Source: Treponemataceae bacterium
GTDB taxonomy: Bacteria > Spirochaetota > Spirochaetia > Treponematales > Treponemataceae
Direction of reading: 5' to 3'
DNA length: 34,221 bases
Assembly: GCA_024680915.1 (NCBI GenBank)
Contig: JAILBN010000037.1
Coordinates: 1 to 34,221, forward strand
The notes beneath the pieces are model-generated. The model was not told the DNA's origin, did no database searches, and was given only the letters and a program-made list of their open reading frames with translations. This document shows, in pieces, positions 1-34,221 of this stretch (its first letter is position 1; every line of letters starts with the position of its first letter). Position numbers and translations under genes: made by a program.

Positions 1-84
1 ATACGATACCTTTAAGTTATCGTATTTTATTTATCACTAGTTTCAATTCACGCTTTCCTGCGACATTTATTGATAATATCGTAT
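1..84. promoter_or_regulatory. Repeated TATCGTAT sites and possible promoter at left edge
   Basis: ATACGATA (1-8) and TATCGTAT (18-25) form an inverted repeat with a 9-nt gap, and TATCGTAT recurs at 77-84. On the minus strand a TTGAAA box followed 16 nt later by TACGAT could be a promoter reading out of the window to the left, with the inverted repeat just downstream of it as an operator. The gene it would serve is outside the window, so this is only suggestive. Confidence 0.3.
40..64 (-). repeat. Solitary CRISPR-repeat-like sequence next to cas3
   Basis: Read on the minus strand, this 25-nt stretch begins GTCGCAGG and ends GCGTGAATTGAAAC. The GTCGC start and the GCGTG(A/G)ATTGAAAC end are the hallmarks of type I-C-like CRISPR repeats, which are usually about 32 nt. 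The middle stem appears about 7 nt short. No second copy is visible in the 39 nt to the left or between this site and cas3, so within the window it is a single repeat: either the degenerate end of an array lying to the left, or a relic. The same bases also sit inside a short open frame, so chance resemblance is not excluded. Confidence 0.4.
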
Positions 85-109
85 AATTCATATTTTTTCT
101 ATTCACTCC

Positions 110-2575
110 TTAAAAGTTTAATAAATTCCCACTAGATTCAACTATTTCATAACTTAAACCTTTTTCTTCGTTGTAATAAGATTTATCCAAAACGTAAATT
201 CCTGACTGAGGATAAACCTCATATATCATTTTTGCTTTACCAAGTTTTTCTAACTGATTTGAATAGACATTCACTGTGTATTGCTGAGACTTTTTAAGAA
301 GGTTTTTTAAATTTTTATAATAATCCTTATCCATTTTTTCCAGTGCTGCATATTCTCCGCTTAGATTTTCCCCTTCCCCATAAGGGACAATAATACCAGT
401 CGTTGCGTCTGCAATAACTTCAAAGTTTTCCCAAGCAGTTTTAAATGCCTGTCTATAATAATAAGGCCACTGTTTACCATAATTGTCTTCATAATTTTGA
501 ACCGCATATTGATTATCTGAAAGCATATCCAAAACACTTGCTTCATGGTTCTTAATTGAATACTTCAGCAAAGAATCTGGCAGAGATCCGTAAAAATATT
601 TGAAATATGAATAAATAACATCTGGATGAATCAAATTACAATTTTTTGTTTCTTTTTCAGCTGGATAATCTCGAAGTATTCTTCCCATACAATCTTGTCC
701 TATTTTTAGCTCTTCAAGAGAACCGAGTTTTTCATCTTTGTATGAAAAAATTGCAACTTGTCCATGACAGTTTTGTCCTGCTTCGTCTTTTAATTCATTA
801 TGACGATTACAGCGTCCGGCAGTCTGAATGATTGAATCAAGCCCTGCCATATATCGAAGTGCCCCTTGAAAACTCAAATCTACTCCTGCCTCAATCAGAC
901 GAGTGCTTATGCAGACAATTTTGTTACCCGTCTCTAGTTTGTCTTTTATTTCTTCAATTACACGCTTTCTATGAGCGGGACACATATTTGTACTTAAATG
1001 ATATACAAACTCAGCACATCCACTATTTTTTACCAAATCAAACAATTCACTTGCCTGAGGCTTTGTATTTACCACAGCTAAAAAACTGTTGATTTTTTTC
1101 ATTTGTGTCTTTATATAATCACAAATATCATTTGCTGTATGAGACTTTAGTCCTCCAGAAGTCATATCAATAAAATTAACTCTTTTTAGAGAATTAAAAT
1201 GCTCTGACAAATTATCAATTACCTCACCATCAGTTCTTAACCTGAAGCATTTATCAGCTTCCTTTCCAATTTTATCTAACCCTGGCTGGGTAGCAGTACA
1301 GAGCATTGCTGAACAAGAGCAAACATTTACCAGATATTCCACCCCCCAGTTAAAAAGATATGTTGTTTTTAGAGGAAGTGTCTGTATCTCATCAAATATA
1401 AGCACACTATTCGCCAATTGATGCATTCGCCCGATTTTTTTTGTACCAGAGGCAAAAAGACTTTCTAAAAATTGAACCATTGTTGTTATAATTACAGGTG
1501 AATTCCAGTTTTCTTCAAACCGAGAATAATTATTCTCTGATTCCATAAGGTATTCTTTTTTTTCCACAGAGAGATTTGAATGACACTCCAAAACAATCTG
1601 TCCTTTTGTCTCTTCGTTCTCCAATACTTTTCTAATTTCTTCTGCATTTTGATCAAGAATGGAAGTATATGGAGCAATTACAAAAATATGCTTCATATTG
1701 AATTTTATTGCTTGCTCCAATGCAAATCTTAGGGATGCAAAAGTTTTTCCAGCTCCTGTGACTGCCGAACAAGTAAAAATTCCTTTTTCTCCCCTCCCCA
1801 ATGTTTTACATTTTTCAGATAGAGAAGTTCGAATTTTTCCCAATTCATTCTCAGATGATACACAAGAAAGATACTTCTCAAGCTTTAACAGTAACTTGTC
1901 CCAATTTGGAATTTTAGAATATTCAGAAAGTTCTATTTTTCGATTTTCTTCAAAGGCTGCACTATCACTTCTATCTGCATCGATAAGACAACTTGAAAGA
2001 TTTCTTAAATGCATACCCATATTAAAAAAAACTTGTTTATTACTTTTGGTCTTTCTTTTACAAGGAAACAAAAGAGCCTTCTTACCGTCATCAAAAAATT
2101 TCTCAGAAGTGATAAAATTGCTTATTTTGGCATTTAAGAATGGTAAAAGTTTTGTTTTTACCTCGTCTAATTCAGTTTCTTCTATGTCTTTTTCTAAACG
2201 TTTTTTAAATTCTGACGAGCCATCAGGGCTTATAAAATCAGGTAACCCTAATCCATGGTGATACATTACAACAGCTTCAAGAGCAACTACTATAAGCTTG
2301 CTTTCATTTGGAAACAGGTCGTTTATTAATTGCCCTCCTGCAGTAGCATGATCTTTTTTTGATCGTGTATTACCATTTACTGAACTTATTAAATATAATT
2401 GCCATGTTTTTGTTGATTTTCCTACATCATGAAGAAGACCAGAAATTTCAGCTATTTCAGGAAACCCTATATCTTTTCCAAAAGCATAGCAGAAAACCCC
2501 TGTTTCCTGCAAATGATCACTAAGCTTCTGGTAATTTGGTTCCGTATTTCTCCACCGTGCTAAAATTTCATCCAT
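110..2575 (-). CDS. cas3: CRISPR-associated helicase/nuclease Cas3 (type I)
   Basis: Cas3 is the ATP-driven 3'-5' helicase and HD nuclease that degrades DNA marked by type I Cascade. The protein (821 aa from this start) has an N-terminal HD domain with H21, the H49-D50 pair (LLHDVGK), H76 and the HH pair near 104. A superfamily 2 helicase follows: Walker A TGAGKT near 273, the DEAH-like box FDEIQ near 395, LCTATQP, and motif VI QTAGRCNRH near 587. All key residues are present and the length is normal for type I-C Cas3. The start is placed at 2575 because GGGAGAG lies at ribosome-binding distance; an upstream in-frame ATG at 2617 lacks such a site and overlaps the promoter. No other cas gene is visible: cas5 would be expected immediately downstream in type I-C, but a solitary repeat-like sequence is there instead. 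The gene is markedly AT-rich, suggesting acquisition. Confidence 0.93.
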   Translation of the reverse strand: MDEILARWRNTEPNYQKLSDHLQETGVFCYAFGKDIGFPEIAEISGLLHDVGKSTKTWQLYLISSVNGNTRSKKDHATAGGQLINDLFPNESKLIVVALEAVVMYHHGLGLPDFISPDGSSEFKKRLEKDIEETELDEVKTKLLPFLNAKISNFITSEKFFDDGKKALLFPCKRKTKSNKQVFFNMGMHLRNLSSCLIDADRSDSAAFEENRKIELSEYSKIPNWDKLLLKLEKYLSCVSSENELGKIRTSLSEKCKTLGRGEKGIFTCSAVTGAGKTFASLRFALEQAIKFNMKHIFVIAPYTSILDQNAEEIRKVLENEETKGQIVLECHSNLSVEKKEYLMESENNYSRFEENWNSPVIITTMVQFLESLFASGTKKIGRMHQLANSVLIFDEIQTLPLKTTYLFNWGVEYLVNVCSCSAMLCTATQPGLDKIGKEADKCFRLRTDGEVIDNLSEHFNSLKRVNFIDMTSGGLKSHTANDICDYIKTQMKKINSFLAVVNTKPQASELFDLVKNSGCAEFVYHLSTNMCPAHRKRVIEEIKDKLETGNKIVCISTRLIEAGVDLSFQGALRYMAGLDSIIQTAGRCNRHNELKDEAGQNCHGQVAIFSYKDEKLGSLEELKIGQDCMGRILRDYPAEKETKNCNLIHPDVIYSYFKYFYGSLPDSLLKYSIKNHEASVLDMLSDNQYAVQNYEDNYGKQWPYYYRQAFKTAWENFEVIADATTGIIVPYGEGENLSGEYAALEKMDKDYYKNLKNLLKKSQQYTVNVYSNQLEKLGKAKMIYEVYPQSGIYVLDKSYYNEEKGLSYEIVESSGNLLNF

Positions 2576-2605
2576 AAGATACTCTCCCGAAAAAGTATAT
2601 ATTTT

Positions 2606-2641
2606 ATTATACCACACTTTCAGGGACCTATATTGTCCCTG
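2606..2641 (-). promoter_or_regulatory. cas3 promoter with overlapping inverted repeat
   Basis: On the minus strand an extended -10 element (TGG followed by TATAAT, 2606-2614) lies about 30 nt upstream of the cas3 start. No good -35 is seen. At the -35 position sits a perfect 7-bp inverted repeat, CAGGGAC (2621-2627) and GTCCCTG (2635-2641) with a 7-nt spacer. It could be an operator for cas3 or, read from the toxin gene side, a stem after that gene, though no T-tract follows it on the minus strand. Confidence 0.5.
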
Positions 2642-2662
2642 TCGTTGAAAAAATTATTTTTT

Positions 2663-3031
2663 TTATTCCAATTTGTTCAAAGTATTTTTCAGACGTTCCC
2701 TATCCTCTTCTGTTTTATCACCTTTAAAATACATTTCCACAAAGGTTACTGTCCTGCTATCTTCCTGCCAAATAAAGATTATTCTGATTCCAGACTGATT
2801 TCCACGTCCAGGCAATGACCTACAGGCAAATTTACGAACTTTGTTCGAAACATATTTTTCGCTACAGAAGCCTTGAATAGGAACAAAGGCGGAGGTAGGG
2901 ACTCCTTGATTATAAAAAGTTTCAATTGTATATTTTTTAAATATTTCAAAATCATCTTCCAGCGTTCGATAGCGCTTTAAAAGAGACTTAAAATCCTTCT
3001 CAAACTCCGGCAGGCTCTTATAATTAATCAT
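2663..3031 (-). CDS. RelE/HigB-like toxin of a Panacea toxin-antitoxin pair
   Basis: This 122-aa protein has the size and strand pattern of the RelE/ParE toxin superfamily. After a helical N-terminus there is a basic stretch around KVRKFACRSLPGRG, then paired beta-strands (SGIRIIFIWQED, RTVTFVEMYFKG) and a short charged C-terminal helix. RelE-type members cut ribosome-bound mRNA, but the exact target cannot be read from sequence. Its ATG overlaps the 3' end of the antitoxin gene by 8 nt (ATGATTAA), so translation is probably coupled, with GAGGA inside the antitoxin gene just ahead of the start. Antitoxin-first order with overlap is typical of toxin-antitoxin operons. Toxin identity is inferred from fold pattern and context and is moderately sure. 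Confidence 0.65.
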   Translation of the reverse strand: MINYKSLPEFEKDFKSLLKRYRTLEDDFEIFKKYTIETFYNQGVPTSAFVPIQGFCSEKYVSNKVRKFACRSLPGRGNQSGIRIIFIWQEDSRTVTFVEMYFKGDKTEEDRERLKNTLNKLE

Positions 3032-3797
3032 AATCCTCGCTGTATGCCCTTACGGAAGTCTCCGGGGTACGATAAAAGACCGCCTCGTAATCTAAAACCT
3101 CTTTATCTTTGGCACCAATCCAAGGAATGTCTTTATGAGAAAAGGCGGAAAGCTCCGAAGCCGTTTTTCCTGAATGCTTTTCCAGCTCAGAATCAATGAA
3201 TTCAAGCTCTTGGGCAGAAAGCATGGTAAGGTCAGGATCCTTAAGGGGGAGGTATTTTGTCATCTCCCGCTTATAGTATTCTGTTTTGACTTCTTCTATG
3301 AGTCCATCCTTTACCATCTGACGGCTGAGTTTTGCAAAATCCACCGGAGTCGGTCCGAAGGTGTTCTTTATATAGGAAAGGCCCATAAGCTGCTTCTCGT
3401 ACAGCTCGTAATAATCGAAATCAATAAAATAAAGGAGTTTGTACAAAACGGTCTGACCCACGTTGGGCTTTGCACCCACCTTTGCTAACACATACAAGAA
3501 AACCTGTTTGAACTTTTCTATGTTGTTCTCTGGTATATTGATTCTTATATCTGGACTTTCTTCCTGCTTCTTGGATTTTAGTATTGAATAGGATGGTTCC
3601 ACCGGCATTTTATTATCAATGATGCAGTAATAATCAACATCGAAAACAAGAGACAACTTTCTGACTATATCCAGGGGGAGTTCTGTAGTGCCGTTCTCAT
3701 ATTTGATGTAAGACTGTCGTGAAACACCCAGCCTTTGTGCCAGTTCTTCCTGAGAAAAAGAGTTCTTTTCACGAAGGATTTTTATGATTGATTCCAT
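3024..3797 (-). CDS. XRE-Panacea (SocA/DUF4065-like) antitoxin and repressor
   Basis: The 257-aa protein has an N-terminal XRE helix-turn-helix (residues ~1-60, with SQEELAQRLGVSRQSYIKYE as the recognition unit). The C-terminal Panacea/SocA-like domain runs from about residue 92 to 240 and is recognised by VLYKLLYFIDFDYYELYEK and the following NTFGPTPVDF. Panacea domains neutralise many unrelated toxins by direct binding, and fusion to an XRE domain normally adds autoregulation. The gene precedes and overlaps the toxin gene by 8 nt. Two inverted repeats lie at its promoter and are natural operator candidates. The ATG has no Shine-Dalgarno sequence and sits 6 nt after a -10 box, so the mRNA is probably leaderless. 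Confidence 0.85.
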   Translation of the reverse strand: MESIIKILREKNSFSQEELAQRLGVSRQSYIKYENGTTELPLDIVRKLSLVFDVDYYCIIDNKMPVEPSYSILKSKKQEESPDIRINIPENNIEKFKQVFLYVLAKVGAKPNVGQTVLYKLLYFIDFDYYELYEKQLMGLSYIKNTFGPTPVDFAKLSRQMVKDGLIEEVKTEYYKREMTKYLPLKDPDLTMLSAQELEFIDSELEKHSGKTASELSAFSHKDIPWIGAKDKEVLDYEAVFYRTPETSVRAYSEDYD

Positions 3798-3803
3798 GTT
3801 TAG

Positions 3804-3832
3804 AATATATATCCTGACTTTGTATAAGTCAA
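3804..3832 (-). promoter_or_regulatory. Promoter of the Panacea antitoxin operon
   Basis: The minus strand reads TTGACT (3827-3832), a 17-nt spacer, then TATATT (3804-3809). The -10 box ends 6 nt before the ATG at 3797, placing the transcription start at or within a base or two of the start codon. There is no room for a ribosome binding site. Confidence 0.75.
3815..3831. promoter_or_regulatory. Operator-like inverted repeat 1 (panA)
   Basis: TGACTT and AAGTCA are perfect arms around a 5-nt spacer. The repeat covers the -35 box and part of the promoter spacer of the antitoxin operon, where a bound repressor would block RNA polymerase. The XRE domain of the antitoxin is the obvious candidate binder. 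Confidence 0.55.
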
Positions 3833-3838
3833 GTTTTA

Positions 3839-3856
3839 TTTACATTTGGATGTAAA
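3839..3856. promoter_or_regulatory. Operator-like inverted repeat 2 (panA)
   Basis: TTTACAT and ATGTAAA are perfect 7-bp arms around TTGG. The repeat lies directly upstream of the -35 box of the antitoxin promoter. Its sequence differs from the first inverted repeat, so it may bind a different protein or act as an upstream contact site. Confidence 0.45.
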
Positions 3857-3978
3857 CTTTTATAAACTCACACCCCCTGCGTTACTGCCTGGAACGCCCC
3901 TTTTCTCCTTGTGATTACCACTTATCCTCATATTCTGCCACTTGTCGCAGAAATCCCCATCTGCGTCCCACATCACTT

Positions 3979-3984
3979 TATACT
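3979..3984 (+). promoter_or_regulatory. -10 box adjacent to exported-protein start codon
   Basis: TATACT lies 7 nt before the ATG at 3992. No convincing -35 is seen at 16-18 nt and there is no Shine-Dalgarno site. It matches the leaderless geometry seen at other genes in the window but is weaker because the -35 region is poor. Confidence 0.4.
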
Positions 3985-3991
3985 GCAAACC

Positions 3992-4570
3992 ATGAAAAGA
4001 TTAACAACAATTTTACTTTTGGTCGCAGTTATCTGCAGTGTAGGCTTCGCAGAGGAAATACCTTCTGCTGATGTAAAATACAGATTCACCGGTGGCGGTT
4101 TCTGGTCCTGTGGTAAGGATTATACAGGCGGCTTCGGAGAATTCGGCGTGAATCTGCTTCCTGAAGAAAAAAACTTTGTCCTTCGTGACTGTGTTTTCGT
4201 ACAGGGAGAGGGAGGGACTCTGGGCAACAATCCTGATTTGGAATTCGGTGCTCTTGAGCTGGGTGACAAGCTCATTATAGGTGGCAGGTACAACGGCAGA
4301 GGCTTTATCGTAAGAAGCTACGGTTTCATAGGTGCTTCTCTGGGTATTTTCTCCTGCGAGGGTCACGACTTTTTCAGCATGCCTCTTATGCTGACATTGC
4401 ACTTCGGTGGCGGCTTTGAATTCCAGTACAGTCCCTGGTCAGCCTTTGTAATTGAGTTCGGCGGCTTGAACAGACTCTTTTTGGGTGACACCAGCAGCTT
4501 GGGAAACAACCTGGGTAGCTATCCAATTTCAAGTCCATCCCTTACAATAGGTTTCAGAAGCTATAATTAA
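3992..4570 (+). CDS. Exported protein of unknown function, possible small beta-barrel
   Basis: The family is not recognised. The 192-aa product begins MKRLTTILLLVAVICSVGFAE, a clear signal peptide with a hydrophobic core and an AxA-like cleavage region. The mature part is rich in glycine, aromatics and alternating hydrophobic residues (for example GGFGEFGVNLL, FGGGFEFQYSPW), as in small outer-membrane or periplasmic beta-barrels. It ends in Asn rather than the aromatic residue usual for outer-membrane proteins. The start at 3992 is chosen over upstream in-frame starts because it begins the signal peptide. The stop is 16 nt before the LytTR gene, so the three genes to 5770 could form one operon. 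Confidence 0.6.
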   Translation: MKRLTTILLLVAVICSVGFAEEIPSADVKYRFTGGGFWSCGKDYTGGFGEFGVNLLPEEKNFVLRDCVFVQGEGGTLGNNPDLEFGALELGDKLIIGGRYNGRGFIVRSYGFIGASLGIFSCEGHDFFSMPLMLTLHFGGGFEFQYSPWSAFVIEFGGLNRLFLGDTSSLGNNLGSYPISSPSLTIGFRSYN

Positions 4571-4586
4571 TCAAGAGGTGTCTTCA

Positions 4587-5054
4587 GTGAGAACTGAAAT
4601 TAAAATAGACAAATGCGAAAGGCCCTTCTGTGTGATTCATACGGAGGCGGAGACTCCCGGGATTCTGGCAGCTGCAGAGAAAATCCGCAGGCTGGACGAA
4701 AGCGGAAGGGCTACGGTGATTTCAGGATGGGACGGAGATTTCTGCATCCAGTTGAGGCAGGAGGATATTTTCAGAATCTACAGTATGGACAAGAAGGTCT
4801 ACGTGGAGACTGAGAAGGAGAGTCTGCTGCTGAAGATGAGGCTTTATGAGTTCGAGCGTCTGGCGGAGGAGTGCGGATGGACGGATTTCATAAGGATTTC
4901 CAACACGGATATAGCGAACTTCTCCAAGGTTACGGCTTTGGACATGTCTATAACCGGGATCGTCCGGGTAAAGTTCACGGACGGAAAGACTGCCATGGTA
5001 TCAAGGAGATATATGGCGAAAATAAGGGACCAACTGAACATGGTCCGTAAATAA
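4587..5054 (+). CDS. LytTR-family DNA-binding regulator
   Basis: This 155-aa protein carries a C-terminal LytTR DNA-binding domain (about residues 60-150; KMRLYEFERLAEECGWTDFI and the later KFTDGKTAMVSRRYM are diagnostic) but no receiver domain. Such stand-alone LytTR proteins are usually paired with a small membrane protein that inhibits them, and the DUF3021 protein encoded next fits that role. The start is taken as the GTG at 4587 because AAGAGGTG lies 6-7 nt upstream; the GTG at 4578 overlaps that site. It follows the exported-protein gene by 16 nt. The signal sensed is unknown. Confidence 0.85.
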   Translation: MRTEIKIDKCERPFCVIHTEAETPGILAAAEKIRRLDESGRATVISGWDGDFCIQLRQEDIFRIYSMDKKVYVETEKESLLLKMRLYEFERLAEECGWTDFIRISNTDIANFSKVTALDMSITGIVRVKFTDGKTAMVSRRYMAKIRDQLNMVRK

Positions 5055-5061
5055 GGCGGTC

Positions 5062-5243
5062 TGTCAGTTTGGCAGGCGCAACGGTTTGGCTGGCAATCTG
5101 CGAATTTTGCGACAGGCGCGGTCAATGCCGGCGAGTTTTGCCACAGACGCAGTAAGTGCCGCAGTCGGATCCGCAGCGCACGGGAGTTTTGCGACAGGCG
5201 CGGTGTTCGCGCAGGGCACGAGAGCTTCGTGGAAGGCGCAGTG
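5062..5243 (+). repeat. GC-rich degenerate tandem repeats inside the LytTR-DUF3021 gap
   Basis: Two adjacent 31-nt units (5100-5130 and 5131-5161) match at about 25 of 31 positions. A third, at 5181-5211, shares the core GTTTTGCGACAGGCGCGGT with the first apart from one base. More diverged relatives may flank them (about 5062-5090 and 5219-5243). The block separates two genes that should be co-transcribed, so it would be present in their mRNA. Its high GC content stands out from the genes around it. Confidence 0.6.
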
Positions 5244-5320
5244 GAGAAGTCACTCACAAGGCTAGGCAAGCAGTGAGGATTTCACACTCTCATATTTTTA
5301 GATTTTTAGGAGATTTGATT

Positions 5321-5770
5321 ATGTTGAAAACTATTATAAAGAGAATACTTTTTGGCTTTGCCACCGGTGTTTTTATCGGAGAAACGATTCTTATTCTGGA
5401 ATCACTTTTTGCAGGAACGGGCAGCTTTTACCCAGTATCCCCATATTTGGTGCGGAATGCAGGTTCTGACCTGACTGCGGTGATAATCCAGTATTTCTGC
5501 ACGGGAATAATGGGAGCCGTCTTCTCCTCATCAAGCATCATCTTTGAGCTTGATAACTGGAGCCTCCTCAAGCAGACGGTCGTCCACTTCATACTGACTT
5601 CGGTACTGATGTACATCATAGCTTTCGTCTGCGGCTGGTTCCCCCACAATGTGGTCAACACCCTTATATGGTTCGGAATGTTTATTGTGGTTTACATAAT
5701 TTTCTGGTTAAGCTTCTTTTTCTACTACAAGAAAAAGACCCGGGAGATAAACGAGAGCCTGAAGAAATAA
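5321..5770 (+). CDS. DUF3021 membrane protein, putative LytTR partner
   Basis: The 149-aa product has four predicted membrane helices (residues ~5-27, 47-70, 85-107 and 110-138) and a short basic tail (YYKKKTREINESLKK). This layout and length match DUF3021 proteins, which are typically encoded directly after LytTR regulators and are thought to hold them inactive at the membrane. The ATG at 5321 is chosen because AGGAG lies 8 nt upstream; the frame stays open further 5' but runs through repeat DNA. It is 266 nt downstream of the LytTR gene, an unusually long gap filled by repeats. Confidence 0.75.
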   Translation: MLKTIIKRILFGFATGVFIGETILILESLFAGTGSFYPVSPYLVRNAGSDLTAVIIQYFCTGIMGAVFSSSSIIFELDNWSLLKQTVVHFILTSVLMYIIAFVCGWFPHNVVNTLIWFGMFIVVYIIFWLSFFFYYKKKTREINESLKK

Positions 5771-5971
5771 GGCAGACCCGGAAAGCTGGGAAAAGCACCC
5801 GCACAAGCCAAGGGGGCTTGTGGAGGTGCGCGCCCCGGGCAGTCGGCTGGCTTCCACAAGAGGCGGACAAGAGAGGCAGGCTGCTCCGGACAGCCGACCG
5901 AAGAAGGCCGAACTAGGCAGGCGGCTCCGGGCAGCTGACCGAAGAAGGTGCGCGCTCCGGGCTTTGTCATT
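5771..5971. repeat. GC-rich tandem repeats between convergent genes
   Basis: This gap between two convergent genes contains two adjacent ~40-nt units (about 5875-5914 and 5915-5955), each reading GGCAGGC(T/G)GCTCCGG(A/G)CAGC followed by (C/T)GACCGAAGAAGG. The string GGTGCGCGC(C/T)CCGGGC also occurs twice (near 5826 and 5947). There is no similarity to the block at 5062-5243 beyond GC-richness. No terminator with a T-tract is apparent. Confidence 0.55.
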
Positions 5972-6364
5972 TTAAAACTTCACGACCTTTGGTGCTGCCG
6001 AAAAGGAGGAAAGGGTTGCCACTGCATTCTTGAAGTAAAGAACCTCCGTGTTGTCGTCTGTGGCTGAGTACATTCCCTTCAAATCAGGATAAGCGTCCAA
6101 CATGGACACCTTAGGCTCCAGCCGGTCATCCCGGACCAGCTCCCCAGCCAGCCGGCACCACTCGTTGCCGTCGAAGCAGCAGAGCTCCACCTTGGGGTTA
6201 TTCTGTATCTGCTTTGAAACTTCCTTTACTTTTCCTGTCTGGATGTAAAGCTTTCCCTCAAAAAGATTGATTGTACCGAAGGGTCTTACCCTGGGCTGCC
6301 CGCCCTCATCCGTGGCAAGGTAGTATGTTCCGCATTTCTTGATAAAATCGTAGACTTCTTTCAT
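5972..6364 (-). CDS. Pyridoxamine 5'-phosphate oxidase-like flavin-binding protein
   Basis: This 130-aa protein matches the small PNPOx-like split-barrel family that binds FMN or F420. Evidence includes the opening KEVYDFIKKCGTYYLATDE, the QPRVRPFGT strand, LYIQTGKVKEVSKQIQNNPK, and the CCFDGNEWCRLAGELV strand. The family includes general stress and nitroreductase-like enzymes, and the substrate cannot be assigned. The start at 6364 has a strong AGGAGG 5 nt upstream. The frame continues upstream through repeat DNA without a comparable site. It is transcribed alone, convergent with the DUF3021 gene. Confidence 0.8.
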   Translation of the reverse strand: MKEVYDFIKKCGTYYLATDEGGQPRVRPFGTINLFEGKLYIQTGKVKEVSKQIQNNPKVELCCFDGNEWCRLAGELVRDDRLEPKVSMLDAYPDLKGMYSATDDNTEVLYFKNAVATLSSFSAAPKVVKF

Positions 6365-6395
6365 AAATCCTCCTGATGTCTTCAGTCTGTTCCAC

Positions 6396-6490
6396 ACTGC
6401 CAGCCGTGACGAGCTCCGCGAAGGGCACAAGTCTGCTGACCTGGACGAGCTCCGCAAACGGCTTCCTCCTGCCGGCCGCAAGTGCCGCAA
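6396..6490. repeat. GC-rich ~36-nt tandem repeats upstream of the PNPOx-like gene
   Basis: GACGAGCTCCGC occurs at 6408 and again at 6444, 36 nt later, each time followed by (G/A)AA(G/C)GGC. A more diverged third unit (GGCCGCAAGTGCCGC) ends the block near 6486. It lies upstream of the minus-strand PNPOx-like gene and before the tetR promoter. Confidence 0.5.
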
Positions 6491-6555
6491 AACCAAAGAA
6501 TCCCCTTATTCTAGCACATTTTTTTAATTCCGGATAAAAGAATGCAAAAAAAGGA

Positions 6556-6584
6556 TTGACAATAATTCAAAAAAAAACTACATT
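6556..6584 (+). promoter_or_regulatory. tetR promoter
   Basis: TTGACA (6556-6561), a 17-nt spacer and TACATT (6579-6584). The start of transcription would fall near 6591, just before the double palindrome at 6601-6623. Confidence 0.6.
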
Positions 6585-6600
6585 AGGCAATCATTACTCT

Positions 6601-6623
6601 GTAATATTACACCGTAATATTAC
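6601..6623. promoter_or_regulatory. Double palindromic operator of the TetR regulator
   Basis: The perfect 10-bp palindrome GTAATATTAC occurs twice, separated by 3 nt. It lies between the promoter and the tetR start codon at 6647. Its position and symmetry are those of a TetR-family autoregulatory operator; two copies in phase suggest two dimers side by side. Confidence 0.65.
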
Positions 6624-6646
6624 AAGAAATCATATCAGGGTCAAAA

Positions 6647-7264
6647 ATGTCATACGATTACGAGCTGACACACAAAAACATCATCAAAAGCGCAGAGGAG
6701 CATTTCAAGGAAAAAGGCTTCAGGGAAGCGTCCATCAGACTTATCTGCAAGGATGCGGGAGTGACCAACGGAGCCTTTTATGCCCACTTCAAAAGCAAGG
6801 AAGATTTGTTCGACAACCTGGTAGCCCCCTGTATGGAGGAGTTCAAAAAGCTTTACTCAGAGGAAGAAGAAGTCTCCTATACCATCAACAGCTCCCAGGA
6901 CATATTAAGGATATTCCAGCAGACTCATTCCTCATCGGATAAGCTGATTCATTTTCTCTGCCAGTATCGGGAAATTTTTCTTCTCATACTGGACTGCAGC
7001 GGCGGAACCAGCTACGAGAATTTCCAAGACACAATCATAGAGGAGGAGGCCAACAGCATGTATACTTTCCTGGAACACTGCAGGCCCTTCCTTAAGAATC
7101 CAGAGAATATATCTCCCAATCTCATAAAGATGGGAGCCTCCTTTTTGATCTCCACCATTTTCTATTCCCTGAAAAAGGGAATGACAGCGGAGGAGATTCT
7201 TAAGGAAGCAAGAGTGGTGAGCGACTTCTGCATAGCAGGATACAAGCAGCTGCTGGGTTTATGA
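6647..7264 (+). CDS. TetR/AcrR-family transcriptional regulator
   Basis: This 205-aa protein has the TetR helix-turn-helix at the N-terminus (residues ~8-55: IIKSAEEHFKEKGFREASIR, then ICKDAGVTNGAFYAHFKSKE), which binds palindromic operators. The helical C-terminal region is a ligand-binding and dimerisation domain with no recognisable ligand. It probably represses itself through the two GTAATATTAC sites. The transporter operon lies 83 nt downstream in the same direction behind a possible terminator. It lacks GTAATATTAC, so regulation of the transporter by this protein is plausible by position only. Confidence 0.88.
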   Translation: MSYDYELTHKNIIKSAEEHFKEKGFREASIRLICKDAGVTNGAFYAHFKSKEDLFDNLVAPCMEEFKKLYSEEEEVSYTINSSQDILRIFQQTHSSSDKLIHFLCQYREIFLLILDCSGGTSYENFQDTIIEEEANSMYTFLEHCRPFLKNPENISPNLIKMGASFLISTIFYSLKKGMTAEEILKEARVVSDFCIAGYKQLLGL

Positions 7265-7267
7265 AAT

Positions 7268-7293
7268 AATGGCCCTCTGAAAAAGGGGCCATT
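7268..7293 (+). terminator. Probable intrinsic terminator after tetR
   Basis: AATGGCCC (7268-7275) and GGGCCATT (7286-7293) form a perfect 8-bp stem with a 10-nt loop, followed by a short TTATAT stretch. The T-tract is weak, so some read-through into the transporter operon is possible. Confidence 0.6.
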
Positions 7294-7304
7294 TTATATA
7301 AATA

Positions 7305-7326
7305 TTAGTTAGCCTGAACTAACTAA
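7305..7326. promoter_or_regulatory. DtxR-box-like palindrome upstream of the transporter operon
   Basis: TTAGTTAG (7305-7312) and CTAACTAA (7319-7326) are perfect 8-bp arms around CCTGAA, ending 21 nt before the mptD start. The arms resemble the half-sites of DtxR/IdeR-type iron and manganese repressors (consensus TTAGGTTAGSCTAACCTAA), though the spacing is wider. A possible -10 (TATAAA, about 7297-7302) precedes it, so the site would overlap the transcription start. Metal-dependent repression is an inference. Confidence 0.45.
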
Positions 7327-7347
7327 ATAAAAAAAGGAGGTTTTCCA

Positions 7348-7932
7348 ATGGAAACCAAAAGACTCACTGGTAAAGATCTGATTAATGTCGGTATCTACAC
7401 GGCTTTGAACATAGTCGTTCAATTTCTTGTGGGTATGCTGAACGCTATCCCGGTAATGTATCCGCCGATTCTCTTCCTGATTCCGATTGTTGACGGTATT
7501 CCTATGATGCTTTACTACTCAAAAATCGAAAAGTTCGGAATGCTCTCGATTACGGGTATCATCTGTGCGGCTTTCTACTATATCTCAGGTTACACTTGGG
7601 TCTGCGTCGTCTTCCTGGCTCCGGCGGCCATCATCGCTGATATAATCCTAAAGCTCAAGGGCTACAAGAAGTTCTCTTCCATGCTGATAAGCTACATGGT
7701 CTTCTCCCTTGGTATTCTGGGCGGTCCTGCAAACCTCTGGCTGGCAGGGGAAAGCTACTGGGCAAAAATTGAAGAGTCCATGGGCAAGCAGTACGTGGAC
7801 CAGCTTGCTTATTACATGCCATCCTGGATGCTCTACGTGGGAATCGGCCTAACCTTGCTGGGTGGTCTTATCGGAGCCTTCCTGGGAAGGAAGCTTCTTA
7901 ACAAACACTTCAAGAAAGCAGGAATCGTATGA
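7348..7932 (+). CDS. mptD: MptD-family putative ECF transporter substrate-binding (S) component
   Basis: The 194-aa integral membrane protein has five to six hydrophobic segments (for example IYTALNIVVQFLVGMLNAIP and WVCVVFLAPAAIIADIIL). The opening and overall pattern fit the 'Trep_Strep' / MptD family, which is found in treponemes and streptococci and treated as an S-component of energy-coupling-factor importers. S-components bind the substrate and topple in the membrane when driven by EcfT and two ATPases. AGGAGG precedes the ATG. The stop codon overlaps the ecfT start by 4 nt (ATGA), so these genes are translationally coupled. The substrate is not known; the DtxR-like box and the adjacent exporter-type pair suggest a metal chelate. 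Confidence 0.8.
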   Translation: METKRLTGKDLINVGIYTALNIVVQFLVGMLNAIPVMYPPILFLIPIVDGIPMMLYYSKIEKFGMLSITGIICAAFYYISGYTWVCVVFLAPAAIIADIILKLKGYKKFSSMLISYMVFSLGILGGPANLWLAGESYWAKIEESMGKQYVDQLAYYMPSWMLYVGIGLTLLGGLIGAFLGRKLLNKHFKKAGIV

Positions 7933-8660
7933 TGGACGGGCAGCTTAACAAAAGAAAATTTCATCTGGATCCCAGGACCAAGCTTTTCATCATGGCTCTT
8001 ATCGCAACTCTTGAGATGATGGATACCCATATTTTAGTTACGGCTGCCTTAGGTGTGATTCCTTTCCTTTTATTTTTGAGCAACCGGCAGTTCGCAGGGG
8101 CCTTCAAGTTCCTGGCCATATTCTCCCTTGCCGTGCTTGCTCATATTTTCAGGGCGGATATGCAGATAAACATGGTGCTGAACATGATTATCGTACTGCT
8201 GGGAGGTCTTGTCCTCGCCCTCTTCCCAGCCTTCGCCTGCGGTGACTACATCTTGAAATCCACCACCGTAAGCGAGGCTATTTCTGCCCTGGAAAAGCTG
8301 AAGGTGGGAAGAAAGATAACAATCCCTCTGTCGGTGATGTTCCGTTTCTTTCCCACTATCAGGCAGGAGCACCGGTCAATTCATGATGCGGCCATGATGA
8401 GGGGCTTAACGATTGGAAGAAAGCGCTTTTGGAAGAATCCGGCCCAGGCCTTGGAATACAGAGTCGTTCCCCTGCTGATATCCATTGCCAATATCGGAAC
8501 GGATCTTTCAGCGGCAGCCCTGTCCAGGGGATTGGATAACCCAATAAAGCACACAACCTATGCAGACGTTAAAATGACCCGTAGAGATTATTTAACAATT
8601 TTGGCTATAGTTTCATTCCTAACGCTGGTATATCTGCTCTCCAGCCTTGTATTCAAATAG
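7929..8660 (+). CDS. ecfT: ECF transporter transmembrane component EcfT
   Basis: EcfT is the membrane scaffold linking the S-component to the two ATPases. The 243-aa protein has several membrane helices (TLEMMDTHILVTAALGVIPF; FLAIFSLAVLAHIF; MIIVLLGGLVLALFPAFACG; a C-terminal LTILAIVSFLTLVYLLSSLV). It shows the two conserved short coupling motifs centred on arginine, seen here as MMRGL and ALSRGLDNP; in characterised EcfTs these Ala-Arg-Gly-like motifs insert into the ATPases. The ATG at 7929 overlaps the mptD stop; an alternative ATG 3 nt later is possible. The gene ends 22 nt before the fused ATPase gene. Confidence 0.88.
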   Translation: MMDGQLNKRKFHLDPRTKLFIMALIATLEMMDTHILVTAALGVIPFLLFLSNRQFAGAFKFLAIFSLAVLAHIFRADMQINMVLNMIIVLLGGLVLALFPAFACGDYILKSTTVSEAISALEKLKVGRKITIPLSVMFRFFPTIRQEHRSIHDAAMMRGLTIGRKRFWKNPAQALEYRVVPLLISIANIGTDLSAAALSRGLDNPIKHTTYADVKMTRRDYLTILAIVSFLTLVYLLSSLVFK

Positions 8661-8682
8661 AGCAGCACTAGGAAACTTTTTT

Positions 8683-11600
8683 ATGATTGAGTTTAACAAT
8701 GTCTCCTTTGAATATACTGACGGGACAAAAATCCTTTCAGATTTGAATTTGAAAATTAACAGGGGAGAAGTCATTCTCCTCTGCGGAGAATCGGGCTGTG
8801 GAAAATCCACCCTGATTCGAATGATAAATGGGCTGATCCCTAATTATTATCCGGGGAAGCTTTCGGGTTCAGTCCTTGTAAACGGAGTAGACACGCAAAA
8901 AGCACAGCTTTATGAGCTTTCAGAGCACGTGGCCTCCGTTTTCCAAAACCCAAAAACCCAGTTCTATAATGTGGACTCCACTGAAGAAATGGTATTCAGT
9001 CTTGAGAACAAGGGCATCCCCCGGGAAGAGATGAAGAAAAAGCTGGCCGATACGGTAAAAAGGCTTAGGATGGACAATCTGCTGGGCAGGAATCTTTTCA
9101 GGATGTCCGGCGGAGAGAAGCAGAAGGTAGCCTGTGCCTGTGCTGACACCTCGGATGCCCCCATCATAGTACTGGACGAACCCTCCTCCAATCTGGACCT
9201 GCACTCCATCAGGGAGCTGGCAGAGATAATAAAGCAATGGAAGGCGGACGGAAAAACCGTGATTGTGGCGGAGCACAGGCTCTACTACATGCTGCCCTAC
9301 GCAGACAGGGTCCTTTACTTAAAGCAGGGTAAAATAGAGATGGAATGCTCTGCCGCTGAGATCATAGCCCTGGGAAAGGATAAGCTTTCAGCGATGGGAC
9401 TTAGGAGCACGGATATATTCGGACTCCCCCTGAACGAGCCTTCCATCACCAGCAAGGATAAAATAGAGCTCACCAACTTCCGCTACATATATCCCGGAAG
9501 CCTGCAACCCTCACTGGATGTGATGGACGTAAAGATTTCCCGCAACGCCATCATCGGTGTGGTGGGAGACAACGGAGCGGGTAAATCCACCTTCGCCAGG
9601 GCCCTGTGCGGCTTCGAGAAGCATGCCACAGGTGGTCTTACCTTTGACGGAACCACCTTTGCCCGGAGGAAGCGCCTTAGAAAAACCTTCATGGTCATGC
9701 AGGACGTAGGCCACCAGCTCTTTACTGATGAAGTGCAGGAGGAGCTTAGCTCCTGCATAGATGAGCCGGAAAGCGACGAGGTCAAGCAGGAAAAGGTTTA
9801 CAGCCTTTTGAAAAAGCTGAATCTTGACGACAAGGCAGCTCGCCATCCCCATTCCCTTTCTGGGGGCGAAAAGCAAAGGGTTGCCATAGGAAGCGCCGTT
9901 ATCTCCGACAGGGAGATAATAGTCTTCGACGAGCCCACCAGCGGCCTTGACTACAGGCACATGAAGACGGTGGCGGCCCTGATCAGGGAATTGAAGGCAA
10001 AGGGCAAGACCATCTTCCTTATAACCCATGACCCTGAGCTTATCGCTGAATGCTGTGACGAGCTTATATATATGCAGAACGGAAAGGTCCTGGAATACGG
10101 CAAGCTGACCCAGGCCATGTATAACCGCTGGCTTTACAGGACCAGCACCCACAAGGAAAAGAAGAATGTGGAGAGGGAGCAGCTGAACCCGATAAAACGC
10201 TTGTGGCAGCTGGCCAAGAAGCAGCACAAAAGGCTGATAGCCTCTATCATCCTTGCCTTGATAGGCGTCTTAGGAAGCGTAGTTCCCTTTGTCTGTGCAG
10301 GACAGGTAATAAACGCTCTTATAGGGGGAAACAGAGATTTGAACTTCTACCTCCGCTTATGCCTTATAGGGTTGGGAGGAATAGGGGTCAAAACCATCTT
10401 CTACTCCTCAGGCCTGGCGGTCAGTCATAAAGCCGCCTTCTCCATAATCGCTGACATCAGGAAGGCCATGTTCAACAAGCTGCCAAAAATGCCGCTGGGA
10501 ACGATACTGGATACCTCCAGCGGTAAGCTCAAGCAGATTATCGTGGACGAGGTGGACAGCATGGAGCGGCCCATTGCCCACATGATACCAGAGCTTTCCG
10601 CCAATGTGGTGGGCGCGGTGGCCATCTGGATACTGCTTATGACTGTGGACTGGCGTATGGGCTTTTTGACTCTGGTCTCAATCCCCATAGGACTGGGTCT
10701 TGGTGCCTTGGTCCTTATCGGCTATTCCAGGGACTACGAGACAGCCATCCACACTGTACAGGAGATGAACGCTACCATAGTGGAGTATATCCACGGAATA
10801 GAGGTCATAAAGGCCTATAACCAGGGAAAAAGCTCCTACACAAAGTTCAAGGACAGGGTAATGGCCACGGCCAACTACTACTACCAGTGGATGAAGCGCT
10901 ACCAGTCAAGGCTGTCACTGGCCTACTCCATAGCGCCCTGCACTCTGATAACAGTACTGCCCATTGGCTTTGTCATGTATCAGAACGGAACCCTGGACCT
11001 GGGAACCTTCATCACCTCCATCATGCTTTCCATGTGCATAGTGGGGCCTGTAATCTCGGCACTGAACTTCGCCGACACATCAGGAAAGCTTACCCCCACC
11101 ATCACCACCGTTGACGAAATACTCAACGGTAACGAGCAGCTGCACAGCGAAAAACCGGTGGAGCTTAAATCCCACGACATACAGTTCAAGGACGTGTCCT
11201 ACTCTTACCACAAGGGTACCCAGGTCCTGCACAACATAAATCTTGATATAAAAGAAAAATCCATGACGGCCTTGGTAGGACCTTCTGGAAGCGGAAAATC
11301 CACCATAGCCAAGCTGGTGGCGGGCTTCTGGGATGTCCAGGACGGAGAGCTGACCATGGGCGGCTTCAATCTTAAGGATATCCCCCTTAAGCAGCTTTAT
11401 GACCAGATTGCCTTTGTCTCTCAGGACACTTATCTTTTCAACGACACCGTCATGAACAATATCCGTATGGGACGCATGTCCGCCACCGATGACGAGGTGG
11501 TGGCCGCAGCCAAAGCCTCGGGCAGTCTTGAGCTTATAGAGAACCTGGCAGACGGCTTTGACACCATGGTGGGTCAGGGAGGAGCAGCCCTCTCCGGTGG

Positions 11601-11916
11601 AGAAAGGCAGCGTATAGCCATTGCCAGGGCCATGATCAAGGATGCGCCGGTGGTTATCCTTGATGAGGCCACAGCCTACATAGACCCGGAGAACGAGGCT
11701 ATCCTTCAGCACGCCATAGGTCAGCTTATAAAAGACAAGACTGTAATCGTAATAGCCCACCGCTTATCCACAATCACCGATGCGGACAAAATCGTACTGG
11801 TGAACGACGGAACAGTTCAGGCCGCTGGTACTCACCAGGAGCTTCTGAAAAAGGACGAGCTTTACAGATCCATGTGGGATGCCCATATGGGAGTTGAAGA
11901 AGGAGGGGCAGCATGA
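8683..11916 (+). CDS. Triple-NBD fusion: ECF-type double ATPase joined to an ABC-exporter half
   Basis: This 1077-aa polypeptide carries three ABC nucleotide-binding domains. Residues ~1-235 and ~260-480 are two EcfA-like cassettes (Walker A CGESGCGKST near 36 and GDNGAGKST near 294; signatures MSGGEKQ and LSGGEKQ; Walker B VLDEPSSNLD and VFDEPTSGLD). A linker then leads to an exporter-type six-helix membrane domain (~510-800) and a third cassette (GPSGSGKST near 866, LSGGERQ, ILDEATAYID). ECF ATPases and exporter halves are normally separate proteins; the sum of the two (about 490 + 585) equals this length. The start is the ATG at 8683 with AGGA upstream. Near the joint, the in-frame GTG at 10168 has AAGGA 10 nt upstream and would start a normal-looking exporter half, so a separate second product is possible. 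All three cassettes look catalytically intact. Confidence 0.85.
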   Translation: MIEFNNVSFEYTDGTKILSDLNLKINRGEVILLCGESGCGKSTLIRMINGLIPNYYPGKLSGSVLVNGVDTQKAQLYELSEHVASVFQNPKTQFYNVDSTEEMVFSLENKGIPREEMKKKLADTVKRLRMDNLLGRNLFRMSGGEKQKVACACADTSDAPIIVLDEPSSNLDLHSIRELAEIIKQWKADGKTVIVAEHRLYYMLPYADRVLYLKQGKIEMECSAAEIIALGKDKLSAMGLRSTDIFGLPLNEPSITSKDKIELTNFRYIYPGSLQPSLDVMDVKISRNAIIGVVGDNGAGKSTFARALCGFEKHATGGLTFDGTTFARRKRLRKTFMVMQDVGHQLFTDEVQEELSSCIDEPESDEVKQEKVYSLLKKLNLDDKAARHPHSLSGGEKQRVAIGSAVISDREIIVFDEPTSGLDYRHMKTVAALIRELKAKGKTIFLITHDPELIAECCDELIYMQNGKVLEYGKLTQAMYNRWLYRTSTHKEKKNVEREQLNPIKRLWQLAKKQHKRLIASIILALIGVLGSVVPFVCAGQVINALIGGNRDLNFYLRLCLIGLGGIGVKTIFYSSGLAVSHKAAFSIIADIRKAMFNKLPKMPLGTILDTSSGKLKQIIVDEVDSMERPIAHMIPELSANVVGAVAIWILLMTVDWRMGFLTLVSIPIGLGLGALVLIGYSRDYETAIHTVQEMNATIVEYIHGIEVIKAYNQGKSSYTKFKDRVMATANYYYQWMKRYQSRLSLAYSIAPCTLITVLPIGFVMYQNGTLDLGTFITSIMLSMCIVGPVISALNFADTSGKLTPTITTVDEILNGNEQLHSEKPVELKSHDIQFKDVSYSYHKGTQVLHNINLDIKEKSMTALVGPSGSGKSTIAKLVAGFWDVQDGELTMGGFNLKDIPLKQLYDQIAFVSQDTYLFNDTVMNNIRMGRMSATDDEVVAAAKASGSLELIENLADGFDTMVGQGGAALSGGERQRIAIARAMIKDAPVVILDEATAYIDPENEAILQHAIGQLIKDKTVIVIAHRLSTITDADKIVLVNDGTVQAAGTHQELLKKDELYRSMWDAHMGVEEGGAA
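10153..10170 (+). promoter_or_regulatory. Possible internal ribosome binding site and GTG start at the fusion joint
   Basis: AAGGA (10153-10157) lies 10 nt before an in-frame GTG (10168-10170, residue 496 of the fusion). Translation from here would begin VEREQLNPIKRLWQLAKKQ, resembling the N-terminus of a stand-alone ABC exporter half. It may be the relict start of a once separate gene, or still active. Confidence 0.4.
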
Positions 11917-13640
11917 TTGAGGCCTTACGTAAAATAATCAGGTTCGCAGGTGCCGAAAGAAAGAACATAAGGAAATCGATTTTCGTAAGTCTTTTGTACT
12001 CCTGCTTTGCCATGCTGAGGATAGGAGCCATATATTTCGTCATAACAGCCATAGTCTCAAAGGAAAGCGGGAATGCCGCCGCCTGGAAGGCCTTTTTACT
12101 ATTGCTCGCCAGCATAGTGGGAATGACCCTTACCAGGAATGTCTACCAGATGCAGCAGACCCATGCAGGCTTTTTTATGAGCGCTAACAAGAGGCTGGAC
12201 ATAGGAAACCGTCTGAAAAGAATTCCCATGGGCTTTTTCAACAACAACACCATAGGCGAAATCTCAGGTATAACCACCACAGTGCTGGACACTGTTGAGA
12301 ACATAGGAGCCACGGTTCTGGTTCTTGTACTGGGAGGCCTGGTAAACGCTGTGGTCTTCCTGCTGATGATTCCCTTCTTTGACTGGCGCATAGCCTTGAT
12401 AGTCTTAGGGGGAATGATAGTCTACCTGCTTTTCACCTCTCTTATGGAGCACAGGACAAGAAAGCTGGCTCCGAAAAGGGAAGAGAGCAAGACAGCCATA
12501 GTCGAGGCCTCCCTGGAAAACATTCAGGGAATGAGCGTGGTAAAGGCCTTCAACCTTGCGGGAAAGGGAGATGCAAAGCTCAGGGCTGCCATTGACCGCT
12601 ACAGGGACAACAACCTTGCCCTGGAGAAGATGTTCATACCTATCTCCATAGTGCAGAATATCTTCCTGGGTGCCTTCAAGATGCTTATAATCTTTGCCTC
12701 CGCCTATTTTTATCTGAATGGAAGCATGGAGCCTGCAATCGCTTTTATCATGATAATTGTCTCCTTCCAGGTCTTCAACGACATAGAGCAGACCGACGCA
12801 GGACTTTCCATGCTGAGGCTTGTGACAAGCTCCATTGACCAGGCCGAGAAGATAGATGCCATGCCCCAGCTGGATGAGCAGGGCAAGGATTACAGCCCCC
12901 AGACCCACGACATAAAGATAGAGAATGTAAGCTTTGCCTACGGCACTAAAGAGATACTTCACGATATATCCCTGAATATCCCCCAGAATACTATGACGGC
13001 CTTTGTAGGTCCGTCAGGAGCGGGAAAGACCACCCTGGCCCTTTTGATATCCCGCTTCTGGGACGTGAAGAAGGGAAGCATTTCCATAGGAGGAAAGGAT
13101 ATACGGGAGTATACCCTGGAAAGCCTTATGGCCCAGATAAGCCTGGTATTCCAGAATGTCTATCTTTTTGCAGACACGGTGGAGAACAATATCCGCTTCG
13201 GCTGCCCCGATGCCTCCAGGAAAGAGGTGATACAGGCGGCGAAGAGGGCCTGCTGCCACGATTTTATAATGAGCCTTCCAGACGGCTACGACACAGTTAT
13301 CGGTGAAGGAGGGGCAACCCTTTCCGGAGGTGAGAAGCAGAGAATCTCCATTGCCAGGGCTATTCTGAAGGATGCGCCTATAATCATACTGGACGAGGCC
13401 ACGGCAAACGTTGATCCTGAAAACGAGGATAAGCTGAAGCTGGCCTTTGAGGCCCTGACTAAGGATAAAACTGTGATTATGATAGCCCACCGCCTGAATA
13501 CAATCCGTAACGCTGACCAGATCGTGGTCATAAACGCAGGGGGATTAACGGCCGGCACCCACGATGAGCTTATGAAAACCAACAGGATTTACAACAGGTT
13601 CGTCAACATGAGGGAGAAGGCCGCCGACTGGCAGCTCTAG
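11913..13640 (+). CDS. ABC-exporter-type transporter half (TMD-NBD), partner of the fusion
   Basis: This 575-aa protein has the type IV (exporter) fold: a six-helix membrane domain (~15-310) then an ATPase (Walker A GPSGAGKTT near 370, signature LSGGEKQ, Walker B ILDEATANVD, H-loop IAHRL). Its ATG overlaps the fusion gene stop by 4 nt, so it almost certainly pairs with that protein's C-terminal half as a heterodimer. Exporter-fold heterodimers such as YbtPQ and IrtAB import siderophores, and linkage to an ECF system points to import, or to handling of the same substrate. Both partners keep the catalytic glutamate, so no degenerate site is evident. It is the last gene of the operon. Confidence 0.88.
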   Translation: MIEALRKIIRFAGAERKNIRKSIFVSLLYSCFAMLRIGAIYFVITAIVSKESGNAAAWKAFLLLLASIVGMTLTRNVYQMQQTHAGFFMSANKRLDIGNRLKRIPMGFFNNNTIGEISGITTTVLDTVENIGATVLVLVLGGLVNAVVFLLMIPFFDWRIALIVLGGMIVYLLFTSLMEHRTRKLAPKREESKTAIVEASLENIQGMSVVKAFNLAGKGDAKLRAAIDRYRDNNLALEKMFIPISIVQNIFLGAFKMLIIFASAYFYLNGSMEPAIAFIMIIVSFQVFNDIEQTDAGLSMLRLVTSSIDQAEKIDAMPQLDEQGKDYSPQTHDIKIENVSFAYGTKEILHDISLNIPQNTMTAFVGPSGAGKTTLALLISRFWDVKKGSISIGGKDIREYTLESLMAQISLVFQNVYLFADTVENNIRFGCPDASRKEVIQAAKRACCHDFIMSLPDGYDTVIGEGGATLSGGEKQRISIARAILKDAPIIILDEATANVDPENEDKLKLAFEALTKDKTVIMIAHRLNTIRNADQIVVINAGGLTAGTHDELMKTNRIYNRFVNMREKAADWQL

Positions 13641-13651
13641 AGCTAAAAGAG

Positions 13652-13690
13652 TCTCAAAGTGTTTTTTTCCAGTAAAATCACACTTTGAGA
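13652..13690. promoter_or_regulatory. 10-bp inverted repeat between the transporter operon and the exonuclease
   Basis: TCTCAAAGTG (13652-13661) and CACTTTGAGA (13681-13690) are perfect arms with a 19-nt loop. A T7 run directly follows the left arm rather than the right one, so this is not a standard terminator. It may act as a transcript stabiliser for the operon or an operator for the next gene, whose extended -10 starts 10 nt beyond it. Confidence 0.45.
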
Positions 13691-13699
13691 GGGCTTACG

Positions 13700-13708
13700 T
13701 GGTATAAC
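13700..13708 (+). promoter_or_regulatory. Extended -10 promoter adjacent to exonuclease start
   Basis: TG, one base, then TATAAC (13703-13708), ending exactly 6 nt before the ATG at 13715. There is no clear -35 and no Shine-Dalgarno site, so a leaderless transcript is predicted. Confidence 0.55.
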
Positions 13709-13714
13709 TATTAT

Positions 13715-14308
13715 ATGAACGACAGATTAGACTACATAGCTATAGATTTTGAAACGGCCAACCAGTACAGGAACAGCGCTTGTTCCGTAGGGCTTGTCCG
13801 TTTTATTGACGGCAAGGAGACGGACTCAGTATACTCCCTGATTCATCCTGCAAAAATGTACTTTGTTCCCGAATGGACAAGGGACATTCATCACATCTCC
13901 TATGATGATGTCCGGGACAAGCCCTTCTTCCCTGATGTCTGGAACAATATGGTCATGCCCTTCGTTGAGCAGACACCGGGAATCCCCTTAGTAGCCCACA
14001 ATGCCAAATTCGACATGAATGTCATCCGGGGTTGCTGCGATTACTTCAATCTCCCCCTCCCCGACCTGGATTATTTCGATTCACTTTTGGTGGCACGAAA
14101 GACCTGGCCAGGGCTACCCAATCACAAGCTCACCTTTCTGGGGCAGAAGTTCGGCATAAACTATCTGGCCCACGATGCCCTGGAGGATTCCAGAACCTGC
14201 GGACTTGTGATAAAGCTGGCCGCAGAGAAATGGGCCGCAGGGTCTGCCATGGAGCTTCTTCGGAAATGCTCCATACGGCCCTGCAGACTTAACCAGCCTT
14301 ATTACTGA
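13715..14308 (+). CDS. DnaQ-like (DEDDh) 3'-5' exonuclease
   Basis: The 197-aa protein is a DEDD-family exonuclease related to the DNA polymerase III epsilon proofreading domain. Exo I is IAIDFETAN near the N-terminus (the D and E bind the first metal). Exo II is VAHNAKFDMNVI near residue 100. Exo III is HDALEDSRTCG near 160, with the histidine that defines the DEDDh subgroup. The stand-alone form acts in repair or RNA/DNA trimming; its substrate is not evident. ATG 13715 is chosen because IAIDFE then falls at the usual position and the -10 box fixes transcription there; a TTG 30 nt upstream lies inside the inverted repeat. Confidence 0.88.
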   Translation: MNDRLDYIAIDFETANQYRNSACSVGLVRFIDGKETDSVYSLIHPAKMYFVPEWTRDIHHISYDDVRDKPFFPDVWNNMVMPFVEQTPGIPLVAHNAKFDMNVIRGCCDYFNLPLPDLDYFDSLLVARKTWPGLPNHKLTFLGQKFGINYLAHDALEDSRTCGLVIKLAAEKWAAGSAMELLRKCSIRPCRLNQPYY

Positions 14309-14348
14309 TACCTGGCCCGCTCCCCGCCGATATACTTGGGCCGGGTAT
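14308..14348. repeat. 11-bp stem between convergent genes
   Basis: ATACCTGGCCC (14308-14318) and GGGCCGGGTAT (14338-14348) pair over 11 positions with one G-U and a 19-nt loop. It begins at the last base of the exonuclease stop codon. It lacks a T-tract on either strand but is well placed to protect or stop both convergent transcripts. Confidence 0.45.
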
Positions 14349-14399
14349 AGGCCGCAGGAAAAGCAGGAGGCAATGAACCGAGGCCACCCCGGCATTCCT

Positions 14400-16064
14400 T
14401 CAGGCGGAAAAGCCCATCCGCCTTGTGTTCTCCTGTTCTTCTATCTTCTCAGAACGGCACATAGCCCGGATTTCCGTAATTTCCGGACGCTTGCCTGTAA
14501 TTATCTCATTCATCAGGATTTTCCTCACGACATTATCAATCTGACCACCGGAGAAATCGTAATCATGAGCGAATTCCTCAGCACTCTCCTCTTCAAGCCA
14601 GGAAAGCTTATCCCTCCAGATTGAGATTTTCGCTTCCGGAGAAGGATTCTCGAACCGTATCTTGAAGAGAAATCTCCGTTCGAAAGCATCATCCATATTG
14701 GAAACAAGGTTTGTCGTGGCGATGAATATTCCAGTCAAGCTCTCAAGCTCCTCAAGGATGATATTCTGAATCGAGTTCTCTGTCTGATTGACTTTACCTC
14801 TGGAAGTCCTCTGTCTTTGGGCAATAATGGCATCAGCCTCGTTAAAGAGGAGGATAGGAAACAGCTCTCCCTTTTTCTCGCAGATTTCACAAACCCTTTT
14901 ATAGCTAACGAAGAGTAATCTGATACGCTTCTCGCTTTCTCCATACCATACGGATTTCAGTTCGCTTATATCCACGTGAATGACGGAACGCCCTGTCTCC
15001 TTTGCAAGCTGGAATACAGTCTCTGTTTTTCCAGTTCCAGGAGCTCCATAAAGCAGGACAGCAAGTCCCACAGGAAGCGCCTCCTCCTTTAATCTCTGCT
15101 GAATTCTATTGAGAGTCTTTTCTTGGAATACATCTCTCAGCCTCTCAATTTCTTTCGTATTCTCCTCACTGTAAAAAAGCTTCTTTGTTTTTATAGAATC
15201 CGCCTTTATCAAGTATTCCTCATTGATAGCATCCTCAAACAAAAAGGCTTTATCACCCAGCACAAGCATTCTGCCTTTATCAGTAAGGGATATACAGGAT
15301 TCAACGAGGTTACTCTTGCTTGTAAATTCCATAAGGCCCTTTTGGAAAAGCTCGTGGCTTTCATCCATCAACTTGGCCACAATTCTGTAGCGCACATTTC
15401 CATCGTACAAATTCAACATAGCTGTATTCAGGTTTGTATCCACATTAAGGATAACATCATTGGCCACATAATAAAGGAAAAGGCGGTTAATATCATACTC
15501 GACTACGGCAGAAACCCTTTTGACCATCGCCATATTCCTGTTATTATACTCATATTTACTAAGCTCCATTTGAAGGGCGATGGCACTTATAGCATCAAAA
15601 CCGCGTTTTTTATACCGATCCGCAATATAAGCCAGGAAATCCACCTCATCCACTTCACGTATTGCTCCACTGGTGAATTCTGTATTATTGCAGATTGAAT
15701 TACAAAAGAGATCCGTAGGTTGAAAATCAGAATCTATTCTTTTCCACTCAAGGAAGCCTTTATTTATCAGATCTTCGATGTCGGACTTCCAGTTGATGAT
15801 CGACATAGCCGGTACTCTCAGCAGCTCCGCCAGGCTTTTTATCCTCAATGGCTCTTCCTCCTCAAAAAAATACTCGCATGACAGGCATAGAATCCAGATT
15901 TGTTTCTCAGGCAGTTTATATAGAGCTGATAATCTTCCCAGAGCATCCTTATATGTTTTCGTCGGCTTGATGACAAGCTTTGATTCGCTGAGCGTGTCAT
16001 ATACACAGGCCATCATCTTTGAAATATTCCATCTGATTTTCTTCTCTTTCATTTTAGTCTCCAT
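14400..16064 (-). CDS. AAA+ ATPase with N-terminal winged-helix-like region
   Basis: The C-terminal half of this 554-aa protein is an AAA+ ATPase: Walker A LLYGAPGTGKTE near 340, a Walker B-like LLFNEADAII near 405 with Asn at the usual first acidic position, sensor 1 IATTNL, and arginine-finger candidates in DAFERRFLFKI. Such proteins remodel or unfold partners. The N-terminal ~300 residues are not a recognised domain; patterns such as LAELLRVPAMSIINWKSDIEDLINKGFLE suggest a winged helix. GGAGGTG 6 nt before the ATG at 16064 fixes the start; a TTG 12 nt upstream is unlikely. The gene is divergent from the PLD nuclease, with 195 nt between the starts. Function is unknown; a role with the nuclease is only positional. 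Confidence 0.8.
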   Translation of the reverse strand: METKMKEKKIRWNISKMMACVYDTLSESKLVIKPTKTYKDALGRLSALYKLPEKQIWILCLSCEYFFEEEEPLRIKSLAELLRVPAMSIINWKSDIEDLINKGFLEWKRIDSDFQPTDLFCNSICNNTEFTSGAIREVDEVDFLAYIADRYKKRGFDAISAIALQMELSKYEYNNRNMAMVKRVSAVVEYDINRLFLYYVANDVILNVDTNLNTAMLNLYDGNVRYRIVAKLMDESHELFQKGLMEFTSKSNLVESCISLTDKGRMLVLGDKAFLFEDAINEEYLIKADSIKTKKLFYSEENTKEIERLRDVFQEKTLNRIQQRLKEEALPVGLAVLLYGAPGTGKTETVFQLAKETGRSVIHVDISELKSVWYGESEKRIRLLFVSYKRVCEICEKKGELFPILLFNEADAIIAQRQRTSRGKVNQTENSIQNIILEELESLTGIFIATTNLVSNMDDAFERRFLFKIRFENPSPEAKISIWRDKLSWLEEESAEEFAHDYDFSGGQIDNVVRKILMNEIITGKRPEITEIRAMCRSEKIEEQENTRRMGFSA

Positions 16065-16240
16065 AAACACCTCCAATCATCCATATAAGATATCAAAATT
16101 GAGCTCTATCACCCGACGATAGGCTTCCATCATTTTTCGTACATACCTACATTCACACAAACTATCATCCCCAGACACCTGCGTTCTAAGGAATTCGTGA
16201 TGTATGAACCTGATTTTCCTATGTAATCCTAAAATTCTCA

Positions 16241-16249
16241 TGATATAAT
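16241..16249 (+). promoter_or_regulatory. Extended -10 promoter for the PLD-like gene
   Basis: TG, A, then a perfect TATAAT (16244-16249), 10 nt before the ATG at 16260. The -35 region is poor, as is common with extended -10 promoters. The predicted leader is only about 3 nt and has no Shine-Dalgarno site. Confidence 0.55.
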
Positions 16250-16259
16250 CACAGTTGAA

Positions 16260-16844
16260 ATGACAGCCAGAAAGAAATCCTCAGAGAAAAGCATTGTCGC
16301 AAAGAAGGAAAGCCCTCTGGAGAAAGCCGCAAAAACACTCTATATCGCCAACGAAGCCCACTATGAGCAGGTCATCCAGCGGATCAAGACCGTGAAGAAG
16401 ACCCTCTGGATAGGGACTGCTGACATCAAGGACCTTTATGTAAAAGAAGGGAGGAGCACGAAGCCTCTGCTGGAAATTCTGTCCGATCTTGCGCAAAAAG
16501 GAGTTGAAATACGTCTGATTCATGCGAAAGAACCAGGAGCCGCATTCCGTGCAGATTACGACAAGTACCCGGCTCTTATAGACGGCATGGAACGTGTCCT
16601 TTGCCCCAGAGTACATTTCAAAATAATCATTTTCGATTTGAAAACCGCCTATGTAGGCTCTGCGAATCTTACTGGCGCAGGGCTGGGCATGAAAGGCGAG
16701 AATACCCGGAACTTCGAGGCAGGAATCTTGAGCAGCAGCAAAGACTTCGTAAAGCAAGCCACGACTCAGTTCGACGAAGTTTGGATGGGGAAATTCTGCA
16801 AATCATGCAAAAGGAAGAAGTTCTGCGGCGACCCGATCGGGTGA
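16260..16844 (+). CDS. Phospholipase D-like nuclease-family protein with single HKD motif
   Basis: This 194-aa protein has one HKD motif, VHFKIIIFDLKTAYVGSANL (H-x-K-x4-D-x6-GSxN), around residues 120-140. Members with one motif work as dimers, and many are nucleases (Nuc, BfiI-like). The N-terminal 25 residues are lysine-rich (TARKKSSEKSIVAKKE), suiting nucleic-acid contact. The C-terminus ends in a Cys cluster, CKSCKRKKFC, that could bind zinc. It is divergent from an AAA+ ATPase gene, a combination that could form a small DNA-processing or defence unit, though no known system is matched. The enzymatic target is not shown by the sequence. Confidence 0.8.
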   Translation: MTARKKSSEKSIVAKKESPLEKAAKTLYIANEAHYEQVIQRIKTVKKTLWIGTADIKDLYVKEGRSTKPLLEILSDLAQKGVEIRLIHAKEPGAAFRADYDKYPALIDGMERVLCPRVHFKIIIFDLKTAYVGSANLTGAGLGMKGENTRNFEAGILSSSKDFVKQATTQFDEVWMGKFCKSCKRKKFCGDPIG

Positions 16845-17040
16845 ATCCGCACACCACGCAACAACCAACACTTAAATGCTGGCAGACAAGATTCAGACCG
16901 CTGGAAAAAGCAACCAGGGTCATCTAAATAAGGTGAGATACAGTTTTATCTGTACATTTTTATATACCGTACGATATCGGAGAAGCGAACACTACAGTTT
17001 TTTTTTATTTTTGTCAATATATTTTACAAAAAAAAAATTA

Positions 17041-17069
17041 TTGACTTCCTTTTTTTTCCATTCTATAAT
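17041..17069 (+). promoter_or_regulatory. Strong sigma-70-type promoter for the beta-barrel-like gene
   Basis: TTGACT (17041-17046), 17 nt, TATAAT (17064-17069), preceded by long A and T runs (17000-17040) that look like an UP element. The leader would be about 62 nt with GTGAGG before the ATG, in contrast to the leaderless genes nearby. High expression is likely. Confidence 0.75.
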
Positions 17070-17137
17070 GTCTCATTCTTAAATCCATGACATCTGACTT
17101 GGATTAGAATACAAATCAAATGCAAGTGAGGAAAAAC

Positions 17138-17917
17138 ATGAAGAAGCTTATCGCTCTTTTATTAGTTCTTGTAATTGCAGTCAGTGCAGTCAGTGCAGCA
17201 TCAGACTTCGAAATCGAAGCTTATGGTGGAATTGGAATCGAGTTTTCCAATGCATCAGGTTTCAAAAACGTAAGGGTATCCGATTACGCTAGGTATGGTA
17301 GTGCGGAAGGAAGTGTTCTTATGCCATTGGCGGGTGCAAACGGCATAGGAGCATTATTTACGGTAAACATTGGTGCAAAGTATGAATTACTTCCAAGTAT
17401 TTATGTACTCGGTGAAGCTTGTATTGGTTTCGCAGGTTCAGGAACATCTTCTGTCCAGATTGATTTAGGAGCTATCTATGTTCTGCCGTTCGAACTTTTT
17501 CCAAAGTTCCATTTAGGAGCTGGTGCTAAAATTGGATTTTTGACATACACCAAAGGACTTGGAAAAACACAAGTAATGGAAGGCACAACTCCTCCTGTCA
17601 TATTATCAGGAGGTAGTATAAATACCGGGGATGAACTTAGTTTCTCAAGTCTTGGCATTGATATAACACCAATAGTGGATGCCACATATCAGATTACAAA
17701 TGAGCTTGCTGTCGGAATAGACATGGGTTGCCAGATATCTATATTCTTAAGTGATTCTATTCAGGGAAAAAGGGGTGATACAACATATACCATTCCTTCA
17801 GACCCGAAATACTTCTATGAATCAAACGATGATTATCCTCCTACGCTCACTACGTTCAAACCAGAAGTTTCTATGACAGGTTTCAAAGCAAACCTTCATG
17901 TATTGTATAAGTTCTAA
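17138..17917 (+). CDS. Predicted outer-membrane beta-barrel protein
   Basis: The 259-aa product starts with a textbook signal peptide (MKKLIALLLVLVIAVSAVSA, cleavage after AxA-like SA/A). The mature part is glycine-rich with repeated alternating hydrophobic strands (YGGIGIEF, FTVNIGAKYELLPSIYVLGE, IDLGAIYVLP, FHLGAGAKIGFL). It ends ...LHVLYKF; a terminal phenylalanine in an alternating strand is the usual outer-membrane insertion signal. No named family is recognised. It has one of the strongest promoters in the window and a strong terminator, consistent with an abundant envelope protein. ATG 17138 is preferred over the ATG at 17120 because GTGAGG precedes it and the signal peptide begins there. 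Confidence 0.75.
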   Translation: MKKLIALLLVLVIAVSAVSAASDFEIEAYGGIGIEFSNASGFKNVRVSDYARYGSAEGSVLMPLAGANGIGALFTVNIGAKYELLPSIYVLGEACIGFAGSGTSSVQIDLGAIYVLPFELFPKFHLGAGAKIGFLTYTKGLGKTQVMEGTTPPVILSGGSINTGDELSFSSLGIDITPIVDATYQITNELAVGIDMGCQISIFLSDSIQGKRGDTTYTIPSDPKYFYESNDDYPPTLTTFKPEVSMTGFKANLHVLYKF

Positions 17918-17947
17918 TAGAACTACGGGAAAAGAAAACAAAGCAAT

Positions 17948-17984
17948 TGTCAGGATTCCGAAATCTTTTTTTACAGTCCTGACA
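17948..17984. repeat. 8-bp inverted repeat before the terminator
   Basis: TGTCAGGA (17948-17955) and TCCTGACA (17977-17984) form a perfect stem enclosing a T-rich loop. It precedes the main terminator and could add to 3'-end protection. Confidence 0.4.
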
Positions 17985-17990
17985 GTTTAC

Positions 17991-18024
17991 AAAAAAAAGG
18001 TTCCTAAAAAGGAACCTTTTTTTT
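17991..18024. terminator. Strong bidirectional intrinsic terminator
   Basis: A8 then GGTTCC, a TAAAAA loop, then GGAACC and T8. The stem is flanked by matching A and T runs, so it works on both strands. It serves the beta-barrel gene (ending 17917) and the minus-strand TPR gene (ending 18187). Confidence 0.9.
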
Positions 18025-18097
18025 ATCTCTTAATCTACTTGTTTTCCAATTCAGGACATGTAATCCTGAAAAAAACTGAGCATCAGGGGCAAAAATC

Positions 18098-18181
18098 TTA
18101 CAGACGCAGGAGCTGAGGGTAATTTTCAAAACAAGGACCGAGCAGGTCCCAGATAAGCTTCTTTGCCTCTTCAACTAGCAT
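18098..18181 (-). CDS. Possible 27-aa small ORF after the TPR gene
   Basis: An ATG 5 nt after the TPR gene stop codon opens a 27-codon frame with ordinary composition (MLVEEAKKLIWDLLGPCFE, ending PQLLRL). It has no separate ribosome binding site. It could be a short coupled peptide, the remains of a longer C-terminus, or chance. Confidence 0.2.
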   Translation of the reverse strand: MLVEEAKKLIWDLLGPCFENYPQLLRL

Positions 18182-18186
18182 TGAAT

Positions 18187-19386
18187 CTATTCAATAAGCT
18201 GATCCAGCATATTCTCCACCTCAGAAGTCAAATTGCCGTTTTTCAGGAATACTTCCTTTGCTTTAAACGCCACATTACGGGCAACGTCTTCTCTTCCCAT
18301 TAAATAAAGAGAATAGGCATAGTGAAAATATAGATTCTCACAGGCTCCACTGTTATCCTTGTACATTTTTATTGCAGCTTCAAAGAAATCCGGAAGAAAA
18401 TCCAAATCAGCAGATGCCTGACCCTGCTCAATAATCATCTGACAAGCCGCAGGATTCTCAGGAGCCAAAGAAAACAACTCAAAGGCAGCTTCCACAGCAT
18501 TAGCGTTCAAATTCTGCATGGCATACAGGGAAATGCTGTATTGAGGAATCCTGTAATCGTAGGGAAATTTTTTCTTACATTCAATAAGGAAGCTCTCAGC
18601 CTTATTAAAATCAGGAATTGAAAGACATATACGGGCAGCGATGATATAAGACTCACATTGGTAGGCAGGAATATCAGCATAACCGTCTATGCTTTCTGCA
18701 ATATAGCCTAAAGCCTGCTCCGGATTCTTAGAAAGCCAGAGAGCCAAACCACAATGATAATTATCATCAGGAGATAATTCGAATTCAGCCTCTTTTAGCC
18801 TGAATACAGAAGCGGCAGAAAAGTAATCCTCTGAGGAGAAATAAGAGATCGCAAGGATGCTCAAGGAATAACTGTCATAACAACCAGCTGCATAGGCCTT
18901 CTGAAGATAATGTATAATATTCTCATAAAGCTCTTTTTTTGGAATAAACCATTCATCACCATATCTGCTCTGGACATCATAGTAAAAAAGTCCCAGGGCA
19001 TAATCGAGGACGGCTTTGTCCCCTTTCTTTGCCTTGAAAGCTTCAACCGCCTCTACAGGATTGAACATTACAAGCGGGAAATTCCCTGCGGAAGTACGAA
19101 GAGAAAGCAAGGTCTCCCCCTCATCCATATCCTTGAAAGCGAACATTTTATGCATAATGCTTTGAGCAAAATAATTCACGGCTATCTCAATCTTTTTGGC
19201 CAGGATATATTCATTCTCCTCACCTGAAACTATTCCGAAGGCTGTCTCATATTGCTCGGCAAGAATCAGGTCATCTACATATTCAAGGACATATCTGGTC
19301 TCATTATCCGCGTCAGAATAAACATTCCAACAGAAAAGGGAAGACAAACAGAATACGAAGCAAAGAATCAAGAAAAACTTTTTCAT
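18187..19386 (-). CDS. Exported TPR-like repeat protein
   Basis: The 399-aa protein begins with a signal peptide (MKKFFLILCFVFCLSSLFCW). From about residue 120 onward it consists of helical hairpins with TPR-like spacing, such as AVLDYALGLFYYDV, YSLSILAISYFSSEDYFSAA, NYHCGLALWLSKNPEQALGY and YFHYAYSLYLMGREDVARNV. TPR arrays mediate protein-protein contacts; in spirochaetes many periplasmic proteins of this kind organise envelope complexes. A Cys lies near the cleavage site (LFCW), so lipid anchoring is conceivable but the lipobox is poor. The partner is unknown. The start codon lies 6 nt after a -10 box with no Shine-Dalgarno site. Confidence 0.75.
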   Translation of the reverse strand: MKKFFLILCFVFCLSSLFCWNVYSDADNETRYVLEYVDDLILAEQYETAFGIVSGEENEYILAKKIEIAVNYFAQSIMHKMFAFKDMDEGETLLSLRTSAGNFPLVMFNPVEAVEAFKAKKGDKAVLDYALGLFYYDVQSRYGDEWFIPKKELYENIIHYLQKAYAAGCYDSYSLSILAISYFSSEDYFSAASVFRLKEAEFELSPDDNYHCGLALWLSKNPEQALGYIAESIDGYADIPAYQCESYIIAARICLSIPDFNKAESFLIECKKKFPYDYRIPQYSISLYAMQNLNANAVEAAFELFSLAPENPAACQMIIEQGQASADLDFLPDFFEAAIKMYKDNSGACENLYFHYAYSLYLMGREDVARNVAFKAKEVFLKNGNLTSEVENMLDQLIE

Positions 19387-19392
19387 ATGCGT

Positions 19393-19420
19393 ATTTTACA
19401 TAGTCTTATTCATATGTCAA
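19393..19420 (-). promoter_or_regulatory. Promoter of the TPR-protein gene (leaderless geometry)
   Basis: On the minus strand a perfect TTGACA (19415-19420), 16 nt, then TAAAAT (19393-19398) preceded by TG. The -10 ends exactly 6 nt before the ATG at 19386. Confidence 0.75.
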
Positions 19421-19513
19421 GTAAGGTGCATAACTCAAATGACGGCCCAAGGAAAACGCCATCCGTGAACCTGAAGTTTTTCAGTAATTATCGTTTTATT
19501 CATAAATTTTTCG

Positions 19514-19542
19514 TTGCAACGTGCCGTTTGTTGTGCTAATGT
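19514..19542 (+). promoter_or_regulatory. Promoter of the HD-GYP regulator gene (leaderless geometry)
   Basis: TTGCAA (19514-19519), 17 nt, TAATGT (19537-19542) with an extended TG one base upstream. The -10 ends exactly 6 nt before the ATG at 19549. Confidence 0.65.
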
Positions 19543-19548
19543 TTAAAT

Positions 19549-20601
19549 ATGACAGATATTAGTAATTCATCAATAAAAATTCTTGTAGCTGACGACAGCA
19601 GTGCGATATGCACACTTTTGGATCACACTCTTTCAAAACTAGGATACCATGTAACAGTTTGCAATAACGGAAACGAGGCTTGGCAACGTATTAAGAAAGA
19701 AACTTTTCATATGATGATTCTGGACTGGATAATGCCAGGAATACCAGGAACCGAGCTTTGCAAAAAGATACGCACGATGAAGAGTGACTGCTATCGTTAT
19801 ATAATCCTGCTGACAGGAAATGATGGTGCTAATGATATCATAGAAGGCTTAAAAAGCGGTGCCGATGATTATCTGATAAAGCCAGTCTCTATTGCCCAGC
19901 TGAAAGCCAGGCTGAACGTCGGCAGGCGGCTCGTAGCATACGAAACAGAACTGAAAAACACCGAGAAAGATATAAGGCTTAGCTGCTACAGAACTCTTAC
20001 TGAGCTGGCGGAAGCAAGAGATTATGAAACAGGAGCCCACCTGGCCAGAATAGCAGGTCTTTCCAAAAGACTGGCTCAGGAATACGGATGTGACGAAGAA
20101 TTCTGCAATCAGATAGAATTATTCTCCCCTATGCATGATATAGGAAAAGTAGGGATTCCCGACGGCATTCTCCATTTACCACGAGCCCTCAGCCCCAGTG
20201 AATTCGAGATAATGAAATCTCATGCCCAAATCGGCTGGCAGATTCTGAAAGATAAGGAAACTTTGGAAATAGCGGCAGAAATAGCCTATACCCACCATGA
20301 AAAATGGAACGGCACAGGTTATCCCCGCAGACTGAAGGGAGAGGAGATACCCCTGACAGGCAGGATTGTCTCTGTGGCTGATGTTTATGATGCCATGCGT
20401 TCTGCCCGGCCTTACAAAACCGCCTTCTCCCATGATGAGACTTCCAGGTGGATCATACAGCAGTCTGAGAGCTATTTTGATCCCACAGTGATAGAAGCTT
20501 ACATCCGCTGTGAGAACGATCTCCGGGCCATATTCGACAGTCAATATGACCCAAAAAAGCTTGATTTCGCAATAATTCCTTCCCATTCCTTCGAGGAATA
20601 A
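19549..20601 (+). CDS. Response regulator with HD-GYP output domain (c-di-GMP phosphodiesterase)
   Basis: The 350-aa protein joins a receiver domain (residues ~10-125: acidic pair D15-D16, phospho-acceptor D59 in MMILDWIMPG, T89 and K111 in YLIKP) to an HD-GYP domain (~150-340). The latter has H164, the H196-D197 pair (MHDIGK), H225, HH249-250 and GYP at 257-259, so the metal site is complete. HD-GYP enzymes hydrolyse cyclic di-GMP, and phosphorylation of the receiver would tune that. No histidine kinase is adjacent, so the partner is elsewhere. It stands alone between a divergent TPR gene and a convergent UPF0210 gene. Confidence 0.92.
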   Translation: MTDISNSSIKILVADDSSAICTLLDHTLSKLGYHVTVCNNGNEAWQRIKKETFHMMILDWIMPGIPGTELCKKIRTMKSDCYRYIILLTGNDGANDIIEGLKSGADDYLIKPVSIAQLKARLNVGRRLVAYETELKNTEKDIRLSCYRTLTELAEARDYETGAHLARIAGLSKRLAQEYGCDEEFCNQIELFSPMHDIGKVGIPDGILHLPRALSPSEFEIMKSHAQIGWQILKDKETLEIAAEIAYTHHEKWNGTGYPRRLKGEEIPLTGRIVSVADVYDAMRSARPYKTAFSHDETSRWIIQQSESYFDPTVIEAYIRCENDLRAIFDSQYDPKKLDFAIIPSHSFEE

Positions 20602-20701
20602 AGCCTCTCAAGGAAAGCACCTGTAAGCCCCAGCTTATGGGAATAGGCAGCCCCCGCCCTGTCACAAGAGCGGGAACTGAAAATACTGTCTTTATTTAAG
20701 C

Positions 20702-22063
20702 TTAGTTTCTGAAGCTATGGATAGGAGCAGGGATCCTTCCGCCTCTGTTTATAAAGTCCGCACAGCCATATTTATTCACAGGTATTATGGGAGCCCCTCC
20801 CAGAAGACCACCGAACTCAGCCCATTCCCCCACACCTTTACCAGGAACAGGAATCACCCTGACAGCCGTAGTCTTATTGTTGACCATACCGATGGCCATC
20901 TCATCAGCTATGATACCGCTTATGGTGGTGGCAGGAACGTCCCCGGGAATGGCTATCATATCAAGACCTACAGAGCATACACAGGTCATGGCCTCAAGCT
21001 TCTCAAGACAGATAGAGCCGGCTTTTACGGCGGCTATCATGCCCTCGTCCTCAGAGACAGGGATAAAGGCACCGGAAAGGCCGCCAACAGAGGCGCTGGC
21101 CATTACACCGCCCTTCTTAACCATATCAGTGAGCATGGCAAGGGCTGCGGTGGAACCAGGCGCACCGGCAGACTCAACCCCCAGCTCCTCCAGGATGCGG
21201 GCAACAGAATCGCCAACAGCAGGGGTAGGAGCAAGAGAAAGGTCCAGTATGCCGAAATCCACCCCAAGACGCTTAGCCGCCTCGGCACCCACCAGCTGAC
21301 CCATACGGGTAATCTTGAAGGCAGTCTTTTTGATTCCGTCGGCAACCACATCAAGAGGCTGACCTTTATATTGCTCACAGGCGGCTTTTATAACACCGGG
21401 GCCGGAAACACCCACAGAAAGGACGGCATCTCCCTCTCCTGGACCATGGAAGGCTCCGGCCATAAAGGGATTGTCCTCAGGAGCATTGCAGAAAACAACC
21501 AGCTTTGCGCAGCCAAGACCACCCCGGTCAGCTGTCCGCTCAGCAGTGGCAAGGATAATCTCACCCATCTCCTTAACGGCATTCATATTGATACCGTTCT
21601 TGGTAGTACCAAGGTTTATGGAGGAGCAAACCCTCTCTGTGACGGCAAGAGCCTCGGGGATAGAAGCCAGAAGGGTCTTGTCCCCCGGGGTCATACCCTT
21701 CTGCACCAGGGCAGAGAAGCCACCAATAAAATCGATATTAAGCTCTTTGGCCAGCTGGTCCAGGGTAATAGCCCACTCCACGTAGGACTTCTCCCCGGAA
21801 GGCTCCGCAACGAGCGAAATCGGCGTAACAGCAACACGCTTGTTGATAATGGGCACACCGAACTCGCTTTCTATAGCCCGCCCCGTCTCCACCAGCTTTC
21901 CGGCATAGCGGAGAATCTTATCTCTTATCCTGCGGCGGCTCTCTTTTCCGTCCGCACAGGCGCAATCCCTAAGGGAAATACCCATAGTGATGGCGCGGAC
22001 ATCAAGCTTCTGCCGCATGAACATATTAACAGTTTCCTGAATCTCACCGGGAGTAAACAGCAT
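20702..22063 (-). CDS. UPF0210 (PFL / DUF711) family protein
   Basis: This 453-aa protein matches the UPF0210 family of conserved cytoplasmic proteins related to glycyl-radical (PFL-like) folds. Recognisable features are the N-terminal [20 protein letters not shown] and the [13 protein letters not shown] stretch. Also typical are [19 protein letters not shown], the glycine-rich [11 protein letters not shown], and the C-terminal [20 protein letters not shown]. The biochemical role is unknown. It is almost always encoded next to a UPF0237 ACT-domain protein, as here (114 nt upstream). AGGAG lies 7 nt before the ATG, so this second gene uses a normal ribosome binding site. A weak GC stem without T-tract lies downstream. 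Confidence 0.92.
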
Positions 22064-22177
22064 TTTTTTCTCCTATACTTTTGCTCATATCCCATATTGC
22101 CGGACCATGCGCGGGGTCTTCAAATCTGATCCACCCACTAACACGCCCATGCAACAGGCAAGCAGAATGCCTATTTC

Positions 22178-22450
22178 CTAGACACGCTGCATCGCGCTGA
22201 AAACCCGCTCATGCATGATGTTTATCTCAACATGCATTTTCTCGCCCAGCTGATTCAAGCTTTTTCTGAGTTCATCCACCGAAATAAGGGAGGATGAAAG
22301 ATCCACCATCATCATCATAACAAAATTGCCGGACAGAATAGTCTGACTGATATCTGCTATGTTTATCTTTTCTTCCGCCAACAAGGCACTTACACCGGCA
22401 ATGATACCAACCTGATCAGTGCCGACTACTGTAATAATCGCATTATTCAT
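22178..22450 (-). CDS. UPF0237 ACT-domain protein
   Basis: The 90-aa protein is a stand-alone ACT domain (AIITVVGTDQVGIIAGVSAL is the first strand-helix unit) of the UPF0237 family. ACT domains bind small ligands, often amino acids, and regulate partner enzymes. It precedes the UPF0210 gene, its standard neighbour, so the two probably act together. The ATG at 22450 gives the exact family length; the longer open frame upstream crosses repeat DNA. A promoter ends 9 nt before the ATG and no Shine-Dalgarno site is seen. Confidence 0.9.
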   Translation of the reverse strand: MNNAIITVVGTDQVGIIAGVSALLAEEKINIADISQTILSGNFVMMMMVDLSSSLISVDELRKSLNQLGEKMHVEINIMHERVFSAMQRV

Positions 22451-22459
22451 GATAGCCAC

Positions 22460-22488
22460 AGTATAGAAAAGAAAGGTTTTAAGAGCAA
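22460..22488 (-). promoter_or_regulatory. Promoter of the ACT/UPF0210 genes
   Basis: On the minus strand TTGCTC (22483-22488), 17 nt, TATACT (22460-22465). The predicted leader is about 2-3 nt. Confidence 0.65.
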
Positions 22489-22499
22489 GATGTGTCAGT

Positions 22500-22580
22500 A
22501 GATTCAGCAAGGGGGCAACCGCCCGCCCCTCGTGCCGCGGAGATTCAGCAAGGGTGGCACCCCCGCCCTTCGCGCACATG
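22500..22580. repeat. GC-rich ~41-nt tandem repeat
   Basis: AGATTCAGCAAGGG(G/T)GGCA begins at 22500 and, allowing one base difference, again at 22541, each followed by a C-rich GCCC(T/C)TCG(T/C)GC stretch. It lies between the divergent ACT and small membrane protein genes and is unlike the other repeat blocks in sequence. Confidence 0.5.
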
Positions 22581-22646
22581 TGAGAGTGAGGTGTGGTGGT
22601 GTGTGGCGGGTGGGGCACGAACTTATCAAGTTTTCATGCCGCAATC

Positions 22647-22675
22647 TTGCAGAGAACCCGTAAAACCTATAGGAT
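22647..22675 (+). promoter_or_regulatory. Promoter of the small membrane protein gene (leaderless geometry)
   Basis: TTGCAG (22647-22652), 17 nt, TAGGAT (22670-22675). The -10 ends exactly 6 nt before the ATG at 22682. AGGA within the -10 could also be read as a ribosome binding site, so leaderless use is less certain here. Confidence 0.5.
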
Positions 22676-22681
22676 ATTCCC

Positions 22682-23209
22682 ATGGATTTTATATCTCTTG
22701 CCCTTAAAATCATCTCTCTGGCTGCGATAGTGCTTTTGACTGCCACAATGCCCCTCCGCTCAAAAAAACTCAATACAAAGCTTGGCAGATGCCTGCTCCC
22801 TTTGGCAAAGAAAAGAAGTCTTTTTTTCATCGTCATACTTGTCCTGGCACCTCTTATAATTGTCTTCCAGTGGTTCAGGGTATTCGCCTTATATATACAG
22901 GTCATTCTCTGCCTTTCTGCGGTACTGGCTGTGGAGCTTGCAGTCCGGGACAAGCTTCTGGGCTCAAAATGCGGAGTCTACGAGAATGCCATAATCGCTG
23001 ACGGAAGGCTCCTTATGAGAAGCGATATACGGGCCTTTCCCACCCTGGAATACGAGGACGAAAGCGAGGCCTTCAACGGTGAGAACGGAGATTTATACAG
23101 AAAAGCCCTGCAGATAGTAACAGAGAAAAACGGCGTCATTTTCGTAGGCTTCTCCTCAGAGGAAGAAAGAAACAGCGCAGTTGAGATAATGAAGGACTGG
23201 GTAAAATAA
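22682..23209 (+). CDS. Small membrane protein of unknown function
   Basis: The family is not recognised. The 175-aa product has an N-terminal hydrophobic helix (ISLALKIISLAAIVLLTATM, residues ~4-23), a basic loop (RSKKLNTKLGR), and a hairpin of two helices (~47-65 and 67-87). A soluble C-terminal domain of about 85 residues follows, with a mixed alpha/beta pattern (LQIVTEKNGVIFVGFSSEEE). The positive-inside rule puts the basic loop and probably the C-terminal domain in the cytoplasm. It stands alone between the divergent ACT gene and the minus-strand tRNA-Cys. No function is proposed. Confidence 0.6.
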   Translation: MDFISLALKIISLAAIVLLTATMPLRSKKLNTKLGRCLLPLAKKRSLFFIVILVLAPLIIVFQWFRVFALYIQVILCLSAVLAVELAVRDKLLGSKCGVYENAIIADGRLLMRSDIRAFPTLEYEDESEAFNGENGDLYRKALQIVTEKNGVIFVGFSSEEERNSAVEIMKDWVK

Positions 23210-23384
23210 AGATCCTCGGCACAGACTCGCAGCGAAGCTTCAAGCAACTTTCGAGCTTCGTTCTGCTAAGGCCCTGCCCGTGGGTGGGCTATTCTTGTGC
23301 GGACTATTTTTGTGCGGGCTGATCGAACTGCTGTGGGGCGAACACGAACTCGCGAACTGCTTAAAAGGCAGTCACGCTCCGTGC

Positions 23385-23413
23385 AAAAAAAAACCGACTC
23401 ACTTGAGCCGGTT
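23385..23413 (-). terminator. Intrinsic terminator of tRNA-Cys
   Basis: On the minus strand AACCGGCTC and GAGTCGGTT pair with one mismatch-like G-U around AAGT, followed by a run of nine T. It starts 4 nt after the tRNA 3' end. Confidence 0.85.
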
Positions 23414-23417
23414 ATAA

Positions 23418-23489
23418 AGGCACCAATCAGAATCGAACTGATGCATAACGGTTTTGCAGACCGCTCCCTTACCGCTTGGGTATGGTGCC
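23418..23489 (-). tRNA. tRNA-Cys (anticodon GCA)
   Basis: The 72-nt minus-strand sequence folds into a full cloverleaf: acceptor GGCACCA with TGGTGCC, D-arm CCC/GGG, anticodon stem GCGGT/ACCGT with loop CTGCAAA (anticodon GCA), and T-arm ATCAG/CTGAT with loop TTCGATT. The discriminator base is U, as is conserved for tRNA-Cys. CCA is not encoded (TTT follows), so it must be added by the CCA enzyme. It has its own promoter and terminator and no neighbouring tRNA. Confidence 0.97.
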
Positions 23490-23501
23490 ATAACGCTGAC
23501 T

Positions 23502-23530
23502 AATATAACAAAAATAAAAAGCTTTGTCTA
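23502..23530 (-). promoter_or_regulatory. tRNA-Cys promoter
   Basis: On the minus strand TAGACA (23525-23530), 17 nt, TATATT (23502-23507), ending 12 nt before the mature tRNA 5' end. Confidence 0.7.
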
Positions 23531-23608
23531 TAGACTGGTAATCTGAATGATAAATAAATACTTTTTTCAATAAAAAATAACTTCAAAAACTCAAAATTTT
23601 CAATATAC

Positions 23609-23614
23609 TATAAT
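23609..23614 (+). promoter_or_regulatory. -10 box of the GH3 lipoprotein gene
   Basis: A perfect TATAAT with a poor -35. The leader would be about 22 nt and contains AAGGA 12 nt before the ATG at 23644, so this gene is not leaderless. Confidence 0.5.
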
Positions 23615-23643
23615 TATCTTTAAGCGAAGGAATAACTGTCTCT

Positions 23644-24804
23644 ATGAAAAAGCATTACAACCTCATTTTTATCTTAATCTGCTTTATGGCTGTACTCATA
23701 ACATCATGTCAGAGCACCCGGACACCTCAAGAAATCGCTGAAGAAGTCCCTTTCGAAAAAAAGCTGGAAGACATGACACTGAATGAAAAAGTAGGCCAAA
23801 TGTTCTTTATAAGGCCAGAATCATTGGATCCTTCCATCCCCTGGGAGGAAATGACCAGCATAAAGCTGCAGGAAGTCACCGATGATATGCGTGCCTTGAA
23901 CAGTCTTTATCCAGTGGGTGGTGTTATCCTTTTCGGTCACAATATAAATGATGAAGCCCAGCTTGAATCCTTTGTGAGCGATATAAAGAAGCTGAAGGGT
24001 TCTCCCCTGCTGGCCGTAGATGAAGAAGGCGGCCGGGTGGCCCGCATTGCCAGAAACAGCAATTTCAATGTTCCGAAAATTGGCAGCATGGCCTCTGTAG
24101 CTGAGAAAGGAGACCCTCAAGAAGCCTACAACGCAGGCTTTACAATCGGAAGCTACCTGAAAAAATACGGCTTCGACGTTGACTTCGCCCCGGTAGCAGA
24201 CGTCAACACTAATCCGGACAACATCGTCATAGGAGACCGTGCTTTCTCCGATGACCCGGAGACAGCCGCACCTCTTGTGGCGAATTATGTGAAGGGCTTA
24301 AAAGACTCCGGTATCATAGCTACTCTCAAGCATTTCCCAGGACACGGTGACACCCATGCCGACACCCACTTCGGTTATGCCGCCACAAACAAAAGCTGGG
24401 AAGAAATGCTCAACTGCGAGATGATTCCCTTCAAAGCAGGAATCGATGCAGGCGCAATGCTGATAATGACGGCTCATATAGCGGCACCTGAGGTCACAGG
24501 CTCGGATCTGCCTTCAACCCTCTCTCCTGTCATACTGCAGGAAAAGCTCCGCGGAGAACTGGGCTACCAAGGAATTATCATAGCTGACGCAATGGAGATG
24601 GGGGCTATAACCAATCAGTTCAGCAACACAGAAGCTGCACTCAAGGCCATTGAGGCAGGTGTGGATATTCTGCTTTGTCCGAAGGACTTCATAGAAGCCT
24701 TTGAGGCAGTCGTGGATGCAGTCCAGACAGGCAGGATTCCAGAATCCCGTATTGATGAGAGCGTAGAGAGGATTCTTGCTCTTAAGAAAAGCCTCGAAAA
24801 ATAA
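23644..24804 (+). CDS. GH3 glycoside hydrolase lipoprotein, NagZ-like beta-N-acetylhexosaminidase
   Basis: The 386-aa protein is a one-domain GH3 hydrolase of the NagZ type, which removes N-acetylglucosamine from peptidoglycan fragments. It shows the NagZ loop KHFPGHGDTHADTHFGY carrying the His-Asp acid/base dyad, the AVDEEGGRVAR strand, and the nucleophile D315 in IIADAMEM. The N-terminus is a lipoprotein signal (hydrophobic stretch ending LITSC), so it is anchored in the periplasm or on the surface rather than cytoplasmic as in E. coli NagZ. Length fits the family. A second, larger NagZ-like enzyme is encoded two genes downstream, which suggests division of labour in cell-wall or glycan turnover. 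Confidence 0.88.
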   Translation: MKKHYNLIFILICFMAVLITSCQSTRTPQEIAEEVPFEKKLEDMTLNEKVGQMFFIRPESLDPSIPWEEMTSIKLQEVTDDMRALNSLYPVGGVILFGHNINDEAQLESFVSDIKKLKGSPLLAVDEEGGRVARIARNSNFNVPKIGSMASVAEKGDPQEAYNAGFTIGSYLKKYGFDVDFAPVADVNTNPDNIVIGDRAFSDDPETAAPLVANYVKGLKDSGIIATLKHFPGHGDTHADTHFGYAATNKSWEEMLNCEMIPFKAGIDAGAMLIMTAHIAAPEVTGSDLPSTLSPVILQEKLRGELGYQGIIIADAMEMGAITNQFSNTEAALKAIEAGVDILLCPKDFIEAFEAVVDAVQTGRIPESRIDESVERILALKKSLEK

Positions 24805-24865
24805 CAAGAGTCTATATACATGGAATTTCTTCCGTGGAAGTATTCTCATTGTGTAATTATTTATG

Positions 24866-24894
24866 TAGCAAAAGGCGTGAAAAGCGTGTAGAAT
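24866..24894 (+). promoter_or_regulatory. Promoter of the thioredoxin reductase gene (leaderless geometry)
   Basis: TAGCAA (24866-24871), 17 nt, TAGAAT (24889-24894). The -10 ends exactly 6 nt before the ATG at 24901 and no Shine-Dalgarno site is present. The junction reads almost the same as that of the gene at 22682 (TAGGAT-ATTCCC-ATGGA against TAGAAT-ATTTCC-ATGGA). Confidence 0.6.
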
Positions 24895-24900
24895 ATTTCC

Positions 24901-25836
24901 ATGGAAACTAATTCTTTCGACATGATAATTCTGGGAGCGGGTCCTGCCGGTCTTTCAGCCGCGCAGTACGCCGCCAGAGGTGCACTTAAAGTGCTTGTGA
25001 TAGAGAACGGGGCATCAAGCCAAGCCTTCAACATCAACAAACTGGAAAACTATCCGGGCGTATTCCCGCCTGTATCGGGACCAGATTTCATCGATGCCAT
25101 GAAGGAGCAGGCCACATCCTTCGGAGCTTCCTTCCGAATACTGACGATAAACTCAATAGATAAGATAGGAAACTCTTTCACGCTTAAATCAGATTCAGAA
25201 ACATTCAAAGCTAGTACTGTCGTAATAGCCACCGGTGCAGAGCACCGCATGCTGGGAATCCCCGGAGAGACAGAGCTTGCCGGCAGAGGAGTCTCCTACT
25301 GTGCCACCTGCGACGGTCCTTTTTTCAGGAATAAGCGCATAATCGTAATAGGCGGAGGAGATGCCGCCTGCGATGAGGCGGGCTATCTCTCCACACTCAG
25401 CAAGGATGTGACAATAATCCACAGGAAGGGAAGCTTCCGCGCCCAGAAAGCCGTAGCAGAAAGAATCCTGGCCAATGACGGCATAAAGAAAATCTTCAAC
25501 ACAGTAGTCAAAGAAATAAAAGGCAGCACAAAGGTCGAATCTGTAATCGTGGAGAACACCCAGACCGGGGAGATCTCAGAGATAGGAGCAGACGGTGTTT
25601 TCATCTTCGTGGGTATGATTCCCCGTTCAGACCTGGTGGACATGCTTCCCAAGGATCCTGCCGGCTATATCATTACCAACGAAAGGATGGAGACTCCCGT
25701 AAAGGGACTTTACTGCGCCGGTGATATACGATCCAAGAGCTTCAGGCAGGTGGTGACTGCAACAGCTGACGGAGCTATAGCAGCAGACAGCGCAGGCCAG
25801 TACATACGCGAGATGAGGGGAGAAGTATACAAATAA
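24901..25836 (+). CDS. trxB: Thioredoxin reductase
   Basis: This 311-aa FAD/NADPH flavoenzyme reduces thioredoxin. It shows the FAD-binding GAGPAGLSA near residue 12, the redox-active CATC motif (C134 and C137), the NADPH-binding IGGGDAACDEA, and the C-terminal FAD motif GLYCAGDIR. Length and motif order are those of the low-molecular-weight bacterial type. No thioredoxin gene is next to it. It is followed after 1 nt by the second GH3 gene, so the two are probably co-transcribed although functionally unrelated. Confidence 0.93.
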   Translation: METNSFDMIILGAGPAGLSAAQYAARGALKVLVIENGASSQAFNINKLENYPGVFPPVSGPDFIDAMKEQATSFGASFRILTINSIDKIGNSFTLKSDSETFKASTVVIATGAEHRMLGIPGETELAGRGVSYCATCDGPFFRNKRIIVIGGGDAACDEAGYLSTLSKDVTIIHRKGSFRAQKAVAERILANDGIKKIFNTVVKEIKGSTKVESVIVENTQTGEISEIGADGVFIFVGMIPRSDLVDMLPKDPAGYIITNERMETPVKGLYCAGDIRSKSFRQVVTATADGAIAADSAGQYIREMRGEVYK

Positions 25837-25837
25837 A

Positions 25838-27607
25838 ATGCGCTTTCCTTCAAAGCCTTGCGACAAAAAGTCACGAACGACATATCCTGTGAAATTTCCC
25901 TTGATAGTGCTTCTGCTTTGTGTCCTATGCCACTCCGGTTTAGGGGCACAAAGCCAGACCCCTGTGTACAGTGACGGATACCCTGCCGACCTTAATTTCT
26001 GGAGCGATTATCCCGATGATGAGCTGGCAAAAGCCCTCATAGGACGGATGACGGACGAAGAGATTTTGTCTCAGATACTCATGTTCGGCTGGTCAGGGGC
26101 AGAGCCTACAAAGACACTGTACAGATGGATATCAGAACGGGGACTGGGGAGCGTAAAGCTTTACGGATGGAATACAGACAACATATACAATGTCGTAGAT
26201 TCTGTCACATCACTACAACAAAAATCAGTTGAATGTCGCTTCAAGATTCCTCTTTTCGTCGCTACGGACCAAGAAGGCGGCTGGATCCGGCATATAAAGG
26301 GAGAAACCAGCGACACTCCGGGAAATCTTGCCATAGGCGCATCAGGATATCCCTATGATGCCTATTATTCCGGCTACTATATCGGCAGGGAGCTAAACGC
26401 GCTGGGCATCAACATGAATTTCGCCCCCACCATCGATATATTTTCTTCACTGGAATCTACAGCCATAGGACCAAGGTCTTTCGGGGATAACCCAGAATAT
26501 GTCGGCATACTGGGTGTCGCCTTTTCTCAGGGCCTGCTTGATGCAGGAGTAATCCCAACGGCCAAGCATTTTCCAGGACACGGAGACACGAACGCGGACT
26601 CCCATGGAAAGCTCCCTGTAATAAACATCTCAAAAGAAACCTTCTACAACAGAGAGCTGGTACCCTTCAAGGCCATAATAAAAGCAGGCTTCCCAGCCAT
26701 CATGAGCGGACATCTGTGCTTTCCTCAGATCGAACCGGACGGTACTCCAGCCTCCCTCTCAAAGCACTATATAACTGATATATTACGCAACGAACTCGGC
26801 TACGACGGTCTGGTCATAACGGATGACATGATGATGAACGGAGCCACCGTTTTCGCTGGCGGAGTCTCTTTGGCAGTACGTATGGCTATAAAGGCAGGTA
26901 ACGATGTAATCATCTTCTCAGATACACCTGAAATGAACGATGCTATCTGGAGGAACAACTACCCCATGATGCAATCGGATGAAGATTTCAGGGAATGCGT
27001 TATAAAAGCCGCTACAAGGATATTGAAAACAAAAATGGCTTATTTCAAATCAGAAAATGCGGCCCCCATTTTTCCAGATTCCTCGGATTTAGAAAAACGC
27101 ATTCCTGATCCAGACGGCACAGTTTTTTTCCTTGAGCAGGCATGCCGATCTATAAGCCTTTACAAGGGAGATACTTTCCCCCTTACAAAAGACGAAGCCC
27201 AAAATGAGAAAGTACTGATAGCAGGCCCCTTCACTACCTACCAGAACGAACTAAAAAAACGCTATGACAAGGCAGACATCTTCTACTACAGATACACGAT
27301 GGACGCAGACCAGCAGCTTTATTATTCCAACGAAATAGTAAAAAAGGCAGATAAATACGACACAATAATACTCCTGGTCGGTAACGAAGAAACGGCAAAA
27401 TTAGCGACTTCTCTAAAAAACAGCGGGAAAAAAATCATAATAATATCCATTCTTTCTCCGAATTTCGTAATAAACATGGACTGGGCAGATACTATAATAT
27501 TTGCATACAGTTATTCTGATTATTCATTCAAAGCGGCAGCCTCTGTCCTTTCGGGAGAAATACCTGTATACGGACACCTTCCCCTCTCTCTGACGAATCA
27601 AGAATAA
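25838..27607 (+). CDS. Exported GH3 glycoside hydrolase with extra C-terminal domain
   Basis: The 589-aa protein has a signal peptide (VKFPLIVLLLCVLCHSGLGA after a basic start), then a GH3 catalytic domain (~45-390). The NagZ loop KHFPGHGDTNADSHGKLP and a nucleophile region LVITDDMMMNG are present. A second domain of ~180 residues follows (VLIAGPFTTYQNELKKRYDK, YDTIILLVGNEETAKL), resembling the alpha/beta second domain of larger GH3 enzymes. This matches two-domain exported beta-N-acetylhexosaminidases. Substrate specificity is not certain. It starts 1 nt after trxB. TATACA also lies exactly 6 nt before its ATG inside the trxB 3' end, so an additional leaderless start is conceivable. Confidence 0.85.
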   Translation: MRFPSKPCDKKSRTTYPVKFPLIVLLLCVLCHSGLGAQSQTPVYSDGYPADLNFWSDYPDDELAKALIGRMTDEEILSQILMFGWSGAEPTKTLYRWISERGLGSVKLYGWNTDNIYNVVDSVTSLQQKSVECRFKIPLFVATDQEGGWIRHIKGETSDTPGNLAIGASGYPYDAYYSGYYIGRELNALGINMNFAPTIDIFSSLESTAIGPRSFGDNPEYVGILGVAFSQGLLDAGVIPTAKHFPGHGDTNADSHGKLPVINISKETFYNRELVPFKAIIKAGFPAIMSGHLCFPQIEPDGTPASLSKHYITDILRNELGYDGLVITDDMMMNGATVFAGGVSLAVRMAIKAGNDVIIFSDTPEMNDAIWRNNYPMMQSDEDFRECVIKAATRILKTKMAYFKSENAAPIFPDSSDLEKRIPDPDGTVFFLEQACRSISLYKGDTFPLTKDEAQNEKVLIAGPFTTYQNELKKRYDKADIFYYRYTMDADQQLYYSNEIVKKADKYDTIILLVGNEETAKLATSLKNSGKKIIIISILSPNFVINMDWADTIIFAYSYSDYSFKAAASVLSGEIPVYGHLPLSLTNQE

Positions 27608-27619
27608 AGGATTCCTTTT

Positions 27620-28492
27620 ATGCTGCAGATGACAGAACTTGATGAAGACTCTCTTTCAGAAGCCTCCCGTTTCATAACACAGGAGGAAGAGGATAATATC
27701 ACATTATCCAGTCTTTTTCATAAGGACGGCAATTGTAAGTTGCCCTCAGCAGCTCAATACAAGCTTTTCATATTCAGGGATTCCACCCAAGGCTACATGA
27801 AGGGGATGCTCTCCTTCTCCCATTCAGGCAACATCCTTCACTGCCTGAAATTCAAGGACGACACTGAGAAAGAAGAATTCAAGAAGCTTTTAGCCCATGA
27901 GCTTCCCCTGGACCACATTTTCTGCATATTGGGAGAGAAAAATGGCTGCGACTTGATAGCATCGGCAATAAAAAGGAAATACAAGGAAATACGAAGCTAT
28001 ACCCTTATGCATTTTGACGAAAAAGCAGATAAACTGGCCCCTCCACAAGGCTTTTCCTTGAAACAGTGCGGAGTACAGGACCTTGAAGCCTTATGTCCCT
28101 TACAAAAGAGCTATGAAAGGGATGAAGTGCTGCTTAATCCCGATGATTTTGAGGAAACCGCAAGCCGGCTTAATTTGAGGAAAAACCTAAGGGAACAGAT
28201 AATCTATTCTCTTCTCAGGCAGGAATATTCCCAAAAAAAACCGGAACCAGTAGCAAAAGCAGGAACAAATGCCTGTGGCCTTAACTGGTGCCAGCTGGGA
28301 GGAATATATACTGTTCCCCGCTACAGGGGGTTAGGCTGTGCTGCTTACCTTGCCCAAGTCCTCGCACTGACAATAGCCCAGTCAGGTAAAAAAACGGCCC
28401 TCTTCGTCAAGGATAAGAATATTCCTGCCCAGAAAGCCTATATAAAGGCTGGCTTTATAAAAGACAAGGCCTTCGAGATAATCTATTATTGA
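27620..28492 (+). CDS. GNAT-family N-acetyltransferase
   Basis: The C-terminal ~90 residues of this 290-aa protein form a GNAT acetyl-CoA-binding domain: the strand WCQLGGIYTVPRYRGLGCAA contains the (R)-x-x-G-x-G/A pyrophosphate loop, followed by AYLAQVLALTIAQSGKKTAL and the NIPAQKAYIKAGF motif. The N-terminal ~190 residues have a weaker alpha/beta pattern and may be a diverged second GNAT-like domain. Substrate is unknown. It follows the GH3 gene by 12 nt with AAAGGA before the ATG, so it ends a trxB-GH3-GNAT operon. Confidence 0.78.
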   Translation: MLQMTELDEDSLSEASRFITQEEEDNITLSSLFHKDGNCKLPSAAQYKLFIFRDSTQGYMKGMLSFSHSGNILHCLKFKDDTEKEEFKKLLAHELPLDHIFCILGEKNGCDLIASAIKRKYKEIRSYTLMHFDEKADKLAPPQGFSLKQCGVQDLEALCPLQKSYERDEVLLNPDDFEETASRLNLRKNLREQIIYSLLRQEYSQKKPEPVAKAGTNACGLNWCQLGGIYTVPRYRGLGCAAYLAQVLALTIAQSGKKTALFVKDKNIPAQKAYIKAGFIKDKAFEIIYY

Positions 28493-28513
28493 CGATTTTT
28501 TTCTCTACTGTTA

Positions 28514-28602
28514 AACTTAAGTTAAATAATACTTAACCAATTTCAAAATTTGTTAAATTTTGGAATTGGTTCCCAAAAACCATTTTCACTGCGGTTTTTA
28601 GG
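28514..28602 (+). promoter_or_regulatory. Hairpin-rich leader region upstream of putP
   Basis: The region holds a 10-bp palindrome AACTTAAGTT (28514-28523). It is followed by a 17-bp stem (left arm 28535-28551, right arm 28555-28571, 3-nt loop, one G-U pair), and then a second hairpin with AAAAACC (28575-28581) pairing GGTTTTT (28593-28599). The second hairpin ends about 20 nt before the TTG start, just ahead of AGGAG. No T-tract follows the long stem, so it is not a plain terminator. It could be an operator or a regulatory mRNA structure. It does not match a riboswitch class known to me. Confidence 0.5.
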
Positions 28603-28621
28603 ATACTAAAAGGAGATAACG

Positions 28622-30148
28622 TTGAATTCAAAAATGATTTCTCAAATCGCTGCTTTCGTCCTTTATCTTGGTCTTATGGTAGTCATAGGTCTTAGAAGTG
28701 CACGAAAAAACAACAGCGCCTCAGATTTTTTTCTTGGCGGACGTAAAATGGGTCCCTGGGTCACGGCTCTCAGCGCAGAGGCCTCAGACTCATCAGCATG
28801 GCTTCTTATGGGACTTCCCGGACTCTGCTATTTAGGCGGTTTCAAAGAAACCTTCTGGACAGCCATAGGTCTTATTGTAGGTACCTACCTGGCCTGGCTC
28901 ATAATCGCAAAGCCCCTTCGCAAATGCTCCATCACCTTCAACAACTCAATCACCATTCCTGAATTCCTTACCAACAGGTTCAAGGACAAGTCTAAGGTTC
29001 TTTCAATTGTATCCGTTATCTTCATCGTTCTTTTCTTCACTATTTATACAGCATCAGGTTTCGTAGCCTGCGCCAAGCTTTTCAACTCTGTATTCGGCCT
29101 GAACTACTACATCGGACTCCTTATAGGCATGATAATTATCCTTTCCTATACGATAATGGGCGGATATCTTGCTGTATGTACCACGGACTTTTTACAGGGT
29201 TCCCTGATTTTCATAGCCTTTGTCATTTCAACCGTAATAATCATGTTCTCTCTTGGCGGCCCCTCAGAAGCAGTGCAGAAGGTTTCTGAGTTCTCTCAAA
29301 GTGCACTGAAGGGTGACTTCGGAGAGAAAATGCTGGCTTCCTTCACAGCCAACCAGAACTTCAGCGTAAAATCAGCGATCTCCGCATTCGCCTGGTGTCT
29401 CGGTTACTTCGGAATGCCCCATATCATCATACGCTTCATGGGTATACGCTCCAACAAGGAGATAAAGAAGGCACGCCGCGTCGGTATAACATGGATGATA
29501 ATCTCCTACATCGGAACTTTTGCCATCGGAACCCTTGGTACAGCTTACCTTGCCAGCAAGGGAATCATTCTGGACGGCATAAGCGGAGACGCAGAGACAG
29601 TATTCAGCGTAACCATGGTCAATTTGTATCCAGCCTTCATCGGCGGTATTTTCCTGTGCGGAATCCTTGCCGCCGCAATGTCCACGGCAGACAGCCAGCT
29701 GCTTGCCGCCTCTTCCGCTGTAGGTCAGGATATTTTCAAGAACATCATAAAGAAGGATGCGGATGATAAAACCGTTCTTCTTGTAAGCCGCATCACAGTC
29801 CTTGTTATTGCAGCCATAGCCTTCCTTCTTTCCCTTGACCCCAACAGCTCCATCTTCGGTCTTGTCTCCTATGCATGGGCAGGCTTCGGTGGAACCTTCG
29901 GGCCACTTATCCTCATAGCCCTCTTCTGGAAGGGAGCCACAAACAAGGGTGCAATAGCAGGCCTTATCTGCGGTGGTATAACCGTAGTTCTCTGGCACAA
30001 CCTCTCCGGCGGAATCTTCGACCTTTACGAGATTCTCCCGGCCTTCATCATTTGTCTCGTGGTAACGATCGTAGTATCTCTTCTGGATAAGAAAAAAGAT
30101 CCAGAGATGCTCAAGCTTTTCGACCAATACAAAGCAATGGAAGACTAA
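28622..30148 (+). CDS. putP: Sodium/proline symporter PutP
   Basis: This 508-aa protein is a sodium:solute symporter family member of the PutP type, importing L-proline with Na+. It has about thirteen membrane helices and the PutP signature ALSAEASDSSAWLLMGLPG near residue 55, where the sodium- and substrate-binding serines lie. Also present are the TIPEFLTNRFKDKSKVLSI loop and the helix AAAMSTADSQLLAASSA typical of the family. The start is a TTG at 28622: AGGAG lies 6 nt before it, while the next ATG (28634) would be too far. It is followed by a strong terminator and preceded by an unusual structured leader. Confidence 0.92.
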   Translation: MNSKMISQIAAFVLYLGLMVVIGLRSARKNNSASDFFLGGRKMGPWVTALSAEASDSSAWLLMGLPGLCYLGGFKETFWTAIGLIVGTYLAWLIIAKPLRKCSITFNNSITIPEFLTNRFKDKSKVLSIVSVIFIVLFFTIYTASGFVACAKLFNSVFGLNYYIGLLIGMIIILSYTIMGGYLAVCTTDFLQGSLIFIAFVISTVIIMFSLGGPSEAVQKVSEFSQSALKGDFGEKMLASFTANQNFSVKSAISAFAWCLGYFGMPHIIIRFMGIRSNKEIKKARRVGITWMIISYIGTFAIGTLGTAYLASKGIILDGISGDAETVFSVTMVNLYPAFIGGIFLCGILAAAMSTADSQLLAASSAVGQDIFKNIIKKDADDKTVLLVSRITVLVIAAIAFLLSLDPNSSIFGLVSYAWAGFGGTFGPLILIALFWKGATNKGAIAGLICGGITVVLWHNLSGGIFDLYEILPAFIICLVVTIVVSLLDKKKDPEMLKLFDQYKAMED

Positions 30149-30154
30149 GCTTAG

Positions 30155-30223
30155 CTGGCCTTTCGCGCGGGCTTGCTCCTTTGCGAAAGCTTAATTTCCA
30201 GCGAGGGCTTGCTTTCCCGCGAC
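30155..30223. repeat. GC-rich repeat after putP
   Basis: GCG(C/A)GGGCTTGCT occurs twice (near 30168 and 30201) with related TTTCGCG / CCCGCGAC flanks in a gap otherwise free of genes. It is another short, locus-specific GC-rich tandem element. Confidence 0.4.
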
Positions 30224-30227
30224 TTTC

Positions 30228-30270
30228 AAAATCCCTGTTCACCATTTTCTGGTAAGCAGGGATTTTTTTT
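30228..30270 (+). terminator. Intrinsic terminator of putP
   Basis: AAAATCCCTG (30228-30237) pairs with CAGGGATTTT (30257-30266), with an inner ACCA/TGGT pairing, followed by T8 overall. The T-run runs straight into the -35 region of the next promoter. Confidence 0.9.
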
Positions 30271-30296
30271 ACCATATGGATTTTCTGTGCTATACT
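30268..30296 (+). promoter_or_regulatory. Promoter of the large GH3 gene (leaderless geometry)
   Basis: TTTACC (30268-30273), 17 nt, TATACT (30291-30296) with an extended TG one base upstream. The -10 ends exactly 6 nt before the ATG at 30303. The -35 overlaps the end of the putP terminator. Confidence 0.65.
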
Positions 30297-30302
30297 GTCA
30301 AA

Positions 30303-33074
30303 ATGAAAACCAAACTTACACTAGATGAAAAAATAAGACTCCTGAACGGAGTGGGAAGCTGGTCAACATACGACGCAAACGGCAAGCTGCCCGTAATAAA
30401 GATGAGTGATGGTCCTCACGGCCTCCGCAAGCAGGATGAGGAAAAATACAGCGACATAAATGACAGCAAGATATCCACCTGCTTTCCCACCGCCAGTTGC
30501 CTTGCCTCCAGCTGGAACAGGGAGACCCTGGCCCTTGTGGCGAAAACCATAGGCGAGGAAGCCGTGGCCGAAAAGGTGGACATAGTCCTGGGCTGCGGCA
30601 TGAACATAAAACGATCCCCCCTCTGCGGCCGTAACTTCGAGTATTTCGCAGAAGATCCCTATCTTGCCGGCGAGCTGGCCGTGAATTATGTAAAGGGTCT
30701 TCAAAGCACTGGAACAGGAGCCTCCATAAAACATTTTGCCGCCAACAATCAGGAAAAAAGACGGCAGACCTCAGACAGCATAATAGACGAACGTGCCCTC
30801 AGGGAAATCTATCTTTACGCCTTCGAAAAGGCTGTCAAAGAGTCATCCCCCGCGACAGTCATGGAATCCTACAACAAGTTGAACGGCGAATACGTCAGCC
30901 GCAGTCACCGCCTGCTGCAGGAAATCCTCAGGGAGGAATGGGGCTTCCAGGGAGCCGTGATCTCTGACTGGGGAGCCGCCATAAACATAGCCGAATGTAT
31001 AAAAGGCGGACTGGACTTAGCCATGCCGGATTCCTTCGGCTTCCATACGGAAGAGCTGAAGAAAGCCCTGGCAGAAGGCCGCCTGACAGAGGCTGACATA
31101 GACAGAGCCGTAGAAAACATCGTGAGGCTTGCAAAACGGCTGAAGCCGGACTTTTTCGACGAGGGTGCACGCACCAGTGATGGCGCAGGCAGGGAAGCAG
31201 GCAGAACTTCCCCGACAGACTCCGCCAACGTCTCCCACCAAGCAGAGGGTATTTCGCCGGAGCTTTTCGCAAAGGCCCACGACATCGCAAGAAAAGCCGC
31301 CTGCGACTCGGCCGTCCTGCTGAAAAACGACGGAATACTACCCATAAGAACGCCAGAAAGCCACACAGGCAGCCCCACCAGCGAGACCGACAAGGCAAGT
31401 GAGGAGGCCGGCAGCCCCTCAGTAGGCAGCCACACCAGCGAGACCGACAAGGCAAGTGAGGAGGCCGGCAGCCCCTCAGTAGGCTGCCCCACCAGTGACG
31501 CCCACAAGGAAGGCGAGGCCGACGACAAAGCCGGAGCCAGTAAGCCAGAGCTGATCATTATAGGCGAGATGGCCCAGAAGATACGCTACCAAGGAGGCGG
31601 CTCCAGCCACATAAGCACAGCCCCCATAAAGGACGCAATAAAAGCCTTCAGCGACAAAGGCTTCAAGGTATTATACCAGCAGGGCTACTCCGAAAAACTC
31701 GCCACAGAAATAGATGCCACACAAAGAGACGACACAAAAGCCGACAAGCCTGCAAGCAGCAGAAAGGCCGAAGAGCTTGCCCAAGCCGCCCTGAAGCTTT
31801 GCCAGAAAGCTGCAGCCGATAATATACCGGTCCTCTTTTTCTGCGGACTCACAGACAAATTCGAAGGCGAAGGCTTTGACCGAGACAGACTGGACATTCC
31901 AGCCCAGCAGCTATCCCTCCTCAACCGCATCATAAAAACAGGCTGCCCTGTAATAGCAGTCACCTTCAGCGGCTCCCCTATCTCCATGCCCTTCGTCAAG
32001 GATGTAAAGGCTATACTCCACATGTACCTTGCAGGAGAAGCCAGTGCAGAAGCCTGCGCCGACCTGATCACAGGAGAGGTCAACCCCTCAGGAAAGCTTG
32101 CCGAGACCTTCCCTCTCCGTGGAGAGGATGTTCCCTCCGCCCCATGGTTCGCAAAAGAGACAGACACCGTTGAATACAGAGAAAGCATTTTTGTGGGCTA
32201 CCGCTATTACGAAAGCTTCAAAATCCCGGTCCTCTTCGAGTTCGGATACGGACTTTCCTACAGCAGCTTCGAATACTCAGACCTGAAAGTCACACCGCCC
32301 GATGCAAACCAGAAAGTCACAGTCACCTTCACAGTAAAAAACACCGGCTCCCTAAAGGGCAGCGAAATCGCTCAGATTTACGTACTCCCCCCCGACAGCG
32401 GAATAATCCGCTCAAAAATAGAGCTGAAGGGCTTCGAAAAAGTAGAGCTCGAAGCTGGCCAGTCAAAGCAAGTGAGTATCACACTAGATAACAGAAGCTT
32501 CAGCATATACAGCCCGGAAAGAAAGGATTTCGTCATACCGGAAGGAGAATACACAATAGCGGCCGCCGCCTCCGTTAAGGATATAAGACTCACTGCCACA
32601 GTGCAGCTTACAGGCCTCAGCCTTGATTCCCAAAAGAAGGATTTTCCCTCCTATTTCCCAAAGGCCGAAGGCGCGGATGACAGCACCCAAGGCTACAGCT
32701 CACCAAAAGGGACCTTTGATGTACCCCATGACGAATTCGAAAGGCTCTACGGCCTTGGCTTCAGCGGCAAAAGATCCATTCCAGAGCACAAGACACCCCA
32801 AAAAGGCTCCTTCACCCTGGAGAACAGCATCTCCTCCATGGCTGAAAGCTCCCGCTTCTCCCGCTTTTTCATGCGTACCTTCGAAAAAATCATTTACTTC
32901 CAGAACCGGGACAAAGAAAAGGATGATCCAGCCGTGAAAATAAGCATCCAAGCCGTGAAGGAAAATCCCCTTGAAAGCCTAATAAGCACCAGCAACGGAC
33001 AAATCTCAGCCAAATTGCTGAAATTCATCGTGAAAAGATCCAACGGCAGAAAAGGTCCTGAAAACAGAAAATAA
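30303..33074 (+). CDS. GH3 beta-glucosidase-type hydrolase with repeat insertion
   Basis: The 923-aa protein is a large cytoplasmic GH3 enzyme of the beta-glucosidase type. It has no signal peptide, a (beta/alpha)8 domain starting at residue 1 (KMSDGPHGLRKQ, SIKHFAANNQE), and the nucleophile D222 in VISDWGA. The alpha/beta second domain follows (AVLLKNDGILPI, LIIIGEMAQKIRYQGGGSSH), then the fibronectin III-like domain (SEIAQIYVLPPDSGIIRSKI) and a C-terminal extension. Between LKNDGILPI and the next strand, residues ~356-400 are a low-complexity Ser/Glu/Thr insert built from two exact 19-residue repeats. Similar acidic padding occurs near 285-320 and 470-490. Substrate is probably a beta-linked glucoside. 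ATG 30303 is preferred to the ATG at 30276, which lies upstream of the -10 box. Confidence 0.88.
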   Translation: MKTKLTLDEKIRLLNGVGSWSTYDANGKLPVIKMSDGPHGLRKQDEEKYSDINDSKISTCFPTASCLASSWNRETLALVAKTIGEEAVAEKVDIVLGCGMNIKRSPLCGRNFEYFAEDPYLAGELAVNYVKGLQSTGTGASIKHFAANNQEKRRQTSDSIIDERALREIYLYAFEKAVKESSPATVMESYNKLNGEYVSRSHRLLQEILREEWGFQGAVISDWGAAINIAECIKGGLDLAMPDSFGFHTEELKKALAEGRLTEADIDRAVENIVRLAKRLKPDFFDEGARTSDGAGREAGRTSPTDSANVSHQAEGISPELFAKAHDIARKAACDSAVLLKNDGILPIRTPESHTGSPTSETDKASEEAGSPSVGSHTSETDKASEEAGSPSVGCPTSDAHKEGEADDKAGASKPELIIIGEMAQKIRYQGGGSSHISTAPIKDAIKAFSDKGFKVLYQQGYSEKLATEIDATQRDDTKADKPASSRKAEELAQAALKLCQKAAADNIPVLFFCGLTDKFEGEGFDRDRLDIPAQQLSLLNRIIKTGCPVIAVTFSGSPISMPFVKDVKAILHMYLAGEASAEACADLITGEVNPSGKLAETFPLRGEDVPSAPWFAKETDTVEYRESIFVGYRYYESFKIPVLFEFGYGLSYSSFEYSDLKVTPPDANQKVTVTFTVKNTGSLKGSEIAQIYVLPPDSGIIRSKIELKGFEKVELEAGQSKQVSITLDNRSFSIYSPERKDFVIPEGEYTIAAAASVKDIRLTATVQLTGLSLDSQKKDFPSYFPKAEGADDSTQGYSSPKGTFDVPHDEFERLYGLGFSGKRSIPEHKTPQKGSFTLENSISSMAESSRFSRFFMRTFEKIIYFQNRDKEKDDPAVKISIQAVKENPLESLISTSNGQISAKLLKFIVKRSNGRKGPENRK
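31368..31495 (+). repeat. 57-bp tandem repeat inside the GH3 gene
   Basis: Two near-identical 57-bp units (31368-31424 and 31425-31481) and a partial third (31482-31495) lie in frame. They encode S-x-TSETDKASEEAGSPSVG. The two full copies differ at one base (CCC against CAC), which indicates recent duplication and a likely length-variable site. Confidence 0.9.
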
Positions 33075-33200
33075 GATAAGGAGGCGTGGTGGCAAAATGC
33101 CACCACCGGGCTTTGCGCCGTTCCGCGCTAACCGCGCTCCATTCTCCGGTCGGCATTGCCGACCGTCGAACGGCTTCGCCGCGGCTACAATCCCTCGCCC
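33075..33200. repeat. GC-rich palindromic elements after the GH3 gene
   Basis: GTGGTGGCA (33086-33094) pairs with TGCCACCAC (33098-33106). CGGTCGGC (33147-33154) pairs with GCCGACCG (33158-33165), and CGGC/GCCG around TTC follows near 33170. These are REP-like hairpins without a T-tract, suited to mRNA 3'-end protection. Confidence 0.5.
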
Positions 33201-33336
33201 TGGGGCTGATTCTCTTCGTAAAGAAAAGCCAGAAAGATATATCTGACATCGATCATAAAATCATATCAATGTATGCGTAGGGAATGACAAACCATCAGAT
33301 TTTTTTAACAGAATAGTAGAAAAGCTAAAAGTTTTA

Positions 33337-33463
33337 TATAATATATTTGTAAGGCAGTAAGCCTTCTTTTGAATCGAGGAAGTTCCTCGAGGGTTACGGG
33401 ATTATGGTTGACACAAGGAGTTGGAAGCCAATTTAAGGTGGTGTAAAACCACCTTATTTTTTT
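33337..33463 (+). ncRNA. Candidate small structured RNA with promoter and terminator
   Basis: A perfect TATAAT (33337-33342) would start transcription near 33349; the -35 is weak. The predicted ~115-nt RNA has hairpin AAGGC/GCCTT (33351-33365), a stem TCGAGGAA/TTCCTCGA (33374-33390), a short TTGG/CCAA stem near 33420-33430, and a terminator AAGGTGGT/ACCACCTT (33435-33455) followed by T7. No convincing open frame is present. It does not fit SRP RNA, 6S, tmRNA or RNase P RNA as I know them. It could equally be a leader of an attenuated or lost gene. Confidence 0.5.
33435..33463 (+). terminator. Intrinsic terminator of the candidate small RNA
   Basis: A perfect 8-bp stem AAGGTGGT/ACCACCTT with loop GTAAA, then A and T7. 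Confidence 0.85.
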
Positions 33464-33511
33464 GTTGATATTCACATAATATGATAACAATATCTAAAAG
33501 TTAACTAATCA

Positions 33512-33743
33512 GACCTTCAGAAAAACAGAAGGTCAGCAAAGCCAAGAGTTGCTTAAAATGGAAACAAACAGTTAATCGGGAGAACTGCAGCATGCTTGAT
33601 TCCTTGAACCAGGAAAATCGATGAGCACCGGATATTCAGTCAACCCTATAAGAATCAAGCTTTCAACTTATGAAAGCTTATCGAATGAAAATAGAAATGG
33701 GCAAGCACAGAAAAACATTGATTAAGAAATAGAGTATTAATCA
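33512..33743. other. Hairpin-rich noncoding stretch
   Basis: Five consecutive perfect short inverted repeats lie in ~230 nt with no supported gene: GACCTTC/GAAGGTC (33512-33534), CAGTT/AACTG (33569-33587), TTCCT/AGGAA (33600-33615), AAGCTTTC/GAAAGCTT (33657-33679) and TGATTAA/TTAATCA (33719-33743). The regular spacing suggests a folded RNA, or a patchwork of operators ahead of the Rpn gene. From 33744 to 33924 I see nothing further that can be named. Confidence 0.35.
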
Positions 33744-33924
33744 GAGCTTCTTTATAATCACTTTACTTCCCAAAAGGTCATTTTTTTGTCTCTTCCGTCG
33801 TATAAATCTTGTGCAGGGGTTCGTGAGTCGTCGCACTTGGGCACAGCACCGACAAAAGCTGTCCTCTAGCCACATCCATGCGGTCTCACCAGCCCCCGCG
33901 ACAAAAAGACACGAGAGGCACAGT

Positions 33925-34221
33925 ATGGAAAAGAAAAGACTCACCCCGGAGGAGAAATGGGAGCAGGCAACCCTTGCCAATGACTTCCTCTTCTACATGG
34001 TCATGCGTAACCACCCCGACGCATGCCAGCAGCTGCTGGAAATGCTGCTTAAAATCAAGATCGATCACATGGAGATGCATAACGAGGCCGTCATCAATCT
34101 GGAGAACGGTGCGAAGGGAATCAGGCTGGACGTCTACGTCAAGGACACCGGACGCCTCTTCGACATAGAGCTCCAGGTCACAGACACAGGCGAGCTGCCG
34201 GAGAGAGCCCGCTACTACGCC
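33925..34221 (+). CDS. Rpn-family recombination-promoting nuclease / PD-(D/E)XK transposase-like protein (partial)
   Basis: The first 99 residues are present; the gene runs off the right edge. The segment RLDVYVKDTGRLFDIELQ carries the PD-(D/E)XK catalytic residues D69, E82 and Q84. NDFLFYMVMRNHPDACQQLLEMLL is the usual N-terminal helix pair of the Rpn (RpnA-like, 'YhgA-type') family. These are DNA nucleases that promote RecA-independent recombination and are common, often in many copies, in gut bacteria and treponemes. GAGAGG lies 7 nt before the ATG. The full family length is usually about 250-330 aa, so roughly two thirds are missing here. Confidence 0.85.
   Translation, partial: MEKKRLTPEEKWEQATLANDFLFYMVMRNHPDACQQLLEMLLKIKIDHMEMHNEAVINLENGAKGIRLDVYVKDTGRLFDIELQVTDTGELPERARYYA

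Follow-up and report, generated by a model that had tools for sequence, protein, structure and literature searches.

Near the end of the window (the whole stretch of DNA analysed, 34,221 nt from a Treponemataceae bacterium), an 850-nt gap extends between the stop codon of a GH3 glycosidase gene (33074) and the ATG of a PDDEXK_2 transposase-like gene (33925). This gap contains a unit that would encode a structured small RNA about 115 nt long, with a predicted start near 33348 and an end at 33463; the PDDEXK_2 ATG lies about 460 nt past its terminator. The RNA is present as a single copy in its own genome, and the features of the unit are as follows.

33337..33342, + strand: -10 box TATAAT, read from the sequence; this copy has no good -35
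33351..33365, + strand: 5' hairpin AAGGC-AGTAA-GCCTT, from the predicted fold, outside the modelled core
33366..33434, + strand: conserved core of the RNA family, from covariance models R1, R2 and R3
33368..33373, + strand: 5' strand of P1, UUUGAA, proposed partner 33395-33400; a weak helix
33374..33390, + strand: hairpin P2, TCGAGGA-AGT-TCCTCGA, from alignment and covariation
33391..33403, + strand: conserved linker GGGTTACGGGATT (family consensus about GGGTTTCGGGCTY), from alignments
33405..33430, + strand: hairpin P3, stem TGGTT/AGCCA, apical loop CACAAGGAGTTG, from alignment and covariation
33434..33463, + strand: intrinsic terminator, a 9-bp stem-loop (33434-33456) followed by T7 (33457-33463), from a terminator scan

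The first-pass annotation had described a TATAAT box, compact hairpins and a terminator that define a unit of about 115 nt, devoid of a convincing coding frame, in a gene-free gap of 850 nt. This description holds throughout: the hairpins are those at 33351-33365, 33374-33390 and 33405-33430 plus the terminator stem, and the longest ORFs across the unit reach only 25 aa (+) and 61 aa (-). The predicted fold of the unit has an energy of -35.9 kcal/mol, compared with -25.8 (sd 3.7) for shuffled sequences (z -2.7; 4 of 200 as good), and the addition of one base brings z to -3.06 (1 of 200); the bare core 33366-33431 folds unexceptionally by itself (z -0.96). Terminator-like sites are also frequent in the region, with four in 33000-34221 against 1.4 in shuffled sequence. 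As regards the promoter, the best -35 pairing is ATAGTA-18-TATAAT, with 8 of 12 matches, and a simple promoter scan of the unit reported no promoter on the + strand. Short hairpins like that at 33351-33365 were also noticed by eye, uncounted, 5' of the core in a number of relatives.

The gap contains other repeated sequences. The stretch 33771-33887, the leader of the PDDEXK_2 gene, has copies that are 90-97% identical on three contigs of the same genome (C22, C59 and C27), of which those on C22 and C59 precede a nearly identical start of the PDDEXK_2 gene; the gene is multicopy, and the stretch may be a leader of it that is structured or mobile. The stretch 33592-33706, which lies between the RNA unit and this gene, has an 80% identical repeat at G000:C132:17333-17448, with a second matching piece adjoining it. 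A short GC-rich repeat at 33103-33148 recurs in part on four further contigs of this genome (C108, C98, C58 and C73).

Recognition of related loci

A plain DNA blast search matched 73 of 98 genomes at E<=1, and the matches inspected were mostly AT-rich promoter or terminator stretches, that is, noise. Among those set aside, L003 matches part of the core, but a long open frame covers it on the opposite strand and the remainder of the core is missing. The single distant intergenic match, L012, shares with the window a longer sequence than the aligned piece. By synteny, the GH3 orthologue in genome G001 is followed by a groEL-like gene (assigned by eye) and not by the RNA. A 16-base loop pattern, with one mismatch allowed, was found across 195 genomes at 42 places in 36 genomes, and its reversed control also matched in a number of genomes. 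Thirty of these places were read, 28 of them under frames of at least 80 codons, and the only real ones are L012 and L065; the 12 left unread include the window itself and a place in G005 later found within a copy. The window, L012 and L065 share TTTGAA, a hairpin in the same place but of different sequence, GG-TT-CGGG, and a stem-variable hairpin with the loop CACAAGGAG.

These three sequences were aligned by plain MAFFT, and covariance models were built from 3 sequences (R1), 14 copies (R2) and 28 copies (R3). Against the 274 genomes of the window's family, R1 gave 12 further accepted places, nine at E<=1.7e-6 and three, carrying the motif, at E 0.0014-0.0027, so that the family is extended by sequences outside its own definition. 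R2 brought further copies within the family and, run against 392 genomes of the phylum, added two genomes of another class; two more matches outside the family (E 0.0036 and 0.0086) were judged false. With R3, 30 places were found in the window's family, all at E<=8.8e-5 and followed by no other match within the 0.01 limit, together with two copies in 2 of the 31 genomes of the other class. The window core scores 76.3, 64.0 and 52.8 bits with R1, R2 and R3, respectively, its sequence being a member of all three models. The covariance-model search and comparison with relatives proposed by the first-pass annotation have thus reached 32 copies with a conserved structure.

Several candidates were dropped by eye as false, all of them under frames of at least 100 codons (L108-L112, L165, L166, L150, L169, L170 and L172, where L165 and L166 are the same places as L147 and L148), as was a second match of 14.6 bits in L160. 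The counts leave out L113-L123 along with unlisted R1 matches with E>=0.138, and L149 and L151-L153 along with unlisted weak R2 matches; moreover, strict filters were applied whenever more than 40 genomes were searched, and some copies may have escaped them. A pattern scan of a genome contig collection returned eight stretches, all in spirochaete records, and the same kind of scan found no match in a viral contig collection, with a pattern that in both cases misses the window copy.

Conserved structure and comparison with known RNAs

The family core consists of UUUGAA, a variable hairpin, GGGUUUCGGGCUU, and a hairpin with the loop CMCAAGGAG. Two-sided change was already present in 8 of 22 pairs of the first three sequences, a result equalled by none of 500 shuffles. 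In alignment A7 (32 copies, 31 distinct rows), which was fitted to the model, so that part of its pairing and covariation leans towards the structure, 88.6% of cells form standard pairs versus 68.4% in shuffles, two-sided change affects 15 of 22 pairs (shuffled mean 11.2) and 134 cells (shuffles 43.9, sd 4.9; 0 of 500 reach 134), and the covariation score is 0.490, compared with 0.143 in shuffled and 0.053-0.136 in slid controls. RNAalifold finds P2 and P3 unaided on A7, with compensatory change in 13 of 15 pairs. P2 keeps its position while its sequence varies among relatives, with two-sided changes in all seven of its pairs; it is unaligned in two copies, L163 and L209. For P2 and P3, then, compensated helices go beyond both shuffled and slid controls, and the copies almost certainly constitute a structured RNA family, whose shape has been preserved by evolution while many letters changed. 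This conservation, with its strong covariation, supports the earlier proposal of a possible new small RNA, against which a lack of conservation would have spoken.

Helix P1, formed by UUUGAA with UUWCGGG, is doubtful: 78.8% of its cells are paired over A7, and it is absent from the RNAalifold prediction on the family alignments. Two unpaired parts are conserved: one is the linker, about GGGUUUCGGGCUY, the other the P3 loop, which reads CCCAAGGAG in 18 of the 32 copies, CACAAGGAG in six, CCCAAAGAG in three, CCCCTAGAG in two, and CCCCATGAG, CCCAGGGAG or CCCCTGGAG in one copy each. GAG is present in every loop, GGA in 26 and AAGGAG in 24. Two candidate pseudoknots between linker and loop are each 90.3% paired; that of linker GGG with loop CMC has no covariation, and that of linker CUY with loop GAG no two-sided change. 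Single-sequence folds of six relatives gave z values of -2.95 (L124), -1.94 (L156) and -0.18 to -1.08 (the other four), several of the minimum-energy folds differing from the family structure.

The claim that the unit cannot be matched to a known family is borne out at Rfam 15 thresholds, since in the search of the window only a tRNA passes its gathering score and nothing does at the RNA unit. Within 33100-33900 there are five leads, all sub-threshold, and the loci of ten relatives gave one match (E 0.98), away from the RNA. A phage sequence search with the window RNA had no match, and a plasmid search one weak match of 37 bases (E 0.4) with no annotated feature beneath; across the Rfam, phage and plasmid searches, no known RNA or gene was seen of which the unit could be a remnant, the other outcome that the first-pass annotation had named as adverse. 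Ordinary trans-acting bacterial sRNAs are intergenic RNAs of about 100-120 nt, with promoter and terminator signals and a terminator at their end, in which conserved single-stranded stretches stand beside variable stems. The present RNA family resembles them in its promoter-like and terminator-like signals, its length of 100-120 nt, its intergenic position and its conserved unpaired parts, and differs from them in having no Rfam family at threshold and a patchy, island-like distribution. Judged by sequence, it would thus be a new family of a known kind, that of small structured bacterial RNAs, with an unusual spread and not listed in Rfam 15. To our knowledge, there has been little charting of regulatory RNAs among treponemes and related bacteria. 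No account of this RNA came up in the literature surveyed, large prediction lists (e.g. PMC2527527 and PMC8040213) lying outside the comparison. Like the present family, HMP2_2105 and HMP2_3043 are predicted structured RNAs in Treponema, placed directly upstream of ribosomal protein genes in the portion of PMC8040213 used here. That position does not fit the neighbours of the present RNA, beside whose copies no ribosomal protein genes were seen (by eye, partly by Pfam); it is by this described gene position, and not by their sequences, that the two candidates are set apart.

Transcription signals, distribution and neighbouring genes

Promoter-like and terminator-like signals accompany many of the copies, the promoter lying outside the covariance models and the U-run mostly so. 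A strict promoter pattern, TTGAAN-16/18-TATAWT, occurs within 125 nt upstream of 11 of the 32 copies, several of which are close relatives and thus do not make 11 independent cases, versus 31 of 5872 background positions (0.53%); a looser pattern is found at 19 copies versus 10% of the background. The window copy, with its weak -35, belongs to neither set. A U-run, counted as 6 or more T in 8, comes after P3 in 21 copies; in these loci, 3440 of 42441 background positions qualify (8.1%). The comparison has a slight built-in bias, as the span counted overlaps the last three model columns. Fewer than 5 T in 8 come after P3 in ten copies, among them that of the window. In most relatives the U-run is thus directly 3' of P3, while the window and at least L209 have a separate terminator. 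Terminator scans of stretches of L206 and L208 gave no site on the RNA's (+) strand of L206 and none on either strand of L208, where the RNA is on the minus strand. A hairpin CCTCTAAAAACT-GAA-AGTTTTTAGAGG separates the promoter region from the RNA in L155, L156 (copy 4968-5046) and L158 (with slightly different last base pairs); it is missing from related loci such as L160 and the other copy of L156.

Within the window's family, the carriers amount to 27 of 274 genomes in four genera (3 of 7 in the window's own genus), of which 24 hold one copy; in the other class they belong to one genus. The distribution of the RNA family among spirochaetes is patchy; several of the carriers come from animal guts, and the window too is probably from an uncultured treponeme of an animal gut. 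Two contigs, G140:C10 and G190:C71, each carry a pair of copies around a shared c2-c0-c3 gene module; the distances within the pairs are 2.3 and 2.9 kb. G003, of the window's genus, has the RNA, its promoter and its neighbours in common with genus g4. Stretches longer than 100 nt are 68-85% identical between them, a similarity that horizontal passage could explain but that does not prove it.

The copies are mostly intergenic. With ORFs taken from the earliest start codon, frames of at least 80 aa run over the core in five of the 32 (L129, L154, L155, L157 and L208), and a frame end or start touches the core in L164, L159 and L207; some of these cases are probably due to over-long starts. In 6 of 32 copies, the next downstream ORF of at least 80 aa is read from the opposite strand; in 11 of 32, an ORF of this size shares the strand of the RNA and begins no more than 60 nt beyond it or within its 3' portion. 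The neighbours include variable unknown genes, zinc-ribbon proteins (Pfam) and HipA-like and toxin-antitoxin-like genes (by eye). Three divergent copies, L206, L207 and L208, stand before members of one protein cluster, cluster 12.

A second protein family, c0, of about 150 aa (e.g. L127:6127-6600), occurs at 16 places in 15 of the 274 family genomes, 12 of them within 1.8 kb of an RNA copy, a proximity that provides no independent test because c0 was picked for lying near RNA copies. In L124-L126 the RNA is just behind the c0 gene, whose stop is at -21, -25 and -25. At the c0 places in G146, G212 and G168, a search with filters off gave no convincing RNA match nearby. c0 has no Pfam match above cut-off, and its AlphaFold model (pLDDT 72, pTM 0.71) no solved relative at E<=0.001; PADLOC matched none of four proteins (one c0 member, c1, c2 and the L206 gene). 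In G002, of the window's genus, a 17.7-bit match at L201:1982-2042 (-) lies about 90 nt behind a c0 gene, lacks the linker motif and was left uncounted; whether it is a very divergent family member or an unrelated two-hairpin element is undecided.

Possible modes of action

The reading favoured here, with a probability of about one half, is that of an independently transcribed RNA that acts in trans. The covariation, the promoter-like and U-run signals, the convergent neighbours and the patchiness all argue for it; the 11 copies with a close same-strand ORF, the 10 without a direct U-run and the poor -35 of the window count against it, as do the missing covariation in both linker-loop contacts and the fitting of A7 to the model. 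Such an RNA would be transcribed on its own, would pass horizontally together with gene islands, as the patchy, island-like spread suggests by linking it to variable genes, and would act as a regulator through its conserved exposed segments. Its likeliest working parts would be the linker UUUCGGGCUY and the P3 loop CMCAAGGAG, which are kept while the stems change. Through its AAGGAG, the loop might pair with short CU-rich sites (CUCCUU, for example), either in mRNAs or in the tail of the 16S rRNA, and the linker could be a second seed; alternatively, linker and loop may dock one protein.

A cis-acting leader or attenuator, in which P3 and the U-run form a regulated terminator before the island genes, would account for the U-run directly after P3 in 21 copies and for the same-strand ORFs within 60 nt, and it fits L206-L208, which have no direct U-run and precede cluster 12, two of them (L206 and L208) with no terminator in the stretches scanned. 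These copies above all may serve as leaders. Elsewhere the downstream genes differ, so that no one gene or pathway follows most copies on the same strand; the convergent positions, the RNAs that follow genes, as behind c0 in L124-L126, and the separate terminators of the window and L209 make the leader reading fail as a general account, and overall it is unlikely. A boundary or recombination site of island gene cassettes, working as a hairpin-forming DNA element with incidental transcription, is highly improbable: the paired copies around the c2-c0-c3 module, the patchy distribution and insertion-like differences near some copies would suit it, but 24 of the 27 carriers in the family are single-copy, promoter and U-run are features of transcription, and the position relative to genes is not fixed.

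The loop also invites comparison with CsrA-sequestering RNAs. CsrB/CsrC and RsmY/RsmZ sponges are sRNAs that expose AAGGAG in a hairpin loop and end in an intrinsic terminator, and the present family is like them in both respects; its loop CAAGGAG would be an ANGGA site. The idea is attractive in view of the CsrA sites of Campylobacter, given as AAGGA or ANGGA in hairpin loops in the part of PMC4894983 considered here; a CsrA-related ncRNA is, in addition, mentioned for L. biflexa in the part of PMC8668096 considered, where burgdorferi and T. pallidum are also named. Among the five sub-threshold leads in the window is a match to PrrB_RsmZ (E 1.5), whose 13.5 bits fall below the Rfam gathering score of 44. 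In contrast to CsrB/RsmZ, where every member carries several GGA sites in hairpin loops, there is one conserved loop site, GGA is missing from six of the loops while GAG is kept in all, and the conserved UUUCGGG linker, an extra element, is left unexplained. Over the core and 20 nt upstream, GGA is little enriched (83 in total versus 69.6 expected) and is absent from two copies. A role as a sponge of this type is, on balance, quite improbable. Through its AAGGAG loop, the family allows direct tests of whether spirochaetes possess RNAs that antagonise CsrA and of which RNAs act in trans in this phylum, and the amount of covariation makes the family safe enough to be named, sought in expression data and deleted.

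A further and decidedly unlikely reading is a mobile RNA-plus-protein module with the RNA as its constant part: it would control or partner exchangeable small proteins (c0, cluster 12 and others) and move with them between spirochaete classes, RNA and protein forming one selfish or defensive unit. As a separate observation, the genes behind the RNA in L167 and L168 (G332 and G366) both begin with MSIYENK and diverge after it, one being DNA methylase-like and the other flavodoxin/ferredoxin-like (labels given by eye); this resembles the outcome of an island inserting immediately 3' of the start codon.
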